The notes beneath the pieces are model-generated. The model did not search any database. It saw nothing but the letters and a program-made list of their open reading frames with translations, and was not told the origin of the DNA. From contig JAJDCD010000012.1 of assembly GCA_029261035.1 (NCBI GenBank), forward strand, positions 222,776 through 272,718: DNA of 49,943 nucleotides, given 5' to 3'. Source of the stretch: Candidatus Omnitrophota bacterium. GTDB taxonomy: Bacteria > Omnitrophota > Omnitrophia > Omnitrophales > JACROU01. Shown one piece after another: positions 1 through 49,943 of this stretch (its first letter is position 1; each line of letters begins with the position of its first letter). The translations under genes were made by a program, and so were the position numbers.

Positions 1-724
1 GAGTTTCTGTAGGAATAGCTTTTCTCAAAACATCCACCAAGTCTTCAATGTAAAATTCCGAGTCTGCATCAAATTCCACGGTGCACTTAGCGCCTGAGCG
101 CTGACTATGGGCTGAGGCAATTCCAGAACCTTCAGATGTCTTACCTGCTTGAAATTCTTCTTCGTATTGTTTAGCCATAGAAAGACTACAAGGACAAGTA
201 GAGGAATATTCATAAAAAAGAGTTAAATACATCTTCAACTCCCCTTTTTTATTTTCTCTTCCTTCTAGCTCAACATCATAATATTGCCATCCCCAATTAT
301 CACTCTTAAGGGACTGCTGCTTCAAAACTATTTTAAATTTTAACTTCAAATAAGCATCAGAAAAATAAGGGTCATTATCATGATCTCTCATATCTACTCG
401 AAAACGATTAAGAACCTTTCTAAATAAATCTACGCTCATTGGAATTTCAGCTGCTTCAACAGTTAAAATCTCACACAAACGGCTCATATTAATTCCATTT
501 TTACCTTCTGGGCAATTAATATACATACTAGCAACAGCATCATGATTACGAATAGCACCGTTTTTATAACGGTAAAGGATGGGTAATCTAAAATGATTAA
601 TTCCTACTTTATCAATAGAAACAACAACATCATTTTCTGATTTATGGAAATCATTTAAACCATTTTCGTCTTGGAGATTAAAATTTAAGACTGGATTTTT
701 ATGTTTCGTCTGAGATTCTTCCAC
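1..724 (-). CDS. folE2: GTP cyclohydrolase FolE2 (type IB), 3' end cut by window edge
   Basis: Reading the minus strand from a GTG at 724 gives an uninterrupted frame of 241 codons that runs off the left edge. It contains FolE2-type segments: VSIDKVGINHFRLPI near residues 35-49, GINMSRL near 80, YSSTCPCS near 173-180 (metal-ligand Cys region) and SAHSQRS near 205. FolE2 converts GTP to 7,8-dihydroneopterin triphosphate, the first step of folate or queuosine synthesis, in the cytosol. The GTG is preceded by AAAGGAAG at good spacing. The stop of the upstream Nudix gene lies only 26 nt away, so the two are probably co-transcribed. The family is clear; the C-terminus is outside the window. Confidence 0.9.
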   Translation of the reverse strand, partial: MEESQTKHKNPVLNFNLQDENGLNDFHKSENDVVVSIDKVGINHFRLPILYRYKNGAIRNHDAVASMYINCPEGKNGINMSRLCEILTVEAAEIPMSVDLFRKVLNRFRVDMRDHDNDPYFSDAYLKLKFKIVLKQQSLKSDNWGWQYYDVELEGRENKKGELKMYLTLFYEYSSTCPCSLSMAKQYEEEFQAGKTSEGSGIASAHSQRSGAKCTVEFDADSEFYIEDLVDVLRKAIPTET

Positions 725-750
725 AAAGACTTCCTTTCGAAGTACAAAAT

Positions 751-1242
751 TTATTTCTTAAGTTGTTCACTTTCATAGAAAGTAACATGATGACTCAACA
801 GTTTCTTATCTTTATAAACAAATTTCGCCGAAAAAAACCTTTGCTCTTCTTTAAGCCACTGCAAGAAGTAAGGGTCACCTTCCCATAAAGGTAGGCTTAA
901 AATCTTATCATCCTCAATCCAATGAAGCTCTCCTTCATCACATGATTGAAGGTCTCCCGAAAACTCAAACGCTTCAAAGAGAAAAACAACCCAATCTTCC
1001 CCTAAAATAAAACTAGGAAAAGTTAGAACGCCTCTCAACACCGGGTTCTTAATGAGTAAACCAGATTCTTCTTTTACTTCACGAACAACACATTCTTCCG
1101 GAGTTTCTCCAGAAAAAAACTTACCCCCCAAACCATTCCACTTACCTTCATGAATATCTTTATTTTTCTTAATTCGATGGAGCATCAAAGTATTACCTTG
1201 ATCACGAACATAACAAAGAGTAGAAAGTTGGGTTTTATTCAT
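751..1242 (-). CDS. Nudix hydrolase, MutT/MTH1-like
   Basis: A 163-residue protein with a perfect Nudix box at residues 40-62: G40, E46, R54-E55, E58-E59, G61. The preceding KWNGLGG and the late LPLWEGDPYFL resemble MTH1/MutX-type 8-oxo-dGTP diphosphatases, which hydrolyse oxidised purine nucleotides to monophosphates. The gene lies between metE and folE2. Because it directly precedes folE2, an alternative role is removal of pyrophosphate from dihydroneopterin triphosphate, but that rests on context only. No Shine-Dalgarno sequence is visible before the ATG; the region just upstream is the metE terminator hairpin and its T-run. Confidence 0.85.
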   Translation of the reverse strand: MNKTQLSTLCYVRDQGNTLMLHRIKKNKDIHEGKWNGLGGKFFSGETPEECVVREVKEESGLLIKNPVLRGVLTFPSFILGEDWVVFLFEAFEFSGDLQSCDEGELHWIEDDKILSLPLWEGDPYFLQWLKEEQRFFSAKFVYKDKKLLSHHVTFYESEQLKK

Positions 1243-1252
1243 AATCTAAGAA

Positions 1253-1275
1253 AAAATGGTGACAGTCACCATTTT
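1253..1275 (-). terminator. Intrinsic terminator after metE, built on a GTGACAGTCAC palindrome
   Basis: AAAATGGTGAC and GTCACCATTTT form an 11-bp perfect inverted repeat around a single central base. On the minus strand the stem is followed by a run of T. It starts 14 nt after the metE stop. The core GTGACAGTCAC (1259-1269) belongs to a palindrome family found elsewhere in the window. Confidence 0.7.
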
Positions 1276-1288
1276 AAGCTTAACAAAA

Positions 1289-3607
1289 TTAAGATTTTGC
1301 TGCGCTTTGACTTTCTCTTAAGTTTTTAGCTGACAATACCATATTTTTTAAAGCTTCTTTAACTTCTGGCCATTGCCTTGTCTTTAAACCGCAATCTGGA
1401 TTCACCCAAATATTTTGAATTGGAAGAACATCTTCAGCTTTTTGAAGCAGTTGATCCATTTCAGTTACTTCAGGAACACGTGGAGAGTGAATATCAAAAA
1501 CTCCAGGCCCAACCTCATTTGGGTACTTAAAGTTAACGAACGCCTCTAAAAGCTCCATGTTAGAGCGAGATGTTTCAATAGAAATAACATCTGCATCTAA
1601 GTCCGCAATCGCTTGGATAATGTCATTGAATTCTGCATAACACATATGGGTATGAATCTGAGTATCATCCTTTACTCCACTAGAGCAAAGTCTAAACGCA
1701 TCTACAGCCCATTTTAAATAATCTTTCCAATCATCTCTTCTTAAAGGCAAACCTTCACGAAGAGCTGGCTCATCGATTTGAATAGCCGCAATGTTTGCCG
1801 CTTCTAAATCTTGCACTTCGTCTCGAATCGCTAGACCAATCTGCTTTGCTGTTTCGCTTCTTGGTTGATCGTTTCGAACAAAGCTCCATTGAAGGATGGT
1901 CACAGGACCTGTCAACATACCCTTCATCGGCTTGTCTGTGAGTGTTTGTGCAAAACTAGAATAGTAAACAGTCATTGGTTTTGGTCGAGAAACATCTCCG
2001 AAAATCACCGGAGGTTTCACATAACGAGAACCATAACTTTGAACCCAACCAAATTGAGTAAAAGCAAAACCTTCTAGGTTTTCCCCAAAGTACTCAACCA
2101 TGTCATTTCTTTCAAATTCACCATGCACAAACATATCGATTCCAACTTCTTCTTGGAAATCGACTGCTTTTTTAATTTCGTCTTTTACAAAGGTGTCATA
2201 GTCTTCAGCGCTTAACTCACCTTTTTTTAATTTCGCACGGTTAGAACGAACTTCTTTTGTTTGAGGAAAAGATCCAATGGTTGTCGTTGGAAACAATGGC
2301 AACTTTATCTTTTCTCTTTGAGCTGTTTGACGAGATGTAAACTCAGAGTCTCTTTTAAGATCAGCTTCTGTAACAGCATTAGAACGATCTTTAACAGCAT
2401 TGTTATGAATTCTAGAACTGCTTCTACGAGATTCATTAGCTGCTTTGTTAGCTTCAAGAGCTTCTTGACCACCTTGCCCTGTAATCAATTGAAAAAGACT
2501 AGTTACTTCTGTAAGTTTTTCTTCAGCAAATGCTAACCAGTTTTTTAATTCATCATCCAACTTAGCTTCATTTCTAAGTGTTACTGGAGAGTGCACCAAA
2601 GAACAGGATGGAGATACAATCAAACGATCTTCGCCGATAGCTGCTTTTGCTTTTTCTAAAATAGCTAAAGATTGTTCAAAGTCATTCTTCCAAATATTTC
2701 TTCCATCAACAACACCTACAGACAATAGTTTATCTGCTGGTAATTGAGACAATACTTGATCTAACTCACCTGCTGCACGCACACAGTCCACATGAAATGC
2801 ATTAACAGGCAACCCTAAGAATGTTTGAAGGTTATCTCTAAGATCTCCAAAATAATTTGCGGCCAAGATTTTTAGATTAGGTACACTAGAAGCAAATGTT
2901 TCAAATGCTGATTTAGCTAAGCTACGTTGCTCATCTGTTAAATCCAAAGATAAAACAGGCTCATCAATCTGCACCCATTCAGCCCCTTGAGCTTCTAATT
3001 TTTGAAGAATCTCAACGTACAAGGGCAACAATTTGCCAAATAATTCAAAACGATCGAAGTTAGGATTGTCTTTGTCTTGAATCTTTCCTAAAGTTAAATA
3101 GGTTAAAGGTCCAATCAAAACGGGTTTTGTTTTAATCCCCGCATCTAAAGCTTCTTGGAATTCATCAAAAATTTTAGAAGAAGAAATTTTAAAATTAGTA
3201 TCCTGGCTAAATTCAGGAACAATGTAATGGTAATTGGTGTCAAACCACTTGGTCATTTCACAAGCAAAGGTTTGAGAAGCATGGTCACTACCTTCTTCTT
3301 TAGAACCACGTGCCATCAAAAACAAGACATCTAGGTCAATATTGTTGCCATCCCACTTAAAGCGTGGAGGAACATTTCCTAGCAAACAGGACATATCTAA
3401 CATTTGATCATAAAAACTAAAATCATTAGAAGGGATTAGATCAATACCAGCTTCCTTCTGTGTTTGCCAATTTGCTTTTCTTAATTCAGATCCTGCTTTT
3501 TTAAGCTCTTCGCCAGACAGTTCACCTTTCCAATAAGACTCTGTTGCTTTCTTCAATTCTCTTTTTGCACCTATTCTTGGAAAACCTAGATTACCTGATA
3601 AAGCCAT
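1289..3607 (-). CDS. metE: Cobalamin-independent methionine synthase MetE
   Basis: A 772-residue protein, full length for the family. It transfers the methyl group of 5-methyltetrahydropteroyltri-glutamate to homocysteine, the last step of methionine synthesis. The N-terminal domain begins with LGFPRIGAKRELKKA. The C-terminal catalytic half carries TTIGSFPQT and the expected zinc ligands: H654 and C656 (HTHMC), E678 and C739 (NPDCGLKTR). The Shine-Dalgarno AAAGGAGATA sits just upstream of the ATG. hisI ends 32 nt before it, so both may be read from the hisI promoter. I see no B12, SAM or T-box leader in the short gap. Confidence 0.97.
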   Translation of the reverse strand: MALSGNLGFPRIGAKRELKKATESYWKGELSGEELKKAGSELRKANWQTQKEAGIDLIPSNDFSFYDQMLDMSCLLGNVPPRFKWDGNNIDLDVLFLMARGSKEEGSDHASQTFACEMTKWFDTNYHYIVPEFSQDTNFKISSSKIFDEFQEALDAGIKTKPVLIGPLTYLTLGKIQDKDNPNFDRFELFGKLLPLYVEILQKLEAQGAEWVQIDEPVLSLDLTDEQRSLAKSAFETFASSVPNLKILAANYFGDLRDNLQTFLGLPVNAFHVDCVRAAGELDQVLSQLPADKLLSVGVVDGRNIWKNDFEQSLAILEKAKAAIGEDRLIVSPSCSLVHSPVTLRNEAKLDDELKNWLAFAEEKLTEVTSLFQLITGQGGQEALEANKAANESRRSSSRIHNNAVKDRSNAVTEADLKRDSEFTSRQTAQREKIKLPLFPTTTIGSFPQTKEVRSNRAKLKKGELSAEDYDTFVKDEIKKAVDFQEEVGIDMFVHGEFERNDMVEYFGENLEGFAFTQFGWVQSYGSRYVKPPVIFGDVSRPKPMTVYYSSFAQTLTDKPMKGMLTGPVTILQWSFVRNDQPRSETAKQIGLAIRDEVQDLEAANIAAIQIDEPALREGLPLRRDDWKDYLKWAVDAFRLCSSGVKDDTQIHTHMCYAEFNDIIQAIADLDADVISIETSRSNMELLEAFVNFKYPNEVGPGVFDIHSPRVPEVTEMDQLLQKAEDVLPIQNIWVNPDCGLKTRQWPEVKEALKNMVLSAKNLRESQSAAKS

Positions 3608-3639
3608 GACTTATATCTCCTTTATTTTTTAATATTTGA

Positions 3640-4125
3640 TTAAAGCTTTGTTGGATTAGCGGCATCCCCATAAACATCTTTTGGGTCAAACACCTTTTCC
3701 GTATCTGTAAACACAAGTTCTATTGGTTTATTGTCTTCAACTGCTTTCCCATAAGGAATTTCTCTATAAAAACAAGAACGGTACCCAACGTGACAACTTG
3801 CCCCACCTTGTACATCTACACGTAACCAAATTGTATCCTGATCATCATCAATCATAATTTGTTTTACTTTTTGAACCAAACCACTGGTTGCCCCTTTATG
3901 CCAGATTACTTTTCTGGATCGGCTCCAATAAACAGCTTCGCCCAACTCAATCGTTTTAGTTAAAGCTTCTTTATTCATATATGCATGCATTAAAAGCTCG
4001 CCTGAGGTATGATCCGTAGTCACTACTGGAACAAGTCCGTCAGCATCAAATTTAGGAGCTAATAGCTTACCTTCTTCAACTTCTTCAACATTCTTTCTTT
4101 CTGCAAAAATATTTTTATCACTCAT
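3640..4125 (-). CDS. hisI: Phosphoribosyl-AMP cyclohydrolase HisI
   Basis: A 161-residue cytosolic enzyme opening the purine ring of phosphoribosyl-AMP, the third step of histidine synthesis. The core family segment is clear: [30 protein letters not shown], and [15 protein letters not shown] with the zinc-binding cysteines. There are short N- and C-terminal extensions and no fused HisE pyrophosphatase domain. The start has AGGAG upstream. No other his gene is in the window, so the pathway genes are scattered. Confidence 0.95.
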
Positions 4126-4150
4126 TACGCTTCTCCTACACCTATTTTAG

Positions 4151-4180
4151 ATAATATAGATAATTTTCCCTTTATGTAAA
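4151..4180 (-). promoter_or_regulatory. Sigma-70-like promoter for hisI-metE
   Basis: On the minus strand TTTACA (4175-4180) and TATTAT (4151-4156) are separated by 18 nt, about 25 nt upstream of the hisI start. The match is good but not perfect. No operator-like dyad is obvious. Confidence 0.45.
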
Positions 4181-4301
4181 AATGGTCGGATACTCTATCA
4201 TTTATTAGATGAAATATCTACCTAAATCCATCATTCTAAGCAAGCACAAAGCCTAATTCATATTGAGGAATCCTATTACCAGCACTCAAGTTATGGACCC
4301 A

Positions 4302-4329
4302 GTGTGCCAGGTCTAAAGACCTGGCACAC
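4302..4329. repeat. Perfect 12-bp inverted repeat with TAAA loop
   Basis: GTGTGCCAGGTC and GACCTGGCACAC flank TAAA, an uninterrupted palindrome. It lies in the 419-nt gap between divergent hisI and the HIT gene. I see no gene in that gap. Palindromes of this kind are often remnants of REP-like elements mobilised by RAYT transposases, but no transposase is present here. Confidence 0.75.
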
Positions 4330-4403
4330 AATATAACGTTATAAGTTGATACTGTATATGGGGTTATGGTTGTTTTTACTGGCTACAGCCTACCCTTTGC
4401 CTA

Positions 4404-4460
4404 GGGGACACGCACTTTTGACACAGCTGCTTCGCAACAGTATCAAAAGTCCATGTCCCC
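4404..4460. repeat. Long imperfect hairpin with GGGGACA ends
   Basis: GGGGACACGCACTTTTGACAC and the reverse complement of 4437-4460 (GGGGACATGGACTTTTGATAC) differ at only a few positions. They enclose a small TGCTTCGCA hairpin. The whole 57 nt would fold into one rod. It looks like a REP- or MITE-like palindromic unit and lies upstream of the HIT gene. Confidence 0.7.
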
Positions 4461-4544
4461 GAATTCCTCATCTTTTTTAACCTGGTACACAAAGTCAAAA
4501 GTCCGTATAATTATCTTTCAACAATTTTAAATACGGAGATAAAT

Positions 4545-4934
4545 ATGGCTACATTGTTCACAAAAATCATTGCTGGCGAAATCCCCTGCCACAAGCTTAT
4601 AGAAGATGAAAACTTTCTTGCGTTTCTAGATATTCGTCCTATAAATCCAGGCCACAGTCTTGTTATTCCTAAAAAGGAAGTTGATTATATTTTTGATAAT
4701 GACGACGAAACACTTTCTAAAATTATGCCTTTTGCAAAAAAAGTAGCAACAGCCATCCGAAAATCGGTTTCGTGCAAACGTGTAGGAATTATGGTTGCAG
4801 GACTCGAAGTTCCTCATACTCATATACACCTTGTTCCCATTCACTCTATCGGTGATTTGAATTTTGCCAATGCAACCCCAACAGAAGACAAAGACCTCGC
4901 TCTTGTTGCAGAAAAGATTAAAGAGAATTTATAA
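4545..4934 (+). CDS. HIT-family nucleotide hydrolase
   Basis: A 129-residue histidine-triad protein. The signature HTHIH lies at residues 91-95 followed by LVP; the middle His is the nucleophile attacking the alpha-phosphate of nucleoside phosphoramidates or dinucleotides. The N-terminal FTKIIAGEIPCHKLIED and DIRPINPGHSLVIPK are typical of the HinT/Fhit branch. A GGAGAT sits upstream of the ATG, and TATAAT (4506-4511) may be its -10, with a poor -35. The hemB start follows the stop by 2 nt, so this is the first gene of a two-gene operon. The substrate cannot be read from the sequence. Confidence 0.9.
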   Translation: MATLFTKIIAGEIPCHKLIEDENFLAFLDIRPINPGHSLVIPKKEVDYIFDNDDETLSKIMPFAKKVATAIRKSVSCKRVGIMVAGLEVPHTHIHLVPIHSIGDLNFANATPTEDKDLALVAEKIKENL

Positions 4935-4936
4935 AT

Positions 4937-5926
4937 ATGAATAACTCCCCACTCAGTCGTCCAAGAAGAAACAGAAAAACAGAATCGATTCGAAGAATGA
5001 TGCAAGAAACGCAATTTCAAGCTTCAAACCTCGTTCTCCCTCTTTTTGTTCAAGAAGGAGAAAACAAATCTACACCGATAGATTCTCTCCCTGGACATTT
5101 TAGACTCAGCATTGATTTAATTGTTAAAGAAGCACAAGCAGCTTTTGAATTAGGAATCAAAGCATTATGTCTTTTTCCGGTAATTAATCCTTCTCTCAAA
5201 AATTCTAATGCCACAGAATCTACAAATGACAAAGGGCTTCTTCCTCAAACTATTCGAGCAATAAAAAGTGCCGTCCCTGAAATAACAATTATCACAGATG
5301 TCGCTATGGACCCTTATTCAAGCGACGGGCATGATGGGGTTGTTAAAAATGGAAAAATAATAAATGACGCCACTTTACCCATCTTAGCCCAGATGGCTTT
5401 AACACAAGCAAAAGCAGGCGCTGATATCGTAGCCCCATCCGATATGATGGATGGTCGCGTTGCTGCTATTCGTAAAATCTTAGACGAATCAAACTTTCAA
5501 GAAGTCTCTATTCTTTCCTATGCTGCCAAATACGCATCTTCTCTTTACGGTCCTTTCCGAGATGCTTTAGACTCCTCTCCAAAAGATGGAGACAAAAAAA
5601 CATATCAGATGGACCCGTCAAATATTCGTGAAGCCAAAAGAGAAATTGAGTTAGACATCGCTGAAGGGGCAGACATCTTAATGGTTAAACCCGCACTCCA
5701 CTACCTTGATGTTATTTCTACAATCAAAAGCAACTACCCCTTACCTATTGCGGCCTATCATGTCAGCGGTGAGTATGCGATGATCAAAGCAGCGAGTGAA
5801 AAAGGTTGGATTAATGGTGAGGATGTTCTTTACGAAACATTAGTTTCTATAAAACGAGCAGGAGCAGACATCATTTTCACATATGGTGCTCTTGAAATTG
5901 CTGAAAGATTAAAAAGTTTAAAGTAA
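4937..5926 (+). CDS. hemB: Delta-aminolevulinic acid dehydratase (porphobilinogen synthase) HemB
   Basis: A 329-residue enzyme condensing two 5-aminolevulinate molecules into porphobilinogen in tetrapyrrole synthesis. Schiff-base lysines are K198 (YAAKYAS) and K251 (MVKPALHYLD). The metal-site segment is DVAMDPYSSDGHD (121-133). It has aspartates where zinc-type enzymes have cysteines, so this is a Cys-less, magnesium-type HemB. No other heme gene is nearby. It directly follows the HIT gene. Confidence 0.97.
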   Translation: MNNSPLSRPRRNRKTESIRRMMQETQFQASNLVLPLFVQEGENKSTPIDSLPGHFRLSIDLIVKEAQAAFELGIKALCLFPVINPSLKNSNATESTNDKGLLPQTIRAIKSAVPEITIITDVAMDPYSSDGHDGVVKNGKIINDATLPILAQMALTQAKAGADIVAPSDMMDGRVAAIRKILDESNFQEVSILSYAAKYASSLYGPFRDALDSSPKDGDKKTYQMDPSNIREAKREIELDIAEGADILMVKPALHYLDVISTIKSNYPLPIAAYHVSGEYAMIKAASEKGWINGEDVLYETLVSIKRAGADIIFTYGALEIAERLKSLK

Positions 5927-5961
5927 AAAATCAAAAACACCCCATCTTTAGAACATTTGTC

Positions 5962-6053
5962 ATCCCCGAATGTTTGTATCGGGGATCCAGGCTTTCTCCC
6001 ACATAGCGCAATAAAATATGATTTATAGATTCCCGACTAAAGATTTCGGGAAT
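5962..6053. repeat. Two short hairpins of the ATCCCCGA / ATTCCCGA type
   Basis: ATCCCCGA (5962-5969) pairs with TCGGGGAT (5979-5986). ATTCCCGA (6029-6036) pairs with TCGGGAAT (6046-6053). They sit in the 218-nt gap between convergent hemB and the oligopeptidase gene and could help end both transcripts, though no T-run follows. GTCATnCCCGA-type repeats like these are common in many bacterial genomes. Confidence 0.6.
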
Positions 6054-6082
6054 GACACTTTCTCTAGCATTCTGTCAAAATT

Positions 6083-6124
6083 CTGAGATTGCCACGGCCA
6101 ATTTGTCCACCGCCTCGTAATGAC
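6083..6124. repeat. Dispersed repeat CTGAGATTrCCACGG...CTCGnnATGAC, copy 1
   Basis: This 42-nt segment starts CTGAGATTGCCACGG and ends with CTCG then ATGAC. It aligns over its whole length with 21057-21098. Both copies are intergenic. Such units are usually non-coding, moderately repeated elements. Confidence 0.55.
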
Positions 6125-6129
6125 AAACA

Positions 6130-6164
6130 TTCTGTTTTCAGACCTCAGACTTCTGACTTCAGGT
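6130..6164. repeat. Heptad array TTCnGnn x5, running into the oligopeptidase stop
   Basis: Five 7-nt units: TTCTGTT, TTCAGAC, CTCAGAC, TTCTGAC, TTCAGGT. The oligopeptidase stop codon (6145-6147) and its last codons (LKSEV) are made from this repeat, so the array has probably replaced or extended the original 3' end of that gene. Confidence 0.6.
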
Positions 6165-8196
6165 TGTTCAAAATAAACGCGTATTCCATTGCAATCTCTT
6201 TCAAGTATTCGTAGCGCCCTGAAGCACCTCCATGACCTGAACCCATATCAATTTTAAGCAACAAATCATTCTGATCCGTTTTAAATTCTCTTAATTTAGC
6301 GACCCATTTCGTAGGCTCCCAATATTGAACTCGAGGATCATTAAGCCCTCCCGTCACAAACATTGATGGATAATCCTGTTGTTTAATTTGATCATAAGGA
6401 GAGTAAGAGTAAATATAATCAAAATATTGTTTCTCATTTGGATTCCCCCACTCATCATATTCTGTAACGGTTAGGGGAAGGGACTCATCTAACATCGTGT
6501 TAATTACATCCACAAAAGGAACATGCATAATTACGCCCTGGAATAAATCTGGCCGCTCATTCACACAAGCTCCCATAAGCAAACCTCCAGCACTTCCCCC
6601 CGCAACATAAAGTTGATTGCTAGATGTATAGCCCTCTTGAATCACATGCTCACTGCATGCAATAAAATCAGTAAACGTATTTTTCTTGGTTAAGAATTTT
6701 CCATTCTCATACCAATCCCGCCCCAGGTCAGATCCCCCGCGTATATGTGCTATCCCGAATACAAAACCTCGATTCAACAGACTCAACCGATTGGATGAAA
6801 ATGTCGCATCGATATTAATGCCGTAGGAACCATACCCATATAAATAAAAAGGGTTCCCTTCCTCTTTCTTTAAACTTTTCTTATACACTAAAGAAATAGG
6901 AACTTTAGTTCCATCACTTGCTGTTGCATAAATTCGTTCAGATTGATAATCCTGAGGATCATAACCTCCTAAAACGTCTTGCTGCTTTCGAACAGTTTTT
7001 GTTTTGTTTTTAAAATTAAATTCGATCACGGTATTTGGGGTTGTCAACGAAGTATAAGAAAATCGAAGCATAGGAGCTTTGAACTCCGGATTATTTCCCT
7101 GTCGCAAAGCATAAACGGGTTCTTCAAAAGGAATTTCAAAAACTTCCTCTGAATTCCAATATCTCAACTCTATATGGTCTAACCCTCCTTCTCTTTTAAA
7201 CACAACTAAAACATCTTCAAATACATCAATGTCTTCAAGCTGAACACCTTCCTTATGAGCAATAACTTCCGACCAGTTCTCTTTCTCTGGCGTAACAACT
7301 AAAGTTTTCATCAACTTAAAATTCTGAGCTTGGTCATTAGACAATACATAAAACTCGCCCTTATGATGCTCTACAGAATACTCATGTTTTTCTTCTCGCT
7401 TTTGAATGAGGCTAAAATCTGCCGTTGGATTATCCGCATCCAAAAACCAAGCTTCTGAAGTGATTTTACTATCTAAACCTAAAAGCAAAAATGCCCCATC
7501 TTTACTTTTGTCTAACGAAAGAAAAAAACGCTCGTCCTTCTCTTCAAAAAGTTCCTTATCGCTTTCAACAGGTTCCCCTAGAACATGTTTAAACAACTTA
7601 TAAGGCCTTTTAGATTCGTCTAAAGTACTATAAAAAAAAGTCTTATTATCATTAGCCCATTCACAGCAAGTTGCTGTATTTTTAATTTGATCTGCTAGCA
7701 AACACCCCTTCTCCAAGTCTTTGATGTACAACGTGTATTCCTCATCTCCTTTTAGGTCTACAGAGTAAGCTAAGTAATTGTGGTTTGGACTTATCTCAAA
7801 TACACCTAAATCAAAATAAGCTTCCCCCTCAGCTAACTGGTTTGAATCAATCAGAATTTCCTCATCAGCTTCAGTCGAAAAATGTTTTCTAGCATAAATA
7901 GCGTACTGCTTTCCCTTCTCTGTTCTCGAATAATAAAAGTAATCTCCTTTTTTAACGGGTACAGAAATATCTGTTTCTTTAATTCGGGACACCATCTCCT
8001 CATACAACTCTTTTTGAAGAGTTTCTGTAGACTCTAATTTTAGTTTTGTATAATTATTTTCACTCTTTAAGTAATCCAAAACTTCTTCATTATCTCTTTC
8101 TCTCAACCAGAAATAATCATCCTGAATCTCCAAATCATGGACATTAAATTTATATGTCTTTTTAGCTACTTCTGGAACTTTAAAAGCTTTTTCCAT
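6145..8196 (-). CDS. ptrB: Oligopeptidase B (S9A prolyl oligopeptidase family)
   Basis: A 683-residue serine peptidase, the usual length. The N-terminal two thirds form the beta-propeller; the alpha/beta-hydrolase domain carries the triad S535 (GGSAGG), D620 (LNDPRV) and H655 (GSGHGG). The numbering is almost identical to E. coli oligopeptidase B. The conserved YDEWGNP segment lies near residue 578. It cleaves short peptides after basic residues in the cytosol; no signal peptide is visible. TAGGA precedes the ATG. It is divergent from the phosphatase gene. The last residues, LKSEV, are encoded by a heptad repeat. Confidence 0.95.
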   Translation of the reverse strand: MEKAFKVPEVAKKTYKFNVHDLEIQDDYFWLRERDNEEVLDYLKSENNYTKLKLESTETLQKELYEEMVSRIKETDISVPVKKGDYFYYSRTEKGKQYAIYARKHFSTEADEEILIDSNQLAEGEAYFDLGVFEISPNHNYLAYSVDLKGDEEYTLYIKDLEKGCLLADQIKNTATCCEWANDNKTFFYSTLDESKRPYKLFKHVLGEPVESDKELFEEKDERFFLSLDKSKDGAFLLLGLDSKITSEAWFLDADNPTADFSLIQKREEKHEYSVEHHKGEFYVLSNDQAQNFKLMKTLVVTPEKENWSEVIAHKEGVQLEDIDVFEDVLVVFKREGGLDHIELRYWNSEEVFEIPFEEPVYALRQGNNPEFKAPMLRFSYTSLTTPNTVIEFNFKNKTKTVRKQQDVLGGYDPQDYQSERIYATASDGTKVPISLVYKKSLKKEEGNPFYLYGYGSYGINIDATFSSNRLSLLNRGFVFGIAHIRGGSDLGRDWYENGKFLTKKNTFTDFIACSEHVIQEGYTSSNQLYVAGGSAGGLLMGACVNERPDLFQGVIMHVPFVDVINTMLDESLPLTVTEYDEWGNPNEKQYFDYIYSYSPYDQIKQQDYPSMFVTGGLNDPRVQYWEPTKWVAKLREFKTDQNDLLLKIDMGSGHGGASGRYEYLKEIAMEYAFILNNLKSEV

Positions 8197-8227
8197 TTTA
8201 TTTTCCTATAAGTTGCTCTGAATCAGT

Positions 8228-8233
8228 TATAAT
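8228..8233 (+). promoter_or_regulatory. Putative -10 element (TATAAT) for the phosphatase gene
   Basis: A perfect TATAAT lies 27 nt before the ATG at 8261, with AAAGGA near 8245-8250 as ribosome binding site. No convincing -35 hexamer is present 16-18 nt upstream. Confidence 0.35.
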
Positions 8234-8260
8234 TTAGTTAATAACAAAGGACCTAAAAAC

Positions 8261-8896
8261 ATGTCTAAAAGAACTATAATTTTTGGTGACATTCATGCCT
8301 GCCATAAAGAATGGCAAACGCTTATGAATAAAATCAAAATCAAACCATCCGATGATTTGATTTGTGTGGGCGACGTTGTCTGCAAAGGCCCTTCAACCAA
8401 AAAAGTTTTAGATATCGCCATGAGTCTAGATAACCTGCAATGCATTCTGGGAAACCACGAACTTCATCTCCTTAACGCCTGGAAAAACAATCAATTAGAC
8501 AACCTCTCAAAAGCATACCAATTTGATGCTATTCGAGAATTGGGAAACGAACTCGAGACCTACATGAACTTCATGGCTCAGTGGCCTCTCTATATCGAAA
8601 CCGAGGATTACATTGTCTTACATGCTGGACTTAAAGCAGGCATCCCCTTAAATAAACAATCCGCCAAAGATTTAACAACGCTACGAACCCTCGAAGACAA
8701 ATCTCCTTGGTACGAACATTATCAAGACACAAAGCTCATCGTTCATGGGCATTGGGCTCGTCAAGGTCTGGTCGTCCGAGAAAATGTTATTGGTCTAGAC
8801 ACAGGATGTGTTTACGGGAAAGAACTAACAGCATGCATTCTTCCCGAACGAAAAATTGTAAGTGTTCCCGCTGAAAAAACATACATTTCTGTTTAA
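8261..8896 (+). CDS. PP2A-like metallophosphatase (ApaH/PrpE type)
   Basis: A 211-residue calcineurin-like phosphoesterase. The metal-binding motifs are in order: GDIH (9-12), GDVV (38-41), GNHE (64-67), HAGL (121-124) and HGHW (162-165). This set matches bacterial serine/threonine phosphatases and diadenosine tetraphosphatases. Substrates may therefore be phosphoproteins or ApnN alarmones; the sequence does not decide. No membrane segment. It stands alone on the plus strand, convergent with the hydrolase gene 7 nt away. Confidence 0.88.
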   Translation: MSKRTIIFGDIHACHKEWQTLMNKIKIKPSDDLICVGDVVCKGPSTKKVLDIAMSLDNLQCILGNHELHLLNAWKNNQLDNLSKAYQFDAIRELGNELETYMNFMAQWPLYIETEDYIVLHAGLKAGIPLNKQSAKDLTTLRTLEDKSPWYEHYQDTKLIVHGHWARQGLVVRENVIGLDTGCVYGKELTACILPERKIVSVPAEKTYISV

Positions 8897-8903
8897 TAAA
8901 ATG

Positions 8904-9461
8904 TTAACTCTTCGCTATCTCTAGAAAACGCTCCAAAACCACAGGAAGTTCTGTACAACCATCACTGCCTCGAAAATGAAACATATTCTTCTCCAGTATG
9001 GCCTTTGCTCCAATTTGCTCTGAAAAATTTTTAGCCAACTCTAATGGAACCATTGGATCATTGTCTGAAAAAATAGCAACAGCTTTTCCTATCCACTTTC
9101 TTACAATATCAGGATGGAATGTAAGCTCATAAAATTCTTTTGTTGAAGGGTTATGTATATTCCCACTAAACCCGGCAACAAACACGCACCCCCCAATAAC
9201 TTCTTCCGGAATATGAGCCTCTAAAAAACGAGCAATTGCGATGCAGCCTAAACTATGACCAATAAAGTAAGTTTCCGCATCGGCTTTTCCTACAGCATCA
9301 TGAATGCAATCAATCCATTCAGAAGGATGTGGCATTGCAGCTCTGGGCATAGCTAGTACATGAGCTTCAAAACCTCTTGAATTCAACTCTTTCTCCAGCC
9401 ATCGAAACCAATTCGATTCTGGACTCGATCTCCAACCATGAACGATAAAAACTCTCTTCAT
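8904..9461 (-). CDS. RBBP9/YdeN-family alpha/beta hydrolase
   Basis: A 185-residue small serine hydrolase. FIVHGWRSSPESNW is at the N-terminus. The nucleophile is S70 in GHSLG, with the acid probably D135 (SDNDPMVP) and the base H162 (MFHFRG). This matches the RBBP9/YdeN family, whose bacterial members have no settled substrate. Its start overlaps the end of lgt by 4 nt, so the two are translationally coupled. Confidence 0.82.
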   Translation of the reverse strand: MKRVFIVHGWRSSPESNWFRWLEKELNSRGFEAHVLAMPRAAMPHPSEWIDCIHDAVGKADAETYFIGHSLGCIAIARFLEAHIPEEVIGGCVFVAGFSGNIHNPSTKEFYELTFHPDIVRKWIGKAVAIFSDNDPMVPLELAKNFSEQIGAKAILEKNMFHFRGSDGCTELPVVLERFLEIAKS

Positions 9462-10312
9462 TCTGCTAATTTTCCTCTTTGATTATTATTAAAATAAAAA
9501 TTTACAGTCATAATCGTTGAACCTATAAAAATCATAAACAAACATAAGATTTGCCCCATCGAAAAAGACGCTACAACAAACCCTAAATGAGCATCAGGTT
9601 CTCTTGTATATTCAATAAAAAAACGAAACAATCCATACCCTATTAAATATACACCACTGACAAATCCATTAAAATAATTTTTATTTCTTATCGACCATAA
9701 TAAAACAAATAGAATCAGTCCCTCAAACAAAGCTTCTAATAGCTGTGACGGATAACGAAGCTGTCCAGAAGCATCCGAATTAAAATACATTCCCCAAGAA
9801 CTTTGAGTAACCCTTCCAAACAATTCATCATTTAGAAAATTCCCTATACGCCCTAAGGTATAGCCTAAAGGAACTGCTGGAACAATAAAATCCACTAATT
9901 TCCAAAATGAAAATTGGTAATGCAAACCAAAAAATAGAATTGCTAGAAAAGCCCCAAAAAGCCCTCCATGATAAGACATCCCTCTAAGGCCTATAAAATT
10001 AAAACCAGAATCAAATGGGAGGAAAATTTGAAAAGGATGATGAATAAAATAACTCAAATCATAAAACAAGACATAACCTAATCGTCCACCCAAAATAACA
10101 CCAAAAACCAACCAAACAATCAGAATATCTAAATCTGATTGAGTTAAAATAGAATCCTCTTTTTTAATTCGATATAAAACGACTAAGTAGGTAATAACAA
10201 TTGCCGAAACAAAACAAATTCCATAATAACGAATCTGTAAGCCTCCCAATTGAAAGAAAACAGGATCTATATGTTGAGGTAAATGCTGCCACCAATCAAA
10301 AAAAGAATTCAT
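9458..10312 (-). CDS. lgt: Prolipoprotein diacylglyceryl transferase Lgt
   Basis: A 284-residue inner-membrane protein with about seven hydrophobic segments. It moves diacylglycerol from phosphatidylglycerol to the lipobox cysteine of prolipoproteins. The catalytic-region HGGLFG is at 115-120 and the Lgt signature GRIGNFLNDELFGR at 154-167. The late R/E-containing segment FFIEYTREPDAHLG also fits. It lies in a tight minus-strand run: tatD, kinase, lgt, hydrolase. Confidence 0.97.
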   Translation of the reverse strand: MNSFFDWWQHLPQHIDPVFFQLGGLQIRYYGICFVSAIVITYLVVLYRIKKEDSILTQSDLDILIVWLVFGVILGGRLGYVLFYDLSYFIHHPFQIFLPFDSGFNFIGLRGMSYHGGLFGAFLAILFFGLHYQFSFWKLVDFIVPAVPLGYTLGRIGNFLNDELFGRVTQSSWGMYFNSDASGQLRYPSQLLEALFEGLILFVLLWSIRNKNYFNGFVSGVYLIGYGLFRFFIEYTREPDAHLGFVVASFSMGQILCLFMIFIGSTIMTVNFYFNNNQRGKLAE

Positions 10313-10335
10313 AAACTGTTCTCTGGGTTAAAAAT

Positions 10336-10875
10336 CTAGGCTTTTAAAATAGTATCCATTTTTTGAAATAACAATTCTAATGTTGAAGAGTTGTCTATGT
10401 TGTAATTTGCCATTTGTATTGTTTCGTCAAGTTGCTGATCACTAGCCGTTTGACTTGATGCTTCATTTTCTTCTAAAGCGATAAACTCTTCTAAGGTCTG
10501 AGGATCCTTCTCCCGATTTCTTTGTCTCATCCGATCAAAACGGACTTCGCTGAGAGCCGTAACAGCCACTAATCTAAAATTAGGTAATTCCATTAACACT
10601 TTAACTTCTTCTGGATGACGAATGGAGTCAATAACACAATTTTTTTCTGAATCAACTTTTAACACAACTCTCTTAGCTAAAACTCCTGCACCTGCTTCTT
10701 TTCTTAAACGGTTTCCCAACTGAAACAAATTATCTCTGACAACAGGGATTGATTCTTCCATAGCGGCATCTCTCAAACAATCTGAGAGGGAAAAATAAAC
10801 AAAACCCTTCTCTTTTAAATACTCCGCAACAGCGCCTTTTCCAGAACCATTTTTTCCGGTTAATCCAATAATCAT
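10336..10875 (-). CDS. P-loop nucleotide kinase, dephospho-CoA-kinase/UPF0200-like
   Basis: A 179-residue soluble P-loop protein. Walker A is at residues 7-14 (GKNGSGKG). FVYFSLSDCLRDAA, CVIDSIRHPEEV and RFDRMRQRNREKDP are the substrate/lid elements seen in archaeal UPF0200 and deoxynucleotide or dephospho-CoA kinase relatives. The exact substrate is unknown. The ATG overlaps the tatD stop by 4 nt, implying coupling. Confidence 0.7.
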   Translation of the reverse strand: MIIGLTGKNGSGKGAVAEYLKEKGFVYFSLSDCLRDAAMEESIPVVRDNLFQLGNRLRKEAGAGVLAKRVVLKVDSEKNCVIDSIRHPEEVKVLMELPNFRLVAVTALSEVRFDRMRQRNREKDPQTLEEFIALEENEASSQTASDQQLDETIQMANYNIDNSSTLELLFQKMDTILKA

Positions 10876-11645
10876 AATGGCAGCCTTAAGACACTCTTTG
10901 CATTACTTAAAATCTGATCAGACAAAGCCTCACCTCCCATTCCATGAATCTGCTTCATCGTTTCAAAAGTCTCCATCATATAAAGAGTCTCATTTCTTTT
11001 TCCTCTTTTTGTCTGTGGGGGTAAATAAGGAGCATCTGTTTCAATCAACAAACGATCCAAAGGACAGTACTGACAAGCTTCCCTTAACTCATCGTTCTTT
11101 TTATAGGTTAAAGGCCCAGCAAACGAAATATGAAAACCAAGATCCAAACAACGTTTTAAAATATCTTTGTCCCCAGAAAAACAATGAAAGATCCCAGAAT
11201 AAGGCGCCTTACCATAATGGGTTACAATCTCCAACAAACGGTCAAAAGCGTCTCGACAATGAAATATCAAAGGCTTATCAATTTCAGAATAAAGCTCCAA
11301 AAACTGTTCTAGCACCTTCTCTTGAACTTCTTGAGGCGACATGTTCCTAAAAAAATCCAACCCCACTTCTCCAATAGCCACAACCTTAGGGTCTTTTAAA
11401 ATTTCTTTAATCTCATTCAAAACCGCTTCATTCACATCCTTGGCATCATGAGGATGCACCCCCGCAGTAGCAAATATATTTTCATACTTATTTGCCAACT
11501 CCTGCGATTGTTTAGAAGTCTCTACATCGGTACCCACATTAACAAAATAAGCAATCCCCGCCTCTTGAGCCCGCTCCATAATCTCCACACGCTCTTCCTT
11601 AAAATCCGGAAAGTTCAAATGCACATGCGTATCAATCAACCTCAT
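10872..11645 (-). CDS. tatD: TatD-family metal-dependent deoxyribonuclease
   Basis: A TIM-barrel hydrolase of 257 residues. Metal-ligand motifs are in order: DTHVHLNF at the N-terminus, AGVHPHDA, AIGEVGLDF, IFHCRDAF, FHCFSG and ETDAPYLPP. TatD enzymes are 3'-5' DNA/RNA exonucleases in repair and quality control. I chose the ATG at 11645, which has AAAGGA 6 nt upstream. The longer start at 11669 lies inside a heptad repeat and has no binding site. Four heptads end 18 nt before the chosen start. Confidence 0.93.
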   Translation of the reverse strand: MRLIDTHVHLNFPDFKEERVEIMERAQEAGIAYFVNVGTDVETSKQSQELANKYENIFATAGVHPHDAKDVNEAVLNEIKEILKDPKVVAIGEVGLDFFRNMSPQEVQEKVLEQFLELYSEIDKPLIFHCRDAFDRLLEIVTHYGKAPYSGIFHCFSGDKDILKRCLDLGFHISFAGPLTYKKNDELREACQYCPLDRLLIETDAPYLPPQTKRGKRNETLYMMETFETMKQIHGMGGEALSDQILSNAKSVLRLPL

Positions 11646-11662
11646 CAAAATTCCTTTGTTTA

Positions 11663-11690
11663 TAGCCATCAGCTTTTAGCTTTTAGCTAT
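11663..11690 (-). repeat. Four-unit heptad array just upstream of tatD
   Basis: Plus-strand units TAGCCAT, CAGCTTT, TAGCTTT, TAGCTAT, with AGC exactly every 7 nt. On the minus (sense) strand the array is followed by an AAAGGA ribosome binding site and the tatD ATG. The same arrangement precedes 41434, 47060 and 49798. Confidence 0.7.
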
Positions 11691-11732
11691 TTGTAAATCT
11701 TAAATCAACATTTCCCACAAAAAAAAGACTTA

Positions 11733-11761
11733 ATCCCAGTAAACGCATAAATAGGTACCAA
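11733..11761 (-). promoter_or_regulatory. Promoter-like pair in module copy A
   Basis: On the minus strand TTGGTA (11756-11761) is followed 17 nt later by TGGGAT (11733-11738) and then TAAG. Copies C and D have TTGTTA and TTGACA, again 17 nt before a GGGATAAAAG segment. The -10-like half is not a normal TATAAT. The conserved spacing between diverged sequences is the argument. Confidence 0.35.
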
Positions 11762-11769
11762 TAAAACGC

Positions 11770-11978
11770 GTTTCGTTATGAATAGCATAACGAAACACCC
11801 TAAACTCCAGAAAGAATATGGGCTCGATGCCCATCTTCTTTCAACGCCTCAACACCCAACAAGCGTTCATAACTTAAAGGAAAATATTGCATCCCCGCCG
11901 CGAGTTCACAAAAGGGACAGTCACCGTAGGTGACAGTCCCTTTTGTGCTGTCTGAGCGCCGGGGATGCAATATTTTCC
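11770..11978. repeat. Three-hairpin structured element, copy A
   Basis: H1 is GTTTCGTTATG/CATAACGAAAC (11770-11796). H2 (11810-11842) has arms GAAAGAA/TTCTTTC and TGGGC/GCCCA closing on loop TCGAT. H3 (11879-11978) has an 18-bp perfect outer stem, then GCCGC/GCGCC with a C-C mismatch, then the asymmetric loop GAGTT (11902-11906) opposite CTGTCTGA (11948-11955), then an inner stem. The inner stem tip carries the GTGAC/GTCAC palindrome. It starts 18 nt after the metG stop and is upstream of tatD. The coding strand of the element is uncertain. No protein-coding content; the 300-nt gap is almost filled by this module. Confidence 0.8.
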
Positions 11979-11996
11979 GAACAACAACCTAATCTT

Positions 11997-13535
11997 TTAA
12001 GCCTCATCCTCCAACTTAGGAAACAAAGCCTCCCCCTTATCAACCTCCCCACCAACCTCAACAAAAACCTTCTTATAATCTCCAACTGTTTTTATTTGCT
12101 CAACCCCAGAAAGCTTTAATCGACCCAAAATCTCTTTAGAAGAATTCGGTAAAAACGCCTGAAGCAAACAAGCTATATGAGCCAAACAATCCAATAGAAC
12201 AAATAAAACATCCGCCAACTCTTGCCTCTTACTCTCGTCCTTACTCAACGCCCAAGGCTTCTTCTCTTCAATAAACTGATTCGATTTACGCATAACTTCC
12301 CACACAGAAGCTAAAGCTTCTCTAGGATTATTTTTTTCCATGCTGGAAACCACTTTATCATATAAATCATAAGTCATTTTCATCAACGCTTCATCAGAAA
12401 CCGATTCAGATGGGCTTGGAACTTTTCCTTCAAAATATTTTCCAAGCATGGATGAAGAACGCGACCACAAATTTCCTAGGTCATTAGCCAAATCCGTTCG
12501 GTATCTCTCTCTTAAAAGATCCTCAGAATAAGCCCCGTCAAGGCCCACCGTTACTTCATTTAAAAGAAAATATCGAAAAGCATCCACACCATATTTTTCA
12601 ATCAACTCTACAGGATCCACTGAGTTTCCACTCGACTTAGAAATCTTCCCCCCGGATAACGTCCACCAACCATGCGCCAACACCGTTTTAGGCAATTCAA
12701 TCCCACAAGCCTTCAACATAATCGGCCAATAAACAGCATGATGTCTTAAGATATCCTTCCCCACAACATGAAGATCTGCAGGCCAAAGCGAATTAAACTT
12801 ATTTTCATCAACACCATAACCAATACCACTTACATAATTAATAAGTGCATCAAACCATACATAAATTACATGCTCTTCAGAACCAGGATATGGAATCCCC
12901 CACTTCAAACGATCTTTTGGCCTTGTAATACACAAGTCTTCTAAAGGTTGTTTTAAAAATCCTAAGATTTCATTTTTTCTCATCTCAGGCTGAATAAATG
13001 TAGGATTTTTTTGTATTGTTTCAATAAGCCAATCCTGATACTTTGACATTTTGAAAAAATAATTCTCCTCTTGGATTTTCTGAACTTCTCCACCCGTATC
13101 TGGGCATCTCCCCTCCACAAGTTCACTTTCAGAATAAAAGGTTTCACTCTTAATGGAGTACCAACCTTCATAAGTGTCTTTATAGATTTCGCCACGCTTC
13201 TCTAAATCTCTAAGTATATTTTGAACAACTTTCTTGTGCTGCTCGTCAGTCGTTCGTATAAAATAATCATGTTGAATCCCCAAAGATGACCAAAGTTCTT
13301 TAAAATGGGGCACAATCTTATCCACATATTCCTGAGGCTCCATTCCCTGCTCACGAGCGGTCTTCTCAATCTTACTTCCATGCTCATCGGTACCTGTCAT
13401 AAAGAAAACATCATTTCCCAAGAAACGATGAAAACGAGCAAAGGCATCACACAAGATATTGGTATAAGCATGCCCAATATGAGGCTTAGCATTTACATAA
13501 TAAAGAGGTGTTGTAATGTAATATTTTTTTGGCAC
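11997..13535 (-). CDS. metG: Methionyl-tRNA synthetase
   Basis: A 512-residue class I aminoacyl-tRNA synthetase charging tRNA-Met. HIGH is at 19-22 (KPHIGHAY). KISKS lies near residue 297 in LSGGKISKSSGN, and WFDALINYVSG and HVVGKDILRHH are typical. The zinc-knuckle region is short (GRCPDTGGEV). The C-terminal EMAP-like tRNA-binding domain of longer enzymes is absent. The start is GTG with GGGAG 6 nt upstream. The stop is followed 18 nt later by structured element A. Confidence 0.97.
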   Translation of the reverse strand: MPKKYYITTPLYYVNAKPHIGHAYTNILCDAFARFHRFLGNDVFFMTGTDEHGSKIEKTAREQGMEPQEYVDKIVPHFKELWSSLGIQHDYFIRTTDEQHKKVVQNILRDLEKRGEIYKDTYEGWYSIKSETFYSESELVEGRCPDTGGEVQKIQEENYFFKMSKYQDWLIETIQKNPTFIQPEMRKNEILGFLKQPLEDLCITRPKDRLKWGIPYPGSEEHVIYVWFDALINYVSGIGYGVDENKFNSLWPADLHVVGKDILRHHAVYWPIMLKACGIELPKTVLAHGWWTLSGGKISKSSGNSVDPVELIEKYGVDAFRYFLLNEVTVGLDGAYSEDLLRERYRTDLANDLGNLWSRSSSMLGKYFEGKVPSPSESVSDEALMKMTYDLYDKVVSSMEKNNPREALASVWEVMRKSNQFIEEKKPWALSKDESKRQELADVLFVLLDCLAHIACLLQAFLPNSSKEILGRLKLSGVEQIKTVGDYKKVFVEVGGEVDKGEALFPKLEDEA

Positions 13536-13593
13536 TAAATTCTCCCTTTGAATACTATAATTTCAATCTGAATATATCGACCATAACAGGTAT

Positions 13594-14865
13594 TTACATA
13601 AATCTCCAAACAATAAACACAACACTAATACTCAATAAGAATCCTAACCCAACCCAACTTAAAAATTTCATCCCCTTAGAAGGAATACACTCTGTTGGCA
13701 CATGATCATGAGTTACAACCCAATAATTTAAAAAAGCAAAAACAGGAGCCGCCAAAAATGAGATGATGGTTGCAAAATCAATCATCGCTTTCATATTATG
13801 TGCCAAATAAGCAATCACACAAAAAGAAAGGCCACAGACAAACAACATCCAAATTTGCTGCAAAAATCTTGTACTCCAATTTTCAAACTTTGGAAAAAGT
13901 AATTTAACACAAACTGCCATCGTTCTTGGATAAGCATCATTCACTGTAAGCGTTGTACTTAACATTGTTGTCAATGCTGCAATGCCAATGATGGGCGCGC
14001 TCCACCTACCTAACGAATCCGCATAAAGAGAAACGACCTGGCCTGCAAACTGGATTCCCGAAGAAGAAAATTGTTCTCCAGTGCCAAACATCACCAGTGA
14101 ACCCAATCCCAAGAAACAACATGCAAGAACAGCTGTTACGACATAACCCAAATTGAAATCAAACTGTGTTTCTTTTAGTGTGGGGTGATGGCCTGTTTCT
14201 TTAGCTCTCTCCAACAGCCATACAGACGACCAAGTGGACGCTTCGATCGGGGCTGGCATCCAGCCCAAAAGAGCAACTAAAAATGAAAGTCCTGCCAAAT
14301 TCCAAATATCAGGGGCTTCAAATCCTGGCTGAGCACTTCCCCCATGAGCTAAAGCAATAGAAAATGCTGCTACAGTAGAAACAGACAGAACACATATAAT
14401 AAGTTTTACTATTTTATCAAGCCAACGATAATTGCCAATAAAGACAATGGCAATTGTTAAAACAAATAAAACACCACTCCACTGTACAATATTTAACTGA
14501 TCTCCAAATACAAACCCAGCCAAAGCTCCTGTTACCATCGTCACCGCAGCACAGTTCACTATGGCAGTACAAAAAGATAAAGCAAAAAACAAATACAATA
14601 ATGGCTTACCTATATGCAGATAACCTTCCAGCAGACTTTTTCCTGTAGTTGCTGTATACCTTTGGCCATATTCAAAAAAGGGGTACTTTAAGATATTAGC
14701 TAAAATAACAACCCAAAGAAGCGTAAAACCATAATTAGCCCCTGCCCTCGTTGATTGGATTAAATGAGAGCCTCCAATAGCAGCCCCCGCAAATAAAATC
14801 CCAGGCCCAATACTTTTAGCTATATTCTTCCATTTTGATATGGTATCCACTTGTCTCAACGCCAT
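13594..14865 (-). CDS. Nramp-related divalent-metal transporter with altered metal-site motifs
   Basis: A polytopic inner-membrane protein of 423 residues with about eleven hydrophobic segments. The start SIGPGILFAGAAIGGSHLIQ and KYPFFEYGQRYTATTGKSLL are Nramp/MntH-like. The canonical metal-binding DPGN of TM1 is replaced by a GPG-containing helix, and the MPH of TM6 by WMPAPIEAS. Related families without these ligands transport other ions (NRMT magnesium transporters) or are uncharacterised. I chose the ATG at 14865, which has GGGAG 5 nt upstream; a GTG two codons earlier overlaps the binding site. It is divergent from gmhB. Confidence 0.8.
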   Translation of the reverse strand: MALRQVDTISKWKNIAKSIGPGILFAGAAIGGSHLIQSTRAGANYGFTLLWVVILANILKYPFFEYGQRYTATTGKSLLEGYLHIGKPLLYLFFALSFCTAIVNCAAVTMVTGALAGFVFGDQLNIVQWSGVLFVLTIAIVFIGNYRWLDKIVKLIICVLSVSTVAAFSIALAHGGSAQPGFEAPDIWNLAGLSFLVALLGWMPAPIEASTWSSVWLLERAKETGHHPTLKETQFDFNLGYVVTAVLACCFLGLGSLVMFGTGEQFSSSGIQFAGQVVSLYADSLGRWSAPIIGIAALTTMLSTTLTVNDAYPRTMAVCVKLLFPKFENWSTRFLQQIWMLFVCGLSFCVIAYLAHNMKAMIDFATIISFLAAPVFAFLNYWVVTHDHVPTECIPSKGMKFLSWVGLGFLLSISVVFIVWRFM

Positions 14866-14888
14866 AAACACTCCCTTTAAAGAAAGAC

Positions 14889-14917
14889 ATCATATCTAAT
14901 TCAAGCAACGAATTCAA
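14889..14917 (-). promoter_or_regulatory. Sigma-70-like promoter for the Nramp-related gene
   Basis: On the minus strand TTGAAT (14912-14917) and TATGAT (14889-14894) are exactly 17 nt apart, 23 nt upstream of the chosen start. Confidence 0.55.
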
Positions 14918-14945
14918 TTATCAATACGCCCAAAGCCATCCAACC

Positions 14946-14974
14946 GTGACAGGCACTAGCTTTTCGTCTATAAT
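14946..14974 (+). promoter_or_regulatory. Sigma-70-like promoter for gmhB-ileS
   Basis: GTGACA (14946-14951) and TATAAT (14969-14974) are separated by 17 nt, with GGAGG at 14985-14989 and the ATG at 15000. The -35 hexamer is part of GTGACAGGCAC, a one-mismatch version of the palindrome GTGACWGTCAC. Confidence 0.65.
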
Positions 14975-14999
14975 GAACGGCTTCGGAGGCATATATCAT

Positions 15000-15563
15000 A
15001 TGGACAAGGTTATCTTTATCGATCGTGATGGCGTTATCAATATAGACCTTATTGGGGACTATATTAAAACTTGGGATGAATTTCACTTTGAGTTAGGTGC
15101 AGAAGAAGCTCTAAAAAGGCTCAATGACGCAGGATATAAGATTATTATCATCTCCAACCAAGCTGGAATTGGAGACGGCATCTTTAAAGAAGAGGCTCTT
15201 TGGGATCTTCACCAAAAGATGATCGAGGCCTTAAATAAACAAGACATCGTCATTCATGATACTTTTTACTGTCTTCATGGGAAACAAGAAGGCTGCAAAT
15301 GCAGAAAACCGGAAGTAGGCCTCTTTGAGAAAGCCCTCACCTCTGCAGACTTTGACAGAGAGAAAACTTTTTTCATTGGAGATAAAGCAACGGACATTGA
15401 AGCGGGTCTTCGCTTTGGTCTTAAAACCATATTTGTATTAACGGGTCACGGTCCCTACGACAAAGAGAAATTAACAGACACCATTAAACCCAATTTAATG
15501 GCAGAAAACTTATTAGAAGCAACCCAGTTACTGCTAACTCAAGATGAGTTAACGAAAGGCTAA
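15000..15563 (+). CDS. gmhB: D,D-heptose 1,7-bisphosphate phosphatase-like HAD protein
   Basis: A 187-residue HAD phosphatase. The nucleophile motif is IDRDGVIN (D8 and D10), with IIISNQAGI, KCRKPEVGL and FIGDKATDIEAG as the later motifs. The zinc loop with C, H, C and C around CLHGKQEGCKC identifies the GmhB/histidinol-phosphatase subgroup. GmhB removes the 1-phosphate in ADP-heptose synthesis for LPS inner core. The start at 15000 is supported by GGAGG 10 nt upstream. An earlier alternative start would fall inside the promoter. ileS follows after 7 nt. Confidence 0.88.
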   Translation: MDKVIFIDRDGVINIDLIGDYIKTWDEFHFELGAEEALKRLNDAGYKIIIISNQAGIGDGIFKEEALWDLHQKMIEALNKQDIVIHDTFYCLHGKQEGCKCRKPEVGLFEKALTSADFDREKTFFIGDKATDIEAGLRFGLKTIFVLTGHGPYDKEKLTDTIKPNLMAENLLEATQLLLTQDELTKG

Positions 15564-15570
15564 TCTTAGT

Positions 15571-18423
15571 ATGAGCGAAGAGAAAAAGAAAAAATACAAC
15601 GTCAACTTACCCAAAACAAGCTTTCCAATGAAAGCTTCTCTATCTAGCCGTGAGCCTGAAAGATTGAAACTTTGGAGCAAAGAAGGTCTTGAAGAAAAGA
15701 TCAAAGAGAAATCTGATCAATCGGAAGGCAAATACATTCTTCACGACGGACCTCCCTACGCAAATGGAAAAATTCATATTGGTCACGCATTAAACAAAGT
15801 TTTAAAAGATATGATTGTTCGTTACCAATCACATAAAGGCCTCAAAACAACTTATGTTCCCGGTTGGGATTGTCACGGGCTTCCAATTGAACACGCTTTA
15901 TTAAAAGAACTCGGCCAAGACAAAAATGATGTCGATCAAATGGAATTTAGAAAAAAAGCAAAAAGCTACGCCAGTAAATTTGTTAAAACCCAAATGAAGG
16001 ATTTTCAACGCTTGGGCATTTTTGCTGAATGGAAAAACCCATACCTCACTATGGCCAAACACTACCAAGCCAGCATTGCTCGAAGTTTTTTTGAACTCTA
16101 CAACAAGGGTTATATTTATCGAGGGGAAAAACCCGTTTATTGGTCTATAGGTTGTGAAACCGCTCTTGCTGAAGCTGAGCTCGAATATCAGGACAAGACA
16201 TCAAAAGCAATTTTTGTACATTTCCCTATCGTAAACAATAATTTCCTAAAAGAACTAGGTCTCGATGAAGCAACATCTACATCCTTTATGATATGGACAA
16301 CAACACCCTGGACATTACCTGCCAATGTTGGTATTGCGATTCACCCAGATTTAGAATACGGAGTTTATAAAATTAATGATAATGAAGTAAGCATATTCTG
16401 TTCTGCATTAAAAAATCGCATAGAAGAAAAATTAGAGTTGCAAAATGTGGAGTGTTTAAAATCTTTGACTGGAAAAGAACTAAAACAACACATTGATGAA
16501 TATCAACATCCCTTCATCGATCGAGCTGGAAAAGTTATCGAAGCAGACTATGTTTCTGCTGAAGATGGTACCGGTATTGTCCATATAGCTCCCGGACATG
16601 GTGAAGACGACTATATCTTCGGTCACCTCAAAGCAGGTTTGGAAATTCTTTCTCCAGTAAATGCTAAAGGCCAGTTTTTAGAAGATTTCAATAAAGACTT
16701 AAAACTTAAAGGAATGAATGTTTTTGAAGCAAACACTCCTATCATCGAACACCTAAAGAGCAAAAAGTTACTCAAAAAAATCGAAGATCATCAACACTCT
16801 TACCCTTTTTGTTGGAGATCTAAAACACCCGTTATTGTACGCTCCACCCCACAATGGTTTCTAAAAGTAGATCACCAAGATTTAAGAAAGAAAGTTATTG
16901 ATGCCATTGAAGACAACTCCAAAACTTCTTGGTATCCGGACTGGGGTAAAAACAGAATCCTTAAAATGATAGAAACAAGACCAGACTGGTGTCTGTCTAG
17001 ACAACGTCTATGGGGTGTTCCAATTCCTATTGCTTATAAAAAAGATACGGATGAAGTTTATTATTCCGACTCTTTCAGAAACAAAGTTCTAGAGCTTTTC
17101 GAACAAGAAGGAGCCGACGCTTGGTTTTCTCACCCAAAAGAAGACTTCTTTGATGGGGACAAAACATTAGCAGAATCTCTTGAATTCGAAACCGATATTT
17201 TAGATGTTTGGTTTGATTCTGGAGTAAGCCATCAAGCAGTCTTAGAGACAGGTCACAAACTTGGTTTCCCTTGCGAGCTCTACTTAGAAGGCTCCGACCA
17301 ACACCGAGGTTGGTTTCAAACCTCTCTTATTACTTCTATGGCTTTACGAGGACAATCTCCGTTTAAAAATGTTCTTACTCATGGCTTTGTGGTAGATGGA
17401 CAAGGTAAAAAAATGTCTAAAAGTGAAGGGAATGTCGTAAGCCCTCAAGAAGTAATAGAAAAATTCGGGGCTGATGTTCTCCGCCTTTGGGTATCCTCTT
17501 GTGATACCAATAGTGATATCCGATTAAGCTCTGAAATTATTGACCGCATGGCTGAAGCCTACAGAAAAATAAGAAACACATTTAGATTCCTCCTTGGAAA
17601 CATTGCTGACTTTAACCCAGAAAAAGAAAATATCCCATTTGAGAAAATGCATTCCCTTGACCAATGGGTTTTAAGTCGTTTGAACCAGGTTTCAAAGGAA
17701 GTAACCGACTGTTATGAAAGTTTTAAATTTCATAAAATCTATCAAATCATTTATGACTTTTGCATTAGCGATCTCAGCTCTTTTTATTTAGATTCGTTGA
17801 AAGATAGAATGTACTGTTCTTCCCCTGATGACCCTTTAAGGAAATCATCGCAATCAGCCATGCACATCATTGCCAAAGCACTTTGCCAACTGCTCTCCCC
17901 AATACTTGTTTTTACAACGGATGAAATATGGAGAACAACCTTTGATGAGAATTCAAGCATCCACGAAAAGAACTGGGACACTTCTCTATGGGAAAATCAC
18001 TCAAAAGAAAATTTAAATCGTTGGAATACGATCCGTTCTATCCGAAGAAATAGCGACCTCGTCATTGAAAAATTAAGAGAAACCAAAGAAGTCGGAAGTT
18101 CTTTAGACTGCATTGTTCACATCGATTCTAAAATAAATGAAGAATTAAAGAAATTCACAGAAGATCTAGAACTTGGACTCATCGTATCCCAAGTCCAATA
18201 CGAAACAATAGAAACAGAAAATAAATTAGAATTTGATTTAGAATGGACCACCTCAGAAGATAAGCCCCGCTCGGACAAAGTAACCGTTTATATCTCAAAA
18301 GCGAGCGGAGAAAAATGCGGCCGCTGCTGGCGCTTCGACACCACCGTAGGCACCACAGACACCCCCGAACTCTGTGAACGCTGTACCACCGCAGAAAAAG
18401 TAGTTAGTTCTTTAAACTCATAG
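15571..18423 (+). CDS. ileS: Isoleucyl-tRNA synthetase
   Basis: A 950-residue class I synthetase charging tRNA-Ile, with an editing domain inserted between the halves of the catalytic domain. HIGH is at 69-72, KMSKSEGN near residue 614, and the editing-domain segment TTTPWTLPAN is present. The C-terminal zinc finger is intact: C916, C919, C935 and C938. It is the bacterial type with this finger. Co-transcribed with gmhB. Confidence 0.98.
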   Translation: MSEEKKKKYNVNLPKTSFPMKASLSSREPERLKLWSKEGLEEKIKEKSDQSEGKYILHDGPPYANGKIHIGHALNKVLKDMIVRYQSHKGLKTTYVPGWDCHGLPIEHALLKELGQDKNDVDQMEFRKKAKSYASKFVKTQMKDFQRLGIFAEWKNPYLTMAKHYQASIARSFFELYNKGYIYRGEKPVYWSIGCETALAEAELEYQDKTSKAIFVHFPIVNNNFLKELGLDEATSTSFMIWTTTPWTLPANVGIAIHPDLEYGVYKINDNEVSIFCSALKNRIEEKLELQNVECLKSLTGKELKQHIDEYQHPFIDRAGKVIEADYVSAEDGTGIVHIAPGHGEDDYIFGHLKAGLEILSPVNAKGQFLEDFNKDLKLKGMNVFEANTPIIEHLKSKKLLKKIEDHQHSYPFCWRSKTPVIVRSTPQWFLKVDHQDLRKKVIDAIEDNSKTSWYPDWGKNRILKMIETRPDWCLSRQRLWGVPIPIAYKKDTDEVYYSDSFRNKVLELFEQEGADAWFSHPKEDFFDGDKTLAESLEFETDILDVWFDSGVSHQAVLETGHKLGFPCELYLEGSDQHRGWFQTSLITSMALRGQSPFKNVLTHGFVVDGQGKKMSKSEGNVVSPQEVIEKFGADVLRLWVSSCDTNSDIRLSSEIIDRMAEAYRKIRNTFRFLLGNIADFNPEKENIPFEKMHSLDQWVLSRLNQVSKEVTDCYESFKFHKIYQIIYDFCISDLSSFYLDSLKDRMYCSSPDDPLRKSSQSAMHIIAKALCQLLSPILVFTTDEIWRTTFDENSSIHEKNWDTSLWENHSKENLNRWNTIRSIRRNSDLVIEKLRETKEVGSSLDCIVHIDSKINEELKKFTEDLELGLIVSQVQYETIETENKLEFDLEWTTSEDKPRSDKVTVYISKASGEKCGRCWRFDTTVGTTDTPELCERCTTAEKVVSSLNS

Positions 18424-18424
18424 C

Positions 18425-18531
18425 GACTGTCACCAGGCTGCGATCAGCAGACCATGGTGACTGTCACTATTATGCTAAAAGAAAAATGACAGTCACATTC
18501 AACGATCTTTATAAATCCGGGTGACAGTCAC
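18425..18531. repeat. Cluster of GTGACWGTCAC palindromes after ileS
   Basis: Three copies lie at 18457-18467 (GTGACTGTCAC), 18486-18496 (one mismatch) and 18521-18531 (GTGACAGTCAC). The first pairs with GACTGTCACCA at 18425-18435 to make a hairpin with an inner CTGC/GCAG stem, just after the ileS stop. It could act as a transcription end, but no T-run follows. Confidence 0.7.
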
Positions 18532-18581
18532 TTTTAAAACCAAACGCGCGAAGCGACTCCTCTCAACAAAGGATGTCTAAT

Positions 18582-18736
18582 AAAATAAACAGGAGCTCGA
18601 TGTTCCTGTTTATTTTCACCCTCAACACCCCACAAGCTTTTGCATTCAAAACAAATGGGTATCCTCCGCCGCGAGTTCACAAAAATTGATTTTTATTTTT
18701 GTGCTGTCTGAGCGCCGGAGGATACCCATTTGTTTT
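18582..18736. repeat. Structured element, copy B (H2 and H3 only)
   Basis: H2 (18582-18616) is a 15-bp stem around loop TCGAT, with a stem sequence unlike copies A, C and D. H3 (18648-18736) has a 20-bp perfect outer stem and again GCCGC, loop GAGTT, loop CTGTCTGA and GCGCC. The linker retains CAACACCCCACAAGC. H1, the promoter-like pair and the heptads are missing. It lies between convergent ileS and the flippase gene, 19 nt after the flippase stop. The 332-nt gap holds only this and the palindrome cluster. Confidence 0.8.
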
Positions 18737-18755
18737 ACAAACCCATCTTAAAACA

Positions 18756-20228
18756 CTACTTGTTTTTAAACGAAATCAACCGAGAAACAAACTGAGTCTT
18801 ATGATTAATATAAAAGACTAAAGGAAGAGAAGCAACACAAACAACCACACTCTGAACTAAACACTGAATCAAACGATCATCCAACACAACCCACTTTTCA
18901 ACAAACCAAACAACCCCCAACATAAAAACAAACGGAATCAGCGCCTTAACCCAAAAAAGAAAAACCCCCAACAAATGCCCAACCTGCAACATAGCATAAC
19001 TCACTATAGCAATACTAAAAACAACAAAAGTAAGAACCGTAGCTAAAGCGACCCCCTCAATCCCCCAGCCAAGACTAATCACATACCAATTCAATAAAAT
19101 CGAAATTAAAATAGCCGCTACGACCAAAGGAATTACTTTCATTTGCTTGTTTAATGTAACTAAAAACGTACTCGTATGAAAACCCAAAGAAGCAAAAAAG
19201 GTTCCAAATAAAAAGATCTTCAAAGCTGCTGTTCCTGGAATATAATCTGGCAAAACCCACCAAACCACATAAGGAACAACTACATAAGCCAGTGCGATAA
19301 AAATAGGTGTTAATGCAGAAAGAATCTGAAGAGGCAAAATGAGATAATTTTTAATACCTTCAGCGCTCCCACTTTCCCCATACTTCTCTTGAAGTCGCGG
19401 ATATAGAACCGTGGATATAATAGTTGGAAATGCCAACAAATAGGTTTGAGTCATTGTAGCGATAGAATAGAACCCTAATTCTGTAAGATTAATAAAGCGT
19501 CCAATCATAACTTTATCAATACTTCTTAAGATCTCATAAGAAAAGCTCAATAAGAGTAAAGGGATCCCTATTTTTAAAAGACCTTTCAATTTTTTCGAAT
19601 TCCAACACCACTTCATTTCATAACGTGCATGTAAATGCGCATAGGTAAAATTAAAAACAAAACTCAAAACTAATCCCGCATAAAGCCCATACAAACCCCA
19701 CTTCCAAACCAAGCCGATAGTTACCGCTAAATCAACTAAAATACTCACTATTTTAATTTTACTCAATAAAACAAACTGTTTATTCGCTCTCAAAAGAGTT
19801 AAATAATAATCATAAATACGCTGCATAATAACAACAAGGGCTGTCACCATTAACCCCCAACATATAACCGGAGAGTAATCTTCTCTCTTTAAAGCAACAT
19901 AACCTACGATTAAAAGGGCTGGGATAATTGAATTAATAATACTAAAACTAAACACCTGATTTTTAATCAATTCCGCTTCTTCTTGATTCCCCTTTCCTTT
20001 AAAAAAAGGAATCTCTCTAAAAGCTGCCTTCGTTGTCCCTAAGCTCGAATAGCCGCAGTAATTCATTACTACTTTTAGGAGAACAAAGATACCCATCTGT
20101 TCAGGCCCTAGAAATCTTCTTAGAAGGACACTATTGATAACGCCTAAGAACTGCGCAATATAGGAAGCTCCGCTAAAAATAACTGTGTCTTTTATAATTT
20201 GATTTTTATTTTTTGAAGAATCAGACAT
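18756..20228 (-). CDS. Wzx-type polysaccharide flippase (MOP superfamily)
   Basis: A 490-residue polytopic membrane protein with roughly 12-14 hydrophobic segments and no soluble domain. The N-terminal pattern (SGASYIAQFLGVINSVLLRRFLGPEQMGI, read in two pieces at residues 19-47) is typical of the polysaccharide-transport branch of the MOP superfamily. Such proteins flip undecaprenyl-linked oligosaccharides across the inner membrane. It is the last gene of the minus-strand glycan cluster. The export route is therefore probably Wzx-dependent, although no Wzy or Wzz is evident. Confidence 0.87.
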   Translation of the reverse strand: MSDSSKNKNQIIKDTVIFSGASYIAQFLGVINSVLLRRFLGPEQMGIFVLLKVVMNYCGYSSLGTTKAAFREIPFFKGKGNQEEAELIKNQVFSFSIINSIIPALLIVGYVALKREDYSPVICWGLMVTALVVIMQRIYDYYLTLLRANKQFVLLSKIKIVSILVDLAVTIGLVWKWGLYGLYAGLVLSFVFNFTYAHLHARYEMKWCWNSKKLKGLLKIGIPLLLLSFSYEILRSIDKVMIGRFINLTELGFYSIATMTQTYLLAFPTIISTVLYPRLQEKYGESGSAEGIKNYLILPLQILSALTPIFIALAYVVVPYVVWWVLPDYIPGTAALKIFLFGTFFASLGFHTSTFLVTLNKQMKVIPLVVAAILISILLNWYVISLGWGIEGVALATVLTFVVFSIAIVSYAMLQVGHLLGVFLFWVKALIPFVFMLGVVWFVEKWVVLDDRLIQCLVQSVVVCVASLPLVFYINHKTQFVSRLISFKNK

Positions 20229-20257
20229 AATTTACTTTCGAATTTAATTATAAAAAA

Positions 20258-20956
20258 TTAAGATTCAAAAATTTTCTTTTTTTCTTTGGCAGGAACACCT
20301 ACAGCAAGAGCGGAATCAGAGATGGATTGATTAACAACACTTCCAGCTCCTATTACTGCTTTTTGACCTATTTCAACCCCTTTAAGCACAACACTTTTCG
20401 CCCCAATCCAAGCATTTGCTTTGATATGAATCTTTTTGCTACGACCCGAATTCATCAAAATACGTTTATTGGTACTATCAATGTCATGATCACTGTCAAA
20501 TAGATAAACACCAGGGCCTAAAATAACATTGTTCTCTAAGCACATTTCCTTACTCCCTAACATACAATCTCGAGCGATCCAAACCTCATCTTGAATAACC
20601 ACTTCTCCACTAGAAGTAATCATCGCGTTTCTCAGAATGGAACACTGCCTACCTATTTGAATCGTATCATTGGAAACAAGATGAGCCCCTCTTTCAATAA
20701 AACAATCATCTCCGATTGTAATAATTCCGTTCCCAAAACACTCTAAACGAGCACCTGCTTCAATGACAACATTTTTTCCAATACGAATATGTTTTGACCC
20801 CTTAAGATCTATAGCCCCCGTCACAACAGAACCCAAGCCAAAATTTTTAAAACGCAAACGATAATAGAAGGTAAACAAGAGCTTTTTAAGATAAACAGCC
20901 ACCTTTTCAATAAAGCCCAATAAACCGTCTTGTTTAAATACTGATTTTACATTCAT
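20258..20956 (-). CDS. Left-handed beta-helix (hexapeptide) acyltransferase
   Basis: A 232-residue protein with hexapeptide-repeat character from about residue 45 to 220 (for example IRIGKNVVIEAGARLE, ITIGDDCFIERGAHLV, VWIARDCMLGS, AWIGAKSVVLKGVEIGQKAVIGAGSVV). Such enzymes use acetyl-CoA or acyl-ACP to acylate sugars. The N-terminal 40 residues are basic and partly hydrophobic, suggesting membrane association. It lies 29 nt upstream of the flippase. The acceptor is unknown; WcaF/WbbJ-like O-acetylation of the glycan is the likeliest role. Confidence 0.82.
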   Translation of the reverse strand: MNVKSVFKQDGLLGFIEKVAVYLKKLLFTFYYRLRFKNFGLGSVVTGAIDLKGSKHIRIGKNVVIEAGARLECFGNGIITIGDDCFIERGAHLVSNDTIQIGRQCSILRNAMITSSGEVVIQDEVWIARDCMLGSKEMCLENNVILGPGVYLFDSDHDIDSTNKRILMNSGRSKKIHIKANAWIGAKSVVLKGVEIGQKAVIGAGSVVNQSISDSALAVGVPAKEKKKIFES

Positions 20957-21019
20957 ATTTTTCCCTATGTCATCGCGCCTGTCCTCCGGCTTGTTGGGAG
21001 GGAGGCTTTGACAATTAAA

Positions 21020-21098
21020 CCGCGGAAATCTCGGGTTTTAATGCTCAAAGCTAAACCTGAGATTACCACGGACCCTTTGCCACATTCCTCGCCATGAC
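21020..21098. repeat. Imperfect inverted repeat and GAGATT repeat, copy 2
   Basis: 21020-21038 and 21053-21071 form a 19-nt inverted repeat with three mismatches. The right arm continues into the 42-nt unit 21057-21098, homologous to 6083-6124. It fills the 153-nt gap between the NeuB-like gene and the acyltransferase. Confidence 0.55.
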
Positions 21099-21109
21099 GA
21101 TTTTGAAAG

Positions 21110-22129
21110 TTATACTAAATCCTGCACCTTAATGGTTTTATTTGCTGGAATATTTTTTTTAGCTTTTTTGTTTAATACTTTATGAATTTGATTTGCTTTA
21201 ATTCCACTTGATTCTGGACGAATTGGAACAATCATCGATTCTTTCAAAAAAGTTCCTTTTGCAACATCTGTTTTTGCTACATAACTTCTACGAATTAAAG
21301 GTTTCATTTTTATTTCTGTTTTAGATACCTTTTTAGAATATTCGCCTAACATAGCTTCAACCAAACGAATCTTATCCACCATCTGCTTTAATTCCACAGG
21401 AGTCACAGAATGAAAATGATCCCCTCGAGGCCTGTTTTTATTTAAAGTAAAATGCTTTTCGATCACATTCGCCCCAACAGTCACCGCATGAACACAAGCA
21501 TCAAACCCTAGCATATGATCCGAATAGCCAACAGGCACTTTGAATTTATCTTTTAAATACGGAATTGATTGAAGATGAATGTTCTCTGGCAATGCTGGGT
21601 AATTAGCAACACAATGAAGCAATACCACTTTTGATTTTGGAACCACTTTGAAAAGCTCTTTAATCTCAGACTCTTCTGTAGCACCCGTGGAAATAATAAG
21701 TGGTTTTTTGAACTTTTTTAAATATGTGAGTAAATGAAAATTGTTTACATCCCCAGAAGCTACTTTAAATACAGGAGAAAGCTTAGCCACCAGGTCCGCA
21801 CTTTCACGATCAAAAACACTGGCCATAAAAACAACTTTGTTCTTTTTTGCTTCCTGCGCTAACTGTTGATATTGTTTGAAGGTAAACTGGAGTTTTTTAA
21901 ATCGTTCTAATTGTGACTGCCCCTTACTTTTAGTATGTGAATAAGAGGTTGCTGAAACACGAATCAATTGTTCTGGCTGGTACACTTGAAATTTAACGGC
22001 ATCGGCTCCAGCCTTAGAAGCTTCTTTGATCAGCTTTTTCGCTTCAGAGAAACTCCCCTCATGATTCCCACCAATTTCAGCAATCACAAAGGTTCTTTTA
22101 GAATTAAGATTAAACTTCCCTATTTTCAT
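21110..22129 (-). CDS. NeuB/SpsE-family nonulosonate synthase
   Basis: A 339-residue enzyme of the sialic/legionaminic/pseudaminic acid synthase family. These condense phosphoenolpyruvate with a hexosamine-derived aldose to give a 9-carbon 2-keto-3-deoxy acid. The TIM barrel carries FVIAEIGGNHEGS, DAVKFQVYQPE, KVASGDVNN, ISTGATEESE and PVGYSDHMLG, then EKHFTLNKNRPRGDHFHS. A C-terminal antifreeze-like SAF domain follows from about residue 277. The ATG at 22129 has AAGAGG upstream and is preferred over the GTG two codons before. With the fused SpsF domain and the SpsG-like protein it forms an sps-like set. The exact sugar is not determinable. Confidence 0.9.
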   Translation of the reverse strand: MKIGKFNLNSKRTFVIAEIGGNHEGSFSEAKKLIKEASKAGADAVKFQVYQPEQLIRVSATSYSHTKSKGQSQLERFKKLQFTFKQYQQLAQEAKKNKVVFMASVFDRESADLVAKLSPVFKVASGDVNNFHLLTYLKKFKKPLIISTGATEESEIKELFKVVPKSKVVLLHCVANYPALPENIHLQSIPYLKDKFKVPVGYSDHMLGFDACVHAVTVGANVIEKHFTLNKNRPRGDHFHSVTPVELKQMVDKIRLVEAMLGEYSKKVSKTEIKMKPLIRRSYVAKTDVAKGTFLKESMIVPIRPESSGIKANQIHKVLNKKAKKNIPANKTIKVQDLV

Positions 22130-22143
22130 AAGCACCTCTTATC

Positions 22144-23151
22144 CTACGCTCTTTCAGCAAAAACAATCAGTTTGTATCCCAAATTGTTCTCAAAAATAAA
22201 TTTCTCAACCTGTTCTCTTAATTCTGGACTAATATTAAACTCTTCTTTGTTTACCGATTTATCTGCCAAGTAAGGATTGTTATATCTCAGGAAATGAAGC
22301 GTTTCTTCAAACTGAGACAATTGAGTATACATATCTGTAACTTTAAAACCTTTTTTCTCTAAAAGCTGAGTAATCGTATCTGGAGAAAAATACCATAAAT
22401 GATTTCTACCACCAAACGTTGGAGAATATTCATGCATAACACGTGTTACAAAACTGTGGCCATTTGGAATCAACATAACCAAAGTTCCATCATCAGCAAG
22501 TAAAGGATGTACTTGTTCTAAAATCTCATCCGGATTAGGTGTATGCTCTAAAACTCCCCACATAGAAATAACCTGAAAATCTTTTTTAGGATAATCCACT
22601 TCATGAAGCAGCTTCGCGTCAACGGTTAAACCTAGTTCCTTAGTAGCATACTCATAAGCCTTCTTACTGATTTCCATGCCATGTGTATTCCATCCTAAAT
22701 CACGAGCTAACTTCATAAAAAGCCCCACAGAACAACCTACATCTAACAATCTTTTACGATTGCCTTCAGAGTACTTTACACTCAAACGTTGAAGAGCTTC
22801 ACCAAAACGGTGCTTAGCATCATAATCTTGCTGCTCTTTAGTCAAAAGTATATCAACCCACGTATCTTGAGACTCATTCCCCTCATAACTTTCAATCAAC
22901 TTATCCGTATCCACTTGAGGGCTCACAAACAGCATTCCACAATCACAGCATTTCACAAATCGAAATCCCTCTTTCATAAAAGCCAAGTTATGCTTTTTGC
23001 TTTTACAAACACAACAATCCACGTGACGCGCCAAAGATTCTTTCAATTCACCCGTCTCAGGATCCATTAGATCCAACAACTCTTTCTGCTGTTGTTTCCA
23101 ATACTTATCTCGTCCTGTAGCTTTAACAAACGTATAAGGATTCTCAGCCAT
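22144..23151 (-). CDS. SAM-dependent methyltransferase with N-terminal zinc ribbon
   Basis: A 335-residue class I methyltransferase. The N-terminus has a four-Cys ribbon, CCVCKSKK then CCDCGMLFVSP. The SAM site is LLDVGCSVGLFMKLA near residue 140, followed by WGVLEHTPNPDE and YFSPDTITQLLEKKGF, typical of Methyltransf_23-type glycan-cluster proteins. AGGAG precedes the ATG. Two more proteins in this cluster share the ribbon-plus-methyltransferase layout. It probably methylates a sugar of the glycan or a nucleotide sugar; no direct evidence. Confidence 0.85.
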   Translation of the reverse strand: MAENPYTFVKATGRDKYWKQQQKELLDLMDPETGELKESLARHVDCCVCKSKKHNLAFMKEGFRFVKCCDCGMLFVSPQVDTDKLIESYEGNESQDTWVDILLTKEQQDYDAKHRFGEALQRLSVKYSEGNRKRLLDVGCSVGLFMKLARDLGWNTHGMEISKKAYEYATKELGLTVDAKLLHEVDYPKKDFQVISMWGVLEHTPNPDEILEQVHPLLADDGTLVMLIPNGHSFVTRVMHEYSPTFGGRNHLWYFSPDTITQLLEKKGFKVTDMYTQLSQFEETLHFLRYNNPYLADKSVNKEEFNISPELREQVEKFIFENNLGYKLIVFAERA

Positions 23152-23168
23152 TTAAATACTCCTTTTAA

Positions 23169-24326
23169 CTAACCTTTATGCTTACTTAAAAATTCCTTAA
23201 TAAAATCAATAACCACATCTACATCCTCATCGCTTAAACGTGGATGTAAGGGCAAACTCAAAACCTCATTCGCTAATTCTATCGATTGAGGAAACTCACT
23301 ACCCGAAGGTACAAATGGGTGAAACAACGGATGATCATGTAAAGGTAAATCCCAATGAACACTAGCACCTACCTGATTTTCCACTAAGAACATTCCCAAA
23401 TCGTTCCTTAACCCAGATTTAACTCTAAAAGCATAATAAAGAGGCACGGCATCTGAGCCATCTTCAACTTCCATCAACTCAAACAAGCTTTCATTTTTCA
23501 AAAACTCACTATAACGCTCTGAAATTTCTTTGCGTCTTTGAATAAAACCATCCAACTTCTTCATTTGAACCATACCCATAGCGGCCTGAATATCTGTCAT
23601 TCTAAAGTTATGTCCTAGGTCATGAATCTGATAGCTCCATGGTCTTTGACTTTCTTTTCTGTCCCAGGCTGATTTATTCATTCCATAAGAGCGGAGTGAG
23701 TTAATTTTTTGAATAAAAACCTCATCATTCGAAGTAACCATACCCCCCATTCCAGCGCTGCAAATCATTTTTAAAGGACCAAAACTAAAAGAAGTGGCGT
23801 CCTTCCAGTTTCCAATTTTCACTCCTTCAAATGAAGAGCCGAGAGCATGAGCTGCATCTTGAACAATTTTCAACCCATGTTTTTCAGCAATAGCAGAAAT
23901 AGAAGTCATATGAGCAGGAGTTCCAGCATAATGAAGAAGCAGTATCGCTTTTGATTGTGGTGTAATTTTTCGTTCTAAATCTTCAGGATCCAAATTACCT
24001 GTGGCTTTATTTACATCAACAAAAACAGGTTTCAATCCTGCTTGTAAGATAGAAAGTCCTGCCGCAATAAAGTTGAATGTAGGGATCAAAACCTCATCCC
24101 CCGACTTAAACCCATAAGCACTTAAAGACAAATGCATCCCTGCGGTACAAGAACTAACGGCTGAAGCAAATTTAGCCCCAGTATACTCCTTAAACATTTC
24201 TTCAAAAGCTCTCACTTGAGGGCCATTCAAAATCCAAGGAGACTCAACAACATCTTGAATTGCTTGTCTTTCCTCTGCTTCTAAAATAGGTTGGCCTAAC
24301 GCTATTTTACGATTCGTTTTTTGCAT
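23169..24326 (-). CDS. DegT/DnrJ/EryC1/StrS aminotransferase
   Basis: A 385-residue PLP enzyme making amino sugars from 4- or 3-keto nucleotide sugars. Family motifs: ILNGPQVRAFEEMFKEYTGAK at the N-terminus (residues 31-51), DAAHALGSSFEG, and the Schiff-base lysine in SFSFGPLKMICSAGMGGM. HNFRMTDIQAAMG and the C-terminal HPRLSDEDVDVVIDFIKEF also fit. It overlaps the preceding acyltransferase gene by 20 nt, implying coupled translation. By analogy with SpsC or PseC/LegC it would supply the amino sugar for the NeuB-like enzyme. Confidence 0.92.
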   Translation of the reverse strand: MQKTNRKIALGQPILEAEERQAIQDVVESPWILNGPQVRAFEEMFKEYTGAKFASAVSSCTAGMHLSLSAYGFKSGDEVLIPTFNFIAAGLSILQAGLKPVFVDVNKATGNLDPEDLERKITPQSKAILLLHYAGTPAHMTSISAIAEKHGLKIVQDAAHALGSSFEGVKIGNWKDATSFSFGPLKMICSAGMGGMVTSNDEVFIQKINSLRSYGMNKSAWDRKESQRPWSYQIHDLGHNFRMTDIQAAMGMVQMKKLDGFIQRRKEISERYSEFLKNESLFELMEVEDGSDAVPLYYAFRVKSGLRNDLGMFLVENQVGASVHWDLPLHDHPLFHPFVPSGSEFPQSIELANEVLSLPLHPRLSDEDVDVVIDFIKEFLSKHKG

Positions 24327-24903
24327 GGTCTACTGTTTCGCTTTCTTGTTTAATCTGTTTCACAACCTTCGCAGGAATACCTGCAACAACGCTCCAAGCT
24401 GGAACATCTTCCTTCACCACACTTCCAGCAGCAACAACGGAGCATTCCCCTACGGTAACGCCACAAAGAATAGTAGATCTCGCGCCCAACCAGCATCCTT
24501 TTTTCAAAAGAACAGGTGCTTTTTTAGGGGGATAAAATTTTGAAAGAGGCTTACCTAACTTAGAACCACAATCTTCATGAGTTAAAATCATTACTTCAGG
24601 AGAGAATGTAACACTATCTTCGACAATCACTTTATCAGCCAAATCTACAAAACAGCCTGGCTGAAGCGTAACATTATTTCCTAAGTCCAAATGACGAAAC
24701 CCATCCACATAAGCATTCTGAAAGAGAACATCATGCACAAACGTGTTCTCTCCTACTTTTGCTCCGCCTAATTTTAAGAAGAAACTTCGCCAATTAGGGT
24801 AAGGTAAAGAACGTAGCCATTTTTCATAAAACATCCACCACAGCCACTTTCTCCCCTCTCTTGTCTTCCATTTGGATAGCCAGCTATAAGATTTGGGATT
24901 CAT
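24307..24903 (-). CDS. WcaF/maltose-O-acetyltransferase-like hexapeptide acetyltransferase
   Basis: A 198-residue left-handed beta-helix acetyltransferase. The N-terminal WRSFFLKLGGAKVGENTFV and the late GCWLGARSTILCGVTVGECSVVAAGSVV are characteristic of the WcaF/NodL group. The catalytic-site His is in ILTHEDCGSKLG. It acetylates a sugar hydroxyl or amino group. The pairing with the overlapping aminotransferase suggests N-acetylation of its product, as in SpsD or PseH steps, but this is inference. Confidence 0.85.
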   Translation of the reverse strand: MNPKSYSWLSKWKTREGRKWLWWMFYEKWLRSLPYPNWRSFFLKLGGAKVGENTFVHDVLFQNAYVDGFRHLDLGNNVTLQPGCFVDLADKVIVEDSVTFSPEVMILTHEDCGSKLGKPLSKFYPPKKAPVLLKKGCWLGARSTILCGVTVGECSVVAAGSVVKEDVPAWSVVAGIPAKVVKQIKQESETVDHAKNES

Positions 24904-24921
24904 AAGATTCGGTAGTCAGGC

Positions 24922-26322
24922 TTAGCTAAAAATCAAGCTTTCCTGCTGTAACATATTGTTGTATTTCTTATCTTTAAAATCTTGAAATTTACCTTGATCA
25001 AACTGAGCTTTAATTTCTTCTACAGCAGACTCAATTGTATTCGCAGGAACAAAACCAATGTCATCTCTAATTTTATCAAAGTTAACAAAGTAATCTCTTT
25101 GGTCTTTAGCGCCCTCATCATGAATCACTTCTGTTCCTTCAATTTTAGAAGCCACCAAATTAGCCAAGTCGATCACACGATGATTTTGTTCGTTAGAACC
25201 TAAGTTAAAAACTTGTTTATGAATTTTTTGTTTATCCGCTTTCAATCCACAAATCATTGCACGCGCAACATCACGAGCATGAACATAAGGCCTCCATTGC
25301 TCACCACCAAATACGGTAATCTTCTTATTCGTATATGCATGCAGCACAAACAAATTTGCAACAAGATCAAAACGCATTCTAGGAGAAAGCCCATATACTG
25401 TTCCTAAACGAAAGATACATGGAGAAAAGTCATCATCCGCTAAAGACAAAATACCATGCTCCGTACGATACTTTGTTTCCGCATACAAAGAAACGGGAGC
25501 CACAGGAGATTCTTCCTTAAGCCCTTGCTTCCCTTCAGAAGCTCCATAGACAGCACAAGTCGACGCAAACAAATATCGGCCCACTTTATAATGACGAGCA
25601 GCGTCCGCGGCTGCTTTCGCTGTAAAATAGTTCACCATAATCGTGTGATTTACATCCAAATCACAAGCAGGGTCACCAACGATAGCTGCTAAATTAATAA
25701 CAGCATCCACTCCAAAAGCAGCATCTACTAGAACATCTAGATTTCTAATGTCCCCAGTCATTAATTCAAAGTCAGGATGATTTACAATTTCTTTAAGTGA
25801 AGCATCTCCAAAAAGAAAACGATCCACACCTCGAACGGCATAACCCTCTTTCAAAAGCTCTTCACACAAAAGAGAGCCTACATATCCACCAGCTCCAATA
25901 ACACACACTTTTTCTTTGGTCGTGCTTCGTTCAGAATTTAAAGTAAAATCAACATGATCTTTATTTTCCTCTAAGGCTTCTTGAAGCTTCCAATATAATG
26001 CTAAATCTTTAACAACACCCTCAGCGTCCACTACAGGGACACGATTCACTCTATTTTTTCTCATAAACTCAACGCCATCTTCGATGGAAAAACCCTCTTT
26101 AAGAGTTCTTGGTTCCTTAGTCATTACTTCTGAAATTGGAGTGCTTAATTCAATATTATTTAAAATAGCTCTACGAATATCACTATCCGTAAGAAGACCT
26201 ATCAACTTATTATCCGCATCAACAACCAAAGCGGCTCCTATTTTTGCGTTGGTAATAATCCCCATTACTTCTTTAATTGTTTGGTCCTTATTTGCTAATT
26301 GATTTTTTACCCAGTCTTTCAT
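24922..26322 (-). CDS. Fusion: paired CBS domains plus NAD-dependent sugar epimerase/dehydratase
   Basis: A 466-residue protein. Residues about 1-118 are two CBS repeats (LVVDADNKLIGLLTDSDIRRAI and VPVVDAEGVVKDLALYWKL, at 32-53 and 95-113). From residue 139 it is an extended short-chain dehydrogenase: GAGGYVG (143-149), FASTCAVYGASEG and SLYAETK with catalytic Tyr and Lys. This part is WcaG/GalE-like and acts on nucleotide sugars. CBS pairs bind adenine nucleotides, so activity may respond to energy charge. The fusion is uncommon. GGAGAT lies 10 nt before the ATG. It directly follows the SpsG-like gene. Confidence 0.88.
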   Translation of the reverse strand: MKDWVKNQLANKDQTIKEVMGIITNAKIGAALVVDADNKLIGLLTDSDIRRAILNNIELSTPISEVMTKEPRTLKEGFSIEDGVEFMRKNRVNRVPVVDAEGVVKDLALYWKLQEALEENKDHVDFTLNSERSTTKEKVCVIGAGGYVGSLLCEELLKEGYAVRGVDRFLFGDASLKEIVNHPDFELMTGDIRNLDVLVDAAFGVDAVINLAAIVGDPACDLDVNHTIMVNYFTAKAAADAARHYKVGRYLFASTCAVYGASEGKQGLKEESPVAPVSLYAETKYRTEHGILSLADDDFSPCIFRLGTVYGLSPRMRFDLVANLFVLHAYTNKKITVFGGEQWRPYVHARDVARAMICGLKADKQKIHKQVFNLGSNEQNHRVIDLANLVASKIEGTEVIHDEGAKDQRDYFVNFDKIRDDIGFVPANTIESAVEEIKAQFDQGKFQDFKDKKYNNMLQQESLIFS

Positions 26323-26329
26323 CGCGTTA

Positions 26330-27370
26330 CTATCTCCTTTTCAAAAGAAACTCAATTTTTTTTATTAACCGTTCTGTTCCACGAGCATCAAGTCCTTTTT
26401 TTCCTAAAGAACTTATTTGGGATAATTGCTTACGATTCTCAAATAACCGAGAAACCTGACGAGCCCCCTTTACCGCATTCGCATGATTCATACGTCCCAT
26501 GTAAAGAGCAGACCCTTTTTTCTTAAATTCTATAATATTTTTCTCTTGATGCTTCACCTTAGCAAAAGCAAGTGCCGGAACTCCCATCAAAGCACACTCA
26601 TAAAGAGTGCCCCCTCCTGCAACTAAAGCTAAGTCGACCTTATATAAATAAGGAGCCAGCGATTCCTGCGGCTCCAATAAATGAATCTTAAGGTTTTTAA
26701 GCCCTGACCAACGGTTTCGAATGCTAGTCTGTGAAGGTCCGAGCACGAAATAAACCTCTATATTAACACAAAAGGTTCTTATTGCGTCCAATAAAATTCC
26801 TGAAAAACCCAGGTCGCTCCCCCCTCCCAAACTAACCAAAATGGAAGATTTCTTAGAAATCTTACGCTTTCTTTTTAGGTATTTAGGGTAATCTGGGTGA
26901 AAAACACGGTATTTAGGCCCTAAATCCACCACTGAAGAACCTTTTTTTATGCTTTTTGAGGAAATCCCCTCCACTAGTGTATTTGAAGTGAAATTAGCCT
27001 CAAATTTAGAGTCAGAACTGTTCTCTAGAGTAATAACAGAGAATGAAAAATGCTTTAATTGACGAATATAGCTCTTGGAAACCTTAAGAATATCCAAAAC
27101 ACAAACAACCTTATCTGAAAAAGAAACTTTCTTTGAAATAAAAAGAGGCTCTTCTGCTTTTGATAAGCGCTTTGGTATCACAATAACTGTAAGGCCTTGC
27201 TTCTTCAACCAAGCAATCCCTTTTTTGTCTTCTTTAATAAAAATAAGAATTTTAGGTCGTATGAGAGAGGATTTTAAATGACGGACGAGAATTTTTGTTT
27301 TTTTCAGGTGGCCCATCCCGAGATGGGCACCACCGTCAACTCGAAAAACAACTACAGACTTTGTAGTCAC
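26330..27370 (-). CDS. SpsG/PseG-like GT-B fold protein
   Basis: A protein of about 346 residues. The N-terminal VVFRVDGGAHLGMGHLKKTK is the PseG/SpsG nucleotide-sugar motif, and the second half has VSLGGGSDLGFSG and DLALVAGGGTLYECALMGVPAL, a MurG-like UDP-binding region. PseG releases UDP from UDP-diacetamido-trideoxy-altrose before the NeuB-type condensation; SpsG is its spore-coat relative. I chose the GTG at 27370, just after the stop of the upstream gene. The alternative is a TTG at 27427 overlapping that gene by 53 nt. The start is uncertain. Confidence 0.8.
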   Translation of the reverse strand: MTTKSVVVFRVDGGAHLGMGHLKKTKILVRHLKSSLIRPKILIFIKEDKKGIAWLKKQGLTVIVIPKRLSKAEEPLFISKKVSFSDKVVCVLDILKVSKSYIRQLKHFSFSVITLENSSDSKFEANFTSNTLVEGISSKSIKKGSSVVDLGPKYRVFHPDYPKYLKRKRKISKKSSILVSLGGGSDLGFSGILLDAIRTFCVNIEVYFVLGPSQTSIRNRWSGLKNLKIHLLEPQESLAPYLYKVDLALVAGGGTLYECALMGVPALAFAKVKHQEKNIIEFKKKGSALYMGRMNHANAVKGARQVSRLFENRKQLSQISSLGKKGLDARGTERLIKKIEFLLKRR

Positions 27371-27374
27371 AATG

Positions 27375-28541
27375 TTATTTAGCCTGCAATAACTTCTTAT
27401 CGATAAAGCTTTCTTTGTATTTATCAAACGTATCTTTAAATGGAATCAATCTCTTTAACGTTTGTTCAATACCTTGCTCAAAGGTCATCCTTCTTGGTCC
27501 CAATAACTCCAGAAAACGATCGTTAGCCATTTCCATATCATGTTCTTCTTTTTCAACACGAGGATTTGGAATATTAATCACTTCTACATTAAGACCCAAC
27601 TCGGTTCCTTTGGTATTAATCAATTCAGAAAGGTATTTAATGCTAACCACATCTGTGGTTTGGTTATACACTTCCATGGTATTATTTGGTTTTTTGTTTA
27701 CAGTGTTTACCAAAGACTGAACACAATCTTCAATAGAAATCTGAGGTTTTCCCTGTTCCCCTTTTCCATAAATGGTAATTGGGAATCCAGCAAGAACCAT
27801 CGCACAAAAACGATTCACAACCACACCGAAATTGAAGTCGAAATCAAAACGAGTTGCAAGTTCGGGTGCTAATTGAGTTTCTTCTGTATCTGTTCCGTAA
27901 ACAATAGAAGTTCTTAAGTCTGTGACAGATAAATTCCATTGCTTATTCGCTAGGTATAAGTTGGAAATATCATGACACTTAGACATGTGATACCAAGAAC
28001 CTGCCATAGAAGGAAAAGGAACGGTATCTTTACCACCTTTATATTCCACTTCGAAGAAACCTTCAGGAATAGGAAATTCCGGAGCTCCATAAACACCTGT
28101 CGTTGTCGTTGTCACAAAGTGTGTTTCTAAAAGATCTAACTCTTTAAGACCCCACAACAAATTACGTGTTGATTGGTTATTATTATTTTGCGTGTAATTA
28201 CATTTCTCAATATTGATTTGAGAGTAAGGCGCTGATGGCTGAGAAGCGATATGTAAAATCGTTTCTGGTTTAAATTTTCTCAAAAGGTCATAAGTAAACT
28301 CAACATCCACTAAATCCCCTTCAATCAATTCAATGTTCGTAAATCCATTCGCTTTTGCAACAGACTCACGTGTTTTCATATCTGCAATTGGAATAGCAGA
28401 AACAGATCCACATTCTTCAACCCACTTCCTTCTTCCTAAATTGTCCACCCCAATAATTTGTGCATCTGGAAATGTTTTTGACAACCTCAACATTGTTGGC
28501 CAACCTACATATCCATCACAACCTGTAACTAAAATATTCAT
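27375..28541 (-). CDS. SQD1-like NAD-dependent epimerase (UDP-sulfoquinovose synthase family)
   Basis: A 388-residue extended short-chain dehydrogenase. GCDGYVGWP is the NAD motif. SAPYSQINIEKCNYTQNNNNQ (in part), TTTTTGVYG, IPEGFFEVEYKGGKDTVPFP, the Tyr-Lys pair YHMSK, SIVYGTDTEETQ, RFDFDFNFGVVVNRFC and YGKGEQGKPQISIEDCV follow UDP-sulfoquinovose synthase closely. SQD1 adds sulfite to a UDP-glucose-derived intermediate. Family members may make other sugars, so sulfonation is not proven. The ATG at 28541 has AAGGAT 8 nt upstream; the longer start at 28565 is a TTG. Confidence 0.85.
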   Translation of the reverse strand: MNILVTGCDGYVGWPTMLRLSKTFPDAQIIGVDNLGRRKWVEECGSVSAIPIADMKTRESVAKANGFTNIELIEGDLVDVEFTYDLLRKFKPETILHIASQPSAPYSQINIEKCNYTQNNNNQSTRNLLWGLKELDLLETHFVTTTTTGVYGAPEFPIPEGFFEVEYKGGKDTVPFPSMAGSWYHMSKCHDISNLYLANKQWNLSVTDLRTSIVYGTDTEETQLAPELATRFDFDFNFGVVVNRFCAMVLAGFPITIYGKGEQGKPQISIEDCVQSLVNTVNKKPNNTMEVYNQTTDVVSIKYLSELINTKGTELGLNVEVINIPNPRVEKEEHDMEMANDRFLELLGPRRMTFEQGIEQTLKRLIPFKDTFDKYKESFIDKKLLQAK

Positions 28542-28576
28542 CTTATTTATCCTTTCTTTTTTCAAATAAAATCTAA

Positions 28577-31147
28577 TTAAACTTCAGGGTTCTGATCCTT
28601 TTGTATCACCGTCTTATTTAATTCAAAAAGATGCGGTGATTTTTCAGCAAGAGACAATATCTCATCAAGTCCAAAAGGTGTTTTTTCTTGATTTAATTCT
28701 TTAAAAAGCCTTTCCAGAACTTCTAAATCTAAAGGCTCATCTAATGCTAATCTCAAATCCTTTGATTGCCACTCTCGTCTTGGGCTCAAAACCCCAAGCT
28801 TAAACCGTTCAGAGTGGCGGCGATTATACCATGTTACATGTTCCTTGTCTTTATCCGTTTCAGCCTTCTGCCAGGCTGTTTTCAGGCTAGAAAATGACAA
28901 GATTTCAGCTGTTGTTCCTCTAGGAAAAGCCTCTGGATCCTTAGCGCTAGCATAGTCTAAGTCCCCATCTCTGTAGAGGTTAATTAAATCTGTAATGTAG
29001 CCTGGCTCAATTAAGGGACAATCTGCTGTAATACGAATAATCGGGTCTAACTTCCATTTATTAGCCGCTTGGTAAAAACGATCTAAAACATGATCTAAAT
29101 CCCCTCGGAAGCATAGAACCCCTCTCTTCTTTGCAAAAACACTCACAGGGTCATCCGATTTTTCTTTAGAGGTCGCCAAAATCACTTGTGAAGGATGAAC
29201 CACTTTCTCTAAGCGGTCCAACAAATGCTCTAAAACTGTTTTTCCTTGAATGGCTTTTAAGACTTTACCCGGAAGTCGCTCAGAACTCATTCTGGCCTGA
29301 ATTACTATTCCTAATTTTTTTATTTTTTGATACCGTTTCACCAAGCAATGGATGGCCTCTATTAACCTTTCTACTTCTTTACCATCTGTAGGCCCGTAAT
29401 AACTTTTAAGAAAACTTTCTTGTTCTGATTTTAATGTATTCCCTTTTTCTAAAGCTAACTTCAATTCGCTCCCTAAAAGAGCCTCCTCAGCAACATAACG
29501 AACCGGCATTTTTTCTCCAAAAGGAATATAATCAATTTTCTTAAATAAATTCACATTCACAACAGGAAGCTGATAAGCCATAGCATCCACACACACTGTT
29601 GAAGCCATATTAACCACAACATCAGAAATAGATAAAATAGAAGATATATCATACGCATCAATAACTTGAACACTTACCCCACTTTTCAAATGTAATTGAT
29701 CAAGGGTAGGCTTAAAATATTCTATCTTGTCCCCGGGATGCATTTTAATCAAAAGAGTCGTCTCGTTAAGTTCTTCAACAGAGTTACAAATTGCTTTAAG
29801 CAACTGAATACCTTGCTCAAAGGTCAGTTTAACTTTCATCAAACCATGATCTCCAAAACGTAATCGATTAGCAGGATAGAAAATAACTTTATGTCGTTCT
29901 GGAATACCAAGATCTTTTTTAATTCGATTCTTCTCAGAAGCGGATTTCTGGAGAGCTTTTTTTCTTCCTGGGAAACCTGTAATCACAATATTTTTTTCCG
30001 GAATCCCCCATCGTATAAGCTGCTGCTTAGACATCTCCCCCCAGACTGCAATTTGATCGGTGGAAAAAGGCGTAAATCCTCTCTTCTGCCCTGTAATGCC
30101 ATGCTGAATGACGATAGAAGGAATAAAGCAAACTCTGGCAACCTCCGCTAATATCTTATGAAAAAAAGTAACATCTTCATCCAATATCAAGGATTCAATT
30201 TTATTCCTTTTAAAAAAAGATTGAGCTTCGTCAATAAGACTTATAGCTGATTTCCATTCATTAGAAAACAAAAGTTCAAACCGCTTCTTACAAACAGAAA
30301 ATAAAGATATTTCGTTTACACAAAATAAATCTGAAGAACTTAATAAAGTAAGAAGTTTTCCAGCTTCAATTCCCTCTGTTCTTTTTTTAGAAAGAACGAA
30401 ACTACTAACCCCCTGAAAATAGTTTCTTAAGTAATATCGAGGATTAATCACATTATTTACATAAATCCATTGAAATGGATTCTGAGAATAATCCAACAAA
30501 CTCTTCCCAACCCTCGGCGAAGCCGACATTGCCACTTTAGGCTTAGTGGATGAAAACAAACCTCTAATAGCTCTTATGATTGAAAATAAAAAATAAAAAC
30601 CTACGTGAAATAAGGAAGGACGATAACTAGAGGAATTTGTATTTTTTGAATCCTGAAAACTACCCACAACTTCAAAATCAACACCCTTTAACTTTGCTCT
30701 TTCTATTGCAATTCGAACAAAGTAATTTTCTCGAGCCGCAAAAAATGTCCCTTCAGCTTCTATTCCAGGAAAACAAATAATTTTCTCTGGCTTCTCCTCT
30801 TCAAAAGCACTTTCAACCGCCTTCATTTGCTTTAAAACACGAACCCAAAAGTAATCCAAACCATGGACTAATAACTTCCCCAGAGAAACATCCCTATATT
30901 TCATTAAGCGAACACATTCAGGTCGTTCTGTCCATTCCACCGCTAATCGATTGGCCGTATCATCTACCCAAAGTTGCTCTTCCTCTGTCATCTCTTTAAA
31001 TGCAACGCTTCTTGCCCCTTCAGGTAACTTTTCCTTTAAACCTAAAGGCCCTAAAACACAAAAATCTCCTAGGCTCTCCAAATTTTCCTTCAGATAAGCC
31101 TTAAAAGAATTTAACTGATTTTGATGATCCAGAATGATTAATTTCAT
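28577..31147 (-). CDS. Fusion: GT-B capsule-type glycosyltransferase plus SpsF-like CMP-sugar synthetase
   Basis: An 856-residue protein. Residues 1 to about 605 are a GT-B protein of the capsule/CDP-glycerol transferase type, with IVIQHGITGQKRG near 350, ITGFPG, LIKMHPGD, and DVVVNMASTVCVDAMAY. Residues 612-850 are a complete SpsF/NeuA-like cytidylyltransferase: IVIQARMSSERLPGKVL, FRGDLDHVLDRF, RITADCPLI and DLRLALDEPLD. The parts suggest one polypeptide that activates a 2-keto sugar with CMP and transfers it. It is clustered with the NeuB-like, SpsG-like and DegT genes. The stop and the next start are 36 nt apart. A frameshift fusion is unlikely since the frame is continuous. Confidence 0.85.
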   Translation of the reverse strand: MKLIILDHQNQLNSFKAYLKENLESLGDFCVLGPLGLKEKLPEGARSVAFKEMTEEEQLWVDDTANRLAVEWTERPECVRLMKYRDVSLGKLLVHGLDYFWVRVLKQMKAVESAFEEEKPEKIICFPGIEAEGTFFAARENYFVRIAIERAKLKGVDFEVVGSFQDSKNTNSSSYRPSLFHVGFYFLFSIIRAIRGLFSSTKPKVAMSASPRVGKSLLDYSQNPFQWIYVNNVINPRYYLRNYFQGVSSFVLSKKRTEGIEAGKLLTLLSSSDLFCVNEISLFSVCKKRFELLFSNEWKSAISLIDEAQSFFKRNKIESLILDEDVTFFHKILAEVARVCFIPSIVIQHGITGQKRGFTPFSTDQIAVWGEMSKQQLIRWGIPEKNIVITGFPGRKKALQKSASEKNRIKKDLGIPERHKVIFYPANRLRFGDHGLMKVKLTFEQGIQLLKAICNSVEELNETTLLIKMHPGDKIEYFKPTLDQLHLKSGVSVQVIDAYDISSILSISDVVVNMASTVCVDAMAYQLPVVNVNLFKKIDYIPFGEKMPVRYVAEEALLGSELKLALEKGNTLKSEQESFLKSYYGPTDGKEVERLIEAIHCLVKRYQKIKKLGIVIQARMSSERLPGKVLKAIQGKTVLEHLLDRLEKVVHPSQVILATSKEKSDDPVSVFAKKRGVLCFRGDLDHVLDRFYQAANKWKLDPIIRITADCPLIEPGYITDLINLYRDGDLDYASAKDPEAFPRGTTAEILSFSSLKTAWQKAETDKDKEHVTWYNRRHSERFKLGVLSPRREWQSKDLRLALDEPLDLEVLERLFKELNQEKTPFGLDEILSLAEKSPHLFELNKTVIQKDQNPEV

Positions 31148-31187
31148 AATTGAGTCTCTAAAATAATGTTAATATCAATAGGAGTTG

Positions 31188-32657
31188 TTAAGAGCTAATT
31201 TTATATATGAGGTATTTAGAATTTTCTTCAAATAACGAATACTGGCTCTCAATATATTTTTTAAACTTCTGCTTTTTGTTAAACGTCTTTAGATCAGTAA
31301 CAATATAGTAGGATGCTAGATTCTGAGACATATACTTTTTAAACTTTTCTACCAAAGCATCATCCTCACCTTTTAGAAAAAATGCCCACCCCGTTCTATC
31401 CGCATAGTACAGCACTGCTATTGGGATAGGATGAGACACGATAACTGTTTCATTTTCACTGCTTATTTCATCTATTCTCTCTGAGACTTCAATAATATCA
31501 ACACCTTCTGGACTTGGCTGATACAAAGGTCCTGCAACATATCTAAACGACACAAGCAACGGTATGCACAAAGCAATTATAAGAACAAAGCGATTCCAAT
31601 CTTTTCCTGAAAAAAAACTTTTGAAAGCTACTGCAGAAAATACGGCTGCCGGTGGGAGTAAAGGCAATAAATAAAAAGGGTGGTCAATTGCTTTTTGTGG
31701 TAATAAAATTCCAATACTTAAAGCAAAAATAAACCAAAAATAAAAGACATTCCGTTCTTTCCATTGAGAAAATTGTAACATCCCGAAAAGAGTCAAAACA
31801 AACCCAATAGGGCTAAGAATGATCCCCCAAAATAAATTAGGGAAATCCTTCAAATAGCTAAGCGTATAGGTGAATCGTCGTTCTTCTCCGAGTTGAGTAA
31901 ATAAACTGGTATGCAAACTATCAAACACCGACGATTGAAGATAAACATAAAGAAACCAGAGCATAGGAATTAAACCCATTCCTATTGCTACACCAAAAGC
32001 TTTAAGCTTCCAAGCTTTTGGATAATGGTTAGCTAAGGCTATTAAAAATACAGGTGCACAAACAATGAAATGAATCCGAAGAAGAAAGCTAAGAGAACAG
32101 AATAGAGTCCCTAGAATCAAAAGTAAATTAGAGTTTTTACCTTCTTTTGGAAGCATCAATAAATGCCCTAAAAGCAGAAAAAATAAAGCCAAACTCTCAT
32201 TCATAAATGTTTGGCCCATCACCCAATTAATAGGAAAAATCATAAAAAAGAATACCGCGAGTAAGGCTATGACTTTATCTTTCAAATATCGCATAACAAT
32301 AGAATAGAAAATAAAAACAGAGGCTGTTGAAACAACAATCGATAAGCCTTTCCCCCACACATCCATATTCCCTCCAAAGAAATGATAAAACACAGAGGTA
32401 ATCAAAGATGGAATTGGGTAATAAAGAAAAACGACTGCAGGCTTCCCTTCTATAAGGTACAAGGTCTGAGGAACTAAGAGATTAGAAAAATTATTCCAAG
32501 AAAAAACTTTGGCTACCATTCCAGTAAAAGCTTGATAACCTCCAAAATAACCCGTGAAAGGGATTTGTAACGTAGTTAGTTTCAATGCCAACACAATAAG
32601 AAATGTGACAGAGACGCAAACTTTTAGAAGTTGAGTAGGAAAAGGATTAGGATTCAT
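31188..32657 (-). CDS. Polytopic GT-C glycosyltransferase (PMT/ArnT-like)
   Basis: A 489-residue membrane protein with about ten hydrophobic segments and a small soluble C-terminal domain from roughly residue 385. [10 protein letters not shown] and [13 protein letters not shown] resemble PMT_2/ArnT-like transferases that use polyprenyl-phosphate sugars on the periplasmic side. The usual acidic pair in the first loop is not obvious, so assignment is by topology and context. It overlaps the preceding methyltransferase gene by 11 nt. A polyprenyl-phosphate sugar could come from the Dpm1-like enzyme two genes upstream. Confidence 0.7.
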
Positions 32658-33720
32658 TTTTTATTGAAGCAGCAAGAATAGTCAAATAGTTTGAATAAGT
32701 TACTTTATCAACATTGAAATTTTGAGTTTTTATTAGCTGCAATAATCTCTTTTTTGAAAAATGATTGATATGCCCACAACGTTTTTTATAAAGATCATCA
32801 TCCGTTAAGAAACCTGTCAAAAAGCAATGGACGTTAAATAATAAATAAAAAGGGCTCATAAAGAAATCATAAGGAACATCAATAATAAAAACCCCTCCTG
32901 GTTTTAAAACACGAAATATTTCTTTTAATGCTTTCTTCGGATCATCCAAATGTTCAAAAACATGAGAACTGATTACAATATCAACAGAATTAGATTCAAA
33001 AGGCGTGCTATACATATCCCCAGGCTGTATATCAATAAGCCTTCCCTTCTTCAACCCATACTCTAATAAGTCCTTGTTTACATCCAGCCCCGTCACCGGA
33101 AGACTTTCGGTATTCCAAGTACAAGACCCACAAGCAAAATCTACTATTTTAGCGCCTGGCACATAATACTGATTCACGAGTTCTTGAGTTTTTTTAAAGC
33201 GCGATAAATGAAACCAAGCCCTAAAACCACCTACCTTACTTTGCGTCACCATATCATCAAAGAAGGTCCCGTCGAGGTTCTCATAGATAACCTCATCAAT
33301 AGGAAGATCCACAAAAGCCCAAAAAACAACAGTGCTTAAAATAAGAAAAGAAGATAACGACATAAGTAGAGCAGCACACACTTCTGATTGCCCTTGAAAA
33401 GCGCCGTAAAACAAGGCTATCACTCCTACACCAAAAGCAAACACAAAGAGTAACAGAGCTGCCACCCTCATGGGTTGAGTTAAAATATAATCTCGGAATG
33501 TTTTTAAGAAAAAGATATTTAATATTAAGAAGATTGCTGAATGAGCAACAAAAGAAAATGTAAATGCTTTAAATATTTCCCAATCTAAAACAGTAAAAAA
33601 ATACATAAAAGAAACGTAGTTGACTAATGCACTCACAATTGTGATTGCAGATATACCCAAACAATGTTTTGGATAAGAATCTAAAGAAGAAACAGGAGGA
33701 GACACTGTTGTTTGATTCAT
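32647..33720 (-). CDS. Membrane-anchored SAM-dependent methyltransferase
   Basis: A 357-residue protein. About four hydrophobic segments occupy residues 20-155. A class I methyltransferase domain follows: [18 protein letters not shown] near 195 (SAM site), [19 protein letters not shown], and [18 protein letters not shown]. The soluble domain would face the cytosol. AAGGGAG precedes the ATG. Its stop overlaps the next gene. It likely methylates a lipid-linked glycan or sugar intermediate; the acceptor is unknown. Confidence 0.8.
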
Positions 33721-33721
33721 C

Positions 33722-34444
33722 TTAAACTCCCTTTTGAAACAACTTTTTATTTTTAAACCTTAAAAACCAAACAATTAGAAGAGCCTCGTAAACAATTTTC
33801 TTAGAAATCTTAGAAGTCCCGTCTTGCCTATCTGTAAACAAAATTGGAATTTCATATAAAGAGAACCCTTTAAGCAAAGCTCGATATTTCATTTCGATCT
33901 GAAAACTATATCCATCCGAATGAATGTGATCTAACTCAATAGCCTCTAAAACTTCCTTACGATAACAAATAAACCCGCCTGTTAAATCACGAACCTGTAC
34001 TCCTAAAATCCAACGAGAATATATATTCGCAAAACGGCTTAAAAGAACTCTCCAAAAAGACCAATTCACAATCTTCCCGCCTGGCATCCATCGAGATCCG
34101 ACAACAATATCATAATCTTTAATACGTTTAATAAACTCAGGAATGTAACGAGGTCTATGAGACAAATCTGCATCCATTTCAATAACCGCATCAAAACCAT
34201 TTTTAATCGCCCATTTAAACCCTGCTACATAAGCAGGTCCAATACCCTCTTTTTTCTCTCTCAACAATAATTGGACTCGAGGCTCTGCTTGATAATGACT
34301 CTTCACAAAATCCGGGGTTCCATCTGGAGAACTATCATCAATTACAAGAATAGAAACATCCGAATCCAACCTTAAAAGACGGTCAACTAATTTCCCGATA
34401 TTATTAATTTCATTGTATGTAGGAATGCAAATAACTGTTTTCAT
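33722..34444 (-). CDS. Dpm1-like polyprenyl-phosphate glycosyltransferase (GT2)
   Basis: A 240-residue GT-A enzyme. [21 protein letters not shown] is at the N-terminus, then [20 protein letters not shown] (DXD metal site), [10 protein letters not shown] and [11 protein letters not shown]. This is the dolichol-phosphate mannosyltransferase pattern without the C-terminal membrane domain. It would load a hexose onto undecaprenyl phosphate for the GT-C enzymes of the cluster. The ATG at 34444 shares one base with the stop of the preceding gene; a longer frame to 34537 lies inside that gene and has no family sequence. Confidence 0.92.
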
Positions 34445-35349
34445 TATGATTTTTTCTTCCCTATGACCATCACACGGTTTTGCATGTTGAAAATTCTTCC
34501 AAATAAAAGAATTATTTTTGCAACAAAATTTTCCCATGGTTTCAGCTGATACTTATCAATATCCGTACTGGAATGAAAAGCATCTACAGATTCAAATTGA
34601 TTCATTTCTAAAAGCTGAGATAACGTTTCCGCTGTATAGTATGTAATATGTTCTAAAAAATAGAGTTTATTCATACCTGTTTTAAAATTTTTTCCGCTCA
34701 ATCGATAAAGAAACGTAGATAACCATTGAAGAAAACTGGCATCGTTCGGTGTTGCAAGCAACAGCAGCCCACCTGGGTTGAGCATCGCACATGCTTCTTT
34801 GACGAAATAATGTGGATCTTGTTGATGTTCTATAACATCAAGCATCGCAACCACATCATACTTCTTATCCTTCGGGATGTTTTCTTCAAATAACCCAGCA
34901 TCTAAATCTAAATCAAACTTTTCTTTAGCCAGCACGGCATTTTGTTTACTTGAGTCAATTCCCCCAACCTGCCAACCTCTACTTTTTGCCAAAGCTAAAA
35001 AAAAGCCATTCCCATATCCCACTTCATAAATCGATTTATCAACAAAGGAAGGTGAGTGTTTCTCTAAGCGTTTGAGCTCTGTTTCAAACTCATCTCGAGT
35101 CTTCGTTTTCTTGTTCAAGTCCCCGTACTCGTAATAACCATCGTGATAGCTGTGCATTTCCTTAAGCTGGTCGGATGACTGATAAGCATCCACCATACTA
35201 TCCGCCCCTAAGCATGGATCCAAATATCTCAAATTGCACTCGCTGCAGGAATAACAAACTGTTTCCTTAGTAGGGAAAATCAATACCCTTTCCTTAGAGT
35301 GACACAAAGGACATGCCCCTAAACGATCTAACTTTATATCCAATTCCAT
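34444..35349 (-). CDS. SAM-dependent methyltransferase with N-terminal zinc ribbon
   Basis: A 301-residue protein. The ribbon has CPLCHSKE then CYSCSECNLRYLDP in the first 45 residues. The class I methyltransferase part has VGYGNGFFLALAKSRGW (SAM site), DVIEHQQDPHYFVKEA and MLNPGGLLLLATPN. It is of the same layout as 22144-23151 and 43449-44342. A 141-nt gap upstream has no gene, only two AT-rich ACCCCTATAT-like stretches. The acceptor sugar is unknown. Confidence 0.83.
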   Translation of the reverse strand: MELDIKLDRLGACPLCHSKERVLIFPTKETVCYSCSECNLRYLDPCLGADSMVDAYQSSDQLKEMHSYHDGYYEYGDLNKKTKTRDEFETELKRLEKHSPSFVDKSIYEVGYGNGFFLALAKSRGWQVGGIDSSKQNAVLAKEKFDLDLDAGLFEENIPKDKKYDVVAMLDVIEHQQDPHYFVKEACAMLNPGGLLLLATPNDASFLQWLSTFLYRLSGKNFKTGMNKLYFLEHITYYTAETLSQLLEMNQFESVDAFHSSTDIDKYQLKPWENFVAKIILLFGRIFNMQNRVMVIGKKKS

Positions 35350-35490
35350 GAATCCTTACCCCAAATATGTTTTTTAGCCTTAAAGGGCCTATGCCCCTAT
35401 ATATAATGACGGCTTAAAAATAAGCTTAGTATGCTAACATACCCCTATATTACTGGCAATCTTTTATCTAAGTACAATAGCCTGGTTAAC

Positions 35491-37344
35491 TTATAAGATT
35501 TCGTATAACCTGTATTGGGTCTTATTCTTAGGATTTTCGGACGGATTAAAGGTAATCTGCTTTACCTCATTAAATACACTGCTATTTAGGATTTGGCTCT
35601 GCAAGGAAGACGCTTCCTCATCTGTTTTACTTAATATATTTGATAAGAGTAAAATGTGAGTATAACCCTCCAATTTAATTTGTTGGATCAACCCCTTCTC
35701 TCGATTCTGCTTTTTGCTTAAATAAATTTTAAGCCGATCCGTATTACGATCTACATAAAATAGCTTCACTTCTTGGCTTAAAATTTTTGCGTCTTCGGGC
35801 AATTCTTGATTAATCCATTGAGCCATCTCATAACTTCTCTCATTTTGATTTAAATACTCCACAGAAGATTCTACCCCTAAAGCAACTTTCCAATCGGACT
35901 TCAAGAAATAAGCCGCAAACAAAACACATACCCCAATGTAAATCAATAAAAGAATTCTTAAAATATTTATAAAAAAAATGGGAACAATCTCTTCTATTTC
36001 TTGATATGTATACACCATTAATAAACACAGCACGGGTAATACAGGAAAAAAGAATCTTAAATTTTGAGGTCCAAAAAACCAAAGACCCCAATAAGAAAAG
36101 AAAACTAGGAGCGCAAACCGAACTAAAGGTGTCATTTTCCGAAAAAATACTAAAAAACATGGAATGATTAATAGAAAAATAGGACCTAACTGATTCCCCA
36201 TCCCCCCAAACTGATTTGGGTGCATAATCATATTCCATGGCAAGAGAACAAAAGCAACCCATCCCTTACCCATACCATGTTTTGCTAGATCATATGAAGA
36301 GCTCTCTAATCCAAACCAAGAAGAAAAATATGGAAAGAATGGATTTCCTGTATAAATATAAGCTCGAATGTACCAGACACAAGAAACTAAAAGAGCAATG
36401 ATAAATACAACACAAAAAGATTTAAGAAACCGAAGCTTATTGGCCTTCAAAGATATAAGCCCATAGGCCATAGCAATACTCAAAACTCCAATAGCCATAA
36501 TCAGCTTGATACCAAAGCCATAACCGACAAAGCACCCCGCTAAGAGGTACCAACCCATGTTCTTCGACTCAATCCCCCTCCAAACAGCATAAAAAATAAG
36601 AAACAAAAAGCAAGTCATAGCAACGTCATTATTTGCTGTTGGCATTTGATGAAATATGCCAGGGATACTCAAAAATAAAGCTGTCGCTAATAACGAAGGA
36701 AATAATTTTAATTCGTTTTTGACCAACGTATAGATTCCAAATGCTGTAATCACACCAAACCCCCAATGAAAAAGCTGGGCGCATTCAGGGCCACGCAAAG
36801 CCAAACCTAACGTATAAAACATTTCCATAAAAAATGGAAATACTGAATTAGCGGTATAGGGCAAAAACTCAATACTGTGATTCAACAAGAACCGTTTTGG
36901 TAATTCCAAATGATAGATTAAAGGATCGTTGTCAATAGGCGGCGTCAAAGATTTTAAATAAACTAAATAAACAATCAAAATGGATGCGGCCACAAAAAGA
37001 GAACTCAAAATCCCTCTATCACTTATTTGCCAATCTTTTCGAAGGGCTTCAACTAATTCTCGACATAAAACCCCCGATCTTTTCACAACACAAAAAAACA
37101 AGAAAAGAAAGATTGAAAAAATTAAAAGTGGATACAAAACATGCGCTAGCCCCAGAGGTAAAATAATCAAAGGAATAAACCCCAACCCCAACCCTACAGA
37201 AAAAAGACACTCTTCCTTAATATTAGAGAACTCTAACTTCAGCATTTTTAAAAGAATGTTTCCAGAACCCAGACAGATAAAAAAAACACACAGGACGGTA
37301 AATAAATCAGCAAAACTTGATAAAAGATGTTCCAACATCACCAT
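35491..37344 (-). CDS. Polytopic GT-C-like glycosyltransferase
   Basis: A 617-residue membrane protein with about twelve hydrophobic segments. The first loop contains PIDNDPLIYHLELPKRFL near residue 136, an acidic/His pattern typical of PMT-like GT-C enzymes. A small C-terminal soluble part follows from about residue 500 (SYEMAQWINQELPEDAKILS). AAGG lies 7 nt before the ATG. The previous gene ends 5 nt away. It probably decorates a lipid-linked glycan or a protein at the periplasmic face. Donor and acceptor are unknown. Confidence 0.72.
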   Translation of the reverse strand: MVMLEHLLSSFADLFTVLCVFFICLGSGNILLKMLKLEFSNIKEECLFSVGLGLGFIPLIILPLGLAHVLYPLLIFSIFLFLFFCVVKRSGVLCRELVEALRKDWQISDRGILSSLFVAASILIVYLVYLKSLTPPIDNDPLIYHLELPKRFLLNHSIEFLPYTANSVFPFFMEMFYTLGLALRGPECAQLFHWGFGVITAFGIYTLVKNELKLFPSLLATALFLSIPGIFHQMPTANNDVAMTCFLFLIFYAVWRGIESKNMGWYLLAGCFVGYGFGIKLIMAIGVLSIAMAYGLISLKANKLRFLKSFCVVFIIALLVSCVWYIRAYIYTGNPFFPYFSSWFGLESSSYDLAKHGMGKGWVAFVLLPWNMIMHPNQFGGMGNQLGPIFLLIIPCFLVFFRKMTPLVRFALLVFFSYWGLWFFGPQNLRFFFPVLPVLCLLMVYTYQEIEEIVPIFFINILRILLLIYIGVCVLFAAYFLKSDWKVALGVESSVEYLNQNERSYEMAQWINQELPEDAKILSQEVKLFYVDRNTDRLKIYLSKKQNREKGLIQQIKLEGYTHILLLSNILSKTDEEASSLQSQILNSSVFNEVKQITFNPSENPKNKTQYRLYEIL

Positions 37345-37348
37345 AAGA

Positions 37349-39733
37349 CTACCTTCTCAACTTTCTTGAATTCCTAATAAAAATTCCTAATGGGAAAAAT
37401 ACTGCAAAAGCCATTCCTACACAATAGAGATAAATTAATTTCTTCCAGAAAGGCTTATATTTAAACTCAACAATATAATCTCCTACCGTCGGAATCTTAA
37501 CCGCCTTAAAAAGCCCATTCGCTTTAACTAAAGTAGTCTCAGCGCCGTTCAGAAACACATGCCAACCTGGGTAGTAAAGATCACTGAGTACAAACACACC
37601 CGCTTGACTTACTTGCAATTGATACTTAATGTATTGATTTCTGTTTTCTATCTCTTCAGCATCCACTCGTTCCAAAGAACCCGAATTATCCCCTTCCCCT
37701 TTTCCATCAACATAAATCATCTTCTGAGGGTTAAACTCTCCCTGATCCAACAAGGTATAAAAATTTTCGTCGCTAACATACTGATAGTGATTTAAGAAGT
37801 AAGCCTTAGGCAATGGGTTCTGAATCTGATATAAATTAAAATTCTCATTTTTAGAGACTGGATTAAAATTTGAATTATTAAGAGTTATATCACTAGCAAG
37901 ATAAGCCACATTCAAAAACTGTAAAAGTTTCACATACTTAGCTAACTTCTCCTCAGTCGCAAAAGCTAAATCCTGAGAATTATTCACATCCCCTATTCTG
38001 GCTAGAAAATCGTAATAGTTTTTCATGATTAAAGGCGTATAACCTCCCGTTACGGGAACCCCTTCTAATATATTTGTAGAAGCGGGTAAAGGGAGACGGT
38101 CGTTAGCAACCACTGAAGAAGGCGCCCTATGAAGCCGCGCATTTCCTTCTTTTAACATGCTCACGATGTCAGCATCTGTTTTTACAAAACTGAGAGGTTC
38201 GTAATTGCCCTTCACACTGGTAATTCCATAGAAAAACAAATTACCAAAGAGTAGAGCGACTAAAGCCACAAGCCCTGTTTTAGATTTTTTTCTTACTCCA
38301 AAGAATAAAACCCAAGCTAAAGAAAGAACCATAAAAATCACAAACCCTAAGTTCCAAACGTCTTTTGGAGATATAAAGGTTAGAATCGCTTGATAGAGAC
38401 CTCCGAAACGTTCAATGTAATTTGACAAAGGTTTAAAGTGAATTTCCGGATTATAAAAATAAGACTCAATGAACCAGCGAAAAAACTCTTGTATCGGAAT
38501 ACTGAAAATTTTGAGAATCCAATACGACGCTAGCAAGCCTAAAACACCCAACCCTGTTAAGAACACAAAGCTTGTCGCAGACTTTTTGATCACAGGGTCT
38601 CCAACATCACTCTGACGCCACTTCTCCACGCCAAAAGCAACCAAGATGGATAAAGCAAAGCCTAAAAAAAACAAAAACTTTGTTGGGACTCTAAAGCTAT
38701 AGAATTGAGTTAATTTAATTAACCCTACAAATAACGGATTAAACTTTCCTAAACAAAGTAAAAATGTGAGTACTGCAAAAAATATAAAAAAGATTTCTTT
38801 GGAAGTTTTAGGCTTAAACAGAGAAACTAAAACAAAAAACAAGCCTATGGCTCCTACATAAATCTCAGAACGAAGAAAGGCATCCCAGTTCGGAAAGAAA
38901 AGCGTTGATAAGGCAAAAGGGTTAAATGATCCAATATAAACAAAAGCCTCTGTAAAAGAAAATCGGTTAGAAAAAGTAGCCAACTCTAAAGTAGCTGCCA
39001 ATTGAGGAGATGCAATAAATAAGCTTAAAACAAAAGCAAAAGATAAAAGCATCATCTGAGTAAAAAATATTTTAAAGCTCTTTTCTTTGAAGTAATTCGC
39101 AATAGCAAACCATAAAAAATAAAACATGCTAAAAGAAATAGAATAAACAGCATACTGTAAGTATCCCCCTAGAAATTGCATTGAAAACACAAGTCCTAAA
39201 AGAGGAGTAAGAAAATAACGTTTCTTCTCAACAATTTGATCCGCTATTATCAAAGTAAGTGGCAACCATATTAAAACTTTAAGAGAAATAATATTGTAAT
39301 AATACCCCCCTTGAGATGTCCCAAACAAGAACACCAAGGCCCCCATAAAAGATGAAAATCGAGACAATTTAATAGAACGAAGATAAAAGTAGAAAAACAA
39401 AGCCCCTAGTAAGTAATGAAGCAAGATTCCATAGTTATACGCAGGAAATAATGGTAAGAAAAAATAAAAGAGCAAATTAAAAGGATAAAAGGCCCCTATC
39501 TGACCTTCTGCCAGCAAAGGAAAACCACAGTGAAAAAGACCACACCACCAAGGCAACTGCCCCATACGTATATTCTCTTGAAGAAAAGAAGCCCAAGGGA
39601 AATGCTGAACACGATGATCTCCACTGAGAAAACCCTTGGTCAGTAAAAACAACTCCGGAAAAAAAAGAAAAAGCGCCGAAGCAATAAGAACAATAAAGGT
39701 GAATTCTTTTTTCCATTCAAATGTTTGTTTCAA
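37349..39733 (-). CDS. YfhO-family membrane protein
   Basis: A 794-residue polytopic protein. SGDHRVQHFPWASFL and FGQ-like GFPLLAEGQIGAFYPFN are the first-loop motifs of the YfhO family. The C-terminal soluble part has YYPGWHVFLNG and the IVEFKYKPFW end typical of the family. YfhO proteins are GT-C-like and linked to glycosylation of lipoteichoic acid or glycans. The start is TTG with AGGAG 8 nt upstream. It lies between two other GT-C-type genes, so a shared polymer is likely. The role is inferred from family and context. Confidence 0.8.
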   Translation of the reverse strand: MKQTFEWKKEFTFIVLIASALFLFFPELFLLTKGFLSGDHRVQHFPWASFLQENIRMGQLPWWCGLFHCGFPLLAEGQIGAFYPFNLLFYFFLPLFPAYNYGILLHYLLGALFFYFYLRSIKLSRFSSFMGALVFLFGTSQGGYYYNIISLKVLIWLPLTLIIADQIVEKKRYFLTPLLGLVFSMQFLGGYLQYAVYSISFSMFYFLWFAIANYFKEKSFKIFFTQMMLLSFAFVLSLFIASPQLAATLELATFSNRFSFTEAFVYIGSFNPFALSTLFFPNWDAFLRSEIYVGAIGLFFVLVSLFKPKTSKEIFFIFFAVLTFLLCLGKFNPLFVGLIKLTQFYSFRVPTKFLFFLGFALSILVAFGVEKWRQSDVGDPVIKKSATSFVFLTGLGVLGLLASYWILKIFSIPIQEFFRWFIESYFYNPEIHFKPLSNYIERFGGLYQAILTFISPKDVWNLGFVIFMVLSLAWVLFFGVRKKSKTGLVALVALLFGNLFFYGITSVKGNYEPLSFVKTDADIVSMLKEGNARLHRAPSSVVANDRLPLPASTNILEGVPVTGGYTPLIMKNYYDFLARIGDVNNSQDLAFATEEKLAKYVKLLQFLNVAYLASDITLNNSNFNPVSKNENFNLYQIQNPLPKAYFLNHYQYVSDENFYTLLDQGEFNPQKMIYVDGKGEGDNSGSLERVDAEEIENRNQYIKYQLQVSQAGVFVLSDLYYPGWHVFLNGAETTLVKANGLFKAVKIPTVGDYIVEFKYKPFWKKLIYLYCVGMAFAVFFPLGIFIRNSRKLRR

Positions 39734-39748
39734 AAATATACTCCTAAA

Positions 39749-41434
39749 CTAAATTGAATAAACTTCTACAATCTGACCATTCCGATCTCTTTGAAGTAAT
39801 TCACTCCATAAAAAAGGAGCTCCCGTAAGCGGTTGTGGGTCTAAGGGGTATACTATCGATTCGTCTTCGTAAGGCGAAAATCGTTTCACTCGTTTAGCCG
39901 TACCCGCTAAATCAGCAACAAATTGCGGCTGATCTTCTTTACTTACCTTTTCAATCAAAACATAATTAATGCCCATCTCTTTTAAAACGTTTATATCATA
40001 AGGAATTCTAGGCTCAGAGAATAAAGGTGGAGACTCGTTTAAATTTTCGCTCAAGTAAAACAACTCAAAACCTTCCGGTTTTGTTTTTTTCTGTTCTAAC
40101 ATAAATTGAATTCTCTTTTTTTGAAAATCACTATAATTCTCAGATTGTTTTGCTATCTCTTGTTTGCCCAAGAGCTGTTTTTCATTTAAAGGTAATCGAG
40201 GTATAAAGAAAGGCGTTCCTAAAGCTAATTTAGAATCTTTAGGCAAGTTAGCGACAACCCATTCATAAGCAATAGAACGAACATCTTTTTTTATTAACAG
40301 CTGATCCAACAAAACTGATTTTGTTAACGAAGGGGCAATCAAGATAAGGACAAAGCCAACAGAAACCCAGTTGGAAAACGAAGCAAAACGGAAGAGTGAA
40401 TTAACAAAATAAGCGCTAAAAATAATTAAAAAAGGAATCAAAGGTAAAACGTAACGATCATAAGGCTGGCCCATAAAAACAATCACAACATAGTAAGAAA
40501 GCACAAAACTTAAAAGAACAAACATCCCTTTATCTAAACGCAAAAAAGAAACGATAATCCCCAATACCGCAGTCCAAAACAAAGGCTGAGTCATCCCCTC
40601 CATCAAAGAATACTGAATGTGGTGCAACCACCCCGTATAGCCCTGAGAGCCTGCCTGCCCTGATAGCTCAGAAAAGAACGCTCTATAATCCAAAACGGCG
40701 TAAGGATTCAGCAATGCAAACGTAATCAAAGAAATAAATGCTGCAGCCCAAAGAGGCCAATAAAATATAAGTCGGAAAGAAAACCCAACACGAAGAGTAT
40801 GCGCAACCAGAAAAGGAATAAGAATAAAGACCCCGTTATATTTAAACGCCACAGCCGTCCCTAGCAACATTCCGAAAATAAGATAGGCTCTTCGATTTGC
40901 ATCAATTAAAACTGAAAAAATAGAAAAGAATGCTGCAATCAAAACACACATCAAAGGCATATCTGCATAAACAAAATGCGAGTCCCGAACATGCAAAAAA
41001 CAAACGGATAAAAACAAAGCCGCAAACAACCCAACAGACAAAGAAATATATCGTTTGCAAAGTTTATAAACGAGGTAAACTGAGAACGTTCCTAAAAATA
41101 CTCCAAAGACCATACGTGCAATCAAATAAAAAGAAGACGGATCTTGCAGAAAAAACTGAACAAACCCTTCTTTCCCCTCAATCAAACCCAATAGATTCAT
41201 CACAACAAACTGAATCCCATAAAAAAAGAAAAGTAAATAACTTGTTAAAGGAGGAATCTTAAAGAAGTACGGGTTAAAATCTAGATTCCCATAAGAAAGA
41301 GCATGATTCACCACAATAGGCTCATCCGCATGATAAAGAAACGGCAACCCAAAGCAAACCCCAACAAACCTCAACCCAAAAGCCAAGATCAATATCAACG
41401 GCAAATAAACAGACGCCCGAGACTCCAACTTCAT
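39749..41434 (-). CDS. GT39/PMT-like glycosyltransferase
   Basis: A 561-residue membrane protein with about ten hydrophobic segments. FLYHADEPIVVNHALSYG near residue 32 holds the acidic pair of GT-C enzymes. HVRDSHFVYADMPLMCVL near 147 is the second characteristic loop segment, and PYDRYVLPLIPFLI is a late family motif. It should transfer a sugar from a polyprenyl phosphate. The ATG follows a G-rich stretch. Structured module C (heptads, promoter-like pair and hairpins) lies directly upstream, so this is the first gene of the long minus-strand run. Confidence 0.85.
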   Translation of the reverse strand: MKLESRASVYLPLILILAFGLRFVGVCFGLPFLYHADEPIVVNHALSYGNLDFNPYFFKIPPLTSYLLFFFYGIQFVVMNLLGLIEGKEGFVQFFLQDPSSFYLIARMVFGVFLGTFSVYLVYKLCKRYISLSVGLFAALFLSVCFLHVRDSHFVYADMPLMCVLIAAFFSIFSVLIDANRRAYLIFGMLLGTAVAFKYNGVFILIPFLVAHTLRVGFSFRLIFYWPLWAAAFISLITFALLNPYAVLDYRAFFSELSGQAGSQGYTGWLHHIQYSLMEGMTQPLFWTAVLGIIVSFLRLDKGMFVLLSFVLSYYVVIVFMGQPYDRYVLPLIPFLIIFSAYFVNSLFRFASFSNWVSVGFVLILIAPSLTKSVLLDQLLIKKDVRSIAYEWVVANLPKDSKLALGTPFFIPRLPLNEKQLLGKQEIAKQSENYSDFQKKRIQFMLEQKKTKPEGFELFYLSENLNESPPLFSEPRIPYDINVLKEMGINYVLIEKVSKEDQPQFVADLAGTAKRVKRFSPYEDESIVYPLDPQPLTGAPFLWSELLQRDRNGQIVEVYSI

Positions 41435-41451
41435 CCATACCCCCCAATTTA

Positions 41452-41479
41452 TAGCTGATAGCTATCAGCCATTAGCTTT
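41452..41479 (-). repeat. Four-unit heptad array just upstream of the GT39-like gene
   Basis: Plus-strand units TAGCTGA, TAGCTAT, CAGCCAT, TAGCTTT, with AGC every 7 nt, ending 18 nt before the ATG at 41434. The layout matches the arrays before tatD, purN and atpD. Confidence 0.7.
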
Positions 41480-41503
41480 TCACCTGTCAACAAAGCGACA
41501 GAT

Positions 41504-41521
41504 CCGCCATATTTATGGCGG
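41504..41521. repeat. Perfect 8-bp inverted repeat in module C spacer
   Basis: CCGCCATA and TATGGCGG flank TT. It lies between the heptads and the promoter-like pair and is absent from copies A and D, so it looks like a copy-specific insertion. Confidence 0.6.
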
Positions 41522-41563
41522 TCACTTAATCCTAATTCTCATAACATAACAACGAATGCTTTT

Positions 41564-41592
41564 ATCCCAGAGCACCACAAAATAGCTAACAA
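41564..41592 (-). promoter_or_regulatory. Promoter-like pair in module copy C
   Basis: Minus-strand TTGTTA (41587-41592), 17 nt, then TGGGAT (41564-41569) followed by AAAAGC. It matches copies A and D in spacing and in the GGGATnAAAG core, and lies about 130 nt upstream of the GT39-like gene. Confidence 0.35.
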
Positions 41593-41601
41593 CAAAAATG
41601 C

Positions 41602-41796
41602 GTTTCGTTATTTAATTAATAACGAAACACCCTAAACCCCAGAAACAATATGGGCTCGACGCCCATCTTGTTTCAACCCCCTACACACCCCACAAGCGTT
41701 CATAACTTAAAAGAAAATGCTGCATCCCCGCCGCGAGTTCACAAAAATCGCATTTCAATTTTTGTACTGTCTGAGCGCCGGGGATGCAGCATTTTC
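41602..41796. repeat. Three-hairpin structured element, copy C
   Basis: H1 41602-41628 (GTTTCGTTATT/AATAACGAAAC). H2 41642-41674 with arms GAAACAA/TTGTTTC and TGGGC/GCCCA and loop TCGAC. H3 41713-41796: a 17-bp outer stem, then GAGTT opposite CTGTCTGA, then CACAAAAAT/ATTTTTGTA. It lies between divergent glycosyltransferase genes. On the minus strand H1 is followed by GCATTTTT, terminator-like. The 420-nt gap holds this module and the promoter of the plus-strand gene. Confidence 0.8.
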
Positions 41797-41839
41797 CAAA
41801 CAAACCAAACCATTTTCCCCTACCCCAACATAAACCTTC

Positions 41840-41848
41840 TGCTATAAT
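41840..41848 (+). promoter_or_regulatory. Extended -10 promoter giving a possibly leaderless mRNA
   Basis: TGCTATAAT is a perfect extended -10. The ATG of the downstream gene begins at 41855, about where transcription should start. No ribosome binding site lies between. Confidence 0.55.
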
Positions 41849-41854
41849 ACCCCA

Positions 41855-43447
41855 ATGAAAACAAGAACACACGCAGCAATTATATTCTCAATAGGCTTCT
41901 CTCTCTGGTTCTTCCTTATCCAGAACCTCCCATTCACTCTCGGAGACGACCTAAACGTAATCAGCTTCTCAATTCAAAAAAACTGGGCAACCCTAATAAA
42001 AGCATTCCTCAATCCGCTGACTCCAGCCCTCTATGTCCACGGAGAAATCAGCTTAGAAACCACAAGAACCTTACAACCCATCCTCTTTAAGCTCTGCCAT
42101 CAAATCTTCGGTTACTCCGCGCCCGCATTTGATATGATCAAAATCATTGGCATGGCCCTTACTGGCACTTTTGTTTTCTTATGGATACAAAAACTTAACA
42201 AAAACACATTCATTTCCTATTTAGGAACACTCATCTTCTTAACAGCAGCTCCCCTTTACCGAGGCGTTAATTGGATTGCCGACCTAGATATCTTAGCCCA
42301 ATGGGGCACAATCGCTGCAAGCTATTTATTCATAAGCTATTATATATCGAGTACTGAAAATTCAAACAGAAATAAACAGAGCACTTCCCGCTTTATATAC
42401 ACTCTACTAGGGATTATCTGCTTTTATTGGATTGGAATGAAACTAAAAGAAACAGGACGCCTCTTTCCTCTCATTGCTCTATGCTTTATTCTCGTAGATC
42501 AGAACGTTCGACTCTTTAGCTGGTTCAAGTCTTCAAAAAAGAATTTGGCTCTTTTTAGTGCCGTTTCTCTACTCATCTTTACTGTAATCCCAGTATCAAC
42601 ACAACATACCGTCATAGATGAAAGAGCCAGCTCCGTCACCTCAGCATTTCAAATTAACAATATCCCTTATGCTCTTTGGAACAACCCTCTGAGTAACCAT
42701 ATTCCTTCCGATCTAGCTTCAATGCTTTTCTGGGGACTCTTTTTACTTACGCCTATTTTATTCTTATTTATTTTCATTCAATGGCTCCGAAAGAAATTAG
42801 CCCGAAACCATTTCCAACTGATATTATTCACTTTAATTTGGAGCTCAGCTGCATTGTGCGCACTTTGCCTTGGCTTTCACCTAACTGAGAACGAACGTTA
42901 TCTATCAACACTCATCGTTCCCTTCATTCTATTTTTATTTCTTTTAATTAGCTCCACATCATCATTTTTATCAAAAAAAGCTAAAACCCTTTTTCTTTTG
43001 ACTATCTTTATACTTTCTGTAATTCCCATTCAAAGAAACATAGACTCTATTGTTTTCATCAAAAAACTGTATGACAATCGAAATATTGCAGATTGGAAAG
43101 GAACACAAATTATATTCGAGGATCTTTACAATAAAGAAGCCACTGCAGAAAATTTAGTCGATTTCTATCAAGGAAATCCTCCCTACTCCAAAAAACTCTT
43201 TCATGAATCCAGAGTCAAGCAATGGGATAGCTCTGTGGCTTCAGACATAAATACGGTAAGAAAAATTGCAAAGGATTGGGGTTCGGCTTTCGTTATTTCG
43301 TTTGATAAGAACCTCTACACCAATGAAAACGATGTAACCTTAATCAAAGAATCCGACACTCGAATTGGCAGTCTATACACCACACTCATGCCTCTAATTA
43401 AAAAGAAAAGTCTGCAGAAGTTTTACGTTTACAGAATCACTAGCTAA
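41855..43447 (+). CDS. Polytopic GT-C-like membrane protein
   Basis: A 530-residue protein with an N-terminal membrane helix and about ten hydrophobic segments. LPFTLGDDLNVISFSIQ near residue 25 has the acidic pair in the first periplasmic loop, as in GT-C glycosyltransferases. YRGVNWIADLDILAQWG near 135 could be the second loop. A small soluble tail follows from about residue 405. No close family is recognised. It is the only plus-strand gene in the cluster. The next ATG in frame is about 90 codons in, so the leaderless start is the best available. Confidence 0.65.
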   Translation: MKTRTHAAIIFSIGFSLWFFLIQNLPFTLGDDLNVISFSIQKNWATLIKAFLNPLTPALYVHGEISLETTRTLQPILFKLCHQIFGYSAPAFDMIKIIGMALTGTFVFLWIQKLNKNTFISYLGTLIFLTAAPLYRGVNWIADLDILAQWGTIAASYLFISYYISSTENSNRNKQSTSRFIYTLLGIICFYWIGMKLKETGRLFPLIALCFILVDQNVRLFSWFKSSKKNLALFSAVSLLIFTVIPVSTQHTVIDERASSVTSAFQINNIPYALWNNPLSNHIPSDLASMLFWGLFLLTPILFLFIFIQWLRKKLARNHFQLILFTLIWSSAALCALCLGFHLTENERYLSTLIVPFILFLFLLISSTSSFLSKKAKTLFLLTIFILSVIPIQRNIDSIVFIKKLYDNRNIADWKGTQIIFEDLYNKEATAENLVDFYQGNPPYSKKLFHESRVKQWDSSVASDINTVRKIAKDWGSAFVISFDKNLYTNENDVTLIKESDTRIGSLYTTLMPLIKKKSLQKFYVYRITS

Positions 43448-43448
43448 C

Positions 43449-44342
43449 CTATCGCTTTTTAGCGATAACAAGTTGAATATCCCAGGGGTTGCAATAGAAT
43501 TTTACATTTGAGAGACGAGTGAGCTTAAAAAATCCATCAATGAATTTAGAAAGAAGTGGAAAGTAAAGCCCCAAACGATTAGCGAAAAATTCAAAAGAGA
43601 TATACTTCCCCGCAAATTTATTACTAATCAATTCAAAACCCAAAGACTCTACACATTGATTTAAATCTTTTTTAGAAAAATAATAGAGATGTTCATGATC
43701 CTTGAAGCCCATCCATTTATTACCAAATAGTTTGGCAGGAAGACTAGAAAAGTCTGGAGTAGCCATAATCAAAATGCCGTCCTTTTTCAACAAAGAGTAA
43801 GCCTTTTCGATATCTTGCTTTGGGGTTGTGGAATGCTCGATATAATCCCACATAGTAATCAAATCATAATGGTTCTCTTCGCTTTGTAAGTTCTGAAATA
43901 AACCTAGATGCCCCTTAAAGCCCTCCGATTTAATATGGTCAATGCAGTATTCGGAAATATCTAGACCTTCAGCACTCCAACCTCTTTCTCTAGCAACCTC
44001 AATAAAAAAACCTAAAGCACACCCAATATCTAAAGCCTTTCCTTTTGAAGGAATAAACTTTTCTATTTCTTTCAATCGCTTATGAAAGGTTCTCTTAATT
44101 AAAGGCTTATCTCTTAAATAGTCACAATATCCTTTTTCCCCAGAAGAGTCGCTATTAAAGTAATGCTCAGAATAAAACTGCTGTAAGGCACTATCAGGAA
44201 GTCTTTCCTCTAAATGAGCAACACCACAACCTGTGCAACTCACAACTTTCAACTCCTGAATGAGAGGTTCCGCCTCTAAAGTCCCACAAAAGTCACATTC
44301 CATTTTTTCTAATGTTAATTCAGATACGCTCAAATCGGCCAC
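43449..44342 (-). CDS. SAM-dependent methyltransferase with N-terminal zinc ribbon
   Basis: A 297-residue protein. The ribbon is CDFCGT then VVSCTGCGVAHLEE in the first 45 residues. ALDIGCALGFFIEVARERGW is the SAM site, followed by TMWDYIEHSTTPKQDIEKA and LLKKDGILIMATPD. A C-terminal tail of about 70 residues matches the related proteins. The start is GTG, with GGGAG 5 nt upstream. It is convergent with the plus-strand glycosyltransferase gene 2 nt away. A role in methylating the surface glycan is inferred from context. Confidence 0.83.
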   Translation of the reverse strand: MADLSVSELTLEKMECDFCGTLEAEPLIQELKVVSCTGCGVAHLEERLPDSALQQFYSEHYFNSDSSGEKGYCDYLRDKPLIKRTFHKRLKEIEKFIPSKGKALDIGCALGFFIEVARERGWSAEGLDISEYCIDHIKSEGFKGHLGLFQNLQSEENHYDLITMWDYIEHSTTPKQDIEKAYSLLKKDGILIMATPDFSSLPAKLFGNKWMGFKDHEHLYYFSKKDLNQCVESLGFELISNKFAGKYISFEFFANRLGLYFPLLSKFIDGFFKLTRLSNVKFYCNPWDIQLVIAKKR

Positions 44343-44372
44343 ACCAACTCCCTCTTCAGCTTAAGTAATCAA

Positions 44373-44401
44373 TTGACACAAGCTATACACCATTCTATAA
44401 T
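44373..44401 (+). promoter_or_regulatory. Consensus promoter for the initiator tRNA
   Basis: TTGACA (44373-44378) and TATAAT (44396-44401) are both perfect and exactly 17 nt apart. Start of transcription would be near 44408, about 44 nt before the mature tRNA. Confidence 0.9.
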
Positions 44402-44451
44402 AGCCGTCTTTGCAATTTTACAAAAAAATCAGCAAATTTCAAACATTTTAT

Positions 44452-44528
<77 letters not shown>

Positions 44529-44531
44529 ATT

Positions 44532-44825
44532 CTAAGAATTCACTTCTCGTTGTTCCCTTTGAACTACCTTATAGAGCACTTCCCCAGGCTTAACCATACC
44601 CAGATCTTCTCTTAATACTTTTTCTAAATATTTGGTGTCTGTTCGAAGTAAAAGCGCTTGTTTTTCCAATTCTAAATTTTGGAGTTTGACTTGTTCTATT
44701 TCTTTAGCGAGTTGAATATTTTTTTCTTTAAGCTGTCTCATTTGAGTAAAACTAGGAAGATACAGAGATATGACAAAGATGAGAACTCCAGAAATAATAC
44801 TGAAGGTTAGGATTTTACGCAACAT
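44532..44825 (-). CDS. FtsB/DivIC-family septum protein
   Basis: A 97-residue protein. One N-terminal membrane helix (ILTFSIISGVLIFVISLYL) is followed by a coiled coil of about 30 residues (RQLKEKNIQLAKEIEQVKLQ...) and a short tail LREDLGMVKPGEVLY, the FtsB/DivIC signature. It would be a cell-division protein with a periplasmic coiled coil. I chose the ATG at 44825. A longer frame begins with a GTG inside the palindrome at 44845-44855. eno lies upstream, the common FtsB neighbour. The Shine-Dalgarno (AAAGAAAG) is weak. A partial duplicate lies directly upstream. Confidence 0.85.
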   Translation of the reverse strand: MLRKILTFSIISGVLIFVISLYLPSFTQMRQLKEKNIQLAKEIEQVKLQNLELEKQALLLRTDTKYLEKVLREDLGMVKPGEVLYKVVQREQREVNS

Positions 44826-44843
44826 GGGGATGAACTTTCTTTG

Positions 44844-44893
44844 GGTGACAGTCACTTAATATAAGTAACATAATTAAGCTAGTGACAGTCACC
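44844..44893. repeat. 50-nt palindromic unit with GTGACAGTCAC at both ends
   Basis: GGTGACAGTCACT (44844-44856) and AGTGACAGTCACC (44881-44893) are inverted, with CTTAAT/ATTAAG inside. It lies precisely where the ftsB-like partial copy loses similarity, next to the start of the intact gene. It is small and MITE-like; no transposase. Confidence 0.7.
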
Positions 44894-44988
44894 AGTTGTC
44901 CCACTTGGGTAAAACTGGGAAGATATAAAGATATGATGAAAATAATGATTCCAAATACAATGGAAAAGGTAAGAATTTTGCGTAGCAT
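44894..44988 (-). pseudogene. Truncated duplicate of the FtsB-like gene N-terminus
   Basis: Translating from the ATG at 44988 gives MLRKILTFSIVFGIIIFIIS and the following LYLPSFTQVGQL, nearly the same as the intact gene's first 32 residues. Similarity ends at the palindrome at 44893. The frame continues into unrelated repeat-derived residues. By hand the nucleotide identity is about 70%, with many synonymous changes. It carries an FtsB helix but no coiled coil. It could be translated as a small membrane peptide, but I class it as a remnant. Confidence 0.75.
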
Positions 44989-44997
44989 GAGAACCTC

Positions 44998-45071
44998 TGA
45001 AGTCAGAAGTCGGAAGTCAGACAACAGAAAAAAGCTATTTCTGACTTCTGTCGTCTGACCTCTGTCTTCAG
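44998..45071 (-). repeat. Inverted heptad arrays (AAGTC / TCTGnC) after eno
   Basis: Left half 44998-45026 has GAAGTCA, GAAGTCG, GAAGTCA, GACAACA. Right half 45040-45071 has TCTGACT, TCTGTCG, TCTGACC, TCTGTCT, TCAG. They are inverted and would form a long hairpin starting 4 nt after the eno stop, so possibly a transcription end for eno. The left half lies just before the ATG of the ftsB-like duplicate. Confidence 0.65.
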
Positions 45072-45074
45072 TTA

Positions 45075-46421
<1,347 letters not shown>

Positions 46422-46448
46422 TTACGTTAAACGAATAGCTAAATTAGC

Positions 46449-47060
46449 TTACCTTAAAACTTTATTACCCTTCAATTTTATTTTCCCTTCAAAAACATTT
46501 TTAAGTGCTTTTGGGAAAATTTCATATTCTGCTTCATGAATTCTTTTTTCAAATTGAGCCAAGCTATCTTTCGATTTTAATTCCACCGTTGCTTGATCGA
46601 TAATAGGTCCACTGTCGACCTCTGGAACAACGTAATGAACCGTCACACCACTAACTTTCACCCCATACTGATACGCATCTTTAATACTAAAGGCTCCCTT
46701 AAATGATGGAAGTAATGAGGGGTGAATATTAATAATTCTATTTTTAAAGGCCTTTATGAATGCTGTTGACAGGATTCTCATATAACCCGCCAATATCACA
46801 TAATCTACTTTTTCGCTCTTCAGAAGCTTCAACAACTGATTTTCATAAGCTTTTTTATTTTTAAATTCTTTAGGATCGAAAGAATAAAATGGAACCCCTA
46901 ATTTCTTAGCTCTTGTAAGCACTTTTGCCTTAGGTTTATCACTAAACACAAAAGCCAAATGAGCTTTGAGCTTTCTCTTTTTGATAGATAAAATTATATT
47001 CTCGGCATTAGCCCCATTTCCTGAAGCCAAGATAGCAATCGTCTTTAATTTCTTAGTCAT
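46449..47060 (-). CDS. purN: Phosphoribosylglycinamide formyltransferase
   Basis: A 203-residue PurN, the usual length, transferring a formyl group from 10-formyl-THF to GAR in purine synthesis. The motifs are IAILASGNGANAENII at the N-terminus, INIHPSLLPSFKGAFS (catalytic N and H), and GVTVHYVVPEVDSGPII with the catalytic D. AAAAGGTGAG precedes the ATG. Structured module D lies upstream, so it has its own regulatory leader. The stop is 46 nt from the eno start. Confidence 0.96.
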   Translation of the reverse strand: MTKKLKTIAILASGNGANAENIILSIKKRKLKAHLAFVFSDKPKAKVLTRAKKLGVPFYSFDPKEFKNKKAYENQLLKLLKSEKVDYVILAGYMRILSTAFIKAFKNRIINIHPSLLPSFKGAFSIKDAYQYGVKVSGVTVHYVVPEVDSGPIIDQATVELKSKDSLAQFEKRIHEAEYEIFPKALKNVFEGKIKLKGNKVLR

Positions 47061-47078
47061 ATCTCACCTTTTGTCTAC

Positions 47079-47106
47079 TAGCGGATAGCGCATAGCGTTT
47101 AGCGGA
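47079..47106 (-). repeat. Four-unit heptad array just upstream of purN
   Basis: Plus-strand units TAGCGGA, TAGCGCA, TAGCGTT, TAGCGGA, ending 19 nt before the purN ATG. The first three units are identical to those at 49818. Confidence 0.75.
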
Positions 47107-47151
47107 TAGTATAAATCCTATTTCTATATCAACACCACCACCAACGCTTTT

Positions 47152-47180
47152 ATCCCTTAACTTACATAACTTCATGTCAA
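47152..47180 (-). promoter_or_regulatory. Promoter-like pair in module copy D
   Basis: Minus-strand TTGACA (47175-47180), a perfect -35, then 17 nt, then AGGGAT (47152-47157) and AAAAGC. Same spacing as copies A and C. About 92 nt before the purN start. Confidence 0.4.
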
Positions 47181-47190
47181 TAATATAAGC

Positions 47191-47379
47191 GTTTCGTTAT
47201 TTAGACAAATAACGAAACACGATAAACCCAGGCAATAAAAGTGCTCGATGTACTTTTGTTGCCAACCCTCTTCATCCCCACTAGTTTTTACAACTTTCAA
47301 GGAAAACAGTGTGCCCTCGCCGCGAGTTGCGCAGGCCAAAGGCCGAGCATGTCTGAGCGCCGAGGGCACACTGTTTTCC
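47191..47379. repeat. Three-hairpin structured element, copy D
   Basis: H1 47191-47218 (GTTTCGTTATTT/AAATAACGAAAC). H2 47231-47263: a 14-bp stem with two G-T pairs and loop TCGAT. H3 47301-47379: a 19-bp perfect outer stem of new sequence, GCCGC/GCGCC, loop GAGTT opposite ATGTCTGA, and a GC-rich inner stem GGCC-AAA-GGCC. The inner stem differs fully from the other copies while the internal loop stays. It lies 33 nt after the rsmI stop. The 350-nt gap is filled by the module. Confidence 0.8.
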
Positions 47380-47412
47380 GAACAACCACTATTTTTAATT
47401 ACGCCATTAAAT

Positions 47413-48111
47413 CTATTTTCTTTTCGGCAATTTCGGAATTATTACAACAAACTCACCCTTAGGTTTACGCTCTGAATAATGAGTTAAAAGTTCCTCAATC
47501 GTTCCTTTTCTTTTTTCCTCATGAATCTTTGTCAACTCTCTACAAAGAACTATTTGTCTATCCGCCCCCAAAGTATCCTTAAGGCTTCCTAAAAGCTTCT
47601 CAATCTTATAGGGAGACTCATATAATACCTGAGTTCTTAGTTCTTCTGCAATCCTTTCTAAACGTTCCGATCTGGCTTTCCCCTTAGGCGGCAAAAAACC
47701 AACAAAGACAAATGAGTCCATCGCTGCCCCTGTAGAAACAAGCGCCGCTAAAAGAGCGGATGCTCCAGGAATAGGTATTATTTCAATTTCTCTTTCGACT
47801 GCTTCATGAACAAGCGTATACCCAGGATCACTCAATAGAGGAGTTCCGCTATCGCTCAATAGAGCAAAACTAGAACCCTTTTCTAATCGATCTAATAATT
47901 CTGATATTTTTTTTGGAGATGTATAATCATGATAACTGGTTTTGGGTGTTTTGATATCATAATGACTGAGTAACTTACCCGCTTGCCGCGTGTCTTCTGC
48001 CAAAACCAGCTCTACTTGAGAAAGAACTTCGATAGCTCTAAAGGTTATATCTTTGAGATTGCCTATGGGTGAACTAACAATATATAAAGATCCAACACTG
48101 GATGGGTTCAT
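47413..48111 (-). CDS. rsmI: 16S rRNA 2'-O-methyltransferase RsmI
   Basis: A 232-residue tetrapyrrole-methylase-fold protein that 2'-O-methylates C1402 of 16S rRNA. GSLYIVSSPIGNLKDITFRA, LAEDTRQAGKLLSHY, ALLSDSGTPLLSDPGY and PIPGASALLAALVSTG are characteristic. It is shorter than typical RsmI (about 280) through a brief C-terminus. It ends just before element D. The atpC stop and rsmI start are 11 nt apart, so it may be read through from atpC. Confidence 0.95.
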   Translation of the reverse strand: MNPSSVGSLYIVSSPIGNLKDITFRAIEVLSQVELVLAEDTRQAGKLLSHYDIKTPKTSYHDYTSPKKISELLDRLEKGSSFALLSDSGTPLLSDPGYTLVHEAVEREIEIIPIPGASALLAALVSTGAAMDSFVFVGFLPPKGKARSERLERIAEELRTQVLYESPYKIEKLLGSLKDTLGADRQIVLCRELTKIHEEKRKGTIEELLTHYSERKPKGEFVVIIPKLPKRK

Positions 48112-48122
48112 AAATACGAGGT

Positions 48123-48371
48123 CTATTCGCTCAAAACTTCAACTTCATCAGGGTTAATCTTAACAACCCCTTTATTAACCGAATAGCTTTGCTCACGCCC
48201 TTCATTTTTAACACGAATATCACCAGGCTCTAAGAGTGCAAACATACGCGTGTGTCCAGGAAGAACACCCAATTCGCCCATTTGTGTAGGCAATACCACA
48301 AACTCCGCCTCCCCCTGGTAAATAACCCGATCATAACCAATGATATTAAGTTTTATCTTTTTCTCATCCAT
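48123..48371 (-). CDS. atpC: ATP synthase epsilon subunit, short form
   Basis: An 82-residue protein covering only the N-terminal beta-sandwich (LNIIGYDRVIYQGEAEFVVL, MGELGVLPGHTRMFALLEPG). The C-terminal helical hairpin of typical epsilon subunits (about 135 residues) is missing. It links gamma to the c-ring in F1Fo ATPase; the missing part is the inhibitory domain. atpD ends 21 nt before the ATG. Short epsilons occur in several bacterial groups, so this may be natural. Confidence 0.93.
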   Translation of the reverse strand: MDEKKIKLNIIGYDRVIYQGEAEFVVLPTQMGELGVLPGHTRMFALLEPGDIRVKNEGREQSYSVNKGVVKINPDEVEVLSE

Positions 48372-48391
48372 AAAATAGCGCTCTCAGTTAA

Positions 48392-49816
<1,425 letters not shown>

Positions 49817-49817
49817 T

Positions 49818-49943
49818 TAGCGGATAGCGCATAGCGTTTAGCGTTTAGGGCCTTTTGTCTTAAAAACTATCTTCTTCCTACAAAGGAAGCTGATAAAATA
49901 CAGACATTTGGATTCCTATACGCTCCACGCTAAACGCTCTACG
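49818..49943 (-). repeat. Inverted heptad arrays upstream of atpD
   Basis: The left array 49818-49845 is TAGCGGA, TAGCGCA, TAGCGTT, TAGCGTT, ending 20 nt before atpD. The window's last bases (from about 49914) carry the inverted version with GCGTTTAGCG-type units. The two could pair over a loop of about 70 nt. No gene is seen in this 145-nt end of the window. Confidence 0.65.

Follow-up and report, generated by a model that had tools for sequence, protein, structure and literature searches.

An uncatalogued DNA hairpin family just behind genes in several unrelated bacterial phyla

Three intergenic gaps in a 49,943 nt stretch of a Candidatus Omnitrophota genome (hereafter the window) carry the same parts between unrelated genes, which raises the question of what this array is, where it ends and how it came to lie at these junctions. 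The initial annotation had described three minus-strand hairpins (H3, H2 and H1) followed by a promoter-like pair, a spacer, four heptads, a ribosome binding site and the start codon of the next gene, and had read the whole as a portable regulatory or mobile cassette of no known family.

Two covariance models were used, R1 for H3 and R2 for the section H2-H1-tail. R1 matched the three gaps at 11876–11981, 41709–41800 and 47298–47382 and R2 matched them at 11694–11852, 41526–41684 and 47112–47272, which confirms that all three share one minus-strand arrangement (H3, linker, H2, H1, tail). The E-values of these matches (4e-22 to 2e-29) are not independent as some of the copies were in the training sets. 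Independent backing for a shared module came from a blastn search with copy A alone, which returned 46 matches in the genome, and from covariation among 26 H3 sequences (paired cells 98.2% compared with 72.9% after shuffling; score 0.64 compared with 0.165). The module H3-H2-H1-tail is approximately 290 nt long and ends in TTTAGGATTTA. Across the family, the loop of H2 is ATCGA, H1 is GTTTCGTTAT/ATAACGAAAC and the tail carries GGGATAAAGGC. The copies in the window are as follows.

11694–11981, minus strand: module copy A at the metG-tatD junction, with H3, linker, H2, H1 and tail to TTTAAGATTTA
11879–11978, minus strand: H3 of copy A, with a 23-bp outer stem, the conserved core GGCGCTCAGACA / GAACTCGCGGC and a tip with a GTGACTGTCACC-type palindrome
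11810–11842, minus strand: H2 of copy A, stem GAAAGAAGATGGGC / GCCCATATTCTTTC, loop ATCGA
11770–11796, minus strand: H1 of copy A, palindrome GTTTCGTTAT / ATAACGAAAC
11694–11769, minus strand: tail of copy A, with a degenerate GGGATTAAGTC at 11727–11737 and the conserved end TTTAAGATTTA
41526–41800, minus strand: module copy B, preceding a PMT_2/GT39-like gene; the other neighbouring gene is divergent
41709–41800, minus strand: H3 of copy B
47112–47382, minus strand: module copy C, at the junction of an rsmI-like (tetrapyrrole-methylase-family) gene and purN
47298–47382, minus strand: H3 of copy C, with the short tip TGCTCGGCCTTTGGCCTGCGCA
18647–18737, minus strand: fourth H3, approximately 19 nt after the stop codon of a co-oriented polysaccharide-synthesis gene
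18582–18616, minus strand: H2 of the fourth copy, with GAGTCGCTTCGCGCG and GTGACTGTCACC-type repeats in place of H1 and tail (mosaic)

All three copies first described are real, and the fourth, a decayed copy at 18582–18737, had been overlooked. The spacer motif that had been read as GCTTTTATCCC is GGGATAAAAGC; copies B and C have it, copy A has a degenerate form, and its consensus across the family is CAGGGATAAAGGC. Conservation of the module runs to TTTAGGATTTA and no further, and heptads followed just four of the 19 tails examined, so the heptads belong to the context, as do the ribosome binding site and the start codon, which are the next gene's own. Other sequence after tails included further repeats, for example GGTATCGTCACATGTGTGACGATGG or GATCCGCTATAA..GCGGATTCGC. 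The promoter-like pair is putative: the tail is conserved, yet its consensus has no clear -35/-10 pair. A regulatory cassette with promoter, heptads and start codon, as initially described, is not supported, since heptads and start codon lie beyond the conserved unit. Arrays of the heptad TAGCGGATAGCGCATAGCG (47079–47109 and 49818–49848 in the window) were found both with and without the module.

Further repeats were observed in and around these copies. Palindromes of the GTGACTGTCACC type, at 18420–18534 and 1255–1272 of the window and in H3 tips, were dispersed in this genome (G000) and in its relative G002 and are probably another repeat family. The palindrome GTATCGTCACATGTGTGACGAT lay after the tail in L010, L017, L020, L021 and L050 and took the place of H1 and tail in L022, L027 and L038, which indicates that units are exchanged. 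An inverted repeat pair of the CTGAAGTCAGAAGTC type, at 6130–6162 and 44997–45029, is a further dispersed repeat. Divergent from copy B, a 530-aa open frame (41855–43447) showed no Pfam match and atypical codon usage.

Within the 2.7 Mb of G000 the module occurs approximately 40 times, about 35 of these as full copies. A genome-wide search with the covariance models returned 61 R1 and 41 R2 matches, adjoining unrelated genes, rather than the three copies alone; the R1 count takes in partial and opposite-strand matches of one hairpin, and separate H3 sites number nearer 53. R2 was found in none of the 46 other genomes of the order. At two of the junctions the relatives show what the module divides. 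In G001 and G002, which belong to the same family as G000, metG ends in an overlap with tatD, and the other relatives in which both were found have these two genes overlapping or almost touching; the rsmI-like gene and purN overlap in G001. The corresponding gaps in G000 measure 327 nt and 352 nt and each contains a module. Judged by this comparison, the modules have been inserted between genes whose ends overlap in close relatives, and the wide distribution beside unrelated genes, the absence of R2 from the relatives and the two split pairs support the earlier description of a portable or mobile element well. The G000 copies are only approximately 70–88% alike, so their amplification is not recent. 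Neither a target-site duplication nor a clean single-event insertion was made out among the relatives compared, because these differ at genus level. IS-derived MITEs have the terminal inverted repeats of a known IS and a target duplication; inspected by eye, the module ends showed no terminal inverted repeat. The analysis turned up no mobilising enzyme. The rsmI-purN junction of G002 (L416, 1280–1520) contained another long inverted repeat, TGTCATGCCAGCG.., which means that this junction has been entered by two unrelated palindromic elements.

The distribution of H3 was much broader than that of the rest of the module. R1 gave matches in eight genomes of the order (47 searched) and in 18 at the level of the phylum (384 searched). 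The H3 core is GGCGCTCRRACA-tip-AACTCGCGGCG, and the exact pattern GGCGCTCRRACA-N15..45-AACTCGCGGCG, for which approximately one chance match was expected by our own estimate, was searched in named genomes. It was present in more than 107 stretches, mostly from Olsenella and its kin (Coriobacteriia), followed by Omnitrophota and Eisenbacteria, with single records in Planctomycetota and Gemmatimonadetes. Three matches (L144, L174 and L205) had no arms and are probably due to chance. With G000 excluded, genomes contained up to 23 H3 copies. H3 is an older and much wider family, to which H2-H1-tail is a lineage-specific addition. Rfam matched the window only at a tRNA, and H3 scored nowhere near the gathering cut-offs; the H3 core was absent from viral contigs, and searching the literature for its letters brought up nothing beyond chance matches, primers for instance. 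The permuted core GAACTCGC-loop-GCGCTCRRACA was dropped as it had 15 IMG/VR matches against approximately 14 expected by a rough chance estimate. Additionally, long hairpins in Coriobacteriia (L155, L122 and L186) had the variant core GTGCTCAAACAG..GAACTGCGCGCGG and are perhaps a subfamily.

The position of H3 relative to genes was established with our own simple gene caller rather than from annotation. Across the groups H3 usually lay 5–35 nt from a stop codon. A co-oriented gene was upstream at 45 of the 51 G000 sites with called genes on both sides, most of the co-oriented stop codons being 6–37 nt ahead of H3, and among 41 same-strand contexts H3 had the direction of both flanking genes in 39 and the opposite direction in two (p 8e-10). 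The Coriobacteriia sites were typically 5–25 nt from the stop codon in either orientation (16 versus 14), and 17 of 68 were inside called frames that are probably antisense miscalls in GC-rich DNA. An intrinsic terminator has a GC-rich stem with a T run directly behind it. The 8 nt following the 3′ arm were 46% T in G000 and 19% T in Coriobacteriia, and five or more T in these 8 nt were seen after 13 of 38 hairpins in G000, one of 14 in other Omnitrophota and two of 54 in Coriobacteriia.

These data bear on a less probable alternative, in which the module is an intergenic cassette with a function: H3 would terminate the transcript coming from upstream, and transcription of the next gene would begin in the tail behind H1. 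The direction bias in G000, a location where terminators are found, the T-rich sequence after the 3′ arms and the conserved motifs of H1 and tail are all consistent with such a role, and the splitting of an overlapping gene pair would require a new promoter. However, the Coriobacteriia hairpins lack T-rich tails and have no preferred orientation, the gene downstream of H3 is on the opposite strand at eight of 53 sites in G000, and the tail is without a clear promoter consensus. A cassette of this kind would also account for the retention of copies but not for their spread.

Comparison of orthologous Coriobacteriia sites revealed the H3 core to be present, absent, flipped, paired or nested, a turnover, whether by gain or by loss, that was read from simple sequence comparison. 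The core at site s3 was forward in three species and reversed in three; three others had it as inverted pairs, and several lacked it. Flips distinguished L369, L373 and L374 from L370 and L371, and inverted H3 pairs were present in L372, L377 and L378. At site s1 in L360, a reversed H3 was nested in the tip of another H3 such that the outer tip stem ran into the inner arms. L384 encoded a long hairpin with partly similar arms and another loop in place of the core, and L393 had mismatched arms of two different kinds. A long perfect hairpin with the loop TTCGTAC..TTAACAA was observed in L384 and L339 where a relative has H3; the second apical core hinted at by L384 was, among the loci compared, found at that site only.

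The arms of H3 are 15–25 bp, vary between copies and are approximately 94% complementary; the median arm length was 19–23 bp, and the hairpin spanned 85–106 nt in most G000 copies. Complementary arms, for which the core pattern itself made no demand, were present at 102 of 113 core-pattern sites compared with 10.5% when arms were shuffled among sites, and the 26 H3 sequences showed two-sided changes in 18 outer pairs. Structured RNAs tolerate G.U pairs far more than A.C pairs. In 166 hairpins, selected for 11 or more Watson-Crick pairs out of 14, a rule that is neutral between the two, the non-Watson-Crick pairs were 41 G.U and 56 A.C by core strand (binomial p 0.15) and 31 G.U and 26 A.C when the strand was taken as the direction of the nearest gene end. 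That G.U was no commoner than A.C, in a comparison confined to H3 hairpins, indicates that the pairing is maintained at the DNA level. We consider it improbable, then, that H3 is a structured RNA, such as a 3′ UTR element that is bound as RNA via its internal loop and whose stems are preserved by compensatory mutation. Its asymmetric internal loop is conserved, its stems fully covary and it follows genes in the sense orientation in G000, all as such an RNA would; but G.U was not preferred on either strand, the orientation of the core at one site differs among species and Rfam has no match.

The upkeep of H3 pairing is probably due to template switching, which is known to homogenise the arms of inverted repeats and to invert their spacers (PMC8604942) and which fits the complementary arms and the flipped cores alike. 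The quasipalindromes described there have spacers of a few bases and are in yeast genes, whereas in H3 a conserved core of 45–60 nt is flipped, and this core recurs across phyla. Arms of one lineage have loose motifs in common (GGCGAGAAGGTCC and GGAAAAT..TTCCC), so they are not purely arbitrary.

Among known elements H3 most invites comparison with REPs and REPINs, as it is short, palindromic, non-coding, dispersed and intergenic, often occurs in inverted pairs and has no ORF. REPs have a stem of 5–13 bp in an element of 20–40 bp, and some sit within longer palindromes (PMC3733652), which gives the layout of H3 a precedent. Unlike a REP, with its short stem and an unpaired GTAG or CGTC tag as a head at one end of the stem-loop, H3 has hypervariable arms of 15–25 bp around an internal core that is conserved, and its tip varies. 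Within 7 nt of the arm end, GTAG-type tags occurred at 0.03–0.08 and CGTC-type tags at 0.08–0.14 against a background of 0.04–0.11, CGTC/TGTC being slightly above background in G000 (0.11 versus 0.04, 35 hairpins). H3 is outside the GTAG/CGTC superfamilies by tag, stem length and transposase link, and that it is not a known family holds as far as tested against Rfam and beside the Y1 transposase genes examined. Movement of H3 as a GTAG/CGTC-superfamily REP by a RAYT (Y1 transposase) is quite unlikely: H3 is palindromic, intergenic, behind stop codons and found in head-to-head inverted pairs, G000 has Y1 genes and its H3 tips bear GTGACTGTCACC palindromes that are also dispersed elsewhere, but the heads are not clearly above background, none of 13 Y1 loci has H3 nearby, and G385 and G386 contain 13 and 7 H3 respectively with no Y1 match. 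In REPIN/RAYT systems the Y1 transposase gene has an inverted copy on either side, an arrangement not seen with H3 at these 13 loci. An autonomous transposon with H3 ends was also rejected, as the genes inside the 3.3-kb inverted H3 pairs of G386 are ordinary ones (purA-like and purE-like; peptidase-like) and the pairs were taken as a coincidence.

As a composite of palindromic units and linkers in many intergenic copies, the module resembles a BIME, and units have been swapped or lost among its copies (window 18454–18737; L022, L027, L037 and L038). It differs in that H3, H2 and H1 have a fixed single direction in G000, whereas the REPs of BIMEs alternate, and in that H3 lacks REP tags. H3 also has what we take to be features of integron attC sites, namely hairpins with variable tips, unpaired central parts and conserved structure. 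No RYYYAAC/GTTRRRY base boxes were seen by eye in the H3 copies examined, and H3, in contrast to attC, is without cassette arrays.

We conclude that the module is probably a lineage-specific composite of non-coding palindromic units, a mosaic insertion family of the REP/BIME-like kind, with the REP-like, multi-phylum H3 as its founder. The precedent for its layout and its REP/BIME-like behaviour would make H3 a variant of that kind which is itself uncatalogued. H3 would spread as a DNA hairpin whose internal core is the part recognised by a putative enzyme. Template switching between the arms during replication, together with recombination between copies at the shared core, would generate the complementarity of the arms and the flipping of the core. 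In G000, H3 would have been combined with H2, H1 and tail, and the resulting composite copied to gene junctions. Surviving insertions would be those harmless to the flanking genes, which would place H3 right behind stop codons; that some sites are kept across species may, on the other hand, reflect selection for a function. The composite might in addition act directionally on transcription, for instance by terminating the transcript from upstream and giving the next gene a fresh start, and if so this would explain the 39 to 2 bias in G000. A bolder proposal, for which we see a limited chance, is that H3 represents a cross-phylum class of mobile DNA hairpins that are recognised by their internal core, enter hairpin loops and gene ends, flip and nest within themselves, and are moved by a non-RAYT transposition enzyme new to science.

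H3 is an uncatalogued family of DNA hairpins that follow closely on genes in a number of unrelated bacterial phyla. If its core is mobile, it would be a REP-like element in at least three and probably five phyla, a spread that goes with no detected RAYT, REP tag or Rfam entry. As its arms evolve in a complementary manner with no RNA strand signature, they would be a natural record of template switching, and the case cautions that covariation by itself is no proof of a structured RNA. In G000 the composite separates genes that lie directly together in relatives and may thus alter operon structure.

Follow-up and report, generated by a model that had tools for sequence, protein, structure and literature searches.

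The metG-tatD interval and the H3 copies of the window

The window (the whole stretch of 49,943 nt analysed here, G000:C4:222776-272718) belongs to a genome, G000, of 2.70 Mb in 26 contigs. Near its left end the gene metG is followed, on the minus strand, by a tatD-like gene, and the interval between the two holds three hairpins, H1 to H3, the last of which has three further copies in the window. The features are listed below in window positions; the plus strand is the one on which the initial annotation described H3, and is called the reading strand.

10872 to 11669, minus strand: tatD-like gene downstream of metG
11770 to 11796, plus strand: H1, a separate small hairpin GTTTCGTTAT..ATAACGAAAC in the repeat unit
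11810 to 11842, plus strand: H2, a separate hairpin with a CTCGATG (CATCGAG) loop, in the same repeat unit as H3
11879 to 11901, plus strand: H3 copy A, outer left arm, ending in GCCGC; forms inverted repeat I1 with 11956-11978 (96% complementary)
11902 to 11906, plus strand: H3 copy A, GAGTT loop side (AACTC on the gene-sense strand)
11907 to 11948, plus strand: H3 copy A, inner hairpin CACAAAAGGGACAGTCACC..GGTGACAGTCCCTTTTGTGC, which differs among copies and holds a GTGACAGTCAC palindrome
11949 to 11955, plus strand: H3 copy A, TGTCTGA loop side (TCAGACA on the gene-sense strand)
11956 to 11978, plus strand: H3 copy A, outer right arm, which begins with GCGCC and ends some 20 nt short of the metG stop codon
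11997 to 13535, minus strand: metG (Pfam tRNA-synt_1g), with H3 copy A directly after its stop codon
18648 to 18736, plus strand: H3 copy B (GAGTT 18673-18677, TGTCTGA 18705-18711)
41710 to 41799, plus strand: H3 copy C (GAGTT 41735-41739, TGTCTGA 41768-41774)
47299 to 47381, plus strand: H3 copy D (GAGTT 47324-47328, TGTCTGA 47350-47356), inner stem GGCC-AAA-GGCC

Copy A (11879-11978) folds in the order outer arm, loop, inner hairpin, loop, outer arm, and the 256-nt stretch around it has folding z scores of -13.3 and -12.2 against shuffles on the two strands. The initial annotation had reported the GAGTT and TGTCTGA loop sides from every copy in the window, and both are present in four of four; the base immediately 5' of TGTCTGA is C in copies A to C and A in copy D. 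The GTGACAGTCAC palindrome of the copy A inner hairpin also occurs elsewhere in G000, and palindromic repeats of this type stand both alone (window ~18520-18532) and nested in H3 inner hairpins (11914-11944).

In 19 of 26 relatives metG overlaps its tatD neighbour or lies directly against it, while in G000 the two are approximately 327 bp apart (gene starts approximated from tblastn); the repeat unit was therefore inserted, or grew, at this place. In G000 the unit comprises H3, H2 and H1 and spans some 250-300 bp. A set of copies from other genomes (foreign copies, below) that was examined for this company has neither H2 nor H1, so within the unit the H3 module probably came first. Beyond H1, the stretch GCNTTTATCCC, which reads GGGATAAANGC on the gene-sense strand, is conserved in many G000 copies (window ~41555-41570 and ~47143-47158), with a TTTAGGATTTA stretch farther out.

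We counted positions relative to genes on the strand reading TCAGACA..AACTC, taking as genes the simple open reading frames called by a script. The adjoining gene has the same sense in 47 of 51 G000 copies, and a same-sense stop codon is found within 60 nt of the loop in 41 of 51, about 20 nt from the stem; an earlier tally with a different open reading frame limit gave the same picture. In most copies the gene-sense strand is the opposite of the reading strand. A Pfam scan of twenty adjoining genes assigned eighteen to unrelated enzymes or housekeeping functions and left two without a match.

Stems placed just 3' of stop codons could be ordinary intrinsic terminators whose tips share a loop by chance. 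We judge this very improbable, because a T-run is missing in most copies (7 of 49 G000 copies and 7 of 87 foreign copies have TTTT within 12 nt), the identical 12-base loop recurs across phyla, and the module separates genes whose counterparts in relatives overlap or abut. The same placement, shared by many foreign copies, and the folding z scores on both strands also speak for a 3'-UTR RNA element. In this explanation H3 would fold in the gene-sense transcript, a conserved enzyme or RNA-binding protein would bind its UCAGACA/AACUC loop and thereby define or protect the 3' end of the mRNA, and the arms would evolve by ordinary compensatory change. The scarcity of TTTT counts against this explanation as well, as does the finding on inspection that some copies precede gene starts in the opposite sense; we return to it with the arm mismatches.

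A fixed loop between free arms in G000

The pattern GAGTTN{18,48}TGTCTGAGC has 53 exact-loop matches in the 2.70 Mb of G000 (two overlap at one place), and the backwards-read control has none. Because such a pattern presupposes the loop, we left the loop free in a genome-wide search that combined the class-A inner stem CACAAAA..TTTTGTG with any 8 or any 5 bases. The initial annotation had named free variation of the loop in other copies as the observation that would speak against it; what this search returned was TGTCTGA in 34 of 35 copies (the sole variant being TGTTTGA at C3:5834) and AACTC, the equivalent of GAGTT, in 35 of 36 matches; the remaining one (C24:277937) does not resemble H3. 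One place, C16:621451, matched with the AACTC side alone, so the opposite side must differ there, and a near-miss scan of the fetched loci gave the same lone loop variant again. The invariance of the H3 loop is real and well beyond chance. The fixed core exceeds the loop, since the fourth pair from it is a conserved mismatch in 44 of 52 G000 copies (C-C on the reading strand, G-G on the gene-sense strand), and the G-G mismatch is also present in 52 of 87 foreign copies; the invariant core thus consists of the TCAGACA/AACTC loop, two or three G-C pairs and, usually, the G-G mismatch.

Around the loop, the variable inner stem of the initial annotation is borne out: the helices vary freely between copies and are self-complementary within each copy. 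For the outer arms we compared the 52 G000 copies with both arms (one copy at a contig end was dropped, and one with unpaired arms was dropped before a different tally). The two arms of the same copy pair at 91.0% of 22 positions, against 62.2% for arms taken from different copies; the copy's own partner is best or joint best in 49 of 52 cases, all 52 arm pairs are different, and the highest mean among 2000 random arm pairings is 67.3%.

Tandem G-A pairs beside the GC stem, which had been suggested as a possibility, can form on the reading strand and on that strand only, which in most copies is not the gene-sense strand. A kink-turn has a 3-nt bulge beside tandem G-A pairs, with no loop bases on the opposite strand; on inspection the layout of the H3 loop differs (3 bases face 5 after the possible G-A pairs), and we dropped this assignment. 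Comparison with Rfam had also been proposed: run on the window with Rfam 15 at gathering and relaxed thresholds, it gave a tRNA elsewhere in the window as the only match above threshold, and none to H3 above a family threshold, which counts against a 3'-UTR RNA element. Text searches on the core letters, on Omnitrophica noncoding RNA motifs and on palindromic repeats with conserved loops found no published description of the H3 core in the portions of text that they returned.

Occurrence in other bacteria and a permuted form

The exact pattern is present in 7 of 58 Omnitrophota genomes, G000 counted, and a scan of GTDB genomes gave at least 114 stretches with it. The fetched loci, genomic and viral, contain 161 pattern matches; in 29 of them the outer arms pair at 14 or more of 20 positions, and the remainder are largely chance. 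By record titles, these 29 come from Coriobacteriia, other Actinobacteria, Omnitrophota, Eisenbacteria, Planctomycetaceae, Vicinamibacteraceae and one untitled bin, so that at least these groups carry the module. Further, 28 of the 34 genomes behind the chosen loci match, with at most 20 matches per genome, and the reversed control gave 1 match. These counts are inflated by orthologous copies, which are not independent, and many of the genomes are incomplete assemblies. The copy at L119 (Candidatus Omnitrophota, as is L109) has the same sequence as that of G041, a relative of the same order.

Foreign copies have the same loop within unrelated arms that are each self-complementary (mean pairwise identity of the 5' arms, 37%), and their inner hairpins have the preferred forms GTCCTCG..CTGCGG and GCTTG..CAAG. 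Inverted pairs of modules lie about 100 bp apart in Coriobacteria. Nested modules, with one TCAGACA/AACTC hairpin in the stem of another, were seen at L180, L393, L394 and L398 and in G068. In the viral collection 39 stretches match the pattern, but in none are more than 13 of 20 arm positions paired, and a longer core is absent there; phage records gave weak partial matches, and a plasmid search for the H3-type core gave weak matches, many of them inside coding sequence.

A permuted, inside-out form, AACTC-GC-TNC-GC-TCAGACA, in which the opposite helix is closed, was found at 6 places in Ilyobacter, 2 in Aureibacter and 1 in Parabacteroides (reversed control, 0) and in 7 viral stretches, and in none of the 58 Omnitrophota genomes; a Variovorax record holds a variant with TCAAACA. 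These hairpins have the same two loop strands as H3, with flanking G-C pairs, but the loop is closed on its opposite side, and the elements are longer, several with a GTTACTTTTC..GAAAAGTAACC side hairpin. That the same two strands face each other in both topologies suggests that the duplex-embedded loop itself matters. The permuted elements L375, L376, L377 and L379-L387 sit in longer hairpins, several of which have that side hairpin and a recurrent TTCTTAACGC stretch.

Proposed arm rewriting and known kinds of element

Mismatch and mirror-extension counts were restricted to copies with arms of 14 or more. From pair 5 outward, the arm mismatches comprise 39 G-U and 68 A-C in 87 foreign copies and 19 G-U and 17 A-C in 49 G000 copies, compared with 20 G-U and 5 A-C in terminator-like control hairpins of the same loci (n = 33). 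There is thus no G-U excess among arm mismatches on either strand, which speaks against selection for RNA pairing, because such selection would favour G-U on the gene-sense strand. The strand bias of the mismatches shifts with the definition of the arms, from 40 A-C and 8 G-U in one count to 40 and 35 from pair 10. We had considered the reading strand as the folded strand on the basis of the former count (made on the other strand) and dropped this idea: the bias arises partly from a recurrent mismatch at pair 9, and with longer arms it is gone from pair 10 (40 versus 35, and 5 versus 6 in an added set).

Tested against shuffles of each copy's own flank, 12 of 81 foreign copies have in-register mirror symmetry that continues outward of the arms (p <= 0.01; 0.8 copies expected), and at least seven of these 12 extensions cross the stop codon that ends an open frame of at least 180 codons (L103, L177 twice, L253, L308, L400 and L408). 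The last two are flanked by convergent GC-rich genes, and codon rhythm could therefore add mirror matches there. In a swapped-flank control, 11 of 63 copies lie above the 99th percentile for mirror extension; among G000 copies, 0 of 47 have an extension beyond the arms. At L314 and L256, which passed the shuffle test under the first arm definition and stand outside the 12 of 81, some fifteen codons from the end of the gene reappear, diverged, as a mirror copy past the hairpin. More than 30 nt out, mirror symmetry is weak (z of about 1 to 3) as a mean over 223 foreign pattern matches that include chance ones.

Orthologous sites in Coriobacteria record how the arms change. Matched two-sided changes in place are seen at L307, L313 and L323 and at L308 and L314. 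One site follows a gene whose protein is 91-96% identical. Here three genomes have the same core in unrelated arms, G061 has a decayed loop (TCGGACA/ACCTC) and decayed arms beside a second kind of hairpin, three further genomes have the core of that second kind in unrelated, nearly perfect arms, the site is empty-like in G067, and one more genome is without any hairpin. The empty-like G067 ortholog speaks, like the metG-tatD gap, for insertion, but it has no counterpart of the arm sequences and so lends no support to copying from the target at that site. The second fixed core, GCACGCAGGA..TCCTGCTNRGC, was found in L431, L432, L434 and L435, at the site of the TCAGACA module, and L441 (G065) has a very long, near-perfect hairpin of GTGACA-like repeats after the orthologous gene.

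The compensated changes in orthologous arms, and the two topologies, which are natural for an internal-loop module, are further points for the 3'-UTR RNA element introduced above; with the gene-sense strand free of a G-U excess, we nevertheless regard that explanation as doubtful. The initial annotation took the fixed loop for a recognised module, and this part of its reading is strengthened by an invariant asymmetric loop between free helices, across phyla and in two topologies. Variable helices, however, need not mean an RNA under selection for pairing, because there is no G-U excess and some copies are longer inverted duplications that run into the neighbouring gene.

The reading that we prefer, and to which we give roughly even credence, is that H3 is a dispersed REP-like palindromic element, its loop held by selection and its arms written or repaired by DNA-level reverse-complement copying. 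The arms would be written and repaired at the hairpin itself, by template switching during replication, and such copying would explain perfect yet unrelated arms, the lack of a G-U excess and the mirror symmetry that runs into adjacent coding sequence. Template switching can create and mend stems in a single event (PMC8794818); the hairpins of that account resemble H3 in having perfect stems, which one round of reverse-complement copying makes or repairs, but they are described there for RNA genes, whereas the H3 core recurs at many sites in several phyla. The core may be fixed because a putative nucleic-acid-binding factor recognises the loop, and the likeliest effect on the host would be a stable mRNA 3' end or a transcription boundary. 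Besides the missing extensions in G000, the G067 ortholog, the convergent genes at L400 and L408 and the shifting strand bias, two further points count against this explanation: the orientation bias toward stop codons is strong, so generic template switching is not the full account, and neither a mobilising enzyme nor a loop-binding factor was identified.

REP elements are the nearest known kind. REP, BIME and REPIN sequences (GTAG and CGTC families) are extragenic, dispersed palindromes reported in several phyla, mostly downstream of genes and sometimes in inverted pairs, and the CGTC family is said to be without a dedicated transposase (PMC3733652). H3 is likewise extragenic, multi-copy and mostly 3' of genes; REPs, however, have short stems of family sequence with an unpaired GTAG or CGTC foot, and in H3 the internal loop region alone is fixed, between arms that are free and longer. 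At the feet of H3 (TCAGACA strand and GAGTT strand, respectively), GTAG was found in 0 and 1 of 47 G000 copies and 0 and 6 of 84 foreign copies, and CGTC in 9 and 0 of 47 and 10 and 6 of 84, so that most copies have neither tag. The arms are unrelated between copies, and no stem sequence is shared by the family. The RAYT/Y1 transposase (PF01797) was rejected as a required partner: 9 of the 25 genomes with the module lack it (these absences are weakened by assembly gaps, as several of the genomes are incomplete), and 0 of 30 Y1 loci have an armed module (one chance pairing was seen).

The attC sites of integrons are located after stop codons and have the boxes RYYYAAC and GTTRRRY at their two feet. 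They invite the explanation that H3 is single-strand DNA folded into a target of a recombinase or transposase (attC-like or REP/RAYT-like), an enzyme that would read the bulged hairpin and not the arm sequence. The dispersal of the copies, the inverted pairs in Coriobacteria, the longer metG-tatD gap of G000 and the freedom of arm sequence all suit such a site, but the Y1 results above do not, Y1 being present also in 25 of 29 genomes chosen as without the exact pattern, and attC-type boxes at both feet occur in 0 of 47 G000 and 0 of 84 foreign copies; we consider this explanation unlikely. Sites of the attC type conserve structure and not sequence (PMC2727003). This is a likeness to H3, as is the position after stop codons; unlike attC, H3 lacks paired boxes at its feet, its neighbours are unrelated housekeeping genes, and its fixed part is near the tip and not at the base.

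A 3'-end RNA role fits the position of H3, and a folded-DNA recognition site fits its dispersal. More broadly, we put forward tentatively, as possible and short of probable, that this 12-base asymmetric internal loop is nearly the sole fixed part of the element, in several phyla and both topologies, because a widespread putative factor recognises it while the arms keep being overwritten with reverse complements of neighbouring DNA. With the loop fixed across phyla and the stems free, H3 offers a natural case that separates a recognised structure from its carrier sequence, and makes testable both what binds the loop and how frequently replication rewrites arms in one step. It also cautions against taking strong stem covariation in bacterial intergenic regions as proof of selection on an RNA.

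The H2 hairpin of the G000 unit forms a family of its own, with a CATCGAG-type loop and 36 distinct instances in the fetched loci; its arms are likewise compensated (8 G-U versus 7 A-C mismatches), and an H2-like hairpin, GGGACATTGAGTCCC, follows metG in G007 (L300).
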